A stretch of DNA of 64,000 bases, from contig NZ_KB894404.1 of assembly GCF_000374445.1 (NCBI RefSeq), forward strand, positions 62,001-126,000. Reading direction: 5' to 3'. The notes beneath the pieces were generated by a model. It worked only from the letters and a program-made list of their open reading frames with translations. It ran no database searches and was not told the origin of the DNA. Every line of letters starts with the position of its first letter. Positions within the stretch are counted from its first letter, which is position 1. Below, in pieces: positions 1 to 64,000 of the stretch. Position numbers and translations under genes: made by a program. The stretch is from Actinokineospora enzanensis DSM 44649. Its GTDB lineage: Bacteria; Actinomycetota; Actinomycetes; Mycobacteriales; Pseudonocardiaceae.

Positions 1-61
1 TACATGCGGCACTGCTCGGTCAATCCCGCACAGCCGAACCCCGGCGAGCGCCGAGGATCGG

Positions 62-182
62 AACCCACCGGGGTTGTCCACAGGCATGATCATTACGGCC
101 GGGCACTGTCGGTCTTGCCGGGTAGAATTGACTTCGGGGGTCCCCCACGGAGTTGTCCACAGGTCGACCGCAGCGCTTGACA
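62..182 (+). repeat. DnaA-box repeat element, copy 1 (truncated)
   Basis: Two exact actinomycete-type DnaA boxes, TTGTCCACA, lie at 74-82 and 153-161, 79 bp apart. Between them are CTGTCGGT, GGTAGAAT and TCGGGGGT, at the same offsets as in the element at 37.2 kb. A TTGACA follows at 177, but the TAGGNT seen in other copies is missing because the phosphatase coding end begins at 191. The first 60 bases of the window show no gene I can support. Confidence 0.6.
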
Positions 183-190
183 AGCGGCGC

Positions 191-901
191 TCAGGGGATG
201 TCCAGCACCACGGCGGTGAGGTTGTCGGGGGCGCCCAGGCCGTAGACCGTGGTGCGGAGCGTGTCGACCAGTGCGACCGGGTCGGGGATGCGGCACAGGT
301 TGTGCAGCGTGCCCGGGTCCAGCACCGAGCTGATGCCGTCCGTGCACAGGAACAGCCGCGTCGGGGTCGACAGCGGGAGTTCGAGGACGTGCGGGACCGG
401 GCCGGGGTCGGGGGGATCGCCGAGGGCCTGGGTGAGGCCGCCGGTCACGGCGTCGTCCACGGTGAGCTGGGTGAGGGTGCCGCGGGTGATGTCGTAGACG
501 CGGCTGTCGCCGATGTTGAAGCAGACGGCGTGGTCGGCGGCGACCAGGACGCCCGCGATGGTGGTGCCCATGCCGGAGGTCTCGACGCCGCGGTTGGCCA
601 GGTCGTAGAGCTCGGCGTTGATGTCCACCAGGCCCGCGGCGGTCTCGCCGGGGGTGGTCCAGGCCAGGTAGCGGTCGGCGGCGGTGACCAGGGCGGTCGC
701 GCTGGCGACCTCGCCCGCGGCGTGGCCGCCCATGCCGTCGGCGACCGCGCACAGGACGGTCCGGGACGGTTGCGCGCGCAGGTCCACCACTGCGGGCTCG
801 GACGACTGGGTGAACCAGCCGAACACCAACACCGCGTCCTCGTTGCCCTCGCGCACCCGCCCCCGCCCGGTCATCGCGACCGCGCGCACCGCCGTCTGCA
901 T
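191..901 (-). CDS. PP2C-family protein serine/threonine phosphatase
   Basis: This is a soluble 236-residue metal-dependent phosphatase, about the size of a bare PP2C catalytic domain, with no membrane segment or extra domain. The metal and phosphate motifs are in order: NED at 20-22, DGMGGH at 55-60, GDSR at 131-134, TDG at 187-189 and DN at 226-227. In the PP2C family these aspartates hold the two Mn/Mg ions that dephosphorylate Ser/Thr proteins. No kinase or FHA gene is adjacent in view, so its partner is unknown. The start is the ATG at 901, preceded by a G-rich stretch. A repeat element abuts its 3' end. Confidence 0.9.
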   Translation of the reverse strand: MQTAVRAVAMTGRGRVREGNEDAVLVFGWFTQSSEPAVVDLRAQPSRTVLCAVADGMGGHAAGEVASATALVTAADRYLAWTTPGETAAGLVDINAELYDLANRGVETSGMGTTIAGVLVAADHAVCFNIGDSRVYDITRGTLTQLTVDDAVTGGLTQALGDPPDPGPVPHVLELPLSTPTRLFLCTDGISSVLDPGTLHNLCRIPDPVALVDTLRTTVYGLGAPDNLTAVVLDIP

Positions 902-1110
902 CCCCCGACGCCTCCCTCAGCACGTGCCGGTGCGGCGATCCCGCCTCCCCGTCGAGTCGCGGGCCAGGTCAGCATACGGGCCTGCCGCGCGCGGTCGGCA
1001 GGCACGCCCCGGAGCTCGAACTGTCCACAGTGGACGCAGGCGCGGCCGGACAGTCCACAGTGGCGGGCAATCCGGTGGACACCCGGTCGCGCGCGGGGCA
1101 CCATCCGGGC

Positions 1111-1482
1111 ATGGCACGGATCGAGCTGGTGCGGGGCGACCTCACCGAGCAGGACGTCGACGTCGTGGTGAACGCGGCCAACTCGTCGCTGCTCGGCGGT
1201 GGCGGGGTCGACGGGGCGATCCACCGCAAGGGCGGGCCGGAGATCCTGGCCGAGTGCAGGCGGCTGCGGGCGGCCGCGGACCTCGGCGCGCGGACCGTGG
1301 CATTCCCGGCCATCTCCGCCGGTATCCACGGGTGGCCGGTCGACTCGGCCGCGCGCATCGCCGTGGGTACGATCTCCGAGGCCCTGCCGGGGGCTCCTGG
1401 CGTCGAGCTCGTGCGGTTCGTGTTGTTCGACGATCGGACGCTCGCGGCCTACACCGCGATATCCGGCGGACTGTCGGGTTGA
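1111..1482 (+). CDS. macrodomain protein with internal deletion
   Basis: The N-terminal half is a typical macrodomain: VNAANSSLLGGGGVDGAIH (residues 20-38) is the ADP-ribose-binding loop, followed by GPEILAECR. The C-terminal half has VAFPAISAGIHGWP (63-76), the second ligand-binding loop. Macrodomains of this type remove ADP-ribose from proteins or from O-acetyl-ADP-ribose. The protein is only 123 residues against about 170 for the family. About 45 residues that normally link the two halves (the CPTGEA...VIHTVGP region) are absent at residues 50-55, with the frame kept. The ATG at 1111 is chosen because homology starts there. Whether the product folds is uncertain. Confidence 0.8.
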   Translation: MARIELVRGDLTEQDVDVVVNAANSSLLGGGGVDGAIHRKGGPEILAECRRLRAAADLGARTVAFPAISAGIHGWPVDSAARIAVGTISEALPGAPGVELVRFVLFDDRTLAAYTAISGGLSG

Positions 1483-1622
1483 CGGCGCGAATACACCAGG
1501 GTGCCCTGCGGGACAACGGCAAAGGTTACCGGCCGGTGCTACCGACGGGTGAGCTGACGGTCAAAAGTGACTGTCGTATAACACTTTCGGTGAGAAGTTC
1601 ATCACAGGGCGAGCGTTACCCG

Positions 1623-2654
1623 ATGGTAATTCTCCATGGTGTGGCGGTGACAGTCATCGCATTGCGCCAAGGCCCGGGGGTCGGCGGCGCGCGGCTGGTC
1701 GGGCTCGGCTCGTACCGGCCGCAGACAGCCGTGGGCAGCGCGGAGATCGCCGCGCGGTTCGGGCGCACCGGCGAGTGGATCCGGGAGCGCACCGGCATCG
1801 TGTCCCGGCGGTTCGCCCGCACCGAGGCCATGGAGGCAATGGCGGTGACCGCGGGTACCCGCGCGCTCACCCAGGCCGGGTACGGCCCGCGGGAGATCGA
1901 CCTGGTGATCGTCGCGACCTGCAGCGCGCAGTCCCCGGTGCCGGTGCGCGCCGCCGCGGTCGCCAAGGCGCTCGGCGCGCCGGACGCGGCCGCCTTCGAC
2001 CTCAACGCCGCCTGCGCGGGCTTCTGCTACGCGATGGCGGTGGCCGCCGACCTGGTGCGCGCGGGCTCGGCGCGCCGGGTACTGGTGGTGGGCACGGAGA
2101 AGATGACCGAGTGGGTGGACCCGGCCGACCTGGGCACCTCGATCATCTTCGGCGACGGCGCGGGCGCGGCCGTGGTGGAGGCGTCCGACGAGCCGGGCAT
2201 CGGCCCGATCGTCTGGGGCAGCGACGGCGCCGCCGAGTCCGCCGAGCTGATCGAGATCCCGGTCGGCGGCCGGATGCGCATGCAGGGCCAGTCGGTGTTC
2301 CGCTGGGCGACCACCGAGATCCACCCGATCGCCCTGCTGGCCTGCGAGCGCGCGGGCGTGCGCCCGGCCGACCTGGCCGCGATCGTGCCGCACCAGGCCA
2401 ACCTGCGGATCATCGACGCGCTCGCGCGCAAGATCGACGCGCCGAACGCGGTGGTGGCCCAGGACGTGGTGGAGTCCGGCAACACCTCGGCCGCCTCGAT
2501 CCCGATGGCGCTGGACCGGCTGCTCGCCGAGGGGCTGGCCGAGCCGGGCGGGCTGGCGCTGCTGATCGGCTTCGGCGCGGGCCTGACGTACGCGGCACAG
2601 GTGGTGCGCATGCCCGCACGGGTGCCCGCGCCCGCCGGTCTCGTGACGCGCTAG
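1623..2654 (+). CDS. fabH: 3-oxoacyl-ACP synthase III family protein (FabH-like)
   Basis: A thiolase-fold KAS III that would condense acyl-CoA with malonyl-ACP to start fatty acid or polyketide chains. The catalytic triad is intact: Cys131 in NAACAGF, His257 in VPHQAN and Asn287 in SGNTS. Length (343 residues) is normal. The gene stands alone, not in a fab operon, so a dedicated lipid or secondary-metabolite role is possible. The start is uncertain: the ATG at 1623 is used, but the GTG at 1647 would give a more typical N-terminus. The TAG stop lies inside the CTAG end of a long palindrome. Confidence 0.88.
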   Translation: MVILHGVAVTVIALRQGPGVGGARLVGLGSYRPQTAVGSAEIAARFGRTGEWIRERTGIVSRRFARTEAMEAMAVTAGTRALTQAGYGPREIDLVIVATCSAQSPVPVRAAAVAKALGAPDAAAFDLNAACAGFCYAMAVAADLVRAGSARRVLVVGTEKMTEWVDPADLGTSIIFGDGAGAAVVEASDEPGIGPIVWGSDGAAESAELIEIPVGGRMRMQGQSVFRWATTEIHPIALLACERAGVRPADLAAIVPHQANLRIIDALARKIDAPNAVVAQDVVESGNTSAASIPMALDRLLAEGLAEPGGLALLIGFGAGLTYAAQVVRMPARVPAPAGLVTR

Positions 2655-2818
2655 GCGCTGTCCGGCAAGTCCGGCACGCGCTATCCGCGCCCGCGCGGCC
2701 TCCGGCCGCACGGGCGGAAAACCCAAGTACAACCCGGTACGTGCGGCTTCCCGCCCGCACGCCCAGAGACCACGCGGATCACGGATCCCGCGCACCAGAC
2801 TTACCGGACAGCGCCCAG
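2651..2818. repeat. long palindromic element, copy 1 (168 bp)
   Basis: Two roughly 80-bp arms form an imperfect inverted repeat. Left end CTAGGCGCTGTCCGG (2651-2665) pairs with CCGGACAGCGCCCAG (2804-2818). The centre is GTAC (2727-2730), six bases, GTAC (2737-2740). It fills the gap between the convergent fabH and beta-glucosidase genes, and its first CTAG contains the fabH stop codon. Length and centre match the elements at 58.6 and 63.4 kb, though the arm sequence has diverged. It could act as a bidirectional terminator; origin as a small mobile palindrome is inference. Confidence 0.75.
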
Positions 2819-2835
2819 CGGCGCGGCTCGGAACG

Positions 2836-4314
2836 TCAGCCGGGTATCAGCGGGTCCACGGCCTGGCCCGCGGTGTCGCTGTAGACGTACTCGGTCGCGA
2901 CGGTGCCGTCCGGTGCGTCGCGGGACACGGTCGACGTCCTGGGGCGCACCACCAGCGCCCCGGGATCGCGGCGGACGACCTCCCGGTACCAGTGGTAGGA
3001 GTCCTTGGGGGTGCGGGTCTGCGTCGCGTAGTCCACATGGACCAGCCCGAAGCGTTCGCGGTACCCGGCCGCCCACTCGAAGTTGTCCGTCGCCGACCAG
3101 GCGAAGTAGCCGCGCACGTCCGCGCCGTCGGCGACCGCCGTGGCCAGCGCGCGCAGGTGCGAGTCGTGGTAGTCGATCCGCGCCTGGTCGGGCACGCGGC
3201 CGTCGACCGGGTCCGGGTCGTGGTAGGAGCATCCGCTCTCGGTGATGTAGAGCGGCGGCAGGTCCTTGCCGTAGCGGTCGGTGAACATCGCCACCGTCTC
3301 GCGCAGACCGTCGGGCACCACCGGCCAGTCGAAGTCGGTGCGCGGGTAGCCGGTGATCGGTCGCGGCTCGAACGGCAGCCCCGGCGGCAGCGCGGCGCCG
3401 TCGACGGTCCCGGTCCGGTCGCCGGTGCGCGCGCCGACCAACGTCGGCATGTAGTAGTTGATGCCGAAGAAGTCCAGCGGCTCGGAGATCACGGCCAGGT
3501 CCTCGGCCACCGGGCCGGGCATCGCCGCCGCCAGCTCGGGCACCGGGTAGCGCCCGCGCAGCACGGGATCGGCGAACAGCCAGTTCACCAGGACGTCGTA
3601 GGTCTGGGCCGCCTCGACGTCCGCCGCGGAATCCGACGCCGCCCACACCGGGGCGTGGTTGCTCGCGGTCCCGATGCCGGTGCACCCCGCCGCGCGCAAC
3701 GCCCGCACGGCCAGCCCGTGCCCGAGCAGCAGGTGGTGCGCGATCGGCAGCGCCCCCAACCCGAACGCCTTGCCCGGCGCGTGCATGCCCATCGCGTAGC
3801 CGAACATGGTGACCACCACGGGCTCGTTCACCGGCATCCAGAGCCGCACCCGGTCGCCGAGCCGCTCACCCACGACCGCCGCGTAGTCGGCGAACCGGTA
3901 CGCGGTGTCCCGGGACAGCCAGCCACCCACGTCCTCGACCGACTGCGGTGTGTCCCAGTGGAACAGCGTCACCGCGGGCGCGATGCCCGCCGCACACAGT
4001 TCGTCCACCAACCGGTCGTAGAAGTCCATTCCCGCCGGGTTGACCACCCTGCCCGGCAGCACCCGCGGCCACGACACCGAGAACCGGTAGGCACCCACGC
4101 CCAGGTCGCGCAGCAGCGCGACGTCCTCCCGGTAGCGGTGGTAGTGGTCCGTCGCGACGAGACCCGTGTGGCCGTCCCGGATCCGGCCCGGTTCGGCGCA
4201 GAACGTGTCCCACACCGACGGCGCCTTACCGTCCTCGTCGGCCGCGCCCTCCACCTGGTAGGCGGCGGACGCGACGCCCCATAAGAAATCGTCCGGTAAT
4301 CCGGGGAACGGCAT
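2836..4314 (-). CDS. GH1 family beta-glucosidase
   Basis: A retaining glycoside hydrolase of family GH1 (492 residues, normal length) that would cleave beta-glucosides, probably cellobiose, in the cytoplasm since no signal peptide is present. The acid/base is Glu164 in VNEP and the nucleophile Glu359 in ITESG. The N-terminal FLWGVASAAYQVEG is the family signature. It starts 37 bp after the stop of the upstream MFS sugar transporter on the same strand, so import and hydrolysis are probably co-transcribed. The start at 4314 is fixed by the family N-terminus MPFPGLPDDFLWG. Confidence 0.95.
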   Translation of the reverse strand: MPFPGLPDDFLWGVASAAYQVEGAADEDGKAPSVWDTFCAEPGRIRDGHTGLVATDHYHRYREDVALLRDLGVGAYRFSVSWPRVLPGRVVNPAGMDFYDRLVDELCAAGIAPAVTLFHWDTPQSVEDVGGWLSRDTAYRFADYAAVVGERLGDRVRLWMPVNEPVVVTMFGYAMGMHAPGKAFGLGALPIAHHLLLGHGLAVRALRAAGCTGIGTASNHAPVWAASDSAADVEAAQTYDVLVNWLFADPVLRGRYPVPELAAAMPGPVAEDLAVISEPLDFFGINYYMPTLVGARTGDRTGTVDGAALPPGLPFEPRPITGYPRTDFDWPVVPDGLRETVAMFTDRYGKDLPPLYITESGCSYHDPDPVDGRVPDQARIDYHDSHLRALATAVADGADVRGYFAWSATDNFEWAAGYRERFGLVHVDYATQTRTPKDSYHWYREVVRRDPGALVVRPRTSTVSRDAPDGTVATEYVYSDTAGQAVDPLIPG

Positions 4315-4351
4315 CGGTGCCCCATCTCTGTTATCGGTGAAATCCCGGTTG

Positions 4352-5572
4352 TCAGCGAACGGACCGGACGCGGAACACCAGCACCGCGCCCAGCAGTCCC
4401 ACCGCGGCGGCGATCGAGTACAGCACCGGGTATCCGCCCAGGTGCGCCACGATCGGCGCGGCCACCGCGGGTGCGAGCACCTGCGGCAGCGTGTTCGCGA
4501 TATTGACCATCCCGAGATCTTTGCCCCGGTCTGCCGCTTTGGGCAATACCTGGGTGATAAGCGCGAAGTCGACCGAGGTGTAGATGCCGAACCCGATGCC
4601 GAGCACGGCCGCCGCGGTGATCGCGCCCGGCCAGGTCGGCCACGCCACCAGTAGACCGGACGCGACCGCCATGACCAGGCCCGCAGCACACACGAACACC
4701 CGCCGCCTGCCCAGCCGGTCCGACCATATCCCGCCCAGCAGCACGGTCGCGAGCATCGCGACGGCGTATACGACGGTAAGTGTGAATACGCCGCCCCCCG
4801 GGTCGGCGACGCGCACCTGGTCCTGCAGGTAGTAGAGCAAATACAGTAACGCGAGCGCGTTGCCCAGGTTCATCAGGAACCGGGTCACCCAAGCCCAGGC
4901 GAAGTCCGGGTACCGGCGCGGGTCTATCCAGAGCCGCTTGCTCGTGCGCGGCAGTGGGCGACTCTCCACTGGCAGCAACGCGAACGGCAGCGCACCCAGC
5001 GCCACGAACGCCGCGCACGCGAGATATCCGCCGTGGACGGTGCCGCCGGTCAGCGCGAGCCCGGTGCCCGCCATGATCCCGGCCGTCTGCGCCAGCCCGA
5101 ACCAGCCGCCGACCGTGCCACGCCGGTGTTCGGGGACCTCGTCCGGGATCGCCGCGCTCAGCGCCGCGAACGGGGCGTTCAACGCGATCTGGGTGAGCGA
5201 CCAGCCGACGACCATGCCTGCCACGGAACCCGCCGTGGATAACAACAACAGCCCCACCGCGCCACCGACCGCGCCGCCGAGCACCCATGGTCGGCGGCGG
5301 CCCCACTTGCCGCCGGTGCGGTCCGACAGCGCGCCCCACAACGGGTTGGCCACCAGCGAGCACGCCGCGCCGACCGCCGCCACCAACGCCAGCACGGATT
5401 CCTTGGACAGCGGCGAGATCAGGTCGGCCTGCTTGGCCAACAGCACCTGCAACGGCCCGTACCAGCCGACGAAGGTCGCGGCCGTGGCCAGCGCGAGCGC
5501 CGCCGTCCACCGCCCGCTTTCCCGGGCTGTCTCGGGTCTGGCGTCGGCAACGTCGTCGTGCACGGGTGGCAC
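4352..5572 (-). CDS. MFS sugar transporter (SLC45/GPH-like)
   Basis: A 406-residue integral membrane protein with about 12 hydrophobic segments. GALSDRTGGKWGRRRPW and GIWSDRLGRRR are the loop 2-3 and 8-9 motifs of the major facilitator superfamily. The GKWGRRRPW form is typical of sucrose/maltose or glycoside cation symporters of the SLC45/GPH type. The substrate cannot be read from sequence, but the beta-glucosidase immediately downstream suggests a beta-linked disaccharide. ATG at 5572. Confidence 0.85.
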   Translation of the reverse strand: MPPVHDDVADARPETARESGRWTAALALATAATFVGWYGPLQVLLAKQADLISPLSKESVLALVAAVGAACSLVANPLWGALSDRTGGKWGRRRPWVLGGAVGGAVGLLLLSTAGSVAGMVVGWSLTQIALNAPFAALSAAIPDEVPEHRRGTVGGWFGLAQTAGIMAGTGLALTGGTVHGGYLACAAFVALGALPFALLPVESRPLPRTSKRLWIDPRRYPDFAWAWVTRFLMNLGNALALLYLLYYLQDQVRVADPGGGVFTLTVVYAVAMLATVLLGGIWSDRLGRRRVFVCAAGLVMAVASGLLVAWPTWPGAITAAAVLGIGFGIYTSVDFALITQVLPKAADRGKDLGMVNIANTLPQVLAPAVAAPIVAHLGGYPVLYSIAAAVGLLGAVLVFRVRSVR

Positions 5573-5648
5573 CCCCGGTGTCGCAGGTGGCGAAGCGGTG
5601 GGGGCGTTCCCCGGTCGCGCGAGGTCTGCACAGGATGCGTGGTATGGA

Positions 5649-6869
5649 TCAACCGGTCAAGGACGCGGGGCTGAACTCCTCGGGGCGGTCGCGCAATCCC
5701 AGCAGCCATTGGATGGCCCGCTCGCAGCGGTCGGCGGCGCACCCGTCGCCGAACGGGTTGGCCGGGTGCGGGACCGTGAGCCGCGCGGCCCGGGTGAGTA
5801 CCAGCTTCTCCGCGATCCGGCTGACCACCGCCCGGTCCGGACCCGCCGTCCACGGGTGCAGCGGCTGCCGCGGCTCGCCCCAGGTGCCCGGCTCGCCGCC
5901 GACCACCAGGGTCGGCACGCCGAAGCTGGGCGCCTGCTCGGCGAGCGTCGCCGAGTCGGTGACCGCGGCCGCCGCCACCGACAGCAGGCAGACCAGCTCG
6001 GGCGCGGTCAGCGGGTCGGTGATCGTCACCCGGACCAACCTGCCCAGCATGTCGTAGGCCCGGTGCCGCAGCGGGCCGCGCGCCACCGGCAGCACGATCT
6101 CCAGATCCAGGCAGGTCAGCACCAGGTCGGCGAGACCGTGCAGCAGCTGGCTGGCGGCGGCCGGGTCGGTCCAGGCGGCCCCGTCCAGCAACACCAGCGC
6201 CAGCCGCGCGTCGCCCGCGACCACGGCGTCCGTCACCATCCGCACCCGGTCGTCCCGGTGCCGGTCGAATCGGTCGAGCGCGGCGAACCCGGCGTCGACC
6301 GCGGTGCTGCCCACGGTGACGACCTTCGGCCCGCGGTGCCCCTCGGCGGCCAGGTTCGCCGTCGCGTCCGGGGTCGCGGCCAGGTGCAGCGAGCTCACCT
6401 GGGCGATCAGCCTGCGGTGCCCCTCCTGGGGGAACGGGGCGGTCAGGTCGTAGGAGCGGATGCCCGCGTCCAGGTGCACCACCGGGACCCGCCGCCAGAA
6501 CGCGGCCATCGCGGCACCGAACGCGGTCGCCGAGTCGCCCTGGACGACCACCGCGTCCGGCGGCCGTTCGGCGAAGGCGTGGTCGAGCCCGGTGAGCAGC
6601 CGCGCGGCGGTGCGGGTGATCGGTTGTCCGTCGCGGGTCAGCTCCACCAGCACGTCGGTGGGTAGGTCGAACCCGGAGAGCACGGCCGTGGCCGCGGGGG
6701 CGTCGACGCCGCAGACCAGCACGAGCGGCCGGACCGCACGCCTGCCACGCAACGCCGCGGCCAGTGGAGCCAGCTTCGTGGCGGCGGCCGCGTCGCCCGC
6801 GACCAGGCAGACCTCGGGGATGTGCCCGGCAGGCGGCGGAGCAGGCAACGGCACGAGGGTGTTCGGCAA
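5649..6869 (-). CDS. UDP-N-acetylglucosamine 2-epimerase-like protein
   Basis: The protein resembles non-hydrolysing UDP-GlcNAc 2-epimerases (WecB type), with two Rossmann-like halves. Visible features are VVVQGDSATAFGAAMAAF, VVHLDAGIRSYD (VEAGLRT in the usual family) and VTDSATLAEQAPSFGVPTLV near the C-terminus, the UDP-binding region. GEPGTWGEPRQP replaces the usual TERPE segment, so activity is uncertain and it may be a divergent homologue. The frame is open to an ATG at 7004, but residues before LPNTLVPLP are low-complexity. A TTG at 6869 has GGAAGGGGG 8 bp upstream and is preferred. No sugar-polymer genes adjoin. Confidence 0.65.
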   Translation of the reverse strand: MPNTLVPLPAPPPAGHIPEVCLVAGDAAAATKLAPLAAALRGRRAVRPLVLVCGVDAPAATAVLSGFDLPTDVLVELTRDGQPITRTAARLLTGLDHAFAERPPDAVVVQGDSATAFGAAMAAFWRRVPVVHLDAGIRSYDLTAPFPQEGHRRLIAQVSSLHLAATPDATANLAAEGHRGPKVVTVGSTAVDAGFAALDRFDRHRDDRVRMVTDAVVAGDARLALVLLDGAAWTDPAAASQLLHGLADLVLTCLDLEIVLPVARGPLRHRAYDMLGRLVRVTITDPLTAPELVCLLSVAAAAVTDSATLAEQAPSFGVPTLVVGGEPGTWGEPRQPLHPWTAGPDRAVVSRIAEKLVLTRAARLTVPHPANPFGDGCAADRCERAIQWLLGLRDRPEEFSPASLTG

Positions 6870-7035
6870 ACCCGAGGCCCCCTTCCGCTGCCGCGGACAC
6901 CCGGCGGGGACCCCGCTGTCGTGTCCGATTCCCTCATGCGGTATAGCGCGAGACGGCGCGGACGTTACCCCCGCCCGGCTCGACGCGCCGCCGACACGCC
7001 GCACCCGGTCAGGGGACGCGGGACCGCCGCGGGCC

Positions 7036-7695
7036 TCAGGGAGTCCCGGTGCCGCGTTGGGCGTTGTGCAGGCGGGTGGCGTACACGGCGGCCTCGGTGC
7101 GCCGGTCGAAGCCGAGCTTGTGCAGCAGGGTGGAGACGTAGTTCTTCACCGTCTTCTCCGCCAGGAACAGCGCGCCCGCGATCTGCCGGTTGGTCATGCC
7201 CTCGGCGATCAGGTCCAGGATCTTGCGCTCCTGCGGGCTCAGCGTCGCGTAGCGGGGGTCCTCGGCGCGGCCCGCGCGCAGCCGGTCCAGCACGGTGGCG
7301 GTGACGCCCGCGTCCAGCAGCGAGCCGCCCGCCGCCAGGGTGCGCACCGCGGAGACCAGGTCGTCGCCGCTGACCTGCTTGAGCATGTAGCCCGCGGCCC
7401 CGGCCATGATCGCGCCGAAGAGGGCCTCGTCATCGGAGAACGAGGTGAGCATCAGGCACGCGGGCGGCGGCATCACCGAGGAGCGCACGTCCCGGCACAC
7501 CGACACGCCCTCGCCGTCCGGCAGCCGCACGTCCAGGATGGCCACCCGCGGCCGCACCGCGGGGATCCTGGCCAGTGCCTGCGCCGCGGTGGCCGCCTCG
7601 CCCACCACGTCGATGTCCGGTTCGACCTCCAGTAACTGCCGCAGCCCGCGGCGGACGACCTCGTGGTCGTCGAGCACGAACACGGAAATGCTCAT
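7036..7695 (-). CDS. NarL/LuxR-family response regulator (DosR/DevR-like)
   Basis: A 219-residue regulator with an N-terminal receiver domain (acidic pair Asp9-Asp10, phosphoacceptor Asp55 in AILDVRLPDG) and a C-terminal LuxR helix-turn-helix (LSPQERKILDLIAEGMTNRQIA...KTVKNYVSTLLHKLG). The architecture and recognition helix match the DosR/DevR group, which responds to hypoxia, NO or redox signals in actinobacteria. It lies 22 bp downstream of its presumed sensor kinase on the same strand. No clear DosR box was seen nearby. Confidence 0.9.
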   Translation of the reverse strand: MSISVFVLDDHEVVRRGLRQLLEVEPDIDVVGEAATAAQALARIPAVRPRVAILDVRLPDGEGVSVCRDVRSSVMPPPACLMLTSFSDDEALFGAIMAGAAGYMLKQVSGDDLVSAVRTLAAGGSLLDAGVTATVLDRLRAGRAEDPRYATLSPQERKILDLIAEGMTNRQIAGALFLAEKTVKNYVSTLLHKLGFDRRTEAAVYATRLHNAQRGTGTP

Positions 7696-7717
7696 CCACG
7701 TGCCTCCTGGCCTCGCG

Positions 7718-9625
7718 TCACGACTCGGCGTGCGCGCGCAGCGGCACGTCCCAGTCGACCCTGGTCCCGCCCCCGGCGGGGGAACCGATCGCGCAGTCGC
7801 CGTCCCAGCGGCGCGCGCGTTGCACCATGTTCGCCAGCCCGCCGCGGTGGGCGATGTCCGTGGGCAGGCCCCGGCCGTCGTCCTGTACGCGCAGCCGCAG
7901 CCGGGTGGCGTGCCGGTCCACGGCCACGGTTAGCGCCACCCCGCCCGCGCCCGCGTGCCGGACCACGTTGGACAGTGCCTCGCGCAGCGTGGCCATCAGG
8001 TCCAGCGCGACGTCCGCGGGCACCACCGAGTCCAGCGGACCCTCCAGCCGTACGGTCGGCTCGTACCCCAGGGCGGCGGTCGCGTCGGAGATCGCCCGCA
8101 GGATCTCGCCGCGCAGGCTGTAGGGGCCGTTCACCGGCTGCTGCAGGGAGAAGATGCTGCGCCGGATCTCCCGGATGGTCTGGTCGATCTCGGCGACGAA
8201 CCCGGTCAGCCGCTCGGCCGCATCCGGGATGTCCGGCGCCCGCTTGAGGCCCTGCAGGCCCAGCCCGATCGCGAACAGCCGCTGGATGACCAGGTCGTGC
8301 AGGTCGCGGGCGATCCGGTCGCGCTCCTCGTAGAGCGCCAGCCGCTGCCGGTCCTGCTGGGCGTAGGCGAACTCGATGGCCAGCGCGGCGTGCGTGGCGA
8401 AGTCGGTGATCATCCGCAGGTCTTCGTCGTCGAACCGGTCGGCGCCGTGCTCGCGGGCCACCATCAGCACCCCGGACGGCCGCGATCCGGTGCTCAGCGG
8501 CACGAACAGCGCGGGTCCCAGGCCGCTGATCGCCCGCGGCAGCTGCTGGAAGGTGGTCGCGGAGCGGAGCAGCGTCGCCTTGGCCACCTCGCCGAGCACC
8601 CGGGCCCGGCCGGTGCTGAACACGTCGCCGGTGATGCTGTCGCCCGCGGACATCCGCTCGTCCACCAGCTCGTCGGCCAGCAGCCCGTCGGCGGCGCGGA
8701 TCAGCAGGTTGTCGGCGCCCGCGGGCACCGCGACGAACGCCAGCACCCCGGCCGCGGTCTCCCTGGCCCGGCGGGCCAGCAGGTCGAGCCCCTCCACGTC
8801 GCACACGCTGGTCCGCAGCACGGCGGTGACCTCGGTGGTGGCCCGCAGCCAGCTCTCCCGCCTGCTGGCGCGGTCGAAGTTGCGGGCGTTCTCGATGGAC
8901 ATCCCAGCGGCCGCGGCGAGCGCGACCACCACGTCCTCGTCCTCCTGTGTGAACGCCCGTCCACCGATCTTCTCGGTCAGGTACAGGTTGCCGAACACCT
9001 CGCCGCGGACCCGGATCGGCACGCCGAGGAACGACCGCATCTCCGGGTGGTGCTCGGGGAACCCGGCCGCGGCCGCGTGCGCGCTCAGATCGGGCACCCG
9101 CACCGGCCGGGGCTGTTCCACCACCATGCCCAGCACGCCCTTGCCCACCGGCAGCTCGCCGATGGCGCGCGTGATCGGCTCGTCGATGCCGGTGTGCGTG
9201 AGGGCGCTGAGCTGTCCGTCGTGGTCGAGCACGCCCAGGGCGCCGTAGCGGGCGCCCGCCAGCTCACAGCCCGCGTCCACGATGCGGCGCAACACGTCAG
9301 GCAGCGATAGGTCGCTCGCCACCGACAGCACCGCGTCCAACAGGTGGCGCATCCGGTCCTGCGAGACCTCGGCCGCGGCGGCCTGGTCGACCAGGCCGTG
9401 GAACAGGTTGACCCGACGCCGGTCGGCGCTCGCGCGGGGTTCGTCCGGCCGCTCGGCCGCCGGGCCGTCCGGATCGATCCCGGACGCGTCGATATCGGTG
9501 GGGCCGCCCGCAGTCCTGCCCGGACCGCCCGGCTGGTCCGCACCCGCCTGAAGCACGGCGTCACCGCTTTCTCCGCCTCGTGCGCGCCCGACCCGTGCAC
9601 CGCCGCCGGGAATGCCATCGTCCAC
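7718..9625 (-). CDS. GAF-GAF sensor histidine kinase (DosS/DevS-like)
   Basis: A soluble 635-residue kinase. After a disordered N-terminus (1-90) come GAF1 (about 108-248), GAF2 (275-420), a HisKA_3 dimerisation helix with phospho-His443 in IARDLHDLVIQRLF, and a HATPase_c domain ending at 635 (DDGRGL, GGLANM). DosS/DosT-type kinases sense O2, NO or CO by haem in the first GAF. An HHP segment at 192-194 followed by FLGVP may correspond to the haem-ligand region, but this was not confirmed by alignment. The start is uncertain: homology begins near residue 75. Confidence 0.87.
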   Translation of the reverse strand: MDDGIPGGGARVGRARGGESGDAVLQAGADQPGGPGRTAGGPTDIDASGIDPDGPAAERPDEPRASADRRRVNLFHGLVDQAAAAEVSQDRMRHLLDAVLSVASDLSLPDVLRRIVDAGCELAGARYGALGVLDHDGQLSALTHTGIDEPITRAIGELPVGKGVLGMVVEQPRPVRVPDLSAHAAAAGFPEHHPEMRSFLGVPIRVRGEVFGNLYLTEKIGGRAFTQEDEDVVVALAAAAGMSIENARNFDRASRRESWLRATTEVTAVLRTSVCDVEGLDLLARRARETAAGVLAFVAVPAGADNLLIRAADGLLADELVDERMSAGDSITGDVFSTGRARVLGEVAKATLLRSATTFQQLPRAISGLGPALFVPLSTGSRPSGVLMVAREHGADRFDDEDLRMITDFATHAALAIEFAYAQQDRQRLALYEERDRIARDLHDLVIQRLFAIGLGLQGLKRAPDIPDAAERLTGFVAEIDQTIREIRRSIFSLQQPVNGPYSLRGEILRAISDATAALGYEPTVRLEGPLDSVVPADVALDLMATLREALSNVVRHAGAGGVALTVAVDRHATRLRLRVQDDGRGLPTDIAHRGGLANMVQRARRWDGDCAIGSPAGGGTRVDWDVPLRAHAES

Positions 9626-10009
9626 GTTCGCCCGCGTGCCGCGTCGCGACAGTTCGCGTCGGGGAAATCATCGGACGTGATCGGTGCGTCGAGCGTCCAC
9701 GACATTCGCGCGCGGCGCAAGACCGCCGGGCGCATGTCCCCGAAATGACCCACGGCGTTGCCCGCTCGCGCGCTACCCGGCTACCCGGTGACCTTATGGC
9801 TGCCGGTGACGCAGCGTCGGCGAATGTTGACCTGGTGTGGGCGACGGACTGGTCCCTTCGCGCCGGGAGCGCTCGCCGGACCCGGATCCCGGTGGCCGAG
9901 CGTGATCGACAACGCGCGGATCTGATGGGCTGTTCGGCCCAAATGGCGCAGACGATTCGGTGTGCGCAATTCGGCGGGAATGCGCACGCGTTTGCCCGAA
10001 AAATGGACG
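9626..10009. other. intergenic region, no gene supported
   Basis: This 384-bp gap separates the kinase start from the 3' end of the CobC-like gene. Open frames exist on both strands but give arginine- or proline-rich shadows without recognisable folds. It is slightly less GC-rich than its surroundings around 9930-10010 and presumably holds the kinase promoter. No palindrome resembling a DosR box could be supported. Confidence 0.4.
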
Positions 10010-10570
10010 TCAGGCCGAACCGTCGACAATCCACCTGAGCGTCCAGCGACCCGGTCCGCCACGCAGAACCGCGCGCGCCAGCGGACCCACGTCGATCCGC
10101 CAGAAGCTGGCCGGACCGGCCGCCAGCGCGTGCACCAGCGCCGCCTTGACCACCGCGGGCGCGGTGACCGCCACCGTGTGCCCGACGTCCGCGGGCCGCT
10201 CGTCCAGCCAGCGCCCCACCCGCTCCACCAGCTCCACCACCGACTCCCCGCCGTGCGGGGCCGACCCGGGGTCGGTCAGCCAGCGGGTGACCGCGTCCGG
10301 CTCGGCGGTGGCCACCTCGTCCAGCGTGCGGCCCCGCCACCGGCCGTAGTCGTTGTCCCGCAACCGTTCGTCCGGGTCGGCGGCCAGCCCCAGCGCGGCC
10401 GCCGTCTGGGCGCACCGCAGCATCGGGCCGCGCAGTGCCCGGTCGACCCGACCCAGGTCGGGCCCCGCCGCGGCGTCCCGCAGCGCCGCCTCGGTCAGCG
10501 GCTCGTCCGCCGGGAAGGCCGCCGTGCGCGTCGCCGCCGTGGCCCCGTGGCAGATCAGCACGACTCTCAC
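10010..10570 (-). CDS. CobC-like histidine phosphatase with degenerate RHG motif
   Basis: A 186-residue member of the histidine phosphatase superfamily. The N-terminus VVLICHGATAATR holds the nucleophilic His, but the usual Arg of the RHG motif is Cys. LRDNDYGRWRGRTLDEV and PHGGESVVELVERVGRWLDE are family landmarks; the second catalytic His may be lost, since TVAVTAPAVV stands where VSHG is usual. Members next to cobalamin genes are often called CobC-like (alpha-ribazole phosphatase), and here the gene is divergent from a B12 riboswitch. The GTG at 10570 starts exactly at the conserved domain. Enzymatic activity is uncertain. Confidence 0.7.
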   Translation of the reverse strand: MRVVLICHGATAATRTAAFPADEPLTEAALRDAAAGPDLGRVDRALRGPMLRCAQTAAALGLAADPDERLRDNDYGRWRGRTLDEVATAEPDAVTRWLTDPGSAPHGGESVVELVERVGRWLDERPADVGHTVAVTAPAVVKAALVHALAAGPASFWRIDVGPLARAVLRGGPGRWTLRWIVDGSA

Positions 10571-10638
10571 GACCGCCTGCTCCGTCCGGACCCGTCCGAC
10601 CTGCCGGATGACATTTCCCACCTGCCCATTCGGCCGCG

Positions 10639-10668
10639 TTGACACCGTCGCGCGCGCTGACCTACGTT
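10639..10668 (+). promoter_or_regulatory. sigma-A-like promoter for the cbtBA riboswitch leader
   Basis: TTGACA at 10639-10644 is followed after 18 bp by TACGTT at 10663-10668. The predicted start near 10675 sits just before the conserved riboswitch core. Sequence match only. Confidence 0.55.
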
Positions 10669-10674
10669 CCTCAA

Positions 10675-10800
10675 TCGACCAAGATGGTAGAAGGAAGCCG
10701 GTGGGACTCCGGCACGGCCGCGCCACTGTGACGGGAGGCCACCCCGGGTGAACGCCCGGGAGGGACTTCCGGAGTCAGACCCTTCGCCGTCGCACGCTCC
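10675..10800 (+). promoter_or_regulatory. cobalamin riboswitch upstream of cbtBA
   Basis: The conserved B12-box core is present: GAAGCCGGTG, GACTCCGGC and GCGCCACTGTGACGG at about 10693-10735. A GC hairpin (ACCCCGGGTGAACGCCCGGG) and the GGAGTCAGAC segment at 10771-10780 follow. It ends about 40 bp before the AGGAGG of cbtB, so it probably controls translation or early transcription of the cobalt transporter in response to adenosylcobalamin. Confidence 0.93.
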
Positions 10801-10837
10801 ACCGACCGGGCCGCGTGAAGCCCTCCAGGAGGCGATC

Positions 10838-11050
10838 ATGACGACGCACACCGTCGCCGTCCCCACCCCCATCCCCGTGCGCATCCCGGTGCGGCAGATC
10901 CTGCCGTACGCGATCTTCACCGGGATTCTCTCCCTTATCGCGCTGTACTTCGTCGGCGCCGAGCAGGGCGCGTTGGCCGTGTTCGATGGCACCACGGTGC
11001 ACGAGCTCGTCCACGACGCGCGGCACCTGCTGGGCTTCCCGTGCCACTGA
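10838..11050 (+). CDS. cbtB: CbtB cobalt transporter small subunit
   Basis: A 70-residue protein with one transmembrane helix (about 22-45, ILPYAIFTGILSLIALYFVG) and the C-terminal metal-binding signature HELVHDARHLLGFPCH characteristic of CbtB. It is predicted to act with CbtA in cobalt uptake. AGGAGG ends 5 bp before the ATG. The gene lies directly behind a cobalamin riboswitch, and its last codons overlap the GTG start of cbtA, implying translational coupling. Confidence 0.93.
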   Translation: MTTHTVAVPTPIPVRIPVRQILPYAIFTGILSLIALYFVGAEQGALAVFDGTTVHELVHDARHLLGFPCH

Positions 11051-11853
11051 CCGACACGGTGACAACTGAACAGCAGAACACGCTCACGGTCCGCTCACTG
11101 CTCGTGTGGGGTCTCCTCGCCGGGCTCGTGGGCGGACTGCTGGCGTTCGGTTTCGCCTCCGCGTTCGGCGAGCCGTCCGTGGACGCGGCCATCAGCATCG
11201 AGGAGTCCGGCGGTGCGCACGAGCACTCGCACGGCGACGCGGGCCAGGCGCACGACCACGGCACGGCGGCGGAGGAACCCGCCGAGGAGGAACCGGTCTC
11301 CCGGGCGTTCCAGGCCACCGGTGGTCTGGGCATCGGCGCCGTCGCCTATGGCCTCGGCCTGGGCGGTCTGTTCAGCCTCGCGTTCGCGTTCGCCTATGGC
11401 CGGCTCGGGTCTCTCTCTCCGCGCGCGAGCGCGGTGACCGTGGCCGGACTGGCCTACGTGGGCGTGGTTCTGGTGCCGTTCCTGAAGTACCCCGCGAACC
11501 CGCCCGCGGTGGGCAACGGGGCGACCATCGGGGAACGCACCGGGCTGTTCTTCGGCATGATCGCCATCTCGCTGGTCGCGCTGGTGCTGGCGGTCGTGGC
11601 CGCCCGCGCGCTGTCCCGCCGGTGGGGCGGCTGGTGGTCCACACTGGCTGGCGGCGCGGGATACCTGGTCGTGGTGGGCGTCGCGGCCGCCCTGCTACCC
11701 GCGATCAACGAGGTCCCGACGGGCTTCCCGCCGTCCGTGCTGTGGGAGTTCCGGACCGCCTCGCTGGGCACCTCGGCAGTGCTCTACGCGGGTATCGGCG
11801 TGGCGTTCGCGGCGCTGTTGCACCGTGGACTCACCCGCGGCCGCACTCTCTGA
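11041..11853 (+). CDS. cbtA: CbtA cobalt transporter membrane subunit
   Basis: A 270-residue integral membrane protein with about six hydrophobic helices, matching CbtA, the putative cobalt permease. A periplasm-facing loop after helix 1 is histidine-rich (GAHEHSHGDAGQAHDHG, about 58-76) and probably collects Co2+. KYPANPP near the middle is a family landmark. The GTG start at 11041 overlaps cbtB by 10 bp. A strong hairpin terminator follows the stop by 14 bp, so cbtBA is a two-gene riboswitch-controlled operon. Confidence 0.92.
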   Translation: MPLTDTVTTEQQNTLTVRSLLVWGLLAGLVGGLLAFGFASAFGEPSVDAAISIEESGGAHEHSHGDAGQAHDHGTAAEEPAEEEPVSRAFQATGGLGIGAVAYGLGLGGLFSLAFAFAYGRLGSLSPRASAVTVAGLAYVGVVLVPFLKYPANPPAVGNGATIGERTGLFFGMIAISLVALVLAVVAARALSRRWGGWWSTLAGGAGYLVVVGVAAALLPAINEVPTGFPPSVLWEFRTASLGTSAVLYAGIGVAFAALLHRGLTRGRTL

Positions 11854-11866
11854 CCCAGGCTCACAA

Positions 11867-11905
11867 GGCCCCGCGTTTCCTTTGGTGGAACGCGGGGCCG
11901 AGTTT
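11867..11905 (+). terminator. rho-independent terminator after cbtA
   Basis: An 11-bp perfect stem, GGCCCCGCGTT and AACGCGGGGCC, with a short loop, followed by GAGTTTTGT. Confidence 0.85.
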
Positions 11906-12045
11906 TGTGCGCACCTTTCCACGGCACGTTCACCAGACCTCCACGCGGTTCACCACACCTCCACGCAATAGCGGCAACGACGGAATTCCGGACAGCGTCT
12001 ATTGAGGTGACGGCGATCGGCGCCGACTGCCCGAGGAGGCCTTGC

Positions 12046-12702
12046 TTGCGTGTCGAACTGGATCAACTCGATCCTTCGGTCACCGATTGTCCTGACCGCC
12101 CCCAGTGGTGGCCGCTGACACTCAGCCTGGCCGGGACGTGGTCGGTGCTGGTCGCCGTCCAGTACTTCCAGATGGAGATCCTGTCCTACCTGTGGATCCT
12201 GGCCATCCCGGTGATCTACGGCGCGTGGCTGATCCCGTTCGCGGCGACCGTCGCCGTCCTGCCGTGGGTATGGCGCTGGGCAAGGTGGCTCGGCCTCGCC
12301 GAGTTGGCCGTCATCACCACCGCGCTCGCCGCCATTGTCGCCTCGGTCAACTGGTGGCACGTCAACGCCGTCACCTACTACTACATCCACCGCGGTGAGT
12401 TCTTGACGGTAGGACAGTTGACCCAGGACCGCGAGTGGTTGAGCACCGCCCCCTCCGGCTACTACGGTCCGCAGTTGCCGTTGGCGTACGCGCATCTGTC
12501 CATGCAGGGGAGCCTCGCGGAGGTCGGCACCAACAACCACGAGCACGCATACCTACTCGCGCGCGGCGCGTTCATCCCGGACGGCGCGGTCGGATACGTC
12601 CACCTGGTCGGGGAACCCGAACCGGGACTGACACTCGACGGCTACGGCATCCCCATCAAGCCCACGATCGCCCTCGGCGACGGCTGGTGGTGGTGCCAAT
12701 GA
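12046..12702 (+). CDS. membrane-anchored protein of unknown family, paralogue A
   Basis: I do not recognise this family. The 218-residue product has three hydrophobic helices in its first 110 residues (WPLTLSLAGTWSVLVAVQYF, WILAIPVIYGAWLIPFAATV, LAELAVITTALAAIVASV). A roughly 105-residue polar domain follows, beginning VNAVTYYYIHRGEF and ending in GDGWWWCQ, probably extracytoplasmic. The TTG at 12046 has AGGAGG six bases upstream. Its stop overlaps the ATG of the next gene (ATGA). That gene shares the same layout, the YFQ motif after helix 1, AVTY...LH/IH, and the GWWW terminus, so the two are tandem duplicates. Confidence 0.7.
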   Translation: MRVELDQLDPSVTDCPDRPQWWPLTLSLAGTWSVLVAVQYFQMEILSYLWILAIPVIYGAWLIPFAATVAVLPWVWRWARWLGLAELAVITTALAAIVASVNWWHVNAVTYYYIHRGEFLTVGQLTQDREWLSTAPSGYYGPQLPLAYAHLSMQGSLAEVGTNNHEHAYLLARGAFIPDGAVGYVHLVGEPEPGLTLDGYGIPIKPTIALGDGWWWCQ

Positions 12703-13319
12703 TGCCGCTCGACCTGCCGACCACCACGCCACGTCCACCGCGCGTGCTATGGCCACTGGTGGGACTGTTCGCGGCCTGGGCGACGCTGTTCGTCGTCCAC
12801 TACTTCCAGGTTCTGTTGTGGGGTTGGACGGCGTGGCGAACCATCGTCTGGTTCAGCGTTGTGGCGGCCACCATCGCGGCAGGCTTGCAGGTGTGGCGCC
12901 GCGCGCGGTGGCGGGGGATCGTGTACCTCGCGGTGTTGTCCGCGCTGCTCACTACCGGCGCCTTGCTGCCGAACTGGCCGCACACGTACGCGGTGACCTA
13001 CTTCGACCTGCACAGCGACACCTTCAACAACCTCGCGCTGTGGCAGGAGGAGCATCACCTTGAGGCAGCCGACGACTACAAGTGCGCGGGTGTCTCGCTC
13101 CCGCCCGAGTTCCAGGAGCTGTCCGAGTACGGCTGCCTGGAACCGATCGGCCGCCATGGCGACGATCGCGTGTGGCTGGTGCCCGTGCGGACGACGGCTG
13201 ACGAGACCTGCGGCTACGCGTACATACCGGGGAAAGTCGATCCCTCGACGACCTTCGACTTCGACGGCGCGATCCATCCGGTGATAGATCTCGGGGCAGG
13301 GTGGTGGTGGATCGCCTGA
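12699..13319 (+). CDS. membrane-anchored protein of unknown family, paralogue B
   Basis: A 206-residue paralogue of the preceding protein. It has three N-terminal helices (VLWPLVGLFAAWATLFVVHYF, TIVWFSVVAATIAAGL, IVYLAVLSALLTTGALL) and a polar domain beginning YAVTYFDLHSDTFN. It contains two cysteines about 30 residues apart (CAGVSL, YGCLEP) and ends DLGAGWWWIA. The ATG at 12699 overlaps the previous stop, so translation is coupled. Function unknown. Nothing in the surrounding cobalamin genes explains the pair, which may simply have inserted between cbtBA and cobB. A DnaA-box repeat array follows the stop. Confidence 0.7.
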   Translation: MMPLDLPTTTPRPPRVLWPLVGLFAAWATLFVVHYFQVLLWGWTAWRTIVWFSVVAATIAAGLQVWRRARWRGIVYLAVLSALLTTGALLPNWPHTYAVTYFDLHSDTFNNLALWQEEHHLEAADDYKCAGVSLPPEFQELSEYGCLEPIGRHGDDRVWLVPVRTTADETCGYAYIPGKVDPSTTFDFDGAIHPVIDLGAGWWWIA

Positions 13320-13344
13320 CGATCACGCGGTTTCCGTTCTGCTT

Positions 13345-13875
13345 GACCGAGTTGCCCACAACCCCGTTGAAGGATCTCCACGCGCACACCACCACGTGAC
13401 GAGCCCACGCTCCACGGCTCCTGTGGACAACTCCGCGCACGACCTCGCCCACCAGCGGTAACGTAGAAATCCGGGGATCCCCCACGAGCTATCCACAATC
13501 CGCCGAACAGTCCACAGATGCACGGCGACGCTTGACGGGCCTGCACTCCGCAGCTCCTGTGGACAACTTCGCGCACGATGTCATCTACCTGCGGTAACGT
13601 AGAGATCCGGGGATCCCCCGTGGGTTATCCACAATGCCTGGAGCGGTCCACAGGTACGCAGCGACGCTTGACGAGTCCGGCGCTCCAGCTCCTGTGGATG
13701 GCTCCGCGCGCCACCGCGCCTACCGGCGGTAATGTAGAAATCCGGGGATCCCCGGCGAGTTGTCCACAACCCCCGGAATCGCTCCACAGATCATCTCCGC
13801 CCCTCTTGACAACGTCTCGAATTCGGTAGGCTGTATCCGGGGCAGGCCCCCTGGGATGGGCGGGGGCTGTCCTCG
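13345..13875 (+). repeat. DnaA-box repeat array, three full units plus promoter-like end
   Basis: The 575-bp gap before the cobB 3' end holds three tandem units of 135-136 bp, anchored by GCGGTAA at 13455, 13591 and 13726. Each has a reverse box (TGTGGACAA at 13422 and 13559; TGTGGATGG at 13693), the core TAGAAATCCGGGGATCCCC, and paired forward boxes 19-20 bp apart (13489/13508, 13625/13644, 13760/13780). GCTTGAC follows in the first two units. The last unit instead ends in TTGACA (13806-13811), 15 bp, TAGGCT (13827-13832) and a GC hairpin (about 13840-13873). A degenerate unit starts near 13345. No coding capacity is evident. Confidence 0.75.
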
Positions 13876-13895
13876 GGCGCGTGAGGGGGACCGGG

Positions 13896-15281
13896 TCACC
13901 CGGGCTGGTGAGGGCGCGCGTGGTCGCGGGCAGCTGTGACGAATCGGTGGATCGCGGTGGGGTTTCCGGCTGGGTGCGTGTGCAGATAGGACGCGTGCAG
14001 GCCGCTGTGGACAAAGCCTTCTCGGTGCGAGATGGCATCGTGGCCACGCCAGGCCCACGCGGGGGTCTCGCCGTGCGCAGGCACCGTTCGCGTGCGGTGG
14101 AACTCGTGTCCTGCGACGCGCGTGCCTACCTGCCACAGCACGGAATCCGTCGTGGCTACCGCGTCCCGGTAACCCAGCACGAGCCGGGGGGACATGGTGG
14201 CGTCGGCCTGGATGACACCGCACATGGGATGGCCGTCCAGTTCACGAGCTAGGTAGAGCAGGCCGCCGCACTCGGCGTGTACGGGTGTGCCCGTGTCCGC
14301 CAGCGCTGCCACGTCCGCGCACAGGGACCTGTTCGCGGACAACGCTTCCGCGTGCGCTTCCGGGAACCCACCCGGCAAGACCAGGCCCGCCGTTCCGTGC
14401 GGGAGATGTTCGTCCCGCAGCGGATCCACGACCGCGACGTCGGCCCCCGTTGCCCGCAGCAGTTCGACGTGTTCGGTGTAGCCGAACGTGAACGCCGCAC
14501 CACCGGCCACCGCGATCACCGGTGCGTTCTCCACCGGTGCCACCTCGTCCGAGGATGACCACGCGGGTCCGTCGAAGGTGCTCGCGGATCGCGCGATACG
14601 CAAGACCTCCGCCAGGTCCACGGAGTTCGCCACAAGGTCGGCCATGGCGGCTACCGCGCGCACCGCGGGATCCCCATGTTCCGCGGCGGGTACCAAACCC
14701 AGGTGCCGGGACGGCACGTCCACCTCGCTCGCGCGCCGCACTGCTCCCAGGACAGGTAGCCCGACGTCTCCGCACGCCTCGCGTAGTACTTCTTCGTGCC
14801 GGTCTGAACCGACCTGGTTCAGAACCACGCCCGCTATCCGTACTCCCGGGCGGTACGAACGGAATCCGTGCAGTAGCGCGGCAAGGCTCGTGCTCTGCCC
14901 GCGCGCGTCCACCACCAACAGGACCGGCGCGTCCAGCAACCCCGCGACGTGCGCCGTGGAGCCGTAACCGCCGACATCGACGTGGTGGCCGATGCGGCCG
15001 TCGAACAGGCCCATCACGCCCTCGACCACGGCGACGTCCGCGCCCGCGGACCCGTGCCGGAACAGCGGGGCTATCCGGTGCTCGCCGACCAGGACCGGGT
15101 CCAGGTTCCGGCCCGGCCTGCTCGCGGCGAGGGTGTGGTAGCCCGGGTCGATGTAGTCCGGGCCGACCTTGAACGGCGCCACCACGTGACCCGTCCGGCG
15201 CAGCGCCGCCATCAGACCGGTGGCCACCGTGGTCTTCCCGCTGCCCGACCCGGGGGCGGCGACGACCAGGCGGGCTACCAC
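13896..15281 (-). CDS. cobB: cobyrinic acid a,c-diamide synthase
   Basis: A 461-residue amidotransferase that would amidate the a and c side chains of (hydrogeno)byrinic acid using ATP and glutamine. The N-terminal dethiobiotin-synthetase-like domain has the P-loop APGSGSGKTT (9-18), then KVGPDYIDPGYH and VEGVMGLFDG. The C-terminal class-I glutaminase domain carries the nucleophilic Cys in HAECGGLLYL (about residue 340) and a late His (GLHASYLHTHP). In the aerobic route it supplies the substrate of CobN. The GTG at 15281 overlaps the cobO stop by 7 bp. The two genes form a cobO-cobB operon. Confidence 0.95.
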   Translation of the reverse strand: MVARLVVAAPGSGSGKTTVATGLMAALRRTGHVVAPFKVGPDYIDPGYHTLAASRPGRNLDPVLVGEHRIAPLFRHGSAGADVAVVEGVMGLFDGRIGHHVDVGGYGSTAHVAGLLDAPVLLVVDARGQSTSLAALLHGFRSYRPGVRIAGVVLNQVGSDRHEEVLREACGDVGLPVLGAVRRASEVDVPSRHLGLVPAAEHGDPAVRAVAAMADLVANSVDLAEVLRIARSASTFDGPAWSSSDEVAPVENAPVIAVAGGAAFTFGYTEHVELLRATGADVAVVDPLRDEHLPHGTAGLVLPGGFPEAHAEALSANRSLCADVAALADTGTPVHAECGGLLYLARELDGHPMCGVIQADATMSPRLVLGYRDAVATTDSVLWQVGTRVAGHEFHRTRTVPAHGETPAWAWRGHDAISHREGFVHSGLHASYLHTHPAGNPTAIHRFVTAARDHARPHQPG

Positions 15282-15889
15282 TCGATCCCCTTCTGCCCCT
15301 TGTGCCCGGCGTCCATCGGGTGCTTCACCTTGGTCATGTTCGCCACCAGGTCGGCCGCCTCGACCAGCGCGGGCGGCGCGTCCCGCCCGGTGATCACCAC
15401 GTGCTGGTGCCCCGGCCGCTCACCCAGCACCCGCACCACCTCGTCCACGTCGACCCAGCCCCACTTGAGCGGATAGGTGAACTCGTCCAGCACGTACAGG
15501 TCGTGCCGCTGCTCGGCCAGCCGCCGCGAGATCTCCGCCCATCCCTCGCGCGCTGCCTCGGCGTGGTCCTCCTCGGAGCCCGCCTTGCGCGTCCACGACC
15601 AGCCCGCGCCCATCTTGTGCCACTCGACCGGACCGCCCTCGCCGGTCTGCTCGTGCAGCCGTCCCAGCGCCAGGAACGCGTTCTCCTCGCCGACCCGCCA
15701 CTTCGCGGACTTGACGAACTGGAACACCCCGATCGACCACCCCTGGTTCCACCCGCGCAACGCTAGCCCGAACGCGGCGGTCGACTTTCCCTTCATCTCC
15801 CCGGTGTGCACCACGACCAGCGGCCGGTTCCGGCGCTGCCGGGTGGTGAGCCCGTCCTGCGGGACAACGCTCGGCTTCCCCTGCGGCAT
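15275..15889 (-). CDS. cobO: cob(I)yrinic acid a,c-diamide adenosyltransferase
   Basis: A 204-residue ATP:corrinoid adenosyltransferase of the CobA/CobO family, which attaches the 5'-deoxyadenosyl group to cob(I)yrinic diamide. The modified P-loop HTGEMKGKSTAA, the RHDLYVLDEFTYP segment and the C-terminal VKHPMDAGHKGQKGIEW are diagnostic. The ATG at 15889 is chosen because homology starts at MPQGKP; the open frame extends upstream into a palindromic leader. It is the first gene of a two-gene operon with cobB. Confidence 0.95.
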   Translation of the reverse strand: MPQGKPSVVPQDGLTTRQRRNRPLVVVHTGEMKGKSTAAFGLALRGWNQGWSIGVFQFVKSAKWRVGEENAFLALGRLHEQTGEGGPVEWHKMGAGWSWTRKAGSEEDHAEAAREGWAEISRRLAEQRHDLYVLDEFTYPLKWGWVDVDEVVRVLGERPGHQHVVITGRDAPPALVEAADLVANMTKVKHPMDAGHKGQKGIEW

Positions 15890-15938
15890 GGCGGTTTCCC
15901 TACTTTCGAGATCGGAGCACGGTAGGAGTCGGGTGGGT

Positions 15939-15987
15939 GGCATCGGAGCCAGGTCGTACCCGAAAGATCGGACCTGGCTCCGATGCC
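15939..15987 (-). promoter_or_regulatory. 17-bp perfect inverted repeat upstream of cobO
   Basis: GGCATCGGAGCCAGGTC (15939-15955) and its exact complement GACCTGGCTCCGATGCC (15971-15987) flank a 15-bp loop. Weaker pairing of GTCGGG with CCCGAC extends it outward to about 15928-15998. It sits about 50 bp before the cobO start and could be an operator or a structured leader. It does not match a cobalamin riboswitch. Confidence 0.6.
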
Positions 15988-16665
15988 GAGTCCCGACGGA
16001 TCCACGACGATGACGTTGTCCCCAAACGACTTCGGAACTTTCCAGGAGCAGCCATGACTACCCGGATCCTAGAACCCGCCACGACTGTCCTATATGGACA
16101 AGATTGGTCGAGTGTCCATGCCGAGGCGCACGTGCGTTGGCGAGTCCTGTGGTCACCTTCGCCGTTTGATCATGGTCGAGGAGCTCGACCGCGTTCCCCT
16201 TCGGTGTCACCGGGTCCCCGGCCGGAACCCGGGCGGACGCATCTCGTCCGATCACCCCGCTACGCCACGATGAGGCATGCCCGCCGATGGGTGCGGCTTG
16301 TCTCGGCGTCGACCGCGACGAGCGTGACCAGCCGGACGCTGACATCCGTCGATGCTCGACTTCTCCTCGTCGATCGGTCGCTCGGTCCGCTGTCCCGATC
16401 CCGACGCGCGGTGTCGAAGCCTGGAGCGCGACAGGTGCTCGCGGGGGCGCCGCTTCCCGCCGTGCGGGAAGCCGGTCTGATGCGTGCGATACAAGGGGGC
16501 CAGGGTAAGGCGAGCCACGTGGACCGCCAGGCTTTCCGGGTGCGGGCCGCACTTGCCGAGAGTCGCGTCCGGGTTTGTCCGACCTGGGTAGGGCTTGTCG
16601 TCGGTCCTTGGTCGATCGTGTCCGGTGGGTTCCGGGTTGGTCCGGTGTGTGCGGCATGGAATGCC
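15988..16665. other. intergenic region between cobO and chelatase, no gene supported
   Basis: About 680 bp lie between the cobO leader and the chelatase stop. A possible short reading frame starts at the ATG at 16054 behind AGGAG (first residues MTTRILEPATTVLYGQ), but it runs without a convincing end and matches nothing I know. A palindrome, TGTCC-TATAT-GGACA (16086-16100), could be an operator. The rest shows arginine-rich open frames on both strands that look like GC-driven shadows. Confidence 0.4.
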
Positions 16666-18666
16666 CTAGGCGGCACGGGCCGCGCGGACGACGCCCGCGA
16701 CGGTGTCCGCCGAGAGGTCCTCCAAGCGCAGGCCGGTGGCGCCGAGCGCCACGGCCAGGCGGCCTGCCAGGCCGAGGCGTACCGGGCCGGACTCGCAGTC
16801 GACCACGATGCTCGCCACGCCCTCGGCGGCGAGCACCGAAGCCGCGCGCAGGGCGTCGGTGACCGGGTCGCCGGTGCGGCCGGTGGCGGCGACGGTCGCG
16901 CGGCCGTCGGTGACCACCACGAGCAGGGCGCGCCTGCGTGGGTCGCGCAGGCGTTCCACCGCGAGGATCTTGCGGGCGCGCAGCAGGCCGTCGGCGAGCG
17001 GGGTGCGGCCGCCGGTGCGCAGGTCGCGCAGGCGGGCCACGGCGGCCTCGACGGAGGAGGTCGGCGGCAGGGCCAGCTCGGCCGCGCCGCCGCGGAAAGT
17101 GATCAAGCCGACCTTGTCGCGGCGCTGGTAGGCGTCGCGGAGCAGGGACAGCACGGCGCCGGTGACCGCGGCCATGCGCTTGCGCGCGGCCATCGAGCCG
17201 GAGGCGTCCACGGCGAACAGCACCAGGTTGGACTCGCGGCCCTCGCGTACGGCCCGGCGCACGTCACCCGGGCGCACGATCAGCGCCGTCCCGTCGCGGC
17301 CCCGGTCGTGCTGGAACGGGGCAGCCGCGGTGACGGTGCCGACGAGGTGGATGCCCGAACCCTGGGTGGTCGACGCGCGCAGGGCCCGGCCTGCGCCCGC
17401 TCGCGACCGGGAACGCCTGCCCGGCGCGCCCTCGCCGACACCGGCGATCTCCAGGACCCGGGCGCGGAACGCCTCGTCGGGGCGCGTCGGGGCCTGAGTG
17501 TGGTCGCCGCCGCGCGGCGCCTCGGTGTGCCTGCCGTTCGGTGTCTGGCCGCCGTTGTCGTCCCCGTCGGCGGGGCTCCCACCGCCACCGGGGCCGTCCG
17601 GGGTCGGGTCGTCGTCCGGGGTGGGAGGTTCCTGGTCGGCATCGGCCGCCGCGTCGCGCAGGGCCTGGTCGAGCTGTTCCTGGTCCAGGCCGGGCTCGTC
17701 GAACGGGTCGCGGCGCCTACGGTGCGGCAGCGCCAGCCGGGCCGCCACGGCGATGTCCGCCTCCGCGACCGCCGCCGCACCCCGCCAGGCCGCGTGCGCC
17801 ACGGCGGTGCGGGCCACCACCAGGTCCGCGCGCATGCCGTCCACGTCGAAGGAGGCACACACCGACGCGATCCGGCGCAGCTCGGCGTCGGGCAGCGCTA
17901 CCCCCGGCAGCGCCGCGCGGGCGGCCACGATCCGTTCGGCCAGCTCCGCGTCGGCGGCCGTCCACTCGGCGGCGAACCCGGCCGGGTCGGTCTCGAACGC
18001 CAGCCTGCGCCGGATCACCTCGGTGCGGGTGTCGATGTCCCGGGCGGCGCGCACCTCCACGGTCAGCCCGAACCGGTCGAGCAGCTGCGGCCGCAGCTCG
18101 CCCTCCTCCGGGTTCATCGTGCCGACCAGCAGGAACGACGCCGCGTGCGATACCGACACGCCCTCCCGCTCGACGTGCGCGCGGCCCATCGCGGCCGCGT
18201 CCAGCAGCAGGTCCACCAGGTGGTCGTGCAGCAGGTTGACCTCGTCCACGTACAACACGCCGCGGTGCGCCGCCGCGAGCAGGCCGGGCTGGTAGGCGCG
18301 CACGCCCTCGCTGAGCGCCCGCTCCAGGTCCAGCGAGCCGATCAGCCGGTCCTCGGTCGCACCCACCGGCAACTCGACCAACCGCGCCGCCCGGTGATCG
18401 GCGACGACGGCGGCGTGCGGACCGTCGGGGCACCGTGGGTCCGGCGCGGTCGGGTCGCAGGAGAACCGGCACCCCGACACCACCTCGACCGGGGGCAGCA
18501 ACGCCGCCAGCGCCCGCACCACGGTCGACTTCGCGGTGCCCTTCTCGCCCCGCACCAGCACCCCGCCGATCCCCGGGTGCACGGCGTTGAGCAGCAACGA
18601 CAACCGCAGATCGGCATGGCCGACGACAGCGGAGAACGGATAGCCGGGCTGGGCAGGCTGCGACAC
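16666..18666 (-). CDS. ChlI-ChlD fusion, putative cobaltochelatase AAA/VWA subunit
   Basis: A 666-residue protein joining a ChlI-type AAA+ domain (Walker [13 protein letters not shown] at 39-50) to a ChlD-type C-terminus. The linker is Asp/Pro/Gly-rich (about 330-420) and the VWA domain has the MIDAS motif DASGS near 487-491. It would provide the ATP-driven motor that loads Co2+ through CobN, doing the work of CobS and CobT. The GTG at 18666 is chosen because sequence upstream is the cobalamin riboswitch, not protein. No gene follows within 700 bp, so it appears monocistronic. Confidence 0.9.
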
Positions 18667-18714
18667 GCCATGATCCTCACTCCGGGTCCGCGCCCGGGTC
18701 GGTCGTCGGCAGGG

Positions 18715-18860
18715 CGGAGTGTCCTGGCTCCCGGATCCGCACGCCGGTCCCGGCCTTCCCGGGCCGAACCGCCCCGGTGGCACACAGGGGGACTGGCGCT
18801 CCCCGGTCACAGTGGCGGGACCGCACCGGACTCGCACCGGTTTCCTCGCACACCCTGCTG
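18715..18860 (-). promoter_or_regulatory. cobalamin riboswitch upstream of the chelatase fusion
   Basis: Read on the minus strand: GAAACCGGTGCGAGTCCGG and GCGGTCCCGCCACTGTGAC (about 18855-18819), and after a variable arm GGGAGCCAGGAC (about 18730-18719). This is the full B12-box consensus. The leader ends about 50 bp before the chelatase GTG. Confidence 0.93.
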
Positions 18861-18970
18861 TGGTCGCCACGCATCGTCGCAGACCAGCCCGCCCCGAGCC
18901 AAGCCACGTGTCCCGAATCTCCACCCGACGCAACAACCATCCCGACCCCTGGAGCGACCACCTCGGAACA

Positions 18971-19090
18971 ATCACCCACCTGGCAAGCGGCCAACCACCT
19001 CTGGGGCGAGTCACCTACCGGACGAGCGATCAACCAACCCTGGGCGGTCATCTCGGGGCCGTCGTCCACCTGGCAAGCGGCCAACCGGTC
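18971..19090. repeat. degenerate 45-bp tandem repeat
   Basis: A 20-bp block, CCACCTGGCAAGCGGCCAAC, is repeated exactly at 18976-18995 and 19066-19085. Between them a degraded copy (CCTACCGGACGAGCGATCAAC) falls at the half-way point, giving a period near 45 bp. It lies between the divergent chelatase riboswitch and cbiET. The surrounding 400 bp holds no other supported gene. Confidence 0.55.
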
Positions 19091-19262
19091 CGGAGCGTGT
19101 TGTCCGGGCTGTGCCGGATGTGCGGGTCGGTGGGCGCGGGAATGAGGTTTGCTCAGTGGGCATCGTCGCGCGTGGCCGCGTCGGGGGTCGGGGCTGGTCA
19201 GGGTCGGATACGGTGTCCGGCGGTGTCCGGGTGGACGGTCGGGTGTCGCCGTCGGAGCGGGT

Positions 19263-20495
19263 GTGAGCGGGGAGGGTGAGATCGGCGTCACGGTGGTCGG
19301 GATCGGGGCGGACGGCTGGGCCGGGTTGGCCCCGCCCGCGCGGGCGGTGGTCCTCGGGGCCGAGGTCGTCGTCGGGGCGGGGCGGCAGTTGGGGCTGTTG
19401 CCGGACGAGGTGCCGGGGGAGCGGGTCGCGTGGCCGTCGCCGCTGGTGCCCGCGATCCCTGGGATGTTGGCGGAGTACGCGGGCCGGGAGGTCTGTGTGC
19501 TCGCCAGTGGGGACCCGATGTTCCATGGCATCGGCACCACCCTGAGCCGGTTCGGGCCGGTGCGGGTGTTGCCGCACCCGTCGTCGGTGTCGCTTGCCTG
19601 TGCGAGGTTGGGGTGGGCGGCGGACGACGTCGAGGTGGTCAGTGCCGTCGGGCGGCCGGTGGAGCGGTTGCACGCGGTGCTGCACCCGGGACGGCGGGTA
19701 CTCGTACTCAGCGAGAACGGGACGACGCCGTCGGCCGTGGTGGAGCTGCTCAGGGCGCGGGGGTTCGGGTCCAGCGTGGTCACCGTGTTGGAGGAGCTTG
19801 GTGGGCCGGGGGAGCGGGTCACCGGTGATCTCGACGGGGTCGCGGCGCTGGATATCGCGGCGCTGAATGTCGTGGCGGTGGAGTGTGTGGCGGATCCGGG
19901 GGCGCGTCGGCTGCCGAGGGTGCCCGGGTTGCCGGATGACGTGTACGAGCACGACGGGCAGATCACCAAGCGGGAGATCCGGGCGGTGACCGTGTCGGCG
20001 TTGGCGCCGGAACCGGGGGAGCTGCTGTGGGATGTGGGCGCGGGCTCGGGGAGTGTCGGCATCGAGTGGTCTCGGACGCATCCGGCCTGTCGGGCTGTCG
20101 CCATCGAGTCGAGGGACGAGCGGGCCGATCGGGTGGTGCGGAACGCGCGGGCGTTGGGGGTTCCGGGGTTGCAGGTGGTCCGTGGGGCCGCTCCGGCGGC
20201 GTTGGCCGATCTTGAGCAGCCGGACGCGGTCTTCGTCGGCGGCGGGGTGACCGCCGAGGGTGTGCTCCCGGCGTGCTGGTCGGCGTTGCGGCCAGGGGGG
20301 CGGATCGTGGTGAACGCGGTGACGTTGGAGTCCGAGGCGCTGGTGGTTCGGTGGCAGGCGGCCGTCGGCGGCAGCCTGACCAGGCTGGAGGTCGGGCGGG
20401 CGGCGCCGATCGGCGGGTTCACCGCGTGGCGCCCGGCGCTGCCGGTGACCCAGTGGGTCGCGATCAGGAACGAGCGAATCGGGGTGGGTGCGTGA
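19263..20495 (+). CDS. cobL: precorrin-6Y C5,15-methyltransferase (decarboxylating), CbiET fusion
   Basis: A 410-residue bifunctional enzyme that methylates precorrin-6Y (dihydro-precorrin-6) at C5 and C15 and decarboxylates the acetate at C12. Residues 1-205 form the CbiE tetrapyrrole methylase (VVGIGADGWAGL, LASGDPMFHGIG). Residues 225-410 form the CbiT class-I methyltransferase with the SAM loop DVGAGSGSVGIEW at 257-269. The GTG at 19263 matches the start of homology. The GTGA overlap with cobM, then cobK, shows a coupled operon running on to a SNF2 helicase. Confidence 0.94.
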   Translation: MSGEGEIGVTVVGIGADGWAGLAPPARAVVLGAEVVVGAGRQLGLLPDEVPGERVAWPSPLVPAIPGMLAEYAGREVCVLASGDPMFHGIGTTLSRFGPVRVLPHPSSVSLACARLGWAADDVEVVSAVGRPVERLHAVLHPGRRVLVLSENGTTPSAVVELLRARGFGSSVVTVLEELGGPGERVTGDLDGVAALDIAALNVVAVECVADPGARRLPRVPGLPDDVYEHDGQITKREIRAVTVSALAPEPGELLWDVGAGSGSVGIEWSRTHPACRAVAIESRDERADRVVRNARALGVPGLQVVRGAAPAALADLEQPDAVFVGGGVTAEGVLPACWSALRPGGRIVVNAVTLESEALVVRWQAAVGGSLTRLEVGRAAPIGGFTAWRPALPVTQWVAIRNERIGVGA

Positions 20496-21235
20496 CGGTG
20501 CACTTCGTGGGGGCCGGACCGGGGGCCGCCGACCTGATCACCGTGCGGGGACGGGACATCATCGCCGCCGCGCCGGTCTGCCTGTACGCGGGGGCGCTCG
20601 TGCCCGAGGAGCTGCTGGCCGTGTGCCCGGACGGCGTGCGGAAGGTGGACACCGCGAACCTGACGCTGGACGAGATCGTCGCCGAGATGGTGGCCGCGCA
20701 CGAGGCCGGGTCCGACGTGGCGCGGCTGCACTCCGGGGACCCGTCGGTGTTCAGCGCGATGGCCGAGCAGATGCGGCGCCTTGACGCGGCGGGGATCCCG
20801 TACGACGTCACGCCGGGGGTGCCTGCGTTCGCGGCGGCGGCCGCGTCGTTGCGGCAGGAGCTGACGGTGCCCGCCGTCGGTCAGACGGTCGTGCTGACCC
20901 GGACGTCCGCGCGTGCGACGCCCATGCCGCCCGGGGAGGACCTGGGCACGCTCGGGAAGTCCGGGGCCACCATGGTGCTGCACCTGGCCGTGCACCGCGT
21001 GGACGAGGTCGTCGCCGAGCTGCTGCCCAACTACGGCCCCACCTGCCCGGTCGCCGTGGTCGCCTACGCCTCCCGGGTCGACGAGGTGATCCTGCGCGGC
21101 ACGCTCGCCGATATCGCCGACCGGGTGCGGGACGCGGGCATCCGGCGGACGGCCGTGATCATCGTGGGGCGGGTACTCGACCCGGGCGGGTTCTGCGACA
21201 GCCACCTGTACTCGGCCGCCCGGGAACGTCCGTGA
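20492..21235 (+). CDS. cobM: precorrin-4 C11-methyltransferase
   Basis: A 247-residue SAM-dependent tetrapyrrole methylase acting after CobJ. The N-terminal VHFVGAGPGAADLITVRG is the glycine-rich family loop; RLHSGDPSVFSAMAEQM and YDVTPGVPAFAAAAA are CobM signatures. The GTG overlaps the cbiET stop (GTGA), and the same arrangement links it to cobK. Confidence 0.95.
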   Translation: MTVHFVGAGPGAADLITVRGRDIIAAAPVCLYAGALVPEELLAVCPDGVRKVDTANLTLDEIVAEMVAAHEAGSDVARLHSGDPSVFSAMAEQMRRLDAAGIPYDVTPGVPAFAAAAASLRQELTVPAVGQTVVLTRTSARATPMPPGEDLGTLGKSGATMVLHLAVHRVDEVVAELLPNYGPTCPVAVVAYASRVDEVILRGTLADIADRVRDAGIRRTAVIIVGRVLDPGGFCDSHLYSAARERP

Positions 21236-21954
21236 CCAAGGTGCTGGTGCTGGGCGGCACGGCCGAGGCACGGGCCCTCGCCGCCACGCTGCACGAGCTG
21301 CCCGAGGTCACCGTGGTCTCGTCGCTGGCCGGGCGCGTGCGCGATCCCCGGCTGCCGGTCGGCGAGGTGCGGGTCGGCGGGTTCGGCGGGCCGGAGCGGC
21401 TCGCGGAATGGTTGTCCGACAATGGGGTCACGGCCGTCGTGGACGCCACGCACCCGTTCGCCGAGCGGATCAGCGCGGCCGCCGCAGCTGCCACCCGCGC
21501 GGCCGACGTCCCGCTGATCATGCTGCGGCGACCGGGCTGGCCCTCGCGACCAGGCTGGCACTGGGTCGACGACCTCCACAATGCCCGCGCGGTCGCGGAA
21601 TCCTTGGGAGAGCGGGTCTTCCTGACCACCGGTCGACAGGGCCTGCCCGCCTTCGCCGACTCCTCGCACTGGTACCTGATCCGCTGCGTCGACCAGCCGG
21701 ACTCGCCGCTGCCCGCGCGCGCCGAAGTCCTGCTCGACCGTGGACCGTACACAGTGGACGGTGAGCTGGCGCTGCTGCGCGAGCACCGGATCGACGTCCT
21801 GGTCACCAAGGACAGCGGCGGCCCGCTCACCGTCGCCAAGCTCGACGCCGCCGAGCGGCTGGGTGTCCCGGTGGTGGTCGTGCGCAGGCCCGCCACGCCG
21901 GACCTGGACGCCGTCGACACCGTCGAGGCCGTGCTGGAGTGGCTCCGGCGATGA
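21232..21954 (+). CDS. cobK: precorrin-6A reductase
   Basis: A 240-residue NADPH-dependent reductase converting precorrin-6A to the dihydro form used by CobL. The N-terminal VLVLGGTAEARALA nucleotide-binding loop, VVDATHPFAERIS and LVTKDSGGPLTVAKLDAAERLGVPVV are typical of CobK/CbiJ. Length is normal. The start overlaps the cobM stop (GTGA). Its own stop overlaps the ATG of a SNF2-family helicase, which is an unusual neighbour for this pathway. Confidence 0.95.
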   Translation: MTKVLVLGGTAEARALAATLHELPEVTVVSSLAGRVRDPRLPVGEVRVGGFGGPERLAEWLSDNGVTAVVDATHPFAERISAAAAAATRAADVPLIMLRRPGWPSRPGWHWVDDLHNARAVAESLGERVFLTTGRQGLPAFADSSHWYLIRCVDQPDSPLPARAEVLLDRGPYTVDGELALLREHRIDVLVTKDSGGPLTVAKLDAAERLGVPVVVVRRPATPDLDAVDTVEAVLEWLRR

Positions 21955-24374
21955 TCTCCCAGCTCGTCCGGTGCGCGGCGACCGTGGAAACCGACACGGT
22001 CGCCTTCCACGGCGACGAGCTGCCCGACGGCGTCGAACTCGGCGACCTGGTGCTGCCCGACCGCACCGTGGCCACTGTGCGGCTGCCGCTGCCCGAGGCC
22101 GTGCCCGTGCTCACCCGGGCCCGCCGCGACCCGCGCGGCCACCCGACGGCCGCGTTCTGGGGCGCGGTCGTGGTGGTCGCGCTGCGGCGGATCGCCCAGG
22201 GCACGCTCGGCCCGGAGGACGTCGACCGGCTGACCGAGCTAGCCACCCGCATGCCGGTCGACGCCGACAACACCGGCGCGCCCGCCGAGAAGGCGGTCCG
22301 CGCGTTCGTCGAGGCGATCGCCGGGCCGATCCCGCGCCACGGCCTCCACGTGGTCGGCCTGCGGCTGTCGCTGCGGGTGGAGCCCGACGGCACCTGCGTG
22401 CCGCAGGCGCACGACTCGATCGACTCGTCCGTGGTGCTCGACGCGGGTGACCTCTGGGAACGCGGCGACGACCACAGCCGGGCGAGCCTGCGCACCGCCC
22501 TGCGCCGGGCCGCGCGCCGGTGGCCGCCGCTGTACCGACTGCTGGACCAGGAGATTCCCGACCGGCTAGGGCTGTCCGAGGACGAGGTCGCCGACCTCAT
22601 CGCGAACGCGACCCGTCTCGGCGTGGACGTGCACTGGCCGCGTGATCTGCTGGGTTCGCTCGACAGCCAGGTCGTGCTGGGGCGGATCGAGTCGCGTGGC
22701 CTGCTGTCCGCCGAGTCGGAACTCATGCTCGACGGCGTCGCCCTGACCAAGGCCGAGGTCGACGTCCTGGCCGAGGCACACCGCACGGTGGTCCGGCTGC
22801 GTAACCGGTGGGTCGTGGTCGATCGGGCCCTGATGCCCCGAGTCCTTCAGCCGTTGACGGTGGCCGAGGCGCTCGGCGCCGCCCTGGACGGGCACACGAC
22901 CGTCGACGGCGCTGAGGTGCGGGTCGTGCCCCAGGGGCGGCTGGCCGCGCTGCACGCCGACATCGCCGATCCGGCAGGCGCGGAAAGGATCCCCCAGCCT
23001 GTCGGACTCACCGCGACCTTGCGCGAATACCAGGTGCGCGGCCTGCGGTGGCTGGCCCGGATGACCGAGCTGGGACTGGGTGCGTGCCTGGCCGACGACA
23101 TGGGCCTGGGCAAGACGATCACGGTGATCGCGCTGCACCTCCTGCGCGGCGGGACGACGCTGGTGGTGTGCCCGGCGTCGTTGCTGGGCAACTGGGCGCG
23201 GGAGATCGAGCGGTTCGCTCCCGGGGTCCGGGTGGGCCGGTATCACGGGCGTGAGCGGTCACTGCCCGACTCCGGGTTCCTCCTGACCACCTACGGGACC
23301 ATGCGCCGGGACGCGGCCCGGCTCGCGGTGGGCGCCTGGGACCTGGTCGTCGCCGACGAGGCCCAGCATGTGAAGAACGCGGGATCGGCGACCGCCAAGG
23401 CATTGCGCACGATCCCGTCACGCGCCAGGGTCGCGCTGACCGGCACCCCGGTCGAGAACGCGCTGACAGACCTCTGGGCCGTGCTCGACTGGACCACTCC
23501 AGGGCTGCTGGGCACTGCCGACGCGTTTCGCGCGCGCTGGATCCTGCCGATCGAGAAGGATCCGAAGCTCGCCGACCGGCTGGCCCGGGTGATCCGGCCG
23601 TTCGTCCTGCGGCGAAAGAAGTCCGACCCGGGGATCGCGCCCGAGCTGCCCGCGAAGACCGAGACCGATCACGCCGTGGCGCTCACCCGGGAACAGGCCG
23701 GGCTGTACACGGCCGTGGTTCGCGAGTCCCTGAGCCAGATCCAGGCCAGCTCGGGCATGGCCAGGCGAGGACACGTCCTCAGGCTGCTGACCTCGCTCAA
23801 ACAGGTCTGCAACCACCCCGCGCAGTACCTGGGGGAGCGGAACACCCGGCTGGCGGGCCGGTCCGGGAAGCTGGCGCTGCTGGACGAGCTGCTCGGCACC
23901 ATCCTCGCCGAGGGCGGCGCCGCACTCGTGTTCACGCAGTACGTGGCCATGGGGCGGCTGCTGGAGCGGCACCTCCGGGAACGGGGCATCGCCACCGGCT
24001 TTCTGCACGGGGGCACGTCGGTTTCCGGGCGGGACGAGCTGGTTCGTCGGTTCGGGGACGGCGAGTTCTCGGTGTTCCTGCTGTCGTTGCGGGCGGCGGG
24101 GGTCGGGTTGAACCTCGTCCGGGCCGACCATGTGGTGCATTACGACCGGTGGTGGAACCCGGCTGTCGAGGACCAGGCCACCGATCGCGCCTACCGGATC
24201 GGGCAGACGCGGGCCGTGCAGGTGCACCGGGTGATCGCCGAGGGCACCGTGGAGGAGCGGGTGGGGGAGCTGTTGAAGGTCAAGCGGGGGATGGCCGATG
24301 CGGTGTTGGGCGGCGGCAGGCTTTCCGAGCTTTCCGATGACGAGCTGGCCGCGCTGGTCGAGCTGCGGCGGTGA
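21951..24374 (+). CDS. SNF2-family DEAD/DEAH-box helicase
   Basis: An 807-residue SNF2/RapA-type ATPase. Residues 1-330 form a bacterial SNF2-associated N-terminal region. The motor follows: Walker A DDMGLGKT near 382, DEAQ box near 468, LTGTPVEN, and the helicase C-terminal half with FLLSLRAAGVGLNL and RAYRIGQT. Such proteins translocate on DNA and remodel protein-DNA complexes. The ATG at 21951 overlaps the cobK stop (ATGA), so it is translated from the cobalamin operon message. No SWIM-domain partner or methyltransferase is adjacent, so no defence-system assignment is made. It converges directly on the NicO gene with no gap. Confidence 0.9.
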   Translation: MISQLVRCAATVETDTVAFHGDELPDGVELGDLVLPDRTVATVRLPLPEAVPVLTRARRDPRGHPTAAFWGAVVVVALRRIAQGTLGPEDVDRLTELATRMPVDADNTGAPAEKAVRAFVEAIAGPIPRHGLHVVGLRLSLRVEPDGTCVPQAHDSIDSSVVLDAGDLWERGDDHSRASLRTALRRAARRWPPLYRLLDQEIPDRLGLSEDEVADLIANATRLGVDVHWPRDLLGSLDSQVVLGRIESRGLLSAESELMLDGVALTKAEVDVLAEAHRTVVRLRNRWVVVDRALMPRVLQPLTVAEALGAALDGHTTVDGAEVRVVPQGRLAALHADIADPAGAERIPQPVGLTATLREYQVRGLRWLARMTELGLGACLADDMGLGKTITVIALHLLRGGTTLVVCPASLLGNWAREIERFAPGVRVGRYHGRERSLPDSGFLLTTYGTMRRDAARLAVGAWDLVVADEAQHVKNAGSATAKALRTIPSRARVALTGTPVENALTDLWAVLDWTTPGLLGTADAFRARWILPIEKDPKLADRLARVIRPFVLRRKKSDPGIAPELPAKTETDHAVALTREQAGLYTAVVRESLSQIQASSGMARRGHVLRLLTSLKQVCNHPAQYLGERNTRLAGRSGKLALLDELLGTILAEGGAALVFTQYVAMGRLLERHLRERGIATGFLHGGTSVSGRDELVRRFGDGEFSVFLLSLRAAGVGLNLVRADHVVHYDRWWNPAVEDQATDRAYRIGQTRAVQVHRVIAEGTVEERVGELLKVKRGMADAVLGGGRLSELSDDELAALVELRR

Positions 24375-25706
24375 TCAGGTCAGCAGGTCGCCGAGGCCGC
24401 TGGTGGCGAGAAGGGCGCCGAGGATGGTGACCACCAGGGCGGACAACAGCGACAGGTGCCTGGTCATCCATTGTGGACGGTGGGTGGTTGCGCGGGTGAG
24501 CAGTGGGGCGCCGGAGACCAGGAGCAGCCCCAGACCGATGAGGACCGCCGCCAGGCCGAGGCTGAACGCGGTGATCATCAGCAGGCCCAGGGCGGTGCGG
24601 TTCAGGCCGATGGCGAGCAGGAGGACGCTGAGGGCCTCGGGACAGGGGATCATGCCTGCGGAGACGCCCAGGGCCGCCGTGGCGCGCAGGCTCGGCTTGT
24701 GCGCCACGGTCACGGCACCGGGCTGATCCGGCGCCGGATGGGTATGCGATATCCCGTGCCCGTGCCCGTGCCCGTGCCCGTGCCCGTGGCCATGACCGTG
24801 GTTCGCCTGCTGGGCGCGGGGTAGGCGGGAGCGGACCAAGCGCAGGCCGAGGACCAGGACGACGCCCCCGCTCACCACCGTCAGGATCGGGACGGCGATG
24901 TGCGGGAGCGTACTGCCGCCGATCACCAGGATGGCGCCGCCCAACAGCAGTACGGCGGCGGTGTGCGTGCAGGTGATCACCAGGCCCAGCACGACCGCCT
25001 GCCGGGGAGTGCCCTGGTCGCCGACCAGGTAGGCGGCGAGCAGGGTCTTGCCGTGGCCCGGGGTCAACGCGTGCAGGGCACCGAGCAGGGCGCACGCGCC
25101 GATCAGCAGGAGGAACGCGAGCGGGGACGTCAGCGGTCTGCGAAGAGCGTCCAGCATGGCCGAACCGGAAGCCTCGGCCATGGCCGCGCCGCCGACCTGG
25201 GTCGCCGCAGCGTCGTCCAGGCCGAGCGTGATGGTCCGCCCGTTGTCGGCATGGGTGATCGACGCTGGGGCATGCGTGTCCCGGGTGGTCAGGACACTCA
25301 TCTGGATCACGCTGGCCGGGCCCGGGTCGTACCGATCCTCGAAGCGGAGTTCGTGCGCGCCACCGGGAACAGCGCCCGAGAACTCCAGGGTCACCGTGCC
25401 GCCGCCCGCGCTGAGCAGGTCGAGGGGCGGGTAGTCGTGCTTGGTCAGGGTCAGGTGCACGGCCTGGTCGTCGGCATCGGCGACAAGGGTCGACAGGACG
25501 GCGGCCGCGTGCGTCCCGGCCTCGGCGGGGCTGAGGGTGCCGTCCCCGTCGGTGTCCAGCAGGTGGGCGAAGGCCGGGGCCACCAGGACGCCGGGGGTGA
25601 GGTCGAGTTCGACGGTCAGGCCCGTGGGCGACCGGGTCAGGTACGCCTGGTGGACGAGCTCGTCGGTAGGGTGCAGGAGAACCGCGCACAGCAGGTCGAG
25701 GATCAC
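24375..25706 (-). CDS. NicO/RcnA-type nickel/cobalt transporter with EF-hand-like N-terminus
   Basis: A 443-residue membrane protein. The N-terminal soluble part contains a calcium-loop-like DTDGDGTLSPAE (about 53-64). The C-terminal half has six helices with the NicO signatures TPGHGKTLLAAYLVGD and GMIPCPEALSVLLLAI. Between them lies an (HG)n stretch, GHGHGHGHGHGHGHG, encoded by a hexanucleotide repeat. It moves Ni2+ or Co2+; direction is not readable, but the B12 context favours cobalt supply. The GTG at 25706 overlaps the stop of the DUF3500 gene (GTGA), so the two are coupled. Confidence 0.85.
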   Translation of the reverse strand: MILDLLCAVLLHPTDELVHQAYLTRSPTGLTVELDLTPGVLVAPAFAHLLDTDGDGTLSPAEAGTHAAAVLSTLVADADDQAVHLTLTKHDYPPLDLLSAGGGTVTLEFSGAVPGGAHELRFEDRYDPGPASVIQMSVLTTRDTHAPASITHADNGRTITLGLDDAAATQVGGAAMAEASGSAMLDALRRPLTSPLAFLLLIGACALLGALHALTPGHGKTLLAAYLVGDQGTPRQAVVLGLVITCTHTAAVLLLGGAILVIGGSTLPHIAVPILTVVSGGVVLVLGLRLVRSRLPRAQQANHGHGHGHGHGHGHGHGISHTHPAPDQPGAVTVAHKPSLRATAALGVSAGMIPCPEALSVLLLAIGLNRTALGLLMITAFSLGLAAVLIGLGLLLVSGAPLLTRATTHRPQWMTRHLSLLSALVVTILGALLATSGLGDLLT

Positions 25707-26860
25707 GTGCCCAGCTGCGAGCCGTAGTCGTTCTCCGGCTCGCGGTAGATCGAGTGGATGTGGGTGATGCCGCCCGCGTTGGCGCCCTGGCCCTGCTGGT
25801 GGGCGAACTCGATGGTGAAGGTCGGCCCCTGGACCCGGTAGTAGACCGGCTGGCCGATCGTGGTGGCGCCGTACCAGGCGAAGGTGGTGTCGTCGAGGTT
25901 GCGCTGGGCCTCGGCCAGCTTGGCGGCCGCCGCGCCGCCGTTCAGTGGGGTGATCCACTCGTCGATCAGGTCGAGCAGCTTCTGCTTCTGGGCGGAGGTG
26001 AAGGTGGACGCCTTCACCCCCTCCTGGGCCAGCGTCTTGCCGTCCTGGCCCGCGCCCAGCACGATCTCCTTGACCGGGGTGGTCAGGATGGCGGCCTTCT
26101 GCTGCGTCGCGTCCAGCGCGTCGATCAGCGCGAACGCCTGCACCGTCTCCCCGCACAACGGCTCGGACGGGGTGCCGCCCGCCGTGTAGGAGGCGGGCTG
26201 GGCGCCCCACAGCGTGGGGGCGAGGGTCATGTCCTTGCCCGACAGGGTGATGTTGAGCGCCAGGTGGTGGCCGCCGTACTGGATGGTCCACTTCCCGGTG
26301 GCGGCCGGGGTGCCCAGCACGCGGATCCAGTAGTGGTCGGCGCCGAAGTCCAGGTTCATGCCGCCCGCGGCCGCGAGCACCCCGTCCGCCGCGCTGATCT
26401 GGGTGACCTGGGCGTAGCCGGAGGAGCTCAGCGCCGATTCGAGGACCTTCTTCACCAGCGTCTTCTGCGCCGTGCTCAGCGTGTCCATGCGCAGGCCCGC
26501 CCGCTTGAACAGCTGGTCGGGCAGGTTGGACCACTGCGCCAGGTTCGCCGCTGTGCGCTCGGCCAGGACCGTGCTCTTCTGGGTGGCGTCCAGTCCGGCG
26601 AGGAACGCCTGGGTCGCGGTCAGCGTGTCGGCGGCGGCCGTCCCCGCGGTCGCGGCCGGGGTGAGTTCCGTACTCGGCGTGGTCGAGCCCGGGGCACAGG
26701 TCGACTTGGTCGGCGGGATCTCGGATGAGCCCGCCGCCGTGGTCGTGGCGGCGGGCACCGTGGTCGTGGTGCCCGCGTCGGACGGGGTCGAGGCGTCCTT
26801 GGCACACGCGGACGTGAGCAGCAGCGCGGCCAGGATGGCGACGCGACACCGATGACTCAC
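25703..26860 (-). CDS. DUF3500-family putative lipoprotein
   Basis: A 385-residue secreted protein with an N-terminal signal (ILAALLLTSAC, likely lipidated Cys about 19). A Thr/Ser/Pro linker to about 75 precedes the DUF3500 domain, recognised by AQWSNLPDQLFKRAGLRM, QYGGHHLALNITL and FAHQQGQGANAGGITHIHSIYR. The biochemical role of DUF3500 is unknown. Its histidine clusters and coupling (GTGA overlap) to a Ni/Co transporter suggest extracytoplasmic metal handling. The leader contains a nested hairpin. Confidence 0.82.
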   Translation of the reverse strand: MSHRCRVAILAALLLTSACAKDASTPSDAGTTTTVPAATTTAAGSSEIPPTKSTCAPGSTTPSTELTPAATAGTAAADTLTATQAFLAGLDATQKSTVLAERTAANLAQWSNLPDQLFKRAGLRMDTLSTAQKTLVKKVLESALSSSGYAQVTQISAADGVLAAAGGMNLDFGADHYWIRVLGTPAATGKWTIQYGGHHLALNITLSGKDMTLAPTLWGAQPASYTAGGTPSEPLCGETVQAFALIDALDATQQKAAILTTPVKEIVLGAGQDGKTLAQEGVKASTFTSAQKQKLLDLIDEWITPLNGGAAAAKLAEAQRNLDDTTFAWYGATTIGQPVYYRVQGPTFTIEFAHQQGQGANAGGITHIHSIYREPENDYGSQLGT

Positions 26861-26884
26861 CGTGACCTACTTCCGTGTCGTCCA

Positions 26885-26946
26885 CTCGATCGAGGAATCT
26901 CGTTCGGGGACGTACATCCCTTGTGCGCCAAGGGTCCCCGATCGAG
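26885..26946 (-). promoter_or_regulatory. nested inverted repeats between cobIJ and the DUF3500 gene
   Basis: CTCGATCG (26885-26892) pairs with CGATCGAG (26939-26946), enclosing CCCTTG-TGCGC-CAAGGG (26918-26934) and GGGGAC/GTCCCC arms. It lies in the 158-bp gap between two same-strand operons, just before the DUF3500 start. It could be an attenuator, operator or terminator. No U-run is present. Confidence 0.5.
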
Positions 26947-27018
26947 TCGATCGTGATGCTAACCACCCCACGACCGTTCCGCAGGGTGGTCGGCCCAGGT
27001 GATCGACTCGACGGCGGC

Positions 27019-28530
27019 TCAGGTCCGCGGGTAGTGCCTCGGCGTGAACACGACGCGTTGCCCGTTCCCACGCTCCACCACACGAGTCTGCGACGAACCG
27101 ACCAACAGCAGGCACCGCATGTCCACTGTGGTCGGGTCCAGCTCGGCCAGGCGCACCACGCGCACGGTCTCCGCCGGGCCGCCCACGTCCCGCCCGATCA
27201 CCACCGGTGTGTCCGCCGAGCGGTGCCGCAGCAGCAGGTCCCTGGCCTCGCCCAGCTGCCAGGTGCGGGTCTTCGAGGCCGGGTTGTAGATCGCGATCAC
27301 CAGGTCGGCGGCGGCCACCGCGGCCAGCCGGTCGGTGATCACCGACCAGGGCTTCAGCCGGTCCGACAGCGAGATGACGCAGAAGTCGTGCCCGAGCGGC
27401 GCGCCTACCCGGCTTGCCACCGCCTGCGCCGCGGTCAGGCCGGGCAGCACCCGCACCGGCACGTCGGTCCACAGTGGATCGGCGGCCACCTCCAGCACGG
27501 CCGCCGCCATGGCGAACACGCCCGGGTCGCCCGAGGAGACCACCGCGACCCGGCGGCCGCGCTTGGCCAGGTCCAGTGCGAACGCTGCCCGCTCGGCCTC
27601 CACCTGGTTGTCCGAGGCGTGCCGCTGCTGCCGCGGGTTCACCGGCACCCGGTCCAGGTACGTCTTGTACCCGACCAGGTCGTCGGCCACCGCCAACGCC
27701 TCCTGTGCCTCCGGCGTCAGCCACGGCCGCCCGGCGGGCCCGGTGCCGACCACCACGACCTCGCCCACCGACCCGGTCTCGCTCGCCGCCGGGGCGCTCG
27801 CGGCCACGCCGTCGTTCACCGGGCTGGGCAGCAGCGCGAGCGAGAAGTACGGCACCGTCGCGGGGTCCACTTCGGACAATGGCAGCGCCCGCCCCGCCGA
27901 CCAGGTCGCCCGTTCGACGTAGAGGGCACGGTCGAGCTTGCCCGCCGCCTCGAACGCGTCGCGGACCTTGCCGAACGTGCGGCCCAGCTTGAGCACCGCC
28001 GCGGAGTCGGTACGCGCCAGGTGTTCTGCGAGATCCTCGGCCGGGAGGGTCCCCGGCAGGACCGTCAGGACCTCCTCGCCCTCCACCAACGGCCTGCCCA
28101 GCACCGCTGCCGCCGCGCTCACCGACGTCACGCCCGGCACGACCTCCGTCGGGTACCGGTCGCACAGGCGCTTGTGCATGTGCATATAGGAGCCGTAGAA
28201 GAGCGGGTCACCCTCGGCCAGCACCACCACGTCCCGGCCCGCGTCCAGGTGCGCGGCCAGCCGCGCCGCGCTCTGCTCGTAGAACTCGGCCATGGCGCCC
28301 GCGTAGCCGCCGGGGTGGTCGGTGGTCTCCACGGTCAGCGGGTAGATCAGCTGTTCCTCGATCTGCCCCGCGCGCAGGTAGGGCGCCGCGACGCCGCGCG
28401 CGATCGACCGGCCGTGCCGGGCGCTGTGGTAGGCGATCACGTCCGCCGCGCCGATCAGCCGGGCCGCCTTGACCGTCACCAGGTCGGGGTCGCCGGGACC
28501 GAGGCCGACGCCGTAGAGGGTGCCGCTCAT
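27019..28530 (-). CDS. cobIJ: CobI-CobJ fusion, precorrin-2 C20- and precorrin-3B C17-methyltransferase
   Basis: A 503-residue fusion of two tetrapyrrole methylases. CobI (1-245) shows [33 protein letters not shown] and [13 protein letters not shown]. CobJ (255-503) shows [34 protein letters not shown] and [17 protein letters not shown]. CobI methylates C20 and CobJ methylates C17 with ring contraction. The ATG at 28530 overlaps the cobH stop. Gene order cobG-cobH-cobIJ places the ring-contraction steps in one message. Confidence 0.95.
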
Positions 28531-29153
28531 TCCGCCTCGCTCGCGATCGCGTTCACCGCGGCGACGGCCATCGCGCTGCCGCCGCGCCTGCCCCGCACCA
28601 CCAGGTAGGGGATGTCCGCCGGGTGCGCGGCCAGCGCGTCCTTGGACTCGGCGGCGCCGATGAACCCGACCGGCAGGCCCAGGATCGCGGCGGGTCGGGG
28701 CGCGCCCGCGTCGATCATCTCCAGTAAGGCGAACAGCGCCGTCGGGGCGTTGCCGATGGCCACGACCGAGCCCGCGAGCCGATCCCGCCACAGTTCCAGG
28801 GCCGCCGCGCTGCGCGTGGTCCCCAGGCGTTCGGCCAGCCCGGGTACCTCGGGGTGGCTCAGCGTGCAGACGATCTCGTTGTCGGCGGGCAGCCTGCGCC
28901 GGGTGATGCCGGAGGCGACCATGTGCGCGTCGCACAGCACCGGCGCGCCCGCCAGCAGCGCCGACCGGGCCGCGGCGACCACGTCGGGGGAGTGCGCCAC
29001 ATCGGCGACCAAGTCCACCATCCCGCAGGCGTGGATCATGCGCACCACCACGCGCGCCACGTCCGCGGGCAGGCAGGCCAGGTCGGCCTCCGCCCGGATG
29101 GTGGCGAACGAACGGCGGTAGATCTCCGCGCCGTCCCGGATGTAGTCGGTCAC
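28527..29153 (-). CDS. cobH: precorrin-8X methylmutase
   Basis: A 208-residue isomerase moving the C11 methyl to C12 to give hydrogenobyrinic acid. The catalytic histidine is in MIHACGMVD, near residue 43 as in characterised Cob[16 protein letters not shown] and [16 protein letters not shown] are diagnostic. The GTG at 29153 overlaps the cobG stop, and the gene's stop overlaps the cobIJ start. Confidence 0.96.
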
Positions 29154-31000
29154 CCTCGCTCCTGCCTGCCCAGGGCGACCGCGGTGGCCACCCGTTCGCC
29201 GGGCACCGCCCGGCCGTCGACGAGGTAGCCGTCCTCGGTGGCCACCACGTCCAGCACGTCTCCGGCGGGACGCCCGCACCGGCGGCCGCAGCCGGACCAG
29301 TGCACCGCCCGCCCCGGTGTCCGGACGGTCAAGGCGAGCGAACGGACATCCGCCAATGCCTTGGCACATCCGGGTTTGCCCGCGCAGGCCGTCACACCGA
29401 TCCCGGGCGCGCCCGGGTCGGTGAGCAGCCCCGCCGCGGCGAGTCCGGCGCCGTCCCCGCGCACCACGATCCCGCGCCACGGGGTCACGATCACGTCACC
29501 GAGCGTGCGGGCCTGGGCCGCGGTGAGCCGCCCGAGGGGCACCGTCGCGCCATACCCGGGTACGCCGTCAGCGAACACCACCGGTCCGGGCGACCCGGCG
29601 GCTCGTGCCCGTCCTGGCACGAGCCGTTCGCCGGTGGTGCCGACCCGTGCCGCGACCGCGGCCGCGCGTGGTCCCAGCTCGACCATCCGCCACTCGTCTT
29701 CCCGCAGTTCGAGAAACGCCCGCGCGCAGGCCAGCAGGCCGGACACGAGATCACAGTGGGCGAGTCGGATGCCGTGATCGATCCCCGCCAGCAGCACGGC
29801 GTAGCGGGGTCCGCACTGTCCGGAGTGGTGTGGTGCGGACGAACTGTCCACACCTCGACGCTCGGCCACCGGACTGTCGCTCGACCCGGATAGACTGGGC
29901 GTAGGTCGTACTACCGTCGAGACCGTCCCGGGGATGCCCACCGGGATCCCGGGCGAAATCGCTTGTGGGATCGGGGATTTCCGGGGATTCTCCCGCGGGG
30001 GACCGGTCGGGTCGGCCACCCGACCGCGCTGGGGGACCACGTGGTCGCGACGGTGGTCGGCCGGGCGCGCCGCGTCCGATCCGGGGAGTGGGTCGTTCGT
30101 GTGGCGCGCGGGGGATGACAGGTGCGCGGTCGCCTCGGCGGCGTGACCCGGCATGGTCGGGTCGCTCGCGTGGTCGGGGACCGCGCCGTTCACGGGGGTT
30201 GAATTGAGCAACGAAGACACATCGGGATCCAGTGGGGTCGCCGCACCGGGGAGATCGAGGGGTACCGCGGGATCGCGCGGGCTCCGCGAGCGTGCGCTGG
30301 GCGGTGGTGTGATGTTCGCCGCGTCCGTATCGCGTGGTCCCGGTTTCTCGTGGTGACAACGGCTTTCCGGCCGACCCGAAGACACAGAGGAGGGTGATAA
30401 CCCGGCTCCGGTCGGGACCGCGGTAGCGGTCCCGACAGCGGAGTCAGTCCGGACAGCGGCGTCGGCTGGGCGCGGATCCGCCAGGGGGACGGCGGTCACG
30501 TCCGCGCCCAGCCACGCCACGTCCCCGCTGCCGTCGTCCACCGCGAACAGGAACCGGCCCGGCAGCGCGGCCAGCTCCGGCGCGGCACACAGGGCCGCGT
30601 CCAGCCCGGCCACCAGGTCCGCCCGGCCGAGCGGCGAGGCGATGATGTTGCGCACCTTCTCGTGCGGGCGCGACGGCAGCAGCCCGGCGGCCGCCAGCCG
30701 GTCGGCCAGCTCGGCCTCGACGCCCGGGGCCAGGCCGCGCAGCTGCACGTTGGCCCGCGAGGTCAGCTCCAGCGCGCCGTCGCCGAACTCGTCGGCCAGG
30801 TCGGCCAGCGCGTGCAGCTGGTCGGCGCGCAGCCGCCCGCCCGGCACGCGCACCCGCGCCAGCCCGCCGTCCGCGGCCTGGTGCGTGTCCAGCGCGCCCG
30901 GACACGCGTCACCGCCCGCGCGTCGGTCCGCCGGGACGGGCGCGCGGCCGTCCGAGTGGTCCGCCGGTCCGGTTGACGGCGAGGGCTGGGAGAAGGCCAC
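29150..31000 (-). CDS. cobG: precorrin-3B synthase CobG with large disordered insertion
   Basis: CobG uses O2 to hydroxylate precorrin-3A and marks the aerobic pathway. The sirohaem/Fe-S module is intact: [10 protein letters not shown] and [12 protein letters not shown] near the C-terminus give four cysteines. The N-terminal ferredoxin-like half ([23 protein letters not shown]) is also normal. Between the halves lie about 215 Pro/Ser/Arg/Asp-rich residues (about 30454-29812) absent from ordinary CobG, making the protein about 616 residues against about 400. The GTG at 31000 is preferred as leaderless: a TATATT -10 ends 7 bp upstream. A GTG at 31027 is the alternative. Confidence 0.85.
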
Positions 31001-31006
31001 CGTCCG

Positions 31007-31014
31007 AATATAAG
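31007..31014. promoter_or_regulatory. overlapping divergent -10 elements for cobG and cobN
   Basis: AATATAAG reads as TATATT on the minus strand, 7 bp before the cobG GTG at 31000. On the plus strand it reads TATAAG (31009-31014), just before the cobN riboswitch. Neither has a good -35 at 17 bp. Confidence 0.5.
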
Positions 31015-31017
31015 GTG

Positions 31018-31165
31018 AGCGGGACACAGCGATGGCAGCGGAGGAAGCCGGTGTGAGTCCGGCGCGGTCCCGCCACTGTCACCGGGGAGCGGACCCCAAC
31101 GCACGGCCACCGCGCGAGCGGGAAGGCCGGGGCGAGCACCGATCCGGGAGCCAGGACACTCCGGC
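31018..31165 (+). promoter_or_regulatory. cobalamin riboswitch upstream of cobN
   Basis: The B12 consensus is clear: GGAAGCCGGTGTGAGTCCGG, then GCGGTCCCGCCACTGTCAC at about 31041-31082, and GGGAGCCAGGACACT at 31147-31161. It ends about 35 bp before the AGGAGG of cobN. Confidence 0.95.
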
Positions 31166-31209
31166 CATCGCCACCCACGACCAGGGGCGCGGACCCCAGG
31201 AGGGCTCGC

Positions 31210-34200
31210 ATGATCCTGCTCTTGTCGACCTCGGACACCGACCTGCTCTCCGCGCGCGCGAGCGGCGCGGACTACCGGTTGGCCAACCCGGCCCGGCTGC
31301 ACCTCGATGACCTGCCCGGACTGCTCGACGGCGTGGACGTCGTGGTGGTGCGGTTGCTCGGTGGTCGGCGGGCCTGGGAGGAGGGGCTGGACTCGCTGCT
31401 GGCCGGTCCACGCCCGGTCGTGGTGCTGGGCGGGGAACAGGCGCCGGACGCGGAGCTGATGGAGTGCTCGACCGCGCCGGGCGGCGTGGTCGCCGAGGCG
31501 CACCGGTATCTCGCCTTCGGTGGTCCGGACAACCTGCGTGAGCTTGTTCACTTCCTGTCGGACACGTTGCTGCTGACCGGGACCGGGTTCGCCCCGCCGG
31601 TGGAGCTGGCGCCGTGGGGACACTTCGAACGTGTCGCACGCAACACCGAGGGGCCGAGGGTCGGCGTTCTCTATTACCGCGCCCACCACCTTGCCGGGAA
31701 CACCGCGTTCGTGGCCACCCTCGCCGACGCGGTCGAGGACGCGGGCGGCGTGGCCGTGCCGGTGTACTGCGCGTCGTTGCGCACCGCGCCCGCGGACCTG
31801 CTCGCGGTCCTGGGCACGTTGGACGCCCTGGTGGTGACCGTGCTGGCCGCGGGCGGCACGCTGCCCGCCGCCGCGAGTGCCGGGGGCGACGACGAGGCCT
31901 GGGACGTCGGCGCGCTCGCCGACCTGGATATCCCGATCCTCCAGGGCCTCTGCCTGACCTCCGACCGCGCCACCTGGGCGGCCAGCGACGACGGTCTGTC
32001 GCCTTTGGACACCGCGACCCAGGTGGCGGTGCCCGAGTTCGACGGCAGGCTGATCACCGTCCCGTTCTCGTTCAAGGAACAGGACCGCGACGGCCTGTCG
32101 GTGTACGTGCCGGACCCGGAACGCGCCGCGCGGGTCGCGGGCATCGCGGTCAAGCACGCCCGGCTGCGCCACACGCCACCCGCCGAACGCAAGGTGGCGC
32201 TGGTGCTTTCGGCCTACCCGACCAAGCACTCGCGCATCGGCAACGCGGTCGGCCTCGACTCGCCGGTCAGCGCGATCCGGCTGCTGAACGCGCTGCGCGA
32301 CGCGGGCTACGACCTCGGTCCCGAGGACGCCCTGCCCGGACTGGCCGCGGGCGACGGCGACGCGCTGATCCACGCGCTCATCGCCGCGGGCGGGCAGGAC
32401 CCGGACTGGCTGACCGAGGAACAGCTCACCGGCAACCCCGTGCGCATCTCCGCCGCGCGCTACCGCGCCTTCTACGAGACGCTGCCCGCCGAGCTGCGGG
32501 AGTCCATGGAGGAGCACTGGGGCCCGGCGCCCGGCGAGCTTTTCGTGGACCGCTCGACCGACCCCGACGGCGAGATCGTCATCGCCGCGCTCCAGGCGGG
32601 CAACGTGGTGCTGATGGTCCAGCCGCCGCGCGGGTTCGGCGAGAACCCGGTCGCCATCTACCACGATCCGGACCTGCCGCCCAGCCACCACTACCTCGCC
32701 GCGTACCGCTGGGTCGCCGAGACGTTCGGCGCGCACGCCGCGGTCCACCTCGGCAAGCACGGCAACCTGGAATGGCTGCCCGGCAAGAACCTCGGCCTGT
32801 CCGCCGCCTGCGGCCCGGACGCCGCGCTCGGCGACCTGCCGCTGATCTACCCGTTCCTGGTGAACGACCCGGGCGAGGGCACCCAGGCCAAGCGCCGCGC
32901 GCACGCCACCCTGGTCGACCACCTGGTCCCGCCGATGGCCCGCGCGGAGAGCTACGGCGACATCGCCCGGCTGGAGCAGCTGCTCGACGAGCACTCGAAC
33001 ATCGCGGCGATGGACCCGGCCAAGCTGCCCGCCATCCGCGCGCAGATCTGGACCCTGATCCAGGCCGCCAAGCTCGACCACGACCTTGGCATGGACGACC
33101 GCCCGCACGACGCCGAGTTCGACGACTTCCTGCTGCACGTCGACGGCTGGCTGTGCGAGATCAAGGACGTGCAGATCCGCGACGGCCTGCACACCCTGGG
33201 CGACGCGCCGGTCGGCCCGGCCAGGGTCAACCTGGTCAACTCGATGCTGCGCGCCCGCCAGATGTGGGGCGGCCAGGCAGCCGCCCTGCCCGGCCTGCGC
33301 GAGGCGCTGGGCCTGGCCGAGGACGGCTCGGAGTCCCGCACCCGCGTCGACGAGATCGACGCCGTGGCGTTGTCCCTGGTCCAGGCCATGGAAGACGCCG
33401 AATGGGGCGACGCCGTCGCGGTCACCCGCGCGGTCCTCGGCGCCGACAACCCGGCCGTCGCGGAGGTGCTGACCTTCGCCGCCACCGAGATCGTGCCCCG
33501 GCTGGCCCGCACCACCGACGAGATCACGCACATCCTGCACGCCCTCGACGGCGGCTACGTCCCCGCGGGCCCGAGCGGCTCACCCCTGCGCGGCCTGGTG
33601 AACGTGCTTCCCACTGGCCGCAACTTCTACTCGGTCGACCCGAAGGCGGTGCCCAGCAGGCTGGCCTGGGAGACCGGCTCGGCCATGGCGGAGTCCCTGG
33701 TCGCCCGCTACCGCAAGGACACCGGCGAGTGGCCCCGCTCGGTCGGCCTCTCGGTCTGGGGCACCTCCGCCATGCGCACGGCGGGCGACGACATCGCCGA
33801 GATCCTCGCCCTCCTCGGCGTCCGCCCCGTCTGGGACGAGGCCTCCCGCCGCGTCAGCGGTCTGGAAGCCATCCCGCTGACCGACCTGGGTCGCCCCCGG
33901 GTCGACGTCACCGTCCGCATCTCCGGCTTCTTCCGCGACGCGTTCCCGCACGTGGTGTACCTGATCGACGACGCCGTCCGCCTGGTCGCCGACCTGGACG
34001 AGTCGCAGGCGGACAACTACATCCGCGCCCACGTCCAGGCCGACGCGGCCAAGGACGCCCGCAACGCCACCACCCGCATCTTCGGCTCGAAACCCGGCGC
34101 CTACGGTGCGGGCCTGCTGCCGTTGATCGACAGCCACAACTGGCGCGACGACTCCGACCTCGCCGAGGTCTACGCGGTCTGGGGCGGCTACGCGTACGGC

Positions 34201-34797
34201 CGGGACCTGGACGGCGTCGAGGCCCGCGCGGACATGGAGTCGGCGTACCGCCGCATCAACATCGCCGCCAAGAACGTCGACACCCGCGAACACGACATCG
34301 CCGACTCCGACGACTACTTCCAGTACCACGGGGGCATGGTCGCCACCGTCCGCGCCCTCACCGGCAAGGCCCCGGCCGCGTACATCGGTGACAGCACCCG
34401 CCCGGACGCCGTCCGGACCCGCTCGCTCGCCGAGGAGACCAACCGGGTTTTCCGTTCCCGCGTGGTCAATCCTCGCTGGATCGAGGCAATGCGCCGCCAT
34501 GGCTACAAGGGTGCGTTCGAACTCGCCGCGACGGTCGATTACCTCTTCGGTTATGACGCCACCACCGGCGTGGTCGCGGACTGGATGTATGACAAGCTCG
34601 CCCAGACTTACGCATTGGACCCGGAAAACCGGAAGTTCCTCTCCGAGTCCAATCCCTGGGCCCTGCACGGCATCACCCAGCGTCTCCTGGAAGCCGCCGA
34701 CCGCAAGATGTGGGCCGAACCCGACCCGGAGACCCTGAGTGCCCTGCGTGACCTATACCTCCAGGTAGAGGGCGACATCGAAGCAGGCTCGGAGTAG
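31210..34797 (+). CDS. cobN: cobaltochelatase large subunit CobN
   Basis: A 1195-residue CobN/BchH/ChlH-type subunit that binds hydrogenobyrinic acid a,c-diamide and inserts Co2+ with the ATPase fusion encoded at 16.7-18.7 kb. Landmarks include ALVLSAYPTKHSRIGNAVGL, HLGKHGNLEWLPGK, LPTGRNFYSVDPKAVPS and FRDAFPHVVYLIDDAV. Length is normal for CobN. AGGAGG lies 7 bp before the ATG, directly behind a cobalamin riboswitch. It is monocistronic, with a 12-bp stem just downstream. Late cobalt insertion by CobN fits the aerobic CobG in the divergent operon. Confidence 0.97.
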   Translation: MILLLSTSDTDLLSARASGADYRLANPARLHLDDLPGLLDGVDVVVVRLLGGRRAWEEGLDSLLAGPRPVVVLGGEQAPDAELMECSTAPGGVVAEAHRYLAFGGPDNLRELVHFLSDTLLLTGTGFAPPVELAPWGHFERVARNTEGPRVGVLYYRAHHLAGNTAFVATLADAVEDAGGVAVPVYCASLRTAPADLLAVLGTLDALVVTVLAAGGTLPAAASAGGDDEAWDVGALADLDIPILQGLCLTSDRATWAASDDGLSPLDTATQVAVPEFDGRLITVPFSFKEQDRDGLSVYVPDPERAARVAGIAVKHARLRHTPPAERKVALVLSAYPTKHSRIGNAVGLDSPVSAIRLLNALRDAGYDLGPEDALPGLAAGDGDALIHALIAAGGQDPDWLTEEQLTGNPVRISAARYRAFYETLPAELRESMEEHWGPAPGELFVDRSTDPDGEIVIAALQAGNVVLMVQPPRGFGENPVAIYHDPDLPPSHHYLAAYRWVAETFGAHAAVHLGKHGNLEWLPGKNLGLSAACGPDAALGDLPLIYPFLVNDPGEGTQAKRRAHATLVDHLVPPMARAESYGDIARLEQLLDEHSNIAAMDPAKLPAIRAQIWTLIQAAKLDHDLGMDDRPHDAEFDDFLLHVDGWLCEIKDVQIRDGLHTLGDAPVGPARVNLVNSMLRARQMWGGQAAALPGLREALGLAEDGSESRTRVDEIDAVALSLVQAMEDAEWGDAVAVTRAVLGADNPAVAEVLTFAATEIVPRLARTTDEITHILHALDGGYVPAGPSGSPLRGLVNVLPTGRNFYSVDPKAVPSRLAWETGSAMAESLVARYRKDTGEWPRSVGLSVWGTSAMRTAGDDIAEILALLGVRPVWDEASRRVSGLEAIPLTDLGRPRVDVTVRISGFFRDAFPHVVYLIDDAVRLVADLDESQADNYIRAHVQADAAKDARNATTRIFGSKPGAYGAGLLPLIDSHNWRDDSDLAEVYAVWGGYAYGRDLDGVEARADMESAYRRINIAAKNVDTREHDIADSDDYFQYHGGMVATVRALTGKAPAAYIGDSTRPDAVRTRSLAEETNRVFRSRVVNPRWIEAMRRHGYKGAFELAATVDYLFGYDATTGVVADWMYDKLAQTYALDPENRKFLSESNPWALHGITQRLLEAADRKMWAEPDPETLSALRDLYLQVEGDIEAGSE

Positions 34798-34806
34798 CAG
34801 CGGCGA

Positions 34807-34838
34807 GGTAGGGCCGGTGGAAATCGACCGGCCCTACC
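34807..34838 (+). terminator. hairpin terminator after cobN
   Basis: A perfect 12-bp stem, GGTAGGGCCGGT and ACCGGCCCTACC, with an 8-base loop, begins 9 bp after the cobN stop. No U-run follows, as is common in actinomycetes. Confidence 0.75.
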
Positions 34839-34924
34839 GGCCGTGACGGAATCGTGCGTCCGCTAATCAACCAGTGAAGACATCCGAACTGGTCCACGAC
34901 GCGCATCGGCTCCAAGCTGGCCCT

Positions 34925-35767
34925 ATGACGCTCACCGGCCTGTTCGTCCCCCTTATCACCCCGTTCACCGAAGACGACCACGTCGACACCGCGGCCCTGA
35001 CAGCCCTCGCCCACAACGCCCTCACCGCGGGCGCCACCGGCCTGCTGGCCCTGGGCACCACCGCGGAACCGGCCACCCTCACCCCCCGAGAACGCGCCAC
35101 CATCCTCGCCATCTGCCAGGAAGCGGCCACCGAACACCACGCCCCTCTCCTCATCGGCGCGGGCACCAACAGCACCCGCGCCACCGCCCAAGCCCTCAAG
35201 GACCTCCCCGAAGGCACCGCGGCGGCCCTCGTCCCGGTCCCGCCCTTCACCCGGCCGTCCCCGGCAGGTGTCATCGCCCACTTCCAGGCGATCGCCTGCC
35301 ACGTTCCCCTGATCGTGTACAACGTGCCGCACCGCACCGGCACCACCCTCACTGCCGAGACCCTCCACCGGCTGGCGTCCGTCCCGGGCGTCGTCGGCAC
35401 CAAGAACTCACTGGTCGCCATCGACACGGACACCGTCGCCTTCATGGCCGCCAAGCCCGCCGACTTCAGCGTCCTGGCGGGCGACGACGTCATGCTCGCC
35501 CCGCTCCTGGCCCTGGGCGCCGACGGCGGCATCCTCGCCTCCGCCCACCTGCGCACGTCGGACTTCGCCGACCTCATCGCCCGCCCCGGCCGCGGCCACC
35601 ACCTCGCGACCCTGTCCGCGGCGCTGTTCGCCGAACCCAACCCGGCCGTCATCAAGGCCGTCCTGCACGAGCGCGGCGAGATCGCCACCCCGGCCGTCCG
35701 GCTGCCCTTGCTGCCCGCGTCCGACACGGCTCTGGCGCGCGCCCGCTCCGCGCTCGCCCTACCGTGA
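34925..35767 (+). CDS. DapA-family dihydrodipicolinate synthase-like aldolase
   Basis: A 280-residue TIM-barrel lyase of the DHDPS/N-acetylneuraminate lyase family. The Schiff-base Lys160 (GVVGTKNSL), Tyr132 (IVYNVPHRTG) and the GTTAE motif (44-48) that binds pyruvate carboxylate are all present. It is not with lysine genes, so it may be a second DapA or another aldolase. The ATG at 34925 is preferred over one at 34874 because the family N-terminus is LTGLFVPLITPF. Its third codon positions are extremely C-rich. Confidence 0.88.
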   Translation: MTLTGLFVPLITPFTEDDHVDTAALTALAHNALTAGATGLLALGTTAEPATLTPRERATILAICQEAATEHHAPLLIGAGTNSTRATAQALKDLPEGTAAALVPVPPFTRPSPAGVIAHFQAIACHVPLIVYNVPHRTGTTLTAETLHRLASVPGVVGTKNSLVAIDTDTVAFMAAKPADFSVLAGDDVMLAPLLALGADGGILASAHLRTSDFADLIARPGRGHHLATLSAALFAEPNPAVIKAVLHERGEIATPAVRLPLLPASDTALARARSALALP

Positions 35768-35837
35768 CCGCGGGGAGGTTGACCGGTGCCCGCCAGGGGT
35801 AACACCCAAGGCGACGAACGCTCTAGGGAGGCCCTGG

Positions 35838-36341
35838 TTGTCCACAGACGTGATCGAGTTGATCCTCACCGACCACCGCCGGTTCGAGGACCTGTTCCGG
35901 CAGCTGCGCGACAGCTCGAACGACCGCAGGAAGGTGCTCGCCGAGCTGGCGGAGATCCTGGTCGCGCACGCCGAGGCCGAGGAGGCCGAGGTGTACCCCG
36001 CGCTGCGCCGGTTCGACGGGGTGGACGACCACGAGGTGGAGCACGGCGCCGAGGAGCACGCCGAGGGCCATGTCGCCCTGCTCGACCTGATGGAGCTGGG
36101 CGACCCCGAGGCCGAGGGATGGGACGACAAGCTGGAGAAGCTGGTCAAGGCCATCAACCACCACGTGGACGAGGAGGAGCGCACGATCCTCGACCCGGCC
36201 CGCGACGCGGTGTCCGCCGACCGGCGCGCGGAGTTGGGCGACCGGTTCGTCGCCGCCCGCGCCCAGCGTGTCGACTCGGCCTGCGGGGACATCTCGCACG
36301 TGCGCGACCTCGTGGCGCAGACCAAGGACCGGATCGACTGA
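35838..36341 (+). CDS. hemerythrin/HHE domain protein
   Basis: A 167-residue helical protein with the HHE cation-binding pattern: DHRRFEDLF, LVAHAEAEEAEVYPAL, HGAEEHAEGHVALLDLM and INHHVDEEERTIL. These residues form a di-iron site in hemerythrin-like proteins linked to O2, NO or redox sensing. The TTG start at 35838, with GGGAGG about 9 bp upstream, is itself part of a TTGTCCACA DnaA-box sequence. A DoxX-family gene follows 13 bp later, probably in one operon. Confidence 0.88.
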   Translation: MSTDVIELILTDHRRFEDLFRQLRDSSNDRRKVLAELAEILVAHAEAEEAEVYPALRRFDGVDDHEVEHGAEEHAEGHVALLDLMELGDPEAEGWDDKLEKLVKAINHHVDEEERTILDPARDAVSADRRAELGDRFVAARAQRVDSACGDISHVRDLVAQTKDRID

Positions 36342-36354
36342 GAGGACGACGACG

Positions 36355-36906
36355 ATGATCCTGCGCAGGCTGGCCCGGCCCATGCTCGCCGCGATCTTCA
36401 TCAGCGGCGGCATCAACGCCCTCCGCGCCGTGGACGTACACGCCGAAGCGGCCAAACCCCTGGTCGACGGCCTCCGCGCCAAGGTCGGCGACAAGCTGCC
36501 CGGCCAGATGCCCACGGACCCGGCCGCCCTGGTCCGCATCGACGCCGCGGTCAAGATCGGCGCCGGTGTCGCGTTGGCCCTCGGTCGTTTCCCCCGGCTC
36601 GCTTCGCTGCTGCTGGCGGGCAGTCTGGTGCCGACCACGATCGCTGGTCACCGCTTCTGGGAGGAGAAGGACCCGGCGGTGCGGCAGCAACAGCAGATCC
36701 ACTTCGTGAAGAACGTGAGTCTGATGGGTGGGTTGCTCATCGCATCCGCCGACACACATGGCAAGCCGTCCGTGGCCTGGCGCGCGCGCCGGGCTGGGCA
36801 TGACTTGGGGGATTGGATCTCGGATACGAGTGACAGCGTGGGTGACGCAGTGGTGGCGGCGCCGCGGAAGGCGAAGCGGGCTGTGGTTGGGGTGTTGCCG
36901 GGTTGA
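36355..36906 (+). CDS. DoxX family membrane protein
   Basis: A 183-residue membrane protein with about four helices. The N-terminus ILRRLARPMLAAIFISGGINAL and the GRFPRLASLLLAGSLVPTTIAGHRFWEEKDP segment are typical actinobacterial DoxX. DoxX proteins are linked to thiol and oxidative stress, but their exact activity is not settled. It is probably co-transcribed with the hemerythrin gene 13 bp upstream. The C-terminal tail is Arg/Lys-rich and cytosolic. Confidence 0.87.
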   Translation: MILRRLARPMLAAIFISGGINALRAVDVHAEAAKPLVDGLRAKVGDKLPGQMPTDPAALVRIDAAVKIGAGVALALGRFPRLASLLLAGSLVPTTIAGHRFWEEKDPAVRQQQQIHFVKNVSLMGGLLIASADTHGKPSVAWRARRAGHDLGDWISDTSDSVGDAVVAAPRKAKRAVVGVLPG

Positions 36907-37390
36907 GGGGGGTTCCGGGGTTGTCCACAGGGCTGCGGAATCGTCCACAGGCCACGGTCGGGGGATATTGACAGCGTTCGTGATCGTCTAGGTTGCCTTT
37001 CTGGTGGGCCGCCCCCTGGTGGGGCGGGGCCTGCTTTGTGGTGCTGTACGGGTGAAGTGACAGGTCGTTCGCGCCGTTGGTATTCAGCACGTCTGAGGCG
37101 ATTGGGTGCCGGGCTTCCAGCCTATGGTCGAGGACTCGTCTACATCCACGTGCCTGACTTCGTCCCTGACTCACGGCCGTGTGTCTCACGGGGTTGTCCA
37201 CAGCCAAGATCAATTCGACTCGGGACTGTCGGTCTCTGTCGGTAGAATGAGAAATCGGGGGTTCCCGGGCGGTTGTCCACAACCCCGCGAATCCATCCAC
37301 AGCTCACGACTGAGGGATATTGACAGCGAAGATCATCGCCTAGGGTTCCACGTATTGGGCGGGTTGCCCCCGGGTGGGAGGGGGCGTGTC
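36905..37390 (+). repeat. DnaA-box repeat elements, two tandem copies with promoter-like ends and hairpins
   Basis: Copy one: GGGGGTTCC, DnaA box TTGTCCACA (36921-36929), second box TCGTCCACA (36941-36949), TTGACA (36968-36973), 15 bp, TAGGTT (36989-36994), hairpin CCGCCCC-loop-GGGGCGG (37009-37027). Copy two: boxes at 37194 and 37273 (79 bp apart), CCATCCACA at 37293, TTGACA (37320-37325), 15 bp, TAGGGT (37341-37346), hairpin GCCCCC...GGGGGC (37366-37385). The remaining bases to 37602 hold no gene. A further TAGGTT lies at 37582-37587 just before fbiC. Confidence 0.75.
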
Positions 37391-37602
37391 CAGGGTGCGG
37401 CGCCTGCGGGGCGAGCAGAGGTCGGGGGTCGGGTGGGTGGAGGCGGCCGGGTCTCCGTCGTTGCGTGCGTGGTGTGTCGGGAACTGGGGTCCAGCGGGGA
37501 TCACGAGTTGTGTCCACCCTGTGGGCAGGCGGGGAGTGGGGCCGGAATCCCAGGGGTCGGTGGAGCGTCGTTGTCCATGGATAGGTTGGACGTAGGAGCT
37601 CC

Positions 37603-40191
37603 ATGGAGGTGTCTGTGACCTTGCCCGTGCCCACCGAGTCGGCGATGCGGCGTGTCCTGCGGCGGGCGCGGGATGGGGTGGTGCTGGACCGGACCGAGGC
37701 CGAGGTTCTCCTGCATGCCCGGGGAGAGCAGCTGGCGGATCTGTTCGCCACGGCTTCGCGGGTGCGGGACGCGGGGCTGGTGGACGCGGGGCGGCCGGGG
37801 GTGATCACGTACTCGCGGAAGGTGTTCATCCCGTTGACGCGGTTGTGTCGTGACCGTTGTCACTATTGCACCTTCGCGACCGTCCCCGGCCGACTGGCGG
37901 CGCCGTTTCTCAGTCCGGACGAGGTGGTCGAGATCGCCCGGCAGGGGGCGGCGATGGGGTGCAAGGAGGCGCTGTTCACGCTCGGTGACCGGCCGGAGGA
38001 TCGGTGGGACGCGGCGCGGGAGTGGCTGGAGGCGGCCGGGTATCCGGACACGCTGTCCTACGTGCGGGCGATGGCGGTCCGGGTGTTGGAGGAGACCGGG
38101 TTGTTGCCGCACCTCAACCCGGGGGTGTTGAGCTGGACCGACTTCCAGCGGTTGAAGCCGGTGGCGCCGTCCATGGGCATGATGTTGGAGACCACCTCCA
38201 CCAAGCTCTGGGCCGAGCCGGGTGGGCCGCATTTCGGGTCGCCGGACAAGGAGCCCGCGGTGCGGTTGCGGGTGTTGGAGGAGGCCGGGCGGTCGGCGGT
38301 GCCGTTCACCACCGGGGTGCTGATCGGGATCGGTGAGACGTTGGCCGACCGGGTCGAGTCGTTGTTCGCGATTCGGCAGGTGGCGCGGCGGTATGGCGGG
38401 GTACAGGAAGTCATCGTGCAGAACTTCCGGGCGAAGCCGGATACCGCGATGCGGGGGATGCCGGACGCGGAGGCCGAGGAGCTTGCCGCGACCGTCGCCG
38501 TGGCGCGGGTCGTGCTCGGGCCGAAGGCGCGCATCCAGGCGCCGCCGAACCTCATCGGGGGCGAGTTCGGGTTGTTGTTGCGGGCCGGGATCGACGACTG
38601 GGGTGGTGTGTCGCCGGTGACGCCCGATCATGTCAACCCGGAGCGGCCGTGGCCGCAGATCGAGACGTTGGCCGAGCGGACCGCCGCGGCCGGGTTCCGG
38701 TTGGCGGAGCGGCTGACGATCTACCCCGAGTACCTCAAGCGCGGCGAGCCCTGGCTGGACCCGCGGCTGTCCGCGCACGTGGCCGCGCTGGCCGATCCCG
38801 AGACCGGGCTGGCGGTCGAGGACGCGCCGCTGGTCGGGCGGCCGTGGCAGGAGCCGGAGGTGGCGCTGGTCGACTCCGGGCGCACCGACCTGCACGCCAC
38901 GATCGACACCGACGGGCGGACCGGCGACCGGCGGGACGACTTCGACTCCGTCTACGGGGACTGGGACGAGCTGCGCGACCGGGTCGTCCACAGTGGACGG
39001 AAGATCGGCGCGGCAGGCGCGCTGCGGCCCGAGTTCACGACCGCGTTGCGGCATGCCGAGCGGGACCCGGCCGGACTGTCCGACGCGGACGCCCTGACAT
39101 TGCTGTCCGCGGGGCAAGGGCCGGAGATCGAGGCGTTGGCCGCGTACGCCGACGCGTTGCGGGCGGAGGCCGTGGGGGACGAGGTGACCTATGTGGTCAC
39201 CCGGAACATCAACTTCACCAACGTCTGCTACACCGGCTGCCGCTTCTGCGCGTTCGCCCAGCGGCGCACCGACGCCGACGCCTACACGCTCTCGCTCGAC
39301 CAGGTCGGGGCGCGGGCCGAGCAGGCGTGGTCGGTCGGTGCCACCGAGGTGTGCATGCAGGGCGGCATCCACCCCGACCTGCCCGGCACCGCCTACTTCG
39401 ACATCGCCGCCGAGGTCAGGAAGCGCGCGCCCGGCCTGCACGTGCACGCGTTCTCGCCGATGGAGGTGGTCAACGGCGCCAGCCGCACCGACCTGTCCAT
39501 CGCGGACTGGCTGACCGCCGCCCGCGAGTCCGGTGTGGACTCGCTGCCCGGCACCGCGGCGGAGATCCTGGACGACGACGTGCGCTGGGTGCTCACCAAG
39601 GGCAAGCTGCCCACCGCCACCTGGGTCGAGGTCGTCACCACCGCGCACCGGCTGGGCATCCCGACCACCTCGACCATGATGTACGGGCACGTCGACTCGC
39701 CCGCGCACTGGGTCGCGCACCTCAAGCTCATCGCCGCGCTGCAGGCCGACACCGGCGGGTTCACCGAGTTCGTGCTGCTGCCGTTCGTGCACACCAACGC
39801 CCCGCTCTACCTGGCGGGCATCGCCCGGCCCGGCCCCACGCACCTGGAGAACCGGGCGGTGCACGCGCTGGCCCGGATCCTGCTGCACGGCCGGATCGCC
39901 AACATCCAGACCAGCTGGGTGAAGCTCGGCGACGGCGGCGTGGTGGATGTGCTGCGCGGCGGCGTCAACGACCTGGGCGGCACGCTGATGGAGGAGACGA
40001 TCAGCAGGATGGCGGGCAGCGACAACGGCAGCTACAAGACGATCGCCGACCTGGAGGCACTGGCCGCGGCGGCGGGGCGGCCCGCCCGGCAGCGCACGAC
40101 CACCTACGGGATCGTCCCGCGGGAGCGGCGCGCGGCGGGGCTGGCGCACGACGGGGTGTGGAAGCCGAACCTGTTGCCGGTGGTCCCGTAG
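37603..40191 (+). CDS. fbiC: FO synthase, CofG-CofH fusion (FbiC)
   Basis: An 862-residue double radical-SAM enzyme making the deazaflavin FO, the chromophore precursor of coenzyme F420, from tyrosine and 5-amino-6-ribitylamino-uracil. The two CX3CX2C clusters are at Cys82/86/89 (CRDRCHYC) and Cys542/546/549 (CYTGCRFC). Length matches actinobacterial FbiC. The ATG at 37603 has AGGAG at good spacing. The promoter is probably in the upstream repeat region (TTGACA-N15-TAGGGT at 37320-37346) or at 37582. No other F420 genes are nearby. Confidence 0.97.
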
Positions 40192-40231
40192 CCGCGGTCC
40201 CGCAAAACACAGGAACCGAAGCCGTGGAGGT

Positions 40232-40252
40232 CCCCCTGCCGCCGGTAGGGGG
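40232..40252. terminator. hairpin between convergent fbiC and ROK genes
   Basis: CCCCCT (40232-40237) pairs with AGGGGG (40247-40252) across a 9-base loop, in the 138-bp convergent gap. It is a plausible weak bidirectional terminator. Confidence 0.45.
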
Positions 40253-40329
40253 TCGTCCCGGGGGTGTCGGGGCGACTCGGGCGGCGTTCGCGATGTTGGC
40301 GCGGGCGGGGGACTACACGAGCGGGGTCC

Positions 40330-41253
40330 TTACCGGACCGGCTCTCCGGCGGCCTGCCAACCCAACAGGGCCGCACCGACCCGGCCCGCGTCCTGGCCCA
40401 GTGCGGCGCGCACGACCTCGGGCCTGCGCTGGAAACGCAGCCGGGACAGCAGTTCCTCGCGGACCGGGCCCACCAGGGCCTCGCCCGCCTCGGCCACGCC
40501 GCCGCCGATCACGATCACGGCCGGGCCGAACAGGGTCACCGCCAGCAGCAGCGCGGTGGCCAGCGCGTCCACCGCGTCCCGCCACACCGCGCGCGCGTCC
40601 GGGTCGGTGGCCAGCAGCGCGGCCACCCCGGCGGCGTCGCTCACCGTGCGGCCGGTGCGCTCGGCGTAGCGGCGGGCGAACGCGGGCGCCGCGGCCAGCG
40701 TCTCCAGGCAGCCCTGGGTGCCGCAGCCGCAGACGGCGCCGCCCGGGTCGACGACGACGTGGCCGATCTCACCGGCGTACCCGGCCGCGCCGAGCATCCG
40801 GCCGTCGACCTGCACGGCCGCCGCGATGCCGGTGCCCACCGGCATGAACATCGCGTCCGCCGCGCCCTTGCCCGCGCCGACGGTGAACTCGGCCAGCCCG
40901 CCGGTGCGCACGTCGTGCCGCACCAGCAGCGGCACCCCGGTGCCCTTCTCCAGCTCCTCGCGCAGCGGCACGTCCACCCAGCCCAGGTTGACGGCCGCGC
41001 GCACCAGGCCGAGGTCGTCGTCCACGATCCCCGGCACCGCGATGCCCGCGCCGACGACCCGGCAGCCGCGCGCGGCGCACTGCTCGGCCAGCCGGTTGAC
41101 CAGCTCGGCGATCTGGCCAACGTCGGCCACCTCGCCGACCCGCCTGGTCGGCTCGCGGAGCACCTCGACGGCGCGCAGGTCCCGGTCGACGAGCGCGGCC
41201 TTGATCGAGGTACCTCCGACGTCCACGGCGACCACGTGCTGGTCCGCTGCCAT
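40330..41253 (-). CDS. ROK family sugar kinase (glucokinase-like)
   Basis: A 307-residue cytosolic kinase. VVAVDVGGTSIKAALVD is the ATP-binding loop, followed by the ROK signature and zinc-binding GEIGHVVVDPGGAVCGCGTQGCLETLAA (His and three Cys). No N-terminal HTH is present, so it is a kinase rather than a NagC-type repressor. Substrates of the family are glucose, fructose, GlcNAc or ManNAc. It is divergent from a DeoR regulator, which probably senses the sugar phosphate. AAGGAAG precedes the ATG. Confidence 0.9.
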   Translation of the reverse strand: MAADQHVVAVDVGGTSIKAALVDRDLRAVEVLREPTRRVGEVADVGQIAELVNRLAEQCAARGCRVVGAGIAVPGIVDDDLGLVRAAVNLGWVDVPLREELEKGTGVPLLVRHDVRTGGLAEFTVGAGKGAADAMFMPVGTGIAAAVQVDGRMLGAAGYAGEIGHVVVDPGGAVCGCGTQGCLETLAAAPAFARRYAERTGRTVSDAAGVAALLATDPDARAVWRDAVDALATALLLAVTLFGPAVIVIGGGVAEAGEALVGPVREELLSRLRFQRRPEVVRAALGQDAGRVGAALLGWQAAGEPVR

Positions 41254-41354
41254 GCGCTTCCTTCCCCTGGTGTGTCCCTCGACCCGCGCGAAGCTGCTCG
41301 CGCGCGCCCCGAATACTGCGTGATCGGTCAGCCGATGCCAAGCCTGTCGGTCGT

Positions 41355-41383
41355 TGAATGTGCCTCGACGGGGCGATACTTTG
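41355..41383 (+). promoter_or_regulatory. promoter for the DeoR regulator
   Basis: TTGAAT (41355-41360), a 17-bp spacer and TACTTT (41378-41383) lie about 45 bp before the GTG start. Confidence 0.55.
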
Positions 41384-41426
41384 CAACGCCGCGCCTGCGC
41401 GCGACAGGACGGTGGAGGAGGTGCGG

Positions 41427-42209
41427 GTGGACCGGTACGAGCGGCTCAGCACGCTGCTGGACATGCTCGGGCAGCGGGGCAAGGTCGATGTGGACGACCT
41501 CGCGGTGGAGCTGGACGTGAGCGCGGCCACCATCCGCCGTGACCTCGACCACCTCGCCGAGCAGCAGCTGCTGACCCGCACCCGCGGCGGCGCGGTCGCC
41601 AACAACGTGGCCTACGACCTGCCGCTGCGCTACAAGACCGCCCGGCACGCCTCGGAGAAGGAGCGCATCGGCAAGGCGGCCGCGGCGCTGGTGGCGCGCA
41701 ACAGCGTGGTCGGCCTCAACGGCGGCACCACCACGACCGAGATCGCCCGCGCGCTGGCCATCCGCCCGGACTTCAGCCAGGCGGACGAGCCGGTGCTGAC
41801 CGTGGTCACCAACGCGCTCAACATCGCCAACGAGCTCGCGGTGCGCCCGCACGTGAAGATCGTGGTGACCGGGGGAGTGGCCCGGCCGCAGTCGTTCGAG
41901 CTGAGCGGCCCGCTGGCGACCCGGATCCTGGAGGAGATCACCCTGGACGTGGTGTTCCTCGGTGTGGACGCGGTCGACCCGGTGCACGGTGCCTACGCCC
42001 ACCACGAGGGCGAGGCGAGCATCAACCGGCTGATGGCCCGCCGGGCGCGCAAGGTGGTGGTGATCGCGGACAGCTCCAAGCTGGGCAGGCACGCGTTCGC
42101 CCAGATCTGCCCGGTGTCCGACATCCGGCTGCTGATCACCGACTCGGGTGCCGCGGCCGAGGAGGTCAAGGCGTTCCAGGCCGAGGGCGTCGAGGTCCGC
42201 ACGGTCTGA
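41427..42209 (+). CDS. DeoR family transcriptional regulator
   Basis: A 260-residue regulator. The N-terminal winged HTH (VDRYERLSTLLDMLGQRGKVDVDDLAVELDVSAATIRRDL, about 1-55) is the DeoR signature. The C-terminal DeoRC sugar-phosphate-binding domain has NGGTTTTEIA, VVTGGVARPQSFELSG, DVVFLGVDAVD and VIADSSKLGR. It probably represses or activates the divergent ROK kinase. The GTG at 41427 lies 6 bp after AGGAGG; earlier in-frame starts lack an RBS. Confidence 0.9.
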   Translation: MDRYERLSTLLDMLGQRGKVDVDDLAVELDVSAATIRRDLDHLAEQQLLTRTRGGAVANNVAYDLPLRYKTARHASEKERIGKAAAALVARNSVVGLNGGTTTTEIARALAIRPDFSQADEPVLTVVTNALNIANELAVRPHVKIVVTGGVARPQSFELSGPLATRILEEITLDVVFLGVDAVDPVHGAYAHHEGEASINRLMARRARKVVVIADSSKLGRHAFAQICPVSDIRLLITDSGAAAEEVKAFQAEGVEVRTV

Positions 42210-42223
42210 CCGGGGTAAGGCGG

Positions 42224-42673
42224 TCACGGCTCGTCGGTGGCGGCGCGGATCTTGGCCATGGCCGAGCCGAGCGCGGTCAGCTCGTCCGCGCTGAGCAGGT
42301 CGACCACCAGCCTGCGTACCTCCAGCACGTGGTCGCGGGCGGCGGCGCCGAGCACCTCCTGACCGCGCGCGGTCAGTGAGGCGTGCACCCCGCGCCGGTC
42401 CTCCGGGCAGGCGGAGCGCGTCACCAGGTCGGCGCGCACCAGCCGGTCGACGGTCTGGGTGACCCTGGCCCGGGAGTGGCTGACCCGCGCGGCCAGCTCG
42501 GACATGTGCAGGTGGCCCTCGGAGAGCCGGACGAGGATCTCGTACTCGGCCAGCGTCAGGCCGTGGGTGTCGCGCAGGTGCCGGTCGATGCGCGCGAGCA
42601 GCTGGCCCGCGCCCTCCACCAGGGCACGCCAGGAACGCTGCTGCGCGGGATTCAGCCACGGGGTCACGCGCAC
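42224..42673 (-). CDS. MarR family transcriptional regulator
   Basis: A 149-residue winged-helix regulator: LTLAEYEILVRLSEG, HMSELAARVSHSRARVTQTVDRLVRADLVTR (recognition helix) and CPEDRRGVHASLTARGQEVL (wing). MarR proteins are usually ligand- or redox-released repressors. It is divergent from a pirin gene, and a perfect AT-rich palindrome in the shared promoter is its likely operator. Start is the GTG at 42673; a second GTG two codons later is possible. Confidence 0.9.
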   Translation of the reverse strand: MRVTPWLNPAQQRSWRALVEGAGQLLARIDRHLRDTHGLTLAEYEILVRLSEGHLHMSELAARVSHSRARVTQTVDRLVRADLVTRSACPEDRRGVHASLTARGQEVLGAAARDHVLEVRRLVVDLLSADELTALGSAMAKIRAATDEP

Positions 42674-42695
42674 AGCCTAGTGACCGCCCCGATTG

Positions 42696-42748
42696 TTGAC
42701 AGAGCAACTACGCGGTCGTACAGTGTCGGTAGTTAATCCATTAACTAC
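42696..42748 (+). promoter_or_regulatory. pirin promoter with MarR-type operator
   Basis: TTGACA (42696-42701), 17 bp, TACAGT (42719-42724), then the perfect palindrome GTAGTTAATCCATTAACTAC (42729-42748) over the expected start site. In this GC-rich sequence such an AT-rich palindrome stands out. It is 28 bp before the pirin ATG and about 55 bp from the divergent marR start. Confidence 0.75.
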
Positions 42749-42775
42749 TTCGCGGTCAAGGAGAGTGGTCCGGCC

Positions 42776-43543
42776 ATGAGCAGCACCAGCACCGTCGACA
42801 TCCGCCGCGCCGACGAGCGGTTCAAGACCGACATCGGCTGGTTGGACTCCAAGCACTCCTTCTCCTTCGGCCACCACTTCCGGCCGGACAACACCCACTT
42901 CGGCCTGCTGCTGGTCAACAACGACGACATCGTGACCCCCGGCGCCGGGTTCGAGACGCACCCGCACCGGGACATGGAGATCGTCACCTGGGTGCTGCGC
43001 GGCGCGCTCGTGCACCAGGACTCCGAGGGGCACAACGGGATCATCTACCCGGGCCTGGCCCAGCGCATGAGCGCGGGCACCGGCATCCTGCACTCCGAGA
43101 AGAACGACTCGTGGCGGCTGTCCGGCGGCCCGGGGCACGCCGACCCGGTGCACTTCGTGCAGATGTGGGTGGTGCCGGACGAGGCGGGCCGGACCCCGGG
43201 CTACGAGCAGCTGGAGATCGACGCCGAGCTGCTCGCGGGCGGGCTGGTGCCGGTGGCCTCCGGCATGGGCAAGCACGCGGACGCGGCGGCGATCCGGATC
43301 GGGCAGGAGCACGCTGCCCTCTACGCCGCGCGGCTGGCGCCCGGTGGGTCGGTCACCCTTCCGGAAGCCCCGTTCGTGCACCTGTTCGTGCCCCTGGGTT
43401 CGGTCACGCTGGAGTCGGACGGCCCGCTCGGCGCGGGCGACGCCGCCCGGCTGACCGCGTCCGGCGGGCAGCGCGTCACCGCCGGGCCGGACGGCGCGGA
43501 GATCCTCGTCTGGGAGATGCACGCGGTCGCGCGCCTGGGCTGA
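42776..43543 (+). CDS. pirin family protein (YhhW-like bicupin)
   Basis: A 255-residue pirin with two cupin domains. Metal ligands are in THPHRDMEIVTWVLRG (two His and one Glu) and GILHSEKND. Some family members oxidise quercetin; others are redox-responsive cofactors. FGHHFRPDNTHFGLLLVNNDD is the pirin N-terminal signature. Its promoter carries a MarR-type operator next to the divergent marR gene, so it is likely induced by the MarR ligand. ATG at 42776. Confidence 0.92.
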   Translation: MSSTSTVDIRRADERFKTDIGWLDSKHSFSFGHHFRPDNTHFGLLLVNNDDIVTPGAGFETHPHRDMEIVTWVLRGALVHQDSEGHNGIIYPGLAQRMSAGTGILHSEKNDSWRLSGGPGHADPVHFVQMWVVPDEAGRTPGYEQLEIDAELLAGGLVPVASGMGKHADAAAIRIGQEHAALYAARLAPGGSVTLPEAPFVHLFVPLGSVTLESDGPLGAGDAARLTASGGQRVTAGPDGAEILVWEMHAVARLG

Positions 43544-43559
43544 CCGGTCGGCTCAGCCC
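43537..43559. terminator. stem formed by the two convergent stop codons
   Basis: GGGCTGA and TCAGCCC pair across 9 bases. The TGA stops of the pirin gene and of the opposing membrane-protein gene are both in the stem. Confidence 0.45.
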
Positions 43560-44323
43560 GGGGCGGTGTCGGTGTCGGACGGGCGGACCAGGCCCTCCCG
43601 ACGCGCCCAGTCCAGGAAACGGGCCGGGCGCTGGGGGAGGGCGCCCGTGCGCGCGCCTAGCCGCACCGTCACCGCGTAGCGCGGCCACGGCGACTCGACC
43701 AGCACCAGCGCGGAGATCCCGACCAGCCCGGCCGTCAGGCCCAGCCGTGGGCCGAGGCAGAGCAGGAACTGGACGAGGAGCGCCACGATGCCGGTGAGGT
43801 CGCGCGTCACGCCCTGCCGGACGGTCTCGCTCGCCCCGACGTCCGCGGGCGTGCGCACGGACAGCACGCGCTCGAACGTGCCGAAGAACAGGAGCATTCC
43901 GGCCATCACCACGGCGAAGTGCCACGCCGGGATCTCCCTGCCGCGATCGGGCAGGTAGTCCCATAGCGACGGACCGAAACCCAGGCACACCACGCTGATC
44001 GCCAGCGGGATGAACGCCCCGGGCGTGCGCAGCCGCCGCCACGCGACGTGGTGCGGCTCCGGATCGCGGTGCGCCCACGCCATGTAGGGCAGGACGATGG
44101 TCAGCGCCGCCACCACCAGCGTGACGACCCAGCCCAGCCACAGCGCCGCGACCAGCGTGCCGAGCAGCGCGGGCCCCGCGATCAGCACGGCAGCCAGCAC
44201 GCGGGCGCGGGGGTCGCCGGTGCGCCACAGCGAGGTCAGCCGATGCTCAGGGTCGCCCGCCAACACCGTGCGCAGCCAGCGCGCGGTCTCCGGGGCCCGG
44301 GGGTCGTGGGGCGTGCCAGTCAC
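43553..44323 (-). CDS. hypothetical membrane protein
   Basis: A 256-residue protein of unknown family. After a polar N-terminus (1-40) there are about six hydrophobic segments: VLAAVLIAGPALLGTLVAAL, GWVVTLVVAALTIVLPYMAW, AFIPLAISVVCLGFG, WHFAVVMAGMLLFFGTF, LTGIVALLVQFLLCL and LTAGLVGISALVLV. The C-terminus is basic. No catalytic motif is visible. It is divergent from the fabG-maoC-fadE operon, sharing its upstream region, and convergent with the pirin gene. Confidence 0.72.
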   Translation of the reverse strand: MTGTPHDPRAPETARWLRTVLAGDPEHRLTSLWRTGDPRARVLAAVLIAGPALLGTLVAALWLGWVVTLVVAALTIVLPYMAWAHRDPEPHHVAWRRLRTPGAFIPLAISVVCLGFGPSLWDYLPDRGREIPAWHFAVVMAGMLLFFGTFERVLSVRTPADVGASETVRQGVTRDLTGIVALLVQFLLCLGPRLGLTAGLVGISALVLVESPWPRYAVTVRLGARTGALPQRPARFLDWARREGLVRPSDTDTAPG

Positions 44324-44349
44324 CCCGTCATCATCACCCGGGTCGACGG

Positions 44350-44413
44350 TGGACAGGGCGGGAACCGCTCGGTAATTTGCTGGGCGGTGCGGCGGCTAAG
44401 CGCTTGCTTAGCC
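44350..44413 (+). promoter_or_regulatory. promoter and TetR-type operator of the acyl-CoA operon
   Basis: TGGACA (44350-44355), 17 bp, TAATTT (44373-44378). About 15 bp downstream lies the palindrome GGCTAAGCGCTTGCTTAGCC (44394-44413), with perfect 8-bp arms around GCTT. The TetR encoded as last gene of the operon is the likely ligand-released repressor. Confidence 0.65.
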
Positions 44414-44450
44414 AACCGGCCCAACGGATTCGGCCCACGGGAGGAACGGC

Positions 44451-45203
44451 ATGACCCAGCGCGTCGCCATCGTCACCGGAGCGGCCAGGGGGATCGGCGC
44501 GGCGATCGCCCGGCGGCTGGGCGCCGACGGGTTCGCCGTCGCGGTGCTCGACCTCACCGCCGAGTCCGGGGCCGACACGGTCGCCGCGATCACCGACGCG
44601 GGCGGCCGGGCGGCCGCCGTCGGGGCGGACGTGAGCGACGCCGGACAGGTGGAGGCGGCGGTCGCGGCGGTCGCCGAGAAGCTGGGGCCGCCGGTCGTGC
44701 TGGTGAACAACGCGGGCATCCTGCGCGACAACCTGCTGTTCAAGATGACCGACGACGACTGGGACTCGGTCATCGGCGTGCACCTGCGCGGCGCGTTCCT
44801 GATGACCCGCGCGGTGCAGCGCTTCCAGACCGAGCAGGGCTACGGCCGCATCGTCACGCTGTCCAGCACCTCCGCGCTGGGCAACCGCGGACAGGTCAAC
44901 TACGCCACCGCCAAGGCCGGGCTGCAGGGCTTCACCAAGACCGTCGCCATCGAGCTGGGCAAGTTCGGCGTCACCGCGAACGCCATCGCGCCCGGTTTCA
45001 TCGAGACCGAGATGACCGCCGCCACCGCCGCCCGGATGAAGATGGCGTTCGAGGACTTCAAGGCCGGTGCGGCGGCGGCGATCCCGGTGCGCCGTATCGG
45101 GCAGCCCGAGGACGTGGCCGCTGTCGCGTCCTTCCTGGCGAGCGAGGAGGCCGGGTTCGTGTCCGGTCAGGTGATCTATGTGGCGGGCGGGCCGCAGGAC
45201 TAG
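44451..45203 (+). CDS. SDR 3-oxoacyl-ACP reductase-like (FabG family)
   Basis: A 250-residue short-chain dehydrogenase: TGAARGIG (NAD(P)-binding), NNAG, catalytic Ser in SSTSALGN and YATAK. It would reduce or oxidise a beta-hydroxy/keto acyl thioester. It is the first gene of a run with maoC, two acyl-CoA dehydrogenases and tetR, so a beta-oxidation-like role fits better than fatty-acid synthesis. Start ATG 44451 behind GGGAGGAA. Confidence 0.88.
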   Translation: MTQRVAIVTGAARGIGAAIARRLGADGFAVAVLDLTAESGADTVAAITDAGGRAAAVGADVSDAGQVEAAVAAVAEKLGPPVVLVNNAGILRDNLLFKMTDDDWDSVIGVHLRGAFLMTRAVQRFQTEQGYGRIVTLSSTSALGNRGQVNYATAKAGLQGFTKTVAIELGKFGVTANAIAPGFIETEMTAATAARMKMAFEDFKAGAAAAIPVRRIGQPEDVAAVASFLASEEAGFVSGQVIYVAGGPQD

Positions 45204-45258
45204 GGCGGGTGGGTGGATTGGGCACAGGCGGGTGGGTGGGTGGATTGGGCACAGGCGG
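45204..45258 (+). repeat. short tandem duplication between fabG-like and maoC genes
   Basis: The unit GCGGGTGGGTGGATTGGGCA plus CAG occurs twice in a row directly after the fabG-like stop; the second copy has one extra GGGT. It is non-coding and looks like slippage. Confidence 0.6.
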
Positions 45259-45277
45259 GCGAATGAGGGGGCGGGCT

Positions 45278-45748
45278 ATGCGTGTGTTCGACGGGACGTC
45301 CGCGTTGGCGGCGGCGGTCGGTGAGCACCTCGGCCACAGCGACTGGTTGGAGATCACCCAGGAGCGCGTCCAGGCCTTCGCCGACGCCACCGGCGACCAC
45401 CAGTGGATCCACCTGGACGCCGAGCGCGCCGCGCGCGGACCGTTCGGCGCCACGGTCGCGCACGGTTACCTCACACTGTCGCTGATCCCCTTGCTGGGCC
45501 GGGAGATCTACCGGTTCGAGGGAGTCGCCATGGGTGTGAACTACGGGCTCAACAAGGTCCGGTTCCCCGGCGTGGTCAGGGTCGGCGCCCGGATCCGGCT
45601 CGGCGCGCAGCTGCACGCGGCCACCGAGGTCGCCCAGGGTGTGCGGGTGGTGATCGGCTACACCGTCGAGATCGAGGGCTCGGACAAGCCGGGTTGCGTG
45701 GCCGAGTCGGTGCTGTTGCTGGTGCCCCGGAAGGAGGAGGCGGCGTGA
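45278..45748 (+). CDS. MaoC-family enoyl-CoA hydratase
   Basis: A 156-residue hot-dog-fold hydratase. ITQERVQAFADATGDHQWIHLD contains the Asp/His catalytic pair of R-specific hydratases, and GPFGATVAHGYLTLSLIP is the family signature. It hydrates trans-2-enoyl-CoA thioesters. The ATG at 45278 has GAGGGGG upstream. Its TGA overlaps the GTG of the next acyl-CoA dehydrogenase, so the two are coupled. Confidence 0.9.
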   Translation: MRVFDGTSALAAAVGEHLGHSDWLEITQERVQAFADATGDHQWIHLDAERAARGPFGATVAHGYLTLSLIPLLGREIYRFEGVAMGVNYGLNKVRFPGVVRVGARIRLGAQLHAATEVAQGVRVVIGYTVEIEGSDKPGCVAESVLLLVPRKEEAA

Positions 45749-46917
45749 GCGAACTCCGCGAGCGGGTCGCGGCCCTGCTGGCCGAGCACGACCCGGCCAC
45801 CACCGAGCGCCCGGACTTCCTGCGCGCCCGGTTCGACGCCGGGCTGGCCTGGGTGCACTTCCCGGTCGGCCTCGGCGGCCTGGGCCTGCCCCGCGCCGAA
45901 CAGTCCCTTGTGGACGAACTGCTGGCCGCGGCAGGCGCGCCGGACAACAACCCGCGCCGGATCGGCATCGGGCTGGGCATGGCCGCACCGACGATCCTGG
46001 CGCACGGCACCGACGCGCAGCGGGCCAGGTTCCTCCGTCCGCTGTGGACCGGCGAGGAGCCGTGGTGCCAGCTGTTCAGCGAGCCGGGCGCGGGATCCGA
46101 CCTCGCCGCGCTGGCCACCCGCGCGCGCCGGGACGGCGACGACTGGGTGGTCACCGGGCAGAAGGTGTGGACCTCCAGCGCGCACAACGCCCGCTGGGCC
46201 ATCCTGATCGCCCGCACCGACCCGGACCTGCCCAAGCACGCGGGCCTCACCTACTTCGTCTGCGACATGACCGCGCCCGGCGTGGACGTGCGGCCGCTGC
46301 GCCAGCTCACCGGCGAGGCCGAGTTCAACGAGGTGTTCCTCACCGACGTGCGGATCCCGGACACCGACCGGCTCGGCGACATCGGCGACGGCTGGCGGGT
46401 CGCGCGCACCACCCTGATGAACGAGCGCGTGGCCATCGGCGGCAGGCCGATCCCACGCGAGGGCGGCATGATCGGCTTGGTCGCCCGGACCTGGCGCGAA
46501 CGCCCCGAGCTGCGCACAGCCGAGGCGCACGACCGGCTGCTGGCGTTGTGGGTCGAGTCCGAGGCACTGCGGCTGGCCGGGCTCCGGCTGCGGCAGGAAC
46601 TGGCGGCAGGCTCGCCCGGCCCGGAGGGTTCGGCGATGAAGCTCGCCTTCGCCCGGCTCGCGCAGCAGGCGTCCGCGCTGGAGGTGGAGCTGCTGGCCGA
46701 GGACGGGCTGCGTTACGACGACTGGACCGCGCGTCGCCCGGAGATGGTCGACTACCTCGGTCGCGAGCCGGGCTACCGCTACCTGCGGGCGAAGGGCAAC
46801 TCCATCGAGGGCGGCACCTCGGAGATCCTGCGCACCATCATCGCCGAGCGGATCCTGGGCCTGCCCGTGGAACCCCGGGTGGACAAGGACGTGCCCTGGA
46901 AGGACCTGCCGCGATGA
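45745..46917 (+). CDS. acyl-CoA dehydrogenase, larger partner
   Basis: A 390-residue flavoprotein. FSEPGAGSDLA and GQKVWTSSAHNARW bind FAD and substrate, and KGNSIEGGTSEILRTIIAERILGLP is the C-terminal signature. It starts at a GTG overlapping the maoC stop, and its stop overlaps a second, shorter ACAD. Such adjacent unequal pairs form alpha2beta2 heterotetramers in actinobacterial sterol side-chain degradation (the FadE28/FadE29 type), and this pair may do the same. The substrate cannot be named. Confidence 0.88.
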   Translation: MSELRERVAALLAEHDPATTERPDFLRARFDAGLAWVHFPVGLGGLGLPRAEQSLVDELLAAAGAPDNNPRRIGIGLGMAAPTILAHGTDAQRARFLRPLWTGEEPWCQLFSEPGAGSDLAALATRARRDGDDWVVTGQKVWTSSAHNARWAILIARTDPDLPKHAGLTYFVCDMTAPGVDVRPLRQLTGEAEFNEVFLTDVRIPDTDRLGDIGDGWRVARTTLMNERVAIGGRPIPREGGMIGLVARTWRERPELRTAEAHDRLLALWVESEALRLAGLRLRQELAAGSPGPEGSAMKLAFARLAQQASALEVELLAEDGLRYDDWTARRPEMVDYLGREPGYRYLRAKGNSIEGGTSEILRTIIAERILGLPVEPRVDKDVPWKDLPR

Positions 46918-47978
46918 CCGACCCGAACCTGCGCTACACCGACATCGAGGACGACCTGCGGGCCAGCGTGCGCGACCTGCTCGCCGACCGCGCCGCCCCG
47001 GAGTCCACGCTCGCCCGGTTCGAGGCGGGCGAGCACGACCTCGACCTCTGGCGCGCGTTGGCGGAGCTCGGCGCCACCACGCTGCACCTGCCGGAGGAGC
47101 TGGGCGGGCAGGGCGCGTCCTATCGGGAGACCGCCGTCGTCGCCGAGGAACTGGGCGCGGCCGTCGCGCCGGTGCCGTTCCTGGGCAGCGCGGTGCTCGC
47201 CTCCGCCGCCCTGTGGCACCTCGCCGACGACGATGACGCGCGGGCCCTGCTGTCCGATGGCGGCGCGGTCGCCGTCCTGGCCGTCCCACTGTCCACTTGG
47301 GACTCCACGGCCGAGCTGCGAGTGGACGGTGGCGTGGTCGGCACGGTCCGTAGTGTCGCCGACGCGGCCGCCGCCGACGTCCTCGTGGTCCCCGCCGACG
47401 GCGCCCTGCACCTGGTGGACGCCCGCGCGGCGCGGATCACCCCGGTGCTCGCGCTCGACCAGACCCGCCCGCTCGCCGATGTCGAGTTCACCGGCGCGCC
47501 CGGCACCCAGGTCGCGGGCTCGGGCCCCGACGCCGTGCGGGCCGCGCTGCTGGCCGGGGCCGGGATCCTCGCCGCCGAACAGGTCGGGCTCGCGCAACGC
47601 TGCCTGGACATCACCGTCGACTACCTCAGGCAGCGCCACCAGTTCGGCCGCCCGGTCGGCTCGTTTCAGGCGCTCAAGCACCGGCTCGCCGACCTGTGGC
47701 AGCGGATCGTGCTGGCCCGGGCCGCCGCCCGCGCCGCCGCCGACGCGCTGACCACCGGTGTCGACGTCCCGGTGTCGGTCTCGGTGGCGCAGTCGCTGTG
47801 CGCGGCGGTCGCGGTGCAGGCGGCCGAGGAGTGCGTGCAGCTGCACGGCGGTATCGGCATGACCTGGGAGCACCCGGCGCACCTGTACCTCAAGCGGGCC
47901 AAGGCGTCGGAGATCGCGCTCGGCACGCCCGGCAGGCACCGGGCCGCCCTGGCCCCGCTGGTGGACCTGCCCGGATGA
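46914..47978 (+). CDS. acyl-CoA dehydrogenase, smaller partner
   Basis: A 354-residue ACAD-fold protein with a shortened middle domain. It lacks the EPGxGSD motif of its partner but keeps RQRHQFGRPVGSFQALKHRLAD and QLHGGIGMTWEHPAHLYLKRA. Complementary motif retention fits a heteromeric enzyme in which each subunit supplies part of the FAD sites. The ATG overlaps the preceding stop (ATGA), and its own stop overlaps the tetR start in the same way. Confidence 0.86.
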   Translation: MTDPNLRYTDIEDDLRASVRDLLADRAAPESTLARFEAGEHDLDLWRALAELGATTLHLPEELGGQGASYRETAVVAEELGAAVAPVPFLGSAVLASAALWHLADDDDARALLSDGGAVAVLAVPLSTWDSTAELRVDGGVVGTVRSVADAAAADVLVVPADGALHLVDARAARITPVLALDQTRPLADVEFTGAPGTQVAGSGPDAVRAALLAGAGILAAEQVGLAQRCLDITVDYLRQRHQFGRPVGSFQALKHRLADLWQRIVLARAAARAAADALTTGVDVPVSVSVAQSLCAAVAVQAAEECVQLHGGIGMTWEHPAHLYLKRAKASEIALGTPGRHRAALAPLVDLPG

Positions 47979-48673
47979 CCGGCCGCGACGGCGACCATCA
48001 GCCGGGTCCGGCCGCGGACCTGACGGATGAGCAGGCGGCCGGGCAGACCTCGGAGCTGCTGCCGGAGCTGGCCCCCGAGGTGCGGCCGGAGGCGGCGCGC
48101 AGGCTGATGGCCGCCGCCGTGGACGCCTTCGCCGAGCGCGGGTTCCACGCCACCACCACCCGCGACATCGCCACCGCCGCCGGGATGAGCCCGGCCGCGC
48201 TGTACGTGCACTTCCCGTCCAAGGCGGCGGTGCTGGCCGCGATCAGCCGCAGTGGGCACGAGCACGCGCTGGACCTGGTCGCCACGGCTGCCGCGGGGCA
48301 CGGGGACCCGGCGGCGCGGATGTCCGCGCTGGTGGCCGAGTTCGTGGCCTGGCATGCCACCCGGCACCGGGTCGCCCGGGTGGTGCAGTACGAGCTGACC
48401 GCGCTGCCCGAGGCCGACCACACGGCCGTGGCGTCGCTGCGGCGGCGGACCGAGGCCGTGGTGCGCGAGCTGATCGAGGAGGGCGTGCGCGCCGGGGTGT
48501 TCCGGGTGCCCGACGTCCGCACCGCCGCTCGCGCGGTGATGTCGCTGAGCGTGGACGTGGTGCGCTGGTACCGCAGCGGCGGCAAGCCGGAACCGGCGGA
48601 GCTGGGCGCGCGTTATGCCCAGCTGGTCATCGCGATGCTCGGGGTCCCGATCGAGAATGACTTAGAAACATAG
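47975..48673 (+). CDS. TetR family transcriptional regulator
   Basis: A 232-residue regulator. After a polar N-terminal extension of about 35 residues comes the HTH RRLMAAAVDAFAERGFHATTTRDIATAAGMSPAALYVHFPSKAAVLAAI. The C-terminal helical domain would bind an acyl-CoA or related ligand. As last gene of the coupled fabG-maoC-fadE-fadE operon it is likely autoregulated through the palindrome at 44394-44413. Confidence 0.9.
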   Translation: MTGRDGDHQPGPAADLTDEQAAGQTSELLPELAPEVRPEAARRLMAAAVDAFAERGFHATTTRDIATAAGMSPAALYVHFPSKAAVLAAISRSGHEHALDLVATAAAGHGDPAARMSALVAEFVAWHATRHRVARVVQYELTALPEADHTAVASLRRRTEAVVRELIEEGVRAGVFRVPDVRTAARAVMSLSVDVVRWYRSGGKPEPAELGARYAQLVIAMLGVPIENDLET

Positions 48674-48743
48674 GATGATCGGGCTGTGTGATGATCAAGG
48701 CGACCGGGATGACGTACCCCGGCCCGGCGCGTACGGTGGGGGC

Positions 48744-48917
48744 ATGACCGCGTTCGGTGAGCTGTTCCCCGGCCCCAAGCTCCGCAAGGAGAGCGCCGAG
48801 GACGCCGGGACCGGGCAGGAACCCCTGGTCAGCCGGTTCGACCTGGACGCCGGTGTGCTCTATGTGGAGCGCAGGTCCGACGAAAGGGAACCCGGGTCCG
48901 AATCCGATCCGGAATAG
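48744..48917 (+). CDS. small acidic protein (possibly DUF6191-like)
   Basis: A 57-residue acidic protein: MTAFGELFPGPKLRKESAED at the start, and SRFDLDAGVLYVERR followed by an Asp/Glu/Ser tail. The N-terminal ELF-PG pattern and the DLDAG-hydrophobic strand resemble the DUF6191 group of actinobacterial small proteins, but this is from memory and tentative. It stands alone between tetR and the MMPL gene; GGTGGGGG lies just before the ATG. Confidence 0.55.
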   Translation: MTAFGELFPGPKLRKESAEDAGTGQEPLVSRFDLDAGVLYVERRSDEREPGSESDPE

Positions 48918-49028
48918 TCACGCCCGATTCCCGAAACACATCGGCTAGGTGCCGCGACAATCGGGAAACGGGTGACCAGGGTGACCCCGGACACCCCTAG
49001 GGGATTCTCCGAGGGACAAGATCCGGGA

Positions 49029-49042
49029 CGAATCCCGATTCG
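49029..49042. promoter_or_regulatory. palindrome in the MMPL promoter region
   Basis: CGAATC-CC-GATTCG is a perfect 6-bp-arm palindrome about 70 bp before the MMPL start. CCCCTAGGGG at 48994-49003 is a second. The 192-bp region holds no gene. Operator function is inference. Confidence 0.35.
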
Positions 49043-49109
49043 CCGGTCCACTCCGCGCTGACAGGCTCACCCCCGACAAACGAGTCCGTTTCACGGGGGA
49101 GAGCCAACA

Positions 49110-51302
49110 ATGTCCAGGCCTATGGTCACCGTGCGGGTCGCCAGGTGGAGTGCCGAGCACCCCTGGCGCGCCATCGGTGCGTGGATCGTGTTCGTGGCGC
49201 TGTGCATCGGTATCGGCGGGGCGGTGGGGACCAAGTCGGCCGATTTCGACGACGACGCCAAGGGGGAGATGGCCGTCTACCAGAAGATGGTGGACGACGC
49301 GGGCTTCAAGCGGCCCGCCACCGAGAACGTCCTGATCACCGCCCGGGCGGGCGCGCTGGACCAGGGTGTGGCCGCGACCGTCGCGGGCGAGGTGCGGCAG
49401 CGGATGTCCGGGCTCAAGGAGGTCGGCGAGGTCAGCGCGCCGATGCCCTCGCCCAAGGGCACCGCCACGCTGGTCAGCGTCGACATGGCGGGTGACCCGG
49501 AGACCGCGGACGAGCGCCTGCAACCGTTGCTCGACGCCACCGCCGCGGTCCAGGCCGCGCACCCCGACCTGCGGGTGGAACAGGTCGGCGGGGAGTCGCT
49601 GAGCAAGGCGCTGTCCGCGACGCTCGGCGACGACTTCAGCAAGGCCGAGCTGATCAGCCTGCCGGTCACGCTGATCATCATGCTGGTCGCGTTCGGCGCC
49701 GTCATCGCCGCGGGCATCCCGGTGCTGCTGGCCCTTTCCGCGGTGGGCAGCGCGATCGGCCTGTCCTCGCTGGTGTCGCAGCTGCTGCCCGCATCGGACA
49801 ACACCAGCAGCATGATCCTGCTGATCGGCATGGCCGTCGGCGTCGACTACTCGCTGTTCTACGTGCGTCGTGAACGCGAGGAACGCGCCAAGGGGCGCAC
49901 GCACCTGGACGCGGTGGAGATCGCCGCCGCCACCTCCGGACACGCCATCGTGGTCTCCGGCATCGCGGTCGTGGTCGCCATGGCGGGCATGTTCATCGCC
50001 GACAACCTGATCTTCTCCTCGATGGCCGTCGGCGCCATCCTGGTCGTGCTGGTCGCGGTCATCGGCTCCATCACCGTGCTGCCCGCGATGCTGGCCAAGC
50101 TCGGCCGCTGGGTGGACAAGCCGCGGGTCCCGCTGGTGTGGCGGCTCACCGCCCGCTCGCAGGGCGAGCCCCGCGTGTGGAAGGCCGTGCTGCGGCCCTC
50201 GCTGCGCCGCCCCGGCGCCACCCTGCTGGTCTCCGGCCTGGCCCTGATCGCCCTGGCCATCCCGGCGTTCAGCATGAACCTGAACTCCCCGGGCACCGCG
50301 GACCTGCCGCGCAGCATCCCGATCATGCAGTCCTACGACCGGATGACCGAGGCGTTCCCGAGCACCGGCGCGGTGCACGCGATCGGTGTGCGCGCCCCGG
50401 CCGACAAGGTCACCCAGACCGAGGCCGCGGTGGCCGCGCTGGAAGACCGGATCAAGGCCGACCCGGCGTTCGCGCACGAGCGGCAGCCGGAGGTGAACCG
50501 GTCGCCGGACGGCCGCGTCTTCCTGATCGGCGCGCCCATCCCGGTGCCCGCCACGAGCCCGGAGGCGGACGCGTCGCTGACCTGGCTGCGCACGGTCGCG
50601 CTGCCGCAGACGATCGGCACGGTGGCGGGGGCGGAGTTCGCCGTCAGCGGGCAGACCGCGGGGGAGAACGACTTCATCGACCAGATGACCACCTCGCTGC
50701 CCTGGGTGATCACCATCGTGCTGGTGCTGACGTTCCTGATCATGACCTGGACGTTCCGCGCGCCGATCATCGCGCTGTCGTCCATCGCGCTGAACATGCT
50801 CTCCGCGGGGGCCGCCTATGGCGTGCTGGTGCTGGTGTTCCAGAACCACTGGGCGGAGGGGCTGCTCGGGTTCACCTCCACCGGCGGCATCGTCGCCTGG
50901 CTGCCGCTGATGCTGTTCGTGGTGCTGTTCGGGCTCTCCATGGACTACCACGTGTTCGTCGTCAGCCGGATCCGCGAGGCCCGGCAGGGTGGCCTGGACA
51001 ACCGGGCCGCGGTGGCCCGCGGCATCACCTCCTCCGCGGGCGTGGTGACCAGCGCGGCGATCGTGATGGTGGGCGTGTTCTCCATCTTCGGCACGCTCAG
51101 CACGATCGACATGAAGCAGATGGGCGTCGGCCTGGCGACCGCGATCCTGCTGGACGCCACGATCATCCGCGCGGTCGTGCTGCCCTCGCTGATGGCGGTG
51201 CTGGGCGAGCGCAACTGGTGGACGCCGCGCTTCCTGCGCCGCCGCGACGAGGACGTGCCCTCGGCGGCGGAGGAGACCCGGGTGCTGGAGCCGATCCACT
51301 GA
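49110..51302 (+). CDS. MMPL family RND-type transporter
   Basis: A 730-residue inner-membrane exporter with about 12 helices in two halves, each helix 1 followed by a large extracytoplasmic domain. Motifs include VGVDYSLFYVRREREERAKG (helix 4-5 GVDY) and LFGLSMDYHVFVVSRIREAR in the second half (SMDY), the Asp-Tyr pairs of the proton relay. MMPL proteins export lipids, siderophores or small molecules. The substrate is unknown and no biosynthetic partner is adjacent. Monocistronic, with a strong terminator downstream. Confidence 0.93.
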   Translation: MSRPMVTVRVARWSAEHPWRAIGAWIVFVALCIGIGGAVGTKSADFDDDAKGEMAVYQKMVDDAGFKRPATENVLITARAGALDQGVAATVAGEVRQRMSGLKEVGEVSAPMPSPKGTATLVSVDMAGDPETADERLQPLLDATAAVQAAHPDLRVEQVGGESLSKALSATLGDDFSKAELISLPVTLIIMLVAFGAVIAAGIPVLLALSAVGSAIGLSSLVSQLLPASDNTSSMILLIGMAVGVDYSLFYVRREREERAKGRTHLDAVEIAAATSGHAIVVSGIAVVVAMAGMFIADNLIFSSMAVGAILVVLVAVIGSITVLPAMLAKLGRWVDKPRVPLVWRLTARSQGEPRVWKAVLRPSLRRPGATLLVSGLALIALAIPAFSMNLNSPGTADLPRSIPIMQSYDRMTEAFPSTGAVHAIGVRAPADKVTQTEAAVAALEDRIKADPAFAHERQPEVNRSPDGRVFLIGAPIPVPATSPEADASLTWLRTVALPQTIGTVAGAEFAVSGQTAGENDFIDQMTTSLPWVITIVLVLTFLIMTWTFRAPIIALSSIALNMLSAGAAYGVLVLVFQNHWAEGLLGFTSTGGIVAWLPLMLFVVLFGLSMDYHVFVVSRIREARQGGLDNRAAVARGITSSAGVVTSAAIVMVGVFSIFGTLSTIDMKQMGVGLATAILLDATIIRAVVLPSLMAVLGERNWWTPRFLRRRDEDVPSAAEETRVLEPIH

Positions 51303-51373
51303 GGCCCTGCCGGGTGCCGAGACGCCGACCGTGAGGTCCACTGTGGTCGTCCGATGAGGACCGACCGCGAGTA

Positions 51374-51414
51374 CGGCGAAGGCCCCGACCCATCCCGGGT
51401 CGGGGCCTTCGCCG
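51374..51414. terminator. bidirectional terminator
   Basis: An 18-bp perfect stem (CGGCGAAGGCCCCGACCC with its complement) around ATCCC lies between the convergent MMPL and glsB-like genes. Confidence 0.88.
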
Positions 51415-51435
51415 TCTGCCTGCTTGGCCTGCCTT

Positions 51436-51711
51436 TTAACGGTGCACGTGGCGGCGACCGTAGTAGCCGGACACCAGCGACACGCCGATCGCGGCGAGCG
51501 CCACCTGGAACACGATCTCGATCCAGTCCACGCCCGCGGTGTTCCCGACGCCGACCGCGTTCGCCAGCGCCGTCCCCAGGAACGCCGCGACGATACCGAC
51601 CGCGATGGTCAGCCAGATCGGGATCGACTGCCTGCCGGGAACCACCAGGCGCCCCAGGGCGCCGATGATCAGACCGATGATCAACGCGGTCAGGATGCCG
51701 GAGATGGCCAT
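51436..51711 (-). CDS. GlsB/YeaQ/YmgE family stress-response membrane protein
   Basis: A 91-residue protein with three hydrophobic helices: ISGILTALIIGLIIGALGRLV, PIWLTIAVGIVAAFLGTALANAVG and IVFQVALAAIGVSLVSGYYG. The glycine-rich LIIGALGRLVVPGRQ is the transglycosylase-associated (GlsB/YeaQ) signature. Family members are induced by general stress; the molecular role is unknown. AGGAGAGGAC precedes the ATG at 51711. Confidence 0.92.
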   Translation of the reverse strand: MAISGILTALIIGLIIGALGRLVVPGRQSIPIWLTIAVGIVAAFLGTALANAVGVGNTAGVDWIEIVFQVALAAIGVSLVSGYYGRRHVHR

Positions 51712-52011
51712 GTCCTCTCCTCGTGCTCGGGGTGGGCGATGGGGCTGCCCTGTCGTTGTCGAACCTGTCCGAGAAGTACCCCGGGACAGGTGATGTCACT
51801 CGCGAGGAGTTTCACGTTTCGCCGCGGGAGCGCCGTTCGGGCAGGTGGCGGTGGGGAAAATCGTTCCGAACCCGGCCCGGTGGCGGGACGTTCGGACGGG
51901 ACGATCGGACCGTACGGTCACAGTAGGGCCGACAGACCCGGCAGGACGTCACACGAACGGGGCAAAGCCGGTGGCTCGGCGCGGGTGTGGGTGAGGGCGC
52001 AGACTGGGGGA
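51712..52011. other. divergent promoter region
   Basis: This 300-bp gap lies between the divergent glsB-like and phosphoribosyltransferase genes. It holds a perfect 12-bp palindrome, GACCGTACGGTC (51908-51919), preceded by two GGGACG repeats (51895 and 51909-upstream area). These may be operators. No gene is supported. Confidence 0.35.
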
Positions 52012-52674
52012 GTGCGCTATGCCGACCGGGTCGACGCGGGCCGGGTGCTGGCCGCGCGGTTGGTACAACAGCGCCCGGTCCGCCCGGTGGTGTTGGGTCT
52101 GCCGCGCGGCGGGGTGCCGGTCGCCGCCGAGGTCGCCCGCGCGCTGGCCGCCGAGTTGGACGTGGTGCTGGTCGGCAAGGTCGGCGCGCCGGACTCGCCG
52201 GAGCTGGCGGTGGGCGCGGTGGGCGAGGGCGGGGTGGAGGTGCGCGCGGAGCACGTGCTGGCCATGCTGCGACTGTCCTGGTCGGACCTGGCGGACACGG
52301 TCGCCAGGGTGCGTGCCGAGGTGGCCGCGCGGGCCGGGCGGCTGCGCGGCGGGCGGCCACCGCGGGAGCTGACCGGGCGCACCGCCATCGTGGTGGACGA
52401 CGGCGTGGCCACCGGCGCCACGATCGAGGCCGCGGTGCGGATCGTGCGCGGTCTCGGTGCCGAGCGGGTGGTGCTGGCCGTGCCGGTGGCGCCCGCGGCG
52501 GTGGTGCGGCGGCTGTGCGAGATCGCCGACGAGGTGGTCTGCCCCACGGCCCCGGCGGAGTTCACCTCCGTGGGCCAGTGGTACCGGGACTTCACCCAGG
52601 TGTCGGAGTCCCGGGTACGCGAGCTGTTGGGCGACCGGCAAGGAGATGAGGCCACCGGCCAGGTGTCGTTCTGA
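52012..52674 (+). CDS. phosphoribosyltransferase family protein
   Basis: A 220-residue type I phosphoribosyltransferase-fold protein: RVDAGRVLAARL, VVLGLPRGGVPVAAEVA, VGKVGAP and the PRPP loop AIVVDDGVATGAT. Similar stand-alone proteins occur beside stress genes in actinomycetes; the base acceptor is unknown. The GTG at 52012 fits the family start VRYADRVDAG, but a GTG about nine codons upstream is possible. Confidence 0.85.
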   Translation: MRYADRVDAGRVLAARLVQQRPVRPVVLGLPRGGVPVAAEVARALAAELDVVLVGKVGAPDSPELAVGAVGEGGVEVRAEHVLAMLRLSWSDLADTVARVRAEVAARAGRLRGGRPPRELTGRTAIVVDDGVATGATIEAAVRIVRGLGAERVVLAVPVAPAAVVRRLCEIADEVVCPTAPAEFTSVGQWYRDFTQVSESRVRELLGDRQGDEATGQVSF

Positions 52675-52676
52675 CA

Positions 52677-52714
52677 TATGGCGTCGGGCCAATGGTCGCG
52701 GCTTTCCCGCCATA
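52677..52714. terminator. hairpin between convergent genes
   Basis: TATGGCG (52677-52683) pairs with CGCCATA (52708-52714), with partial inner pairing of GGGCC and TTTCCC. It sits between convergent genes. Confidence 0.45.
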
Positions 52715-52737
52715 GGGCCGTTTCCGGACTGTGACCG

Positions 52738-53100
52738 TCACTCCACCCGGACGCGGGCGTCGCCGCCCGCCGGGCCGAGCAGCTCCAGGATGCGCCGCAT
52801 CGACTCCGGCGGGTTGCGCAGCACCAGCGCGCTCGTGCCGGGCAGCGTGCCCGCCGCGCGCAGCAGCGTGATCACACCGGACACGTCGATGAAGTCCAGC
52901 TCGCCGAGGTCCAAGTGGACATCCCCGGTGGCCCGACCGCACAGCACCAGCAGCAGTTCCTCGAAGTCCGGGCGGGTGCGCAGGTCGGCGTGCCCGCTGA
53001 GCCGGGTGGGCCCGCCCGGCCGGGCCTGCGGGGCGGGGAGCTGGGCGTCGGACACGCTCGGCGCGGTCGACGGTGTCTGGTCAGCGATCGCCGCCACCAC
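52738..53100 (-). CDS. STAS domain protein (anti-sigma antagonist-like)
   Basis: About 120 residues forming one STAS domain: TRLSGHADLRTRPDFEELLLVL, then DVHLDLGELDFIDVSGVITLLRAA, where the Ser of IDVSG is the usual phosphorylation site, then SALVLRNPPESMRRILELLG. It would act in a partner-switching cascade controlling a sigma factor or another regulator. No anti-sigma kinase is adjacent. The start is uncertain; GTG codons at 53100 and 53097 are nearest to the domain. Confidence 0.75.
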   Translation of the reverse strand: MVAAIADQTPSTAPSVSDAQLPAPQARPGGPTRLSGHADLRTRPDFEELLLVLCGRATGDVHLDLGELDFIDVSGVITLLRAAGTLPGTSALVLRNPPESMRRILELLGPAGGDARVRVE

Positions 53101-53218
53101 CTTCGGTACGCCGGGATGGGCTCGCGTCCTCGTGCACGGCCAGCCCTCCCAGCGGCGTCGGAACCGAGTGGACGGCAGCCTACGCGGGCCCGACGCCGCT
53201 GTCCCAGGTACAAAGACC

Positions 53219-55135
53219 TCACCCGACGGGTTCGGCCAGGTCGTACACCGTCTGGCCGCCGATCGTGACCTCCGCGAAGTTCTCCTGTACCCAGCTCGCG
53301 ATCTGACCGCCGCCCCGGCCGCCCGGTCCGCCCATGCCGCCGCCGATGTAGTAGCGCACCTGTCCGGACTCGACATACGCCTGGAACTCGGCGAGCGTGG
53401 GCGCCGGGTCGCTGCCGGTGAAGCCGCCGATGGCCATCACCGGCCTGCCACTGGCCAGCTGCAGCGCGGCGGCGCCCTGTGATCCGGTGCTCGCCGCGGC
53501 CCACCGACCGGTGGTCGCGCGCAACGCGGACACCAGCTCCGCGCCGACCTGTCCGCCGCCCGGTCCGCCACCCATGCTGCCCGGCGCCGTGCCGCCGACG
53601 GCACCGCCATCCGAGTCACCGCCCGGGAATCCGCCGCCCATGCCGCCGAACGCGCCGGACCCGCCCGGACCGGAGACCGGGATGGATCCGCTGTGCGGGG
53701 TCGACGCGGTGGCCACGGTGTAGGCCGCGGGCGCGGCGACCGCGGCCACCAGTGCCACCGCCGCGACCGAGGGTGCCGCCCGGCGGATCCCGTGTGCCCC
53801 CATGGCGATCGCCGTGCCCGCCGCGATCCCGGCCGCGGCCACCACCCAGCGCAGCCACGGCTGCCAGTCGCTTTGCCGTTCCAGCAAGACGAAACCCCAC
53901 CCGGCGCTGGTCACGACCATGCCCGCCAACACGATCCGGGCAGGCAGATGGTCGCGGCCGCGCCACAGCCCGTGTGCCGAGATCGCCACGACTGCCGCGA
54001 TTCCCGGTGCCAGCGCGACCGAGTAGTAGGGATGGATCGTGCCCTGCATGTAGCTGAACACCAGCGCGGTCACCACGGTCCACCCGCCCCACAGCAGCAA
54101 CGCGGCCCGGGTGCGGTCGGTGCGCGGCGCGCGGCGGGTGAACCACAGCCCCGACACCAGACCGATCACGGCGGCGGGAAGCAGCCAGGAGACCTCCAAA
54201 GCGAAGCTGGTACCGAACATGCGAAACAGCCCGGTGGCACCGCCGAACGCGGCATTGCCGCCGCCCATCGGTCCGCCGCCACCGCCGTTGCCGTCCCCGC
54301 CGAGGATCCGGCCCAACCCGTTGTAGCCCAAGGCCAGGTCCAGCACCGAGTTGTCGGTCGAGCCGCCGATGTACGGGCGCGCCGAGGCGGGCCACAGGTC
54401 CGCGACCACCACGTACCACCCGGCCGACACGACGACCGCGACCGCCGCCCACAACAGGTGCAGCGCCCGGCGCAGCGGACCCGTCGGCGCGGCGATCGCG
54501 TATACCAGCGCGAACGCGGGCAGTACCAGGAAAGCCTGGAGCATCTTGGTCAGGAACCCGAACCCGATCGCGGTCCCGGCCAGCACCAGCCATGCCGGGT
54601 TCGCCTTCTCCGTCGCGCGCACCGTGCAGTACGCGCCCGCGACCAGCAGCAGAACCAGTAGCGCGTCAGGATTGTTGAACTTGAACATCAGTGCCGCGAC
54701 CGGCGTGAGCGCCAACGCCGCCCCGGCGAGCAACCCCGCCGCCGGGCCGGACCAGCGCCGCACCGCCGCGTACGACAGCCACACCGAGCCGACGCCCGCG
54801 AGCGCCTGCGGCAGCAGCATGCTCCACGCGGAGAACCCGAACAGCCGCCCCGACAACCCCATCAGCCAGATCGCGGCGGGCGGCTTGTCCACGGTGATCG
54901 CGTTGCCCGCGTCCAGCGAGCCGAAGAACAACGCCTTCCAGCTCTGCGTGGCCGCCTGCGCGGCGGCGGCGTAGAACTGGTTGGCCATGCCGGAGGCGCC
55001 GAGATCCCACAGGTACAGCGCCGCGGTCGCGACCAGCAGCGTGACCAGGCCGGGGACCTCCCAGCGCGGCCGGACGCGAACCGCTTGGCGGGTAATGGTT
55101 TTCAGTTGCGGTACGGCCACTGTGGCGGTGGTCAC
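53219..55135 (-). CDS. GT39-like membrane glycosyltransferase (YkcA/B type), copy 1
   Basis: A 638-residue ArnT/PMT-like enzyme with about 12 helices that would transfer a sugar from a polyprenyl phosphate on the outer face. The first loop carries WDLGASGMANQFYAAAAQAA and DAGNAITVDKPPAAIW, with the catalytic acidic residues. After the helices a Gly-rich linker leads to a C-terminal domain ending WVQENFAEVTIGGQTVYDL. The GTG start overlaps the stop of the GT2 gene (GTGA), so donor synthesis and transfer are co-translated. It is a close paralogue of the gene at 56.5-58.4 kb. Confidence 0.9.
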   Translation of the reverse strand: MTTATVAVPQLKTITRQAVRVRPRWEVPGLVTLLVATAALYLWDLGASGMANQFYAAAAQAATQSWKALFFGSLDAGNAITVDKPPAAIWLMGLSGRLFGFSAWSMLLPQALAGVGSVWLSYAAVRRWSGPAAGLLAGAALALTPVAALMFKFNNPDALLVLLLVAGAYCTVRATEKANPAWLVLAGTAIGFGFLTKMLQAFLVLPAFALVYAIAAPTGPLRRALHLLWAAVAVVVSAGWYVVVADLWPASARPYIGGSTDNSVLDLALGYNGLGRILGGDGNGGGGGPMGGGNAAFGGATGLFRMFGTSFALEVSWLLPAAVIGLVSGLWFTRRAPRTDRTRAALLLWGGWTVVTALVFSYMQGTIHPYYSVALAPGIAAVVAISAHGLWRGRDHLPARIVLAGMVVTSAGWGFVLLERQSDWQPWLRWVVAAAGIAAGTAIAMGAHGIRRAAPSVAAVALVAAVAAPAAYTVATASTPHSGSIPVSGPGGSGAFGGMGGGFPGGDSDGGAVGGTAPGSMGGGPGGGQVGAELVSALRATTGRWAAASTGSQGAAALQLASGRPVMAIGGFTGSDPAPTLAEFQAYVESGQVRYYIGGGMGGPGGRGGGQIASWVQENFAEVTIGGQTVYDLAEPVG

Positions 55136-56406
55136 TGCGTGACCTCCAGCTCCGGCTCGTCGGCGCGGCGGAACACCCAGCCGCGCAACAGCAGGAACCG
55201 CAACACGGTCGCCAGCAGGTTGGCCGCCACCAGCACCACGACCTCGGTCAGCCTGCCCGGGTCGCTCAGCCCGTGCAGCAGCGCCAGCGACCCGCTGGTG
55301 AGCCCGAGGCCGAGCACGAACACCAGCAGGCCCTGGAACTGGTGCTTGGCCGCGCCTTCCGCGCCACGCACACCGAAGGTGAGCCGCCGGTTAGCGGCCG
55401 TGTTGCCGACCGCGGTCACCAGCAGCGCCACCAGGTTCGCCCCCTGCGGACCCACCTGGCCGCGCAGCAGCACGTACAGCAGCAGGTACGCGAGCGTGCT
55501 CACCACGCCGACGGCGGCGAACCGCACCACCTGCCGCAGCAGTCCACTCGGGACCCCGGGCGGGTCGGCGCTGATCGGGTCCCGGCCCAGCTGGGCGCGC
55601 AGCCGCGCGATCGGCAGCCGACCCGTCGCCAGGCCGCGGGCCAGCCGGGCGATGCCGCGCAGGTCGGCCAGCGCGGTCGAGACGATGTCCACCCGGCTGT
55701 CCGGGTCGTCCACCCAGTCCACCGGCACCTCGTGGATGCGCGAGCCCGCCCGCTGGGCCAGCACCAGCAGCTCGGTGTCGAAGAACCAGCCGGTGTCGGC
55801 CACGTGCGGCAGCAGCGCGCGGGCCACGTCCGCACGGATCGCCTTGAACCCGCACTGCGCGTCGGAGAACCGCACCGCCAGCGTGCCGCGCAGCAGGAGG
55901 TTGTAGGCGCGGGAGATGAGCTCCCGCTTCGGCCCGCGCACCACCCGCGCGCCGCGCGCCAGCCTGCTGCCGATCGCCACGTCCGAGTGCCCGGAGATCA
56001 GCGGCGCCACCAGTGGGGACAATGCGTTCAGATCGGTGGACAGGTCCACGTCCATGTAGGCGAGCACCTCGGCGTCGGAGCCGAGCCAGGTCTGGTGCAG
56101 GGCCCGGCCACGACCCTTGAGCGCCAGCCGCACGGCCCGCACCCCGGGCAGCTCGGCGGCCAGGCCCTCGGCGACCGCCCAGGTGCCGTCGGTGCTGGCG
56201 TTGTCGGCCACGGTGATCCGGAAGCGGTAGGGGAAGTGCTCGCGCAGGTGCGCGTGCAGCCTGCGCACGCACGGCTCCAGGTCGCGCTCCTCGTTGTGTA
56301 CCGGCACAACCACGTCGAGCACGGGCGCCGGGCCGGACGTCCGCACCGGGCCGCGGCCGGTCTGTTGTGCGCCCGTGGTCTGGGGCGGCAACTGGGTCGC
56401 TGTCAT
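55132..56406 (-). CDS. GT2 polyprenyl-phosphate glycosyltransferase fused to GtrA domain
   Basis: A 424-residue fusion. The N-terminal GT-A domain (about 28-260) resembles dolichol-phosphate sugar synthases: DVVVPVHNEERDLEPCVRRL, ADNASTDGTW, and YMDVDLSTDLNAL with the metal-binding Asp residues. The C-terminal GtrA domain (about 290-415) has four helices (VVRFAAVGVVSTLAYLLLYVLL and others) and may flip the lipid-linked sugar. It probably supplies the donor for the flanking GT39 enzymes. ATG at 56406. Confidence 0.9.
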   Translation of the reverse strand: MTATQLPPQTTGAQQTGRGPVRTSGPAPVLDVVVPVHNEERDLEPCVRRLHAHLREHFPYRFRITVADNASTDGTWAVAEGLAAELPGVRAVRLALKGRGRALHQTWLGSDAEVLAYMDVDLSTDLNALSPLVAPLISGHSDVAIGSRLARGARVVRGPKRELISRAYNLLLRGTLAVRFSDAQCGFKAIRADVARALLPHVADTGWFFDTELLVLAQRAGSRIHEVPVDWVDDPDSRVDIVSTALADLRGIARLARGLATGRLPIARLRAQLGRDPISADPPGVPSGLLRQVVRFAAVGVVSTLAYLLLYVLLRGQVGPQGANLVALLVTAVGNTAANRRLTFGVRGAEGAAKHQFQGLLVFVLGLGLTSGSLALLHGLSDPGRLTEVVVLVAANLLATVLRFLLLRGWVFRRADEPELEVTQ

Positions 56407-56495
56407 GCCCCTGACAATCCTGTCCGGCGCTGGGTGGCCCGTGTGTTCCACCTGTGCGCGGGCTGTGTGTACGGAGAACACCGAGAACACCGAGA

Positions 56496-58415
56496 TCACT
56501 GCCCCGCCGCGGTGAGGTCGTAGAGCGTCGTGCTGCCGACGGTCTTGGCGGTGAAGCTCTCCTGCACCCACTCGGCGATCTGCCGGGCGTCGTCGCTGCC
56601 GGAGTCGCTGCTCATGAGCGTTCCGCCGATGAACCAGTGGATCTTCTTGTCGGCCACCAGCTGCTGGAACTCCGCGAGGGTGGGCGCGGGGTCGGTGCCG
56701 TTGAACCCGCCCACGGCCAGGACCGGCGCGTTCGCGCCGAGCTGGTAGCCCGCCGCGTTGTTGGAGCCGACCGCGGCGGCGGCCCAGGTGTAGGAGTCGG
56801 CGTCGTCGGCCAGCAGCGCGGAGACCTCGGCGCTCGGCGTCGGCGCGCCCAGCAGGCCACCCATGCCACCGCCCATGCCGCCACGTCCGCCGCCCTGACC
56901 GGTCTGGCCGCCGAACTGGGGCATCCCACCGGGTCCACCGCCGAAGCCGCGTCCGCCCGGCCCGGTCTGCCCGGACGGCCCGACCGAGGGCAACGCACCG
57001 GAGTGCGCCTGCGCCGCCGTGGCCACGGAGTAGGCGGCGGGCCCGGCGAGGGAGATCACCAGCGCGAAGATCGCCGCGGCCTTGCCGAAACCCTCGGGGA
57101 GCATCGGCAGCAGGACCAGCAGCGCGCCCGCGACCAGTCCGCCGAACAGCACGACCGGGCGCAGCCAGGGCAGCCAGTCGGACTCGCGGGACAGCAGGAT
57201 CGACGCCTCCACGGCCGTCACGACCACCCCGGCCGCCAACAGCCCGGCGGCCGCGGGCTCGTGCCTGCGCCGCCACGCGGTGATCGCGCCGAGCCCGACC
57301 AGCGCGCCGACGGCCGGGGCCAGGGCGACCGCGTAGTACGGGTGGATGATGCCGTCCATCAGGCTGAACACGGCCCCGGTGACGACCAGCCACAGCCCCC
57401 ACAGCAGGAACGACGCCCGCGTCCGGTCCGTGCGCGGCGCGCGCCGGGTCAGCCAGAGCCCACCGACGAACGCCAGCAGTGCGGCAGGCAGCAACCAGGC
57501 GATCTCGCTGCCCATCTCGGTGCCGAACAACCGGGCCCAGCCCGCGGTACCCCAGCCCGCGCCGCCGCCGACGCTGCCGACCTCGTCACCGGTGAGCCTG
57601 CCGAGCCCGTTGTAGCCCAGGGCCAGCTCCAGCACGGAGTCGTTCTGCGAGCCGCCGATGTAGGGCCTGCTGCCGGAGGGGATGAGCTCGACGACCGCGA
57701 CCCACCAGCCCCCCGCCACGACCAACGCGCCCAACGCCGCCGCGAGGTGCCCGATCCGCTTGCCGAGCGAGGTCGGTGCGGCGATCAGGTAGACGAGCCC
57801 GAACGCGGGCAGTACCAGGAAAGCCTGGAGCATCTTGGTCAGGAACCCGAACCCGACGAGCGCGCCCGCCAGCATGAGCCATCGCGGGCTCGCCTTCTCC
57901 AGCGCGCGCACGGTCGCGTAGGCGGCGGCGGTGAGGAGCAGGACCAGCAGCGCGTCCGGGTTGTTGAACCGGAACATGAGCGCGGCCACCGGGGTGAGCG
58001 CCAGCGCCGCGCTGGCGAGCAGCCCGGCGGCGTGCCCGGACCAGCGCTTGACCGCGGCGTAGAGCAGCCAGACCGAGCCGACGCCCGCGAGCGCCTGGGG
58101 GACCAGCACGCTCCAGGAACCGAGCCCGAACAGGCGGACCGACAGGCCCATGACCCACACCGACGCGGGCGTCTTGTCGATGGTGATGCCGCCCGCGCTG
58201 TCGGTGGCCGCGAAGAACCACGCGTACCAGCTCTGCCCGGACGCCTGGGCGGCCGCCGAGTAGTAGGCGTTCGCCCAGCCGGAGGCGCCGAGGTTCCAGA
58301 GATAGAGGAGGGCCGTGCCCGTGAGCAGGCCCGCCAGGGAAAGGTGCCGCGCGCGCGACCGGGTAGACACCCGTTCGATCGTCACGTGGGGAGTTCGCTC
58401 CACCGCCAGTGTCAT
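56496..58415 (-). CDS. GT39-like membrane glycosyltransferase (YkcA/B type), copy 2
   Basis: A 639-residue paralogue of the protein encoded at 53.2-55.1 kb, with the same layout: WNLGASGWANAYYSAAAQASG and DSAGGITIDKTPASVW in the first loop, about 12 helices, a Gly/Met-rich linker and a C-terminal domain ending WVQESFTAKTVGSTTLYDL. The KMLQAFLVLPAF region is identical to copy 1 over 57 nucleotides. It starts at ATG 58415 and lies 89 bp upstream of the GT2 gene, likely in one operon. Confidence 0.9.
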   Translation of the reverse strand: MTLAVERTPHVTIERVSTRSRARHLSLAGLLTGTALLYLWNLGASGWANAYYSAAAQASGQSWYAWFFAATDSAGGITIDKTPASVWVMGLSVRLFGLGSWSVLVPQALAGVGSVWLLYAAVKRWSGHAAGLLASAALALTPVAALMFRFNNPDALLVLLLTAAAYATVRALEKASPRWLMLAGALVGFGFLTKMLQAFLVLPAFGLVYLIAAPTSLGKRIGHLAAALGALVVAGGWWVAVVELIPSGSRPYIGGSQNDSVLELALGYNGLGRLTGDEVGSVGGGAGWGTAGWARLFGTEMGSEIAWLLPAALLAFVGGLWLTRRAPRTDRTRASFLLWGLWLVVTGAVFSLMDGIIHPYYAVALAPAVGALVGLGAITAWRRRHEPAAAGLLAAGVVVTAVEASILLSRESDWLPWLRPVVLFGGLVAGALLVLLPMLPEGFGKAAAIFALVISLAGPAAYSVATAAQAHSGALPSVGPSGQTGPGGRGFGGGPGGMPQFGGQTGQGGGRGGMGGGMGGLLGAPTPSAEVSALLADDADSYTWAAAAVGSNNAAGYQLGANAPVLAVGGFNGTDPAPTLAEFQQLVADKKIHWFIGGTLMSSDSGSDDARQIAEWVQESFTAKTVGSTTLYDLTAAGQ

Positions 58416-58586
58416 GACCTCACGGTCTCGACCGGGCCTGGGGCACCCTTGTGAACTCCCTGTGCCGTGGCTGTGTTTGATTCTCTCCCGCCACCCGCCC
58501 CCTCATCCCCGCCCGGCACGGTCCCCGACCTGGCGGCCACACCGCCACCACGGCACCGGGAGCGTCGCGGGACGGTCCCCGAGGTT

Positions 58587-58754
58587 CTAGTGGTGCGACC
58601 CAGAACGTCGACCATGTCTCGACCCGCCCACGACGTGCCTGACGGCACCGCCGGAAACGACCAAGTACATCCAGTACGAGGCCGTTCCGGCGGCACCGCC
58701 GGCCACGCCGTGGACCCGCCGATACACGGCCGACGTTCTGGGTCGCACCACTAG
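58587..58754. repeat. long palindromic element, copy 2 (168 bp)
   Basis: The outer 24 bp of each arm are perfectly complementary; the ends are CTAGTGGTGCGACCCAG (from 58587) and its complement ending CTAG at 58754. Imperfect pairing continues to the centre GTAC-ATCCA-GTAC (58665-58677). The right-hand CTAG (58751-58754) contains the stop codon of the adjacent histidine kinase gene. The rest of the 335-bp gap (58416-58586) shows no gene. The sequence is closely similar to copy 3 at 63.4 kb. Confidence 0.85.
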
Positions 58755-60226
58755 CTTTGTGCCGACTTTCGGGCGGCGGGCAGGCGGACGGTGAATACCG
58801 TCATTCCGGGTTCGCTGGCGACGTCCACCTCGCCGTCGTGGGCCTGGACCACGGCCGCGACGATGGCCAACCCGAGACCGGTGCTGCCCTGTGCCCTCGA
58901 CCGCGAGGAATCGCCGCGGGCGAAGCGCTCGAATACCTCGGGCAGCAGTTCGGTCGGGATACCCGGGCCGTCATCGGCGACCGAGAGTTCGACCTGATCG
59001 CCGAGTGAACGCAATGCGACGGTGATGGTGGTGCCCGGCGGTGTGTGTGTCCGACCATTGGCCAGGAGATTGGCCAGCACCTGGTGGAGCCGGGCCTGAT
59101 CCCCGATGGCGTGCAATGGCTCCTCGGGCAGGTCGAGCCGCCAGTTGTGGTCCGGGCCCGCCACCTTGGTGTCGCCGACGGTGTCGAGCACCAGCCGGGA
59201 CAGGTCGACGGTCTCGTACAGCAACGGCCTGCCCGAGTCGAGGCGGGCCAGCAGCAGGAGGTCCTCCACCAGCGTCGTCATCCGCTTCGCCTCGGACTCC
59301 ACCCTGGACAGCGCGTGCGCGACGTCCGGCGGCACCTCCGAGTCGCGGCGGCGGGCCAGCTCCGCGTAGCCGCGGATCGCGGCCAGCGGGGTGCGCAGCT
59401 CGTGGCTGGCGTCGGCGACGAACTGACGCACCCGGGTCTCGCTCGCGTGCCGGGCGGCCAGGGCGTTGCCGATGTGGCCGAGCATCCGGTTCAGCGCGGA
59501 ACCCACCTGGCCGACTTCGGTCCGCGGGTCGGTGTCGGTCTGCGGCACGCGCACGGACAGCGCCACCTCGCCCTTGTCGAGCGGGAGTTCCGCGACGCGA
59601 CGGGCGGTGGCGGCCATCCGGTCCAGCGGGCGCAGGGTGCGGCGGACGACCAGCACGCCGGTGACGCCCGCGATCGTGAGGCCGATCAGCGAGACGCCGC
59701 CGAGGACCAGACCGGTGGTCCACAGGGTGTTGTCGACCGTCTCCATGGACATGCCCGCGATCACGGTCGTGCCGTACCTGGTCCTGGAGGCCATCAGCCG
59801 GTAGGTGCCCATCTCGCCCAGGTCCCGCGACCGGCCGCCCGCGTTCACCGGCAGACCGAGGAAGGTCGGGTACAGCGCGGTGTCGAGGTTCTCCCGGGCG
59901 CCGGTGGAGGTCAGGCGCTGGGCCGAGGTGACATCGCTGCCGTCGATGGTCACGATGACCGTGCCCGCGTTCTGGAAGGGGCGGTCGTCGCCATGCCCCT
60001 GCTGCTGGTCCACCGGGGGCGGCGGGCGGTTGGCGAACTCGGCCATGCGACCGCCCGCGTCGCTGAGCTGCCGGTCGAGCTGGTCGACCAGGAACGCGCG
60101 CAGGCCGACCACGGTCACCACGCCGATGATCACGCAGACCAGACCGAGCAGCACCAGCTGTTCGGTCATCAACCGCGCGCGCAGAGACAGCACACGCGAT
60201 TGTTTACCCCGTGGGCTTGAGGACAT
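58751..60226 (-). CDS. OmpR-system sensor histidine kinase
   Basis: A 491-residue membrane kinase: helix 1 (23-46), extracytoplasmic domain (47-168), helix 2 (170-195), HAMP, HisKA with phospho-His275 in ASHELRTPLAAIRGYAEL, then HATPase_c with NLLANGRTHTPPG, DDGPGIP and GSTGLGLAIV. It resembles mycobacterial TrcS/TcrY-type kinases. Its ATG overlaps the response-regulator stop by 23 bp. The TAG stop is part of the CTAG end of a palindromic element. The signal is unknown; the neighbouring envelope glycosyltransferases suggest cell-wall sensing. Confidence 0.93.
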   Translation of the reverse strand: MSSSPRGKQSRVLSLRARLMTEQLVLLGLVCVIIGVVTVVGLRAFLVDQLDRQLSDAGGRMAEFANRPPPPVDQQQGHGDDRPFQNAGTVIVTIDGSDVTSAQRLTSTGARENLDTALYPTFLGLPVNAGGRSRDLGEMGTYRLMASRTRYGTTVIAGMSMETVDNTLWTTGLVLGGVSLIGLTIAGVTGVLVVRRTLRPLDRMAATARRVAELPLDKGEVALSVRVPQTDTDPRTEVGQVGSALNRMLGHIGNALAARHASETRVRQFVADASHELRTPLAAIRGYAELARRRDSEVPPDVAHALSRVESEAKRMTTLVEDLLLLARLDSGRPLLYETVDLSRLVLDTVGDTKVAGPDHNWRLDLPEEPLHAIGDQARLHQVLANLLANGRTHTPPGTTITVALRSLGDQVELSVADDGPGIPTELLPEVFERFARGDSSRSRAQGSTGLGLAIVAAVVQAHDGEVDVASEPGMTVFTVRLPAARKSAQS

Positions 60227-60941
60227 AGCCCGCGCCCCGCATGGTGTGGATCATCGGCTCGCGGCCCGCGTCGATCTTCTTGCGCAGGTACGAGATGTAC
60301 AGCTCGACGATGTTGGCCTGGCCGCCGAAGTCGTAGTTCCAGACCCGGTCCAGGATCTGGGTCTTGCTCAGCACTCGGCGCGGGTTGCGCATCAGGAAGC
60401 GCAGCAGCTCGAACTCGGTGGCGGTCAGCGTCACCGGCTCGCCCGCGCGGAACACCTCGCGGGTGTCCTCGTCCAGGGTCAGGTCGCCGACCACCAGGGC
60501 CGCGCCCGCGCCGGACTCGGTCACCCCGGTGCGGCGCATCAGCGCGCGCAGCCGCAGCACCACCTCCTCCACGCTGAACGGCTTGGTCACGTAGTCGTCG
60601 CCGCCCGCGGTGAGCCCGGCGATGCGGTCCTCCACCGAGTCCTTGGCGGTCAGGAACAGCACCGGCAGCGCGTCGACCTCGGCGCGCAGCTTGCGCAGCA
60701 CCTCCAGGCCGTCGAAGTCCGGCAGCATCACGTCGAGCACCACGGCGTCCGGTTTGAACTCCCGCGCCACCCGCACCGCCGATGCGCCGTCCAGCGCGCT
60801 GCGCACCTCCCAGCCCTCGTACCGCAGGGCGAGCGTGACCAGCTCGGCCAGGGTCGGCTCGTCGTCCACGACGAGCACGCGGACGGGCAGGCCGTCTGGC
60901 CTGCGCAACTCGGGGCGGGACGGGCTCGCGTTCACGGACAT
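60204..60941 (-). CDS. OmpR-family response regulator
   Basis: A 245-residue regulator: receiver domain with acidic pair Asp26-Asp27, phosphoacceptor Asp70 (AVVLDVMLPDFDG) and Lys in VTKPF; C-terminal winged helix with LTATEFELLRFLMRNPRRVLSKTQILDRVW and VYISYLRKKID-like wing. It pairs with the kinase downstream, overlapping it by 23 bp. ATG at 60941 behind GGGGG. It is divergent from the DUF5666 gene, a probable target. Confidence 0.93.
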   Translation of the reverse strand: MSVNASPSRPELRRPDGLPVRVLVVDDEPTLAELVTLALRYEGWEVRSALDGASAVRVAREFKPDAVVLDVMLPDFDGLEVLRKLRAEVDALPVLFLTAKDSVEDRIAGLTAGGDDYVTKPFSVEEVVLRLRALMRRTGVTESGAGAALVVGDLTLDEDTREVFRAGEPVTLTATEFELLRFLMRNPRRVLSKTQILDRVWNYDFGGQANIVELYISYLRKKIDAGREPMIHTMRGAGYVLKPTG

Positions 60942-61149
60942 GCCCCCGATCCTGTCGGTCGCGGTTGGGCGGTCGCTGTGCCGGACCTGTGTACCAGCTG
61001 TGCGCGCGCCGGGCCTGTCGATGATGGGTCGTCGATCACGAGTCATAGCCGCCACCCACCGTTCGCACAGGGGAGGCACAGACTCGGTCGCCATCTTGGG
61101 TGTCACCGCCGAGGCCACCGGGCCCCGGACGACACAGGAGGAAACCCCG

Positions 61150-61866
61150 ATGACCGAGCAGCCGAGCGCACCGCAGGGCGACCACCCCACCGCCGAGCCG
61201 ACTGCCCAGCAGGTCCCCGCCCAGCAGCCCCCCTTCGCCGCCGACCAGGCGGGCGTCTGGGGCGCCCCCGCCGCACCCAAGCCCCCGCGTCAGCGCTGGA
61301 CCTGGAAGAAGACCGCCGCTGCCGCCGCCATCGCGGCCGGTGTCGCCACCGCGGGCGGTTTCGCGGTCTACGCGGCCAGCGGTGCCACCGCCGACACCCA
61401 GGGCGGCCGCGGCGGCATGGGCGGCCCCGGGATGGACGGCGGCCGCGGCGGCTTCGGCGGCGGGATGGGCGGCGCGGGCCTGCAGAACGCCCTCCACGGC
61501 GAGTTCGTGGTGTCCACCGGCGACGGTGCCTACGCCACCCGCCTCATGCAGACCGGGGAGGTCACCGCGGTGAGCGACACGTCCATCACGGCCAAGAGCA
61601 CCGACGGCTACACCAAGACCTACACGATCGACTCCCAGACGGTGAAGTCCGCGATGTCCTCGGTCGCCCAGGGCGACACGGTCACGATCATCGCCACCAC
61701 CGCGGGCGACACCGCCTCGGTGGCCTCGATCAGCGAACGCGGGACCGGCTCGGGTTCCACCGACGGCGGCGGCCCCGGCATGGGTCCGGGCGGCCAGGAC
61801 AACCAGCAGGGCGTCCCCCCGCGCCGGGATGATGACGACTCGGACAGCACCCAGCCCACCGCGTGA
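61150..61866 (+). CDS. membrane-anchored DUF5666-like protein
   Basis: A 238-residue protein: Pro/Gln-rich cytosolic N-terminus, one helix (about 54-77), a Gly/Met-rich linker (GGMGGPGMDGGRGGFGGG), then a small beta domain (GEFVVSTGD, QTGEVTAVSDTSITAKSTDGYTKTY, VAQGDTVTIIATT) matching DUF5666. It ends in an acidic tail. AGGAGGAAA lies 5 bp before the ATG. It is divergent from the OmpR-type system. The Gly-rich linker recalls those of the nearby GT39 proteins, suggesting a shared envelope setting. Confidence 0.78.
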   Translation: MTEQPSAPQGDHPTAEPTAQQVPAQQPPFAADQAGVWGAPAAPKPPRQRWTWKKTAAAAAIAAGVATAGGFAVYAASGATADTQGGRGGMGGPGMDGGRGGFGGGMGGAGLQNALHGEFVVSTGDGAYATRLMQTGEVTAVSDTSITAKSTDGYTKTYTIDSQTVKSAMSSVAQGDTVTIIATTAGDTASVASISERGTGSGSTDGGGPGMGPGGQDNQQGVPPRRDDDDSDSTQPTA

Positions 61867-61882
61867 TGGTGTCCGGACCCGG

Positions 61883-62170
61883 TCACTTGTCGACCGGGTC
61901 CACCACCTTCGCGGCCGCGATGATGATCGACCACAGTGGACTGCGGGTGCGTTCGTAGTAGACCCGGCGGTTGGCCGGTTCGCGGTACTCGGTGAGCATT
62001 CCGAGGTCCACCAGGCGGGTCAGCTCGACCCCGCAGGCACTCTGGGCGATGACGGTCTTGGGTGGTTCGGACTGGAAGAACCTCGGGCCGGCGTGGGTGT
62101 GGATCCAGAGGGCCAGGCGCAGGCGGCTGGGCCTGCCGAACATCAAGCGGCCTACGTTTCCGGCGTCCAT
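61883..62170 (-). CDS. small winged-helix DNA-binding protein
   Basis: A 95-residue protein whose LMFGRPSRLRLALWIHTHAG, TVIAQSACGVELTRLVDLGMLTEYREPANRRVYYERT pattern fits an ArsR/MarR-like winged helix (recognition helix, then a beta-wing). No metal-binding Cys pair is seen. It starts at ATG 62170, 101 bp downstream of the alkB stop on the same strand. Its target is unknown. Confidence 0.65.
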   Translation of the reverse strand: MDAGNVGRLMFGRPSRLRLALWIHTHAGPRFFQSEPPKTVIAQSACGVELTRLVDLGMLTEYREPANRRVYYERTRSPLWSIIIAAAKVVDPVDK

Positions 62171-62271
62171 GGCTTCTCGGGTGGCTCCTCGTATGGCGTA
62201 GTCATGTATCCGGATTCAAGATAGCGGCTGGGAAGGGGTGTGTCGAGGGGGAGTCGGCCTGCGGTCGAGAC

Positions 62272-62901
62272 CTATCGAACCCCGGGCGGCCGGAACTGCA
62301 CACTCACCCGAGTCCCGACTCCCCGCGCTTTGGGTACGGCATGCTCCCAAGTGCGTTGGCAAGACCCGCCCATCACCAACAAATCCCCATGTCCCAACAA
62401 GAACCGCAACGACCGACCACCCCCACGTGGCCGCAACATCAACGCCCGCGCCGCCCCCAAGGACACGATCGCCACCAAAGTATCCGCATAAGCCCCGCGC
62501 CCGATCATGTCGCCATGCCAGGCCACGCTATCCCGCCCGTCCCGGTAACAGCACAATCCCGCGGTGGTGAACCGGGTAGGCGAGTAATACCCCGACAACG
62601 AATCCCGGGCCGTTTCCAACACCGGCGAGGGCAGCGCGACCCCCTCCACGTAGAATCGCAGCAACCGGGGAACATCCACCACCGAGTCGTACATCGCCCG
62701 TCGCTCGGCCTGCCACGGCACCTCGCGCACCAGGGTGTCGAACACCGAGTCCGCGTCCGGCAGCCAGCCGGGCAGGTAGTCCACCCAGGCGCCGTGGGCC
62801 AGCTCGGTCCGGTGGATCCCCTCGAACCCGCCGTCGACGCCCGGTAGCGCCGGTTGGAACAGTGATGCCTGAAACAGTGATGGCTGGAATCCCGCACCCA
62901 T
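62272..62901 (-). CDS. AlkB-type Fe(II)/2-oxoglutarate dioxygenase
   Basis: A 209-residue DNA/RNA alkylation-repair dioxygenase. The iron ligands His129 and Asp131 (WHGD) and His187 (TWEHAVPK) are present, with the 2-oxoglutarate Arg in RVSVQFR near 198-204. It removes methyl groups from N1-methyladenine or N3-methylcytosine in the family. The ATG at 62901 is chosen as the nearest start before homology. It is divergent from the small paralogue gene at 63.1 kb. Confidence 0.9.
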   Translation of the reverse strand: MGAGFQPSLFQASLFQPALPGVDGGFEGIHRTELAHGAWVDYLPGWLPDADSVFDTLVREVPWQAERRAMYDSVVDVPRLLRFYVEGVALPSPVLETARDSLSGYYSPTRFTTAGLCCYRDGRDSVAWHGDMIGRGAYADTLVAIVSLGAARALMLRPRGGGRSLRFLLGHGDLLVMGGSCQRTWEHAVPKARGVGTRVSVQFRPPGVR

Positions 62902-63091
62902 GTCCACACGATACTCGAACAGGAGTTCGAAGGCGGACTTGTGTGCGTGTGGAAGACTGGTCCGCGGCGATGTCCGCGCCGTCGGTCGGCGGAGTCCGGG
63001 AGATTCCTTCCCCCGCTGAGGTTTCCCGCCGCGGTGATCGGGGTAGCCGGTGTCGCCGGTTCGCCACCCGCTGCTGAGATCGAGGTATCCC

Positions 63092-63448
63092 ATGGTCACA
63101 ACCGCCGCGCCCACTCTCCTCCCCACCGCCCCCGTCCGCGAGCCCGTCCCGGCGGATCCGGTGAGACTGGGCGTGCGGCTGCGCGCGGCGATCGGACGGG
63201 CGGACGACCTGGTCGGGGCCGCCGCGGTCGCCGAGCTGCGGGCCGGGCTGGCGTGGACGGCGGCGGCGGGGGAGACGTGTCGGATCACTCGTCCGGTGGA
63301 CGCGGTGCGTCGGGCCATCACCGCGTTGCGGGCGGGCGACGAGGCCGCCGCGCGGGTCGCGCTCGACCACGCCGTCGCCGCGTTGCGGGAGGCGCCCGCG
63401 TTGCCGTTGCCCCGTCCGGCGACCTCGTTCGAGCGCCGTTCGATCTAG
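63092..63448 (+). CDS. small helical protein of unknown family, paralogue 1
   Basis: A 118-residue protein I do not recognise. After a Pro-rich N-terminus (1-30) it is helical and Ala/Arg-rich: VRLGVRLRAAIGRADDLVGAAAVAELRAGLAWTAAAGETCR, then DAVRRAITALRAGDEAAARVALDHAVAALRE. The second part resembles the protein encoded at 63.7 kb (A-TAA-G-TC, A----L-AG-D--AR-AL-), so the two are tandem paralogues. The stop TAG is part of the CTAG end of palindromic element copy 3. GAGG lies about 9 bp before the ATG. Confidence 0.6.
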   Translation: MVTTAAPTLLPTAPVREPVPADPVRLGVRLRAAIGRADDLVGAAAVAELRAGLAWTAAAGETCRITRPVDAVRRAITALRAGDEAAARVALDHAVAALREAPALPLPRPATSFERRSI

Positions 63449-63610
63449 CGCCGCGACCCAGAACGTCGACCACGTCTCGACCTGCCCACGCCGAGCCTGG
63501 CGGCGTTGCCGAAACGACCAAGTACATCCAGTACGAGGCCGTTCCGGCGCCTTGCCAGACACGACGTGGACAGGCCGATACGCGGCCGACGTCCTGGGTC
63601 GAGGCACTAG
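63445..63610. repeat. long palindromic element, copy 3 (166 bp)
   Basis: The ends are CTAGCGCCGCGACCCAG (from 63445) and CTGGGTCGAGGCACTAG (to 63610). The centre is GTAC-ATCCA-GTAC at about 63521-63533. The first CTAG contains the stop codon of the preceding gene. It shares GACCCAGAACGTCGACC and the central GACCAAGTACATCCAGTACG with copy 2. It separates two tandem paralogues. Confidence 0.85.
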
Positions 63611-63722
63611 CACCGTTCATCCGGTCGAGTGGACCCTGCCGCTCCGAGTTCAGCCCCCGCCGCCCTGCGAGGCAATCTCAATCGACTGGCTCAACGAAGC
63701 GCCGGACCCCTGGGAGACCTTG

Positions 63723-64000
63723 ATGACACGGCAACTCGACGCGCTGCCCTACCCCGGATCCCCATCCCCCGGGCTCGACCTCCGCCGCGCGGTGGACACC
63801 GCCCTCGCCGCGCTGCTCACCCCGCCCACCCCCACCGCCGCCCGCGGCCTCGCCGACGACCTGCTCGGCGCGCTCGCCCGGACCGCCGCCACCGGCGACA
63901 CCTGCCTGGTGCTGGCCGCCGCCGAGGCGGTCGGCCTGGCCCGCGGGCACCTGATGGCGGGCCGGGACGTGGACGCCCGCGCCGCCCTGGTGCGCGCCCG
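63723..64000 (+). CDS. small helical protein of unknown family, paralogue 2 (cut by window end)
   Basis: The frame is open from ATG 63723 to the window edge (at least 92 residues). The visible part, LRRAVDTALAALLTPP, ADDLLGALARTAATGDTCLVLAAAEAV and LMAGRDVDARAALVRAR, parallels the protein encoded at 63.1-63.4 kb. GGAG lies 9 bp before the ATG. Function unknown. Confidence 0.6.
   Translation, partial: MTRQLDALPYPGSPSPGLDLRRAVDTALAALLTPPTPTAARGLADDLLGALARTAATGDTCLVLAAAEAVGLARGHLMAGRDVDARAALVRA

Follow-up and report, generated by a model that had tools for sequence, protein, structure and literature searches.

The window, i.e. the whole stretch of 64,000 nucleotides that was analysed, harbours three long palindromes (copies 1, 2, and 3), all of which are centred on GTAC-N5/6-GTAC and end in CTAG, except for one end of copy 1 that reads CCAG (Table 1). 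The first-pass annotation had described three CTAG-bounded, GTAC-centred palindromes of near-equal length, and their positions turned out to be exact. It had also located them next to gene 3' ends, and each copy indeed adjoins the end of a gene, its own terminal CTAG containing the TAG stop codon of the neighbour. Folded as RNA, the + strands with few flanking bases reach predicted energies of -107, -110, and -98 kcal/mol for copies 1, 2, and 3 (z = -8.0, -10.8, and -8.5), and none of 200 shuffled sequences folded as well. In the following, type A denotes elements of the copy 2/3 type and type B those of the copy 1 type. Copies 2 and 3 are homologous, as had been proposed, with 85% identity. 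Copy 1 had been taken to have the same architecture with diverged arms; relatives from other genomes that bridge the sequences show that it, too, is homologous over the whole length.

Table 1. Palindromic elements of the window and their landmarks (positions counted from the first nucleotide of the window).
Feature	Position	Strand	Sequence	Remarks
Copy 1, family B	2651..2818		CTAG..CCAG	full-length palindrome, 168 bp; G.U-pairing (RNA-reading) strand is -
Copy 1, centre	2727..2740		GTAC-AACCCG-GTAC	apical stem and loop
Copy 1, left end	2651..2654	+	CTAG	provides the TAG stop of the upstream gene 1641-2654 (ACP synthase III type)
Decayed fourth element, A-type	2815..2955	-		begins at the terminal CCAG of copy 1; aligned part 2817-2955
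Copy 2, family A	58587..58754		CTAG..CTAG	168 bp; RNA (G.U) strand is -
Copy 2, centre	58665..58677		GTAC-ATCCA-GTAC	
Copy 2, right end	58751..58754	-	CTAG	provides the TAG stop of the histidine kinase gene 58751-60193 (-)
Copy 3, family A (older, diverged)	63445..63610		CTAG..CTAG	166 bp; 85% identical to copy 2; RNA (G.U) strand is -
Copy 3, centre	63522..63534		GTAC-ATCCA-GTAC	
Copy 3, left end	63445..63448	+	CTAG	provides the TAG stop of the predicted gene 63092-63448 (without Pfam match)

A fourth, decayed A-type element abuts copy 1, the terminal CCAG being common to both. Its alignment score is 101, and 1845 other 180-nt pieces of the window score at most 43. Roughly 39 codons at the 3' end of a glycosyl hydrolase family 1 gene (2836-4314, - strand), together with its stop codon, lie within the decayed element; in the 492-residue product the Pfam domain extends to residue 449. 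As far as can be read from the alignment, a decayed mobile palindrome is now the protein tail of this gene.

The window also contains a second, different repeat family (69-161, 13384-13790, and 36919-37349) made up of TTGTCCACA/TTATCCACA boxes and GGTAGAAT..GGGG..CCCC units, which occurs three times in tandem at about 136 nt and has similar sequence near loci L072, L143, and L147. Two cobalamin riboswitches (RF00174) lie at 18718-18846 (- strand) and 31042-31160 (+ strand), and positions 10692-10735 resemble part of one of them, with no Rfam match at the gathering threshold.

The first-pass annotation counted three copies and suggested a covariance model and a search of the genome. Genome searches with single copies as queries yielded many more: the source genome, an Actinokineospora, has about 36-38 A loci and about 20 B loci, and the decayed element of the window had been missed. 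Using copy 2 as query we found family A at at least 40 places on the query's own strand (the best 40 of 172 candidates were scored), 31 of them full-length at 95-100% identity. Two contig-end pieces duplicate other loci (C62 that of C10, C73 that of C26), and three one-sided pieces may pair, giving the estimate of 36-38 loci. For family B, the search with copy 1 returned, in addition to short fragments, 21 places at which the element is full or partial; L033/L035, L037/L039, L041/L042, and L038/L049 each represent a single locus at two contig ends, and the number of about 20 loci includes short forms. Copies are present at many contig ends of the assembly. Most full copies are 95-99% identical, and their flanks are unrelated: among 53 rows flanks are shared only within the pairs L033/L035, L037/L039, and L041/L042. 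Deletion derivatives of 31-92 bp, mostly differing in length, occur as well, none of them seen as a large family. The shortest one seen in the source genome is a 31-bp remnant at a predicted gene's stop codon that consists of two B tips only (L061, G000:C19, 1215-1245). Two 71-bp B derivatives (L062 and L063) have the same deletion junction, so that short forms might move, too. One A copy (L012, G000:C35) is flanked, outside the TA, by a roughly 16-bp direct repeat (agtgggcgcatggtca) that is absent from the other copies with flanks examined.

The elements extend far beyond the source genome. An exact-pattern scan for the centre motif (one genome per species) gave 33 stretches, 18 in Actinokineospora, six in Actinocrispum, four in Kitasatospora, two in Actinosynnema, and one each in Streptacidiphilus, Actinophytocola, and Kibdelosporangium. 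These relatives bridge A and B, so that whole elements can be aligned, and this comparison places both families as branches within a single superfamily of approximately 165-170 bp. The superfamily is also found in Actinocrispum, Actinosynnema, Kibdelosporangium, Kitasatospora, Streptacidiphilus, and on Streptomyces plasmids. In an alignment of 26 elements that were picked by hand for readable ends (alignment A2; 163-173 bp as cut) the mean pairwise identity is highest in the centre (0.75), falling to 0.65-0.68 for the core arms and to 0.47-0.49 for the outer ones. Using a covariance model built from the core we obtained matches in 23 of 394 genomes of the class (E <= 1e-4, strict filters), namely the source genome, one congener, 19 genomes of one genus in family f33, and two in family f31. 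A member from f33 matched 23 plasmid records (Streptomyces 21, Embleya 2), indicating that f33 is probably Streptomyces; copy 2 matched three plasmid records (Embleya, Kitasatospora, and Streptomyces), and the same single f33 query had no match among phages. The f33 genome G469 contains 57 + 55 tip matches, and at least 39 of the matches listed form pairs that span 168-169 bp.

The ends of the elements are nearly always CTAG, with TA at both ends. In the few deviating copies the two sides vary independently (XTA|G and C|TAY): L041 has GTAG on the left and CTAA on the right, L020 has TTAG and CTAG, and a B element in G014 sits inside TTAA (TTAG..CTAA). An element in G011 has A as its own first and T as its own last base and nevertheless lies within C-TA[A...T]TA-G. 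Together with the diverged empty sites described below, these copies fit insertion at TA, mostly in a preferred CTAG, with duplication of the TA. As the TA is duplicated, a TAG stop codon hit by an insertion would be regenerated.

To search for empty sites we joined the flanks of six insertions without the element and compared them with 15 congeners. At four of the six joined sites (L034, L041, L043, and L009; the other two are L046 and L036), for which 15 relative loci could be aligned, the neighbours are contiguous with no full element in between. Several junctions are blurred by divergence, and that of L041 in G015 reads GCGGCCGCCTA|AGCC. At the G013 site (L342) that matches the L034 insertion, where the source genome has a full B element, the same gene end carries a palindrome of 24 bp (CTAGG..CCTAG) that looks like a B element after deletion; either this site was struck twice or the remnant stems from an old shared insertion.

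The terminal CTAG coincides with the TAG stop codon of a neighbour in 31 of 50 distinct copies of the source genome (A 18/33, B 13/17; the 50 exclude fragments at contig ends as well as L045 and L048-L051, which are incomplete), as judged by a purpose-made codon-usage gene finder trained on 16 long open reading frames of the window. The gene finder placed no copy inside a gene. Among the loci examined elsewhere the same placement is seen in 6/7 copies in G469, 4/8 in G006, and 2/5 in G007. Of 40 background CTAG sites outside the elements 12 are stop codons, 19 are intergenic, and 9 lie within genes. We do not propose active targeting of stop codons, as 31/50 versus 12/31 non-genic background CTAGs is a weak excess (p 0.066). 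The location at gene 3' ends thus results mainly from the CTAG/TA target combined with counter-selection or loss of genic insertions. The element ends themselves supply new CTAG targets and nesting occurs accordingly, as in the case of copy 1 on the decayed A element and of an IS5-family element located exactly at the CTAG that ends an A element (L137, G000:C41, 1285-2480).

The insertion sequences (ISs) of the source genome are likewise CTAG-ended, among them the IS5-family element of about 1 kb that directly adjoins an A element. The protein of an IS of about 1 kb in the source genome belongs to the IS982 family (NF033520, 164.9 bits at a cut-off of 130, E 2.4e-48). One end of this IS is CTAGATGATTGATTCC, and the closest candidate for its other end is CTAGATGGGTAAGTCC. 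In the congener G007 we identified a further family, T, with five full elements of 165-166 bp (TA to TA) and one 67-bp derivative, all of which carry exact CTAGATGATTGATTCC at both ends; the IS in question sits in the source genome, and in G007 itself the pattern search revealed no full IS. When a T element is compared with an A element of G007, 113 of 121 core positions are identical (93%), the aligned tips sharing only 11/23 and 13/23. A common core with different tips means that the tips were exchanged around it, i.e. by this alignment the tips are exchangeable. A second connection to ISs comes from G353, which has two copies of a 1335-bp IS with an open reading frame matching the IS5 family (NF033580, 123.8 bits, cut-off 110), and the ends of this IS are within three mismatches of the tip pattern of the G469 elements.

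The T family thus has terminal repeats in common with an autonomous IS (IS982-type), whereas no IS was found for the A and B tips. We detected no autonomous partner of A or B among the PF13359 and PF01609 transposase families of the source genome, and no match of their tips among the IS ends inspected there. Partial A/B tip matches in relatives are all located within deletion derivatives and not in an autonomous element. Tip pairs 250-3500 bp apart at the loci examined are represented solely by two neighbouring A copies, and a tip search in three f33 genomes produced pairs of 53-181 bp and unpaired ends, with no pair of IS size.

Many recent copies with unrelated flanks, TA ends, empty sites, and a tip equal to the end of an IS identify the elements as miniature inverted-repeat transposable elements (MITEs), in agreement with one of the suggestions of the first-pass annotation. 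Its two other suggestions, REP-like elements and terminators, could not be upheld: the elements are too long and inserted at TA/CTAG, no T tract follows within 30 nt in those with flanks examined, and their orientation relative to genes is balanced (see below). The idea that they are bidirectional terminators or host binding sites of the REP kind draws on the strong hairpins adjoining gene ends and on the 24-bp B-like palindrome of G013, which leaves one of the four aligned sites occupied in two species. This explanation is extremely unlikely given that the elements are mobile, that their sites mostly differ between species, that one tip is an IS end, and that no T tract was seen after the hairpin.

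The first-pass annotation further proposed that pairing is conserved rather than primary sequence, and three lines of evidence support this strongly. First, of 472 chimeras combining arms of less than 60% identity, 467 form a hairpin weaker than that of either parent, the paired fraction being 0.28-0.32 versus 0.74 in the natives, and chimeras of the core only (<70% identity) are weaker than both parents in 432/454. Second, the core arms covary. In core alignment A3 (38 pairs) 91.3% of the cells are paired versus 75.4% after shuffling and 35-45% in slid structures; 23 of the 38 pairs exhibit two-sided changes, and the covariation score is 0.432 versus 0.173, with none of 500 shuffles reaching the observed value on any of five measures, where the structure was derived from the same sequences, favouring the result to some extent, and kinship of the sequences inflates such scores. 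RNAalifold, applied to A2 in the other strand with no imposed structure, returned 22 pairs, 10 of them two-sided, but none in the outer arms, for which misalignment of the tips is the probable cause. Copies in G007 moreover differ by coupled changes (CTAACTATC/GATAGTTAG, CTGACTATC/GATAGTCAG, and CTGACTGTC/GACAGTCAG), and locus L220 represents a G.U intermediate on the predicted strand.

Third, the mismatches are strand-specific. On the strand reading CAAGTAC..GTACGAG the stems of the 26 elements contain 282 A.C versus 26 G.T mismatches, A.C being the larger class in every element; the other non-Watson-Crick positions comprise 53 A.G, 48 C.T, 61 C.C, 25 A.A, 6 G.G, and 4 T.T. In 48 copies of the source genome the ratio is 556 A.C to 17 G.T with A.C larger in 47, the exception being L064, a deletion derivative without centre that is probably not in the common orientation. 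A.C on this strand corresponds to G.U pairs on the other one, and the G.U strand is predicted to fold at a mean of -139.7 versus -103.5 kcal/mol and has the lower energy in 26/26 elements. Some G-U positions recur between families (columns 21/73 and 28/64). Another 26 loci found with the covariance model display 296 G.T versus 45 A.C on the model strand; as this strand was chosen by a model score that favours G-U, the count is partly circular and supporting only. The model-hit alignment A4, in which six of 32 rows are antisense hits, did not enter the counts.

A mutational origin of this asymmetry would leave a strand bias among recent changes. The singletons of 31 A and 13 B copies comprise, on the canonical strand, 10 C>T, 6 G>A, 5 T>C, and 3 A>G, and the shared minority states of the same copies 4 C>T, 5 G>A, 3 T>C, and 7 A>G. 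In this small sample recent changes have no strand bias, and mutation thus does not explain the A.C/G.T asymmetry. The same numbers bear on the possibility that pairing is not selected at all, with young bursts of MITEs whose masters stay palindromic through gene conversion or hairpin repair, and with mismatches arising from strand-biased C>T damage. Intrastrand repair can homogenise palindromes, but the near-balanced recent C>T and G>A changes do not match the ratio of 282:26 among old mismatches and some G-U positions are found in more than one family, making this scenario very unlikely. Co-evolving arms together with a one-strand mismatch bias that has no mutational counterpart imply that pairing is selected on one strand.

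We infer that the selected molecule is most simply the RNA of the G-U strand, which is predicted to form a near-perfect stem of about -140 kcal/mol. The alternative that the hairpin is selected as a single-stranded DNA transposition intermediate, as in IS200/IS605 or integron attC sites, would likewise be specific for one strand and blind to gene orientation. In DNA hairpins G-T is the least bad mismatch and less harmful than A-C, so pairing on one strand could also be an effect of single-stranded DNA. About 11 G-T per approximately 80 pairs is, however, high for a DNA hairpin and usual for RNA, and one tip type matches a DDE-type IS; the high G-U share and this tip favour RNA. In addition, no significant bias of orientation by chromosome arm was observed in G469 (p 0.09-0.43 for five assumed origins, with 26 copies assigned by hand). 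Overall, we regard a DNA intermediate as the selected form as rather improbable.

If RNA is selected, it might act within the transcripts of neighbouring genes. According to this explanation the elements are ordinary MITEs, and the hairpin is kept because, at the 3' end of read-through transcripts, it makes an insertion useful or at least harmless, an idea put forward for YPAL, ERIC, and NEMIS. The start of 31/50 source-genome copies in the stop codon of a gene is in line with it, and hairpin formation within the transcripts of neighbouring genes has been published for small elements of this size (PMC2229807). Nevertheless, the well-pairing strand is not co-transcribed with the adjoining gene above chance (19 co-transcribed versus 13 not in the source genome, p 0.38), and inclusion of three further genomes results in 23:22. 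As this orientation is random, a function in host mRNA has no support; besides, copies within a family would be too young to have gathered compensatory changes themselves. We therefore consider this explanation unlikely.

Altogether, the elements are likely to constitute a MITE superfamily with exchangeable tips and a hairpin that is kept paired on one strand and selected during the amplification of the element itself. In this model a DDE transposase of the IS5/IS982 kind, supplied by an insertion sequence, would recognise tips of about 15-25 bp and insert the element at TA, mostly inside CTAG, duplicating the TA. The central 100 bp or so is more conserved and remains palindromic while tips are exchanged. 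Pairing co-evolves on one strand, with G-U accepted and A-C mostly not, suggesting RNA of this strand as the selected molecule. With less certainty, the hairpin would be selected in the element's own amplification rather than as part of neighbouring mRNAs: the copies are young and near-identical, compensation is found between masters, and the orientation relative to genes is random, all of which suggests selection while masters amplify. The hairpin RNA could help master copies to spread, e.g. by acting with the transposase or by protecting its own transcript.

The body of a MITE is usually regarded as neutral sequence separating the two sites that the transposase binds. In the present elements, by contrast, a body of near-fixed length stays paired on one strand across large sequence divergence and several bacterial families while the ends read by the transposase are exchanged. 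Should spreading depend on the hairpin RNA, DDE-type elements would have an RNA component; if it does not, selection for RNA-like pairing in a parasite still requires explanation. A more far-reaching version, which we put forward tentatively and deem possible rather than probable, is a mobile cassette with an RNA hairpin of about 80 bp that is required for amplification and swaps its DNA tips to match the locally active DDE transposase (IS5-like or IS982-like), thereby surviving across actinobacterial families. Such an element would parasitise insertion sequences, depending on RNA and switching between transposases. The host bacteria are known producers of natural products, and copies occupy many of their stop codons and contig ends.

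The first-pass annotation knew of no described family with these features, and our searches agree. Rfam returned nothing at gathering scores for copies 1-3, and permissive searches with copies 1 and 2 gave only miRNA-type and other matches far below gathering scores. Full-text literature searches, with most subscription papers outside their scope, yielded no description of such an actinobacterial element. The family of small mobile palindromes described here is thus apparently undescribed in actinobacteria.

We compared the elements with known systems by description. RUP, Correia/NEMIS, and ERIC have, to our knowledge, one tip type per family, and the original YPAL paper reportedly locates YPAL shortly after stop codons. 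Known mobile elements that are small and palindromic include YPAL, ERIC, NEMIS/Correia, and RUP (PMC2229807 and PMC2267715). YPAL/RU-2 of Yersinia is characterised there as an intergenic, mobile element of about 168 bp that forms long RNA stem-loops and is not A+T-rich (PMC2229807), and a length of 168-169 is also tabulated (PMC2267715). The elements reported here resemble YPAL/RU-2 in size, long RNA stem-loops, intergenic location, mobility, and a base composition that is not A+T-rich. PMC2229807 gives no TA at the termini and target duplications of 3-26 bp for YPAL, whereas our elements have TA/CTAG at both ends and do not belong to it; they also differ in a tip shared with a DDE-type IS, the exchangeable tips, the G-U pairing on one strand, and their occurrence in actinobacteria. 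RUP (Streptococcus pneumoniae), Correia/NEMIS (Neisseria), and ERIC (enterobacteria) are TA-ended MITEs with hairpin RNA, and RUP ends match those of IS630-Spn1 (PMC2229807). TA termini and hairpin RNA are shared with all three, and, for the T family, ends matching an IS with RUP, in contrast to which a conserved palindromic core, several tip types, and pairing over the whole length set the present elements apart.

REP/BIME/REPIN sequences, moved by RAYT, consist of 20-40 bp units (PMC3733652). They are abundant extragenic palindromes as well, but the elements of alignment A2 measure 163-173 bp instead of 20-40 bp, insert at TA, and end in CTAG rather than carrying a GTAG or CGTC tag, which excludes them from the REP/RAYT group. 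Neither do they qualify as intrinsic terminators, i.e. a hairpin followed by a T run, since the flanks examined contain no T run. With the IS5/IS982 insertion sequences of the same genera they share CTAG-bounded ends, the T tip being the end of the IS982-type IS, and they differ from them as palindromes without transposase that have a conserved core of their own. A palindromic MITE as such is thus known; the unusual part is the combination of a conserved, strand-specific hairpin with interchangeable tips.
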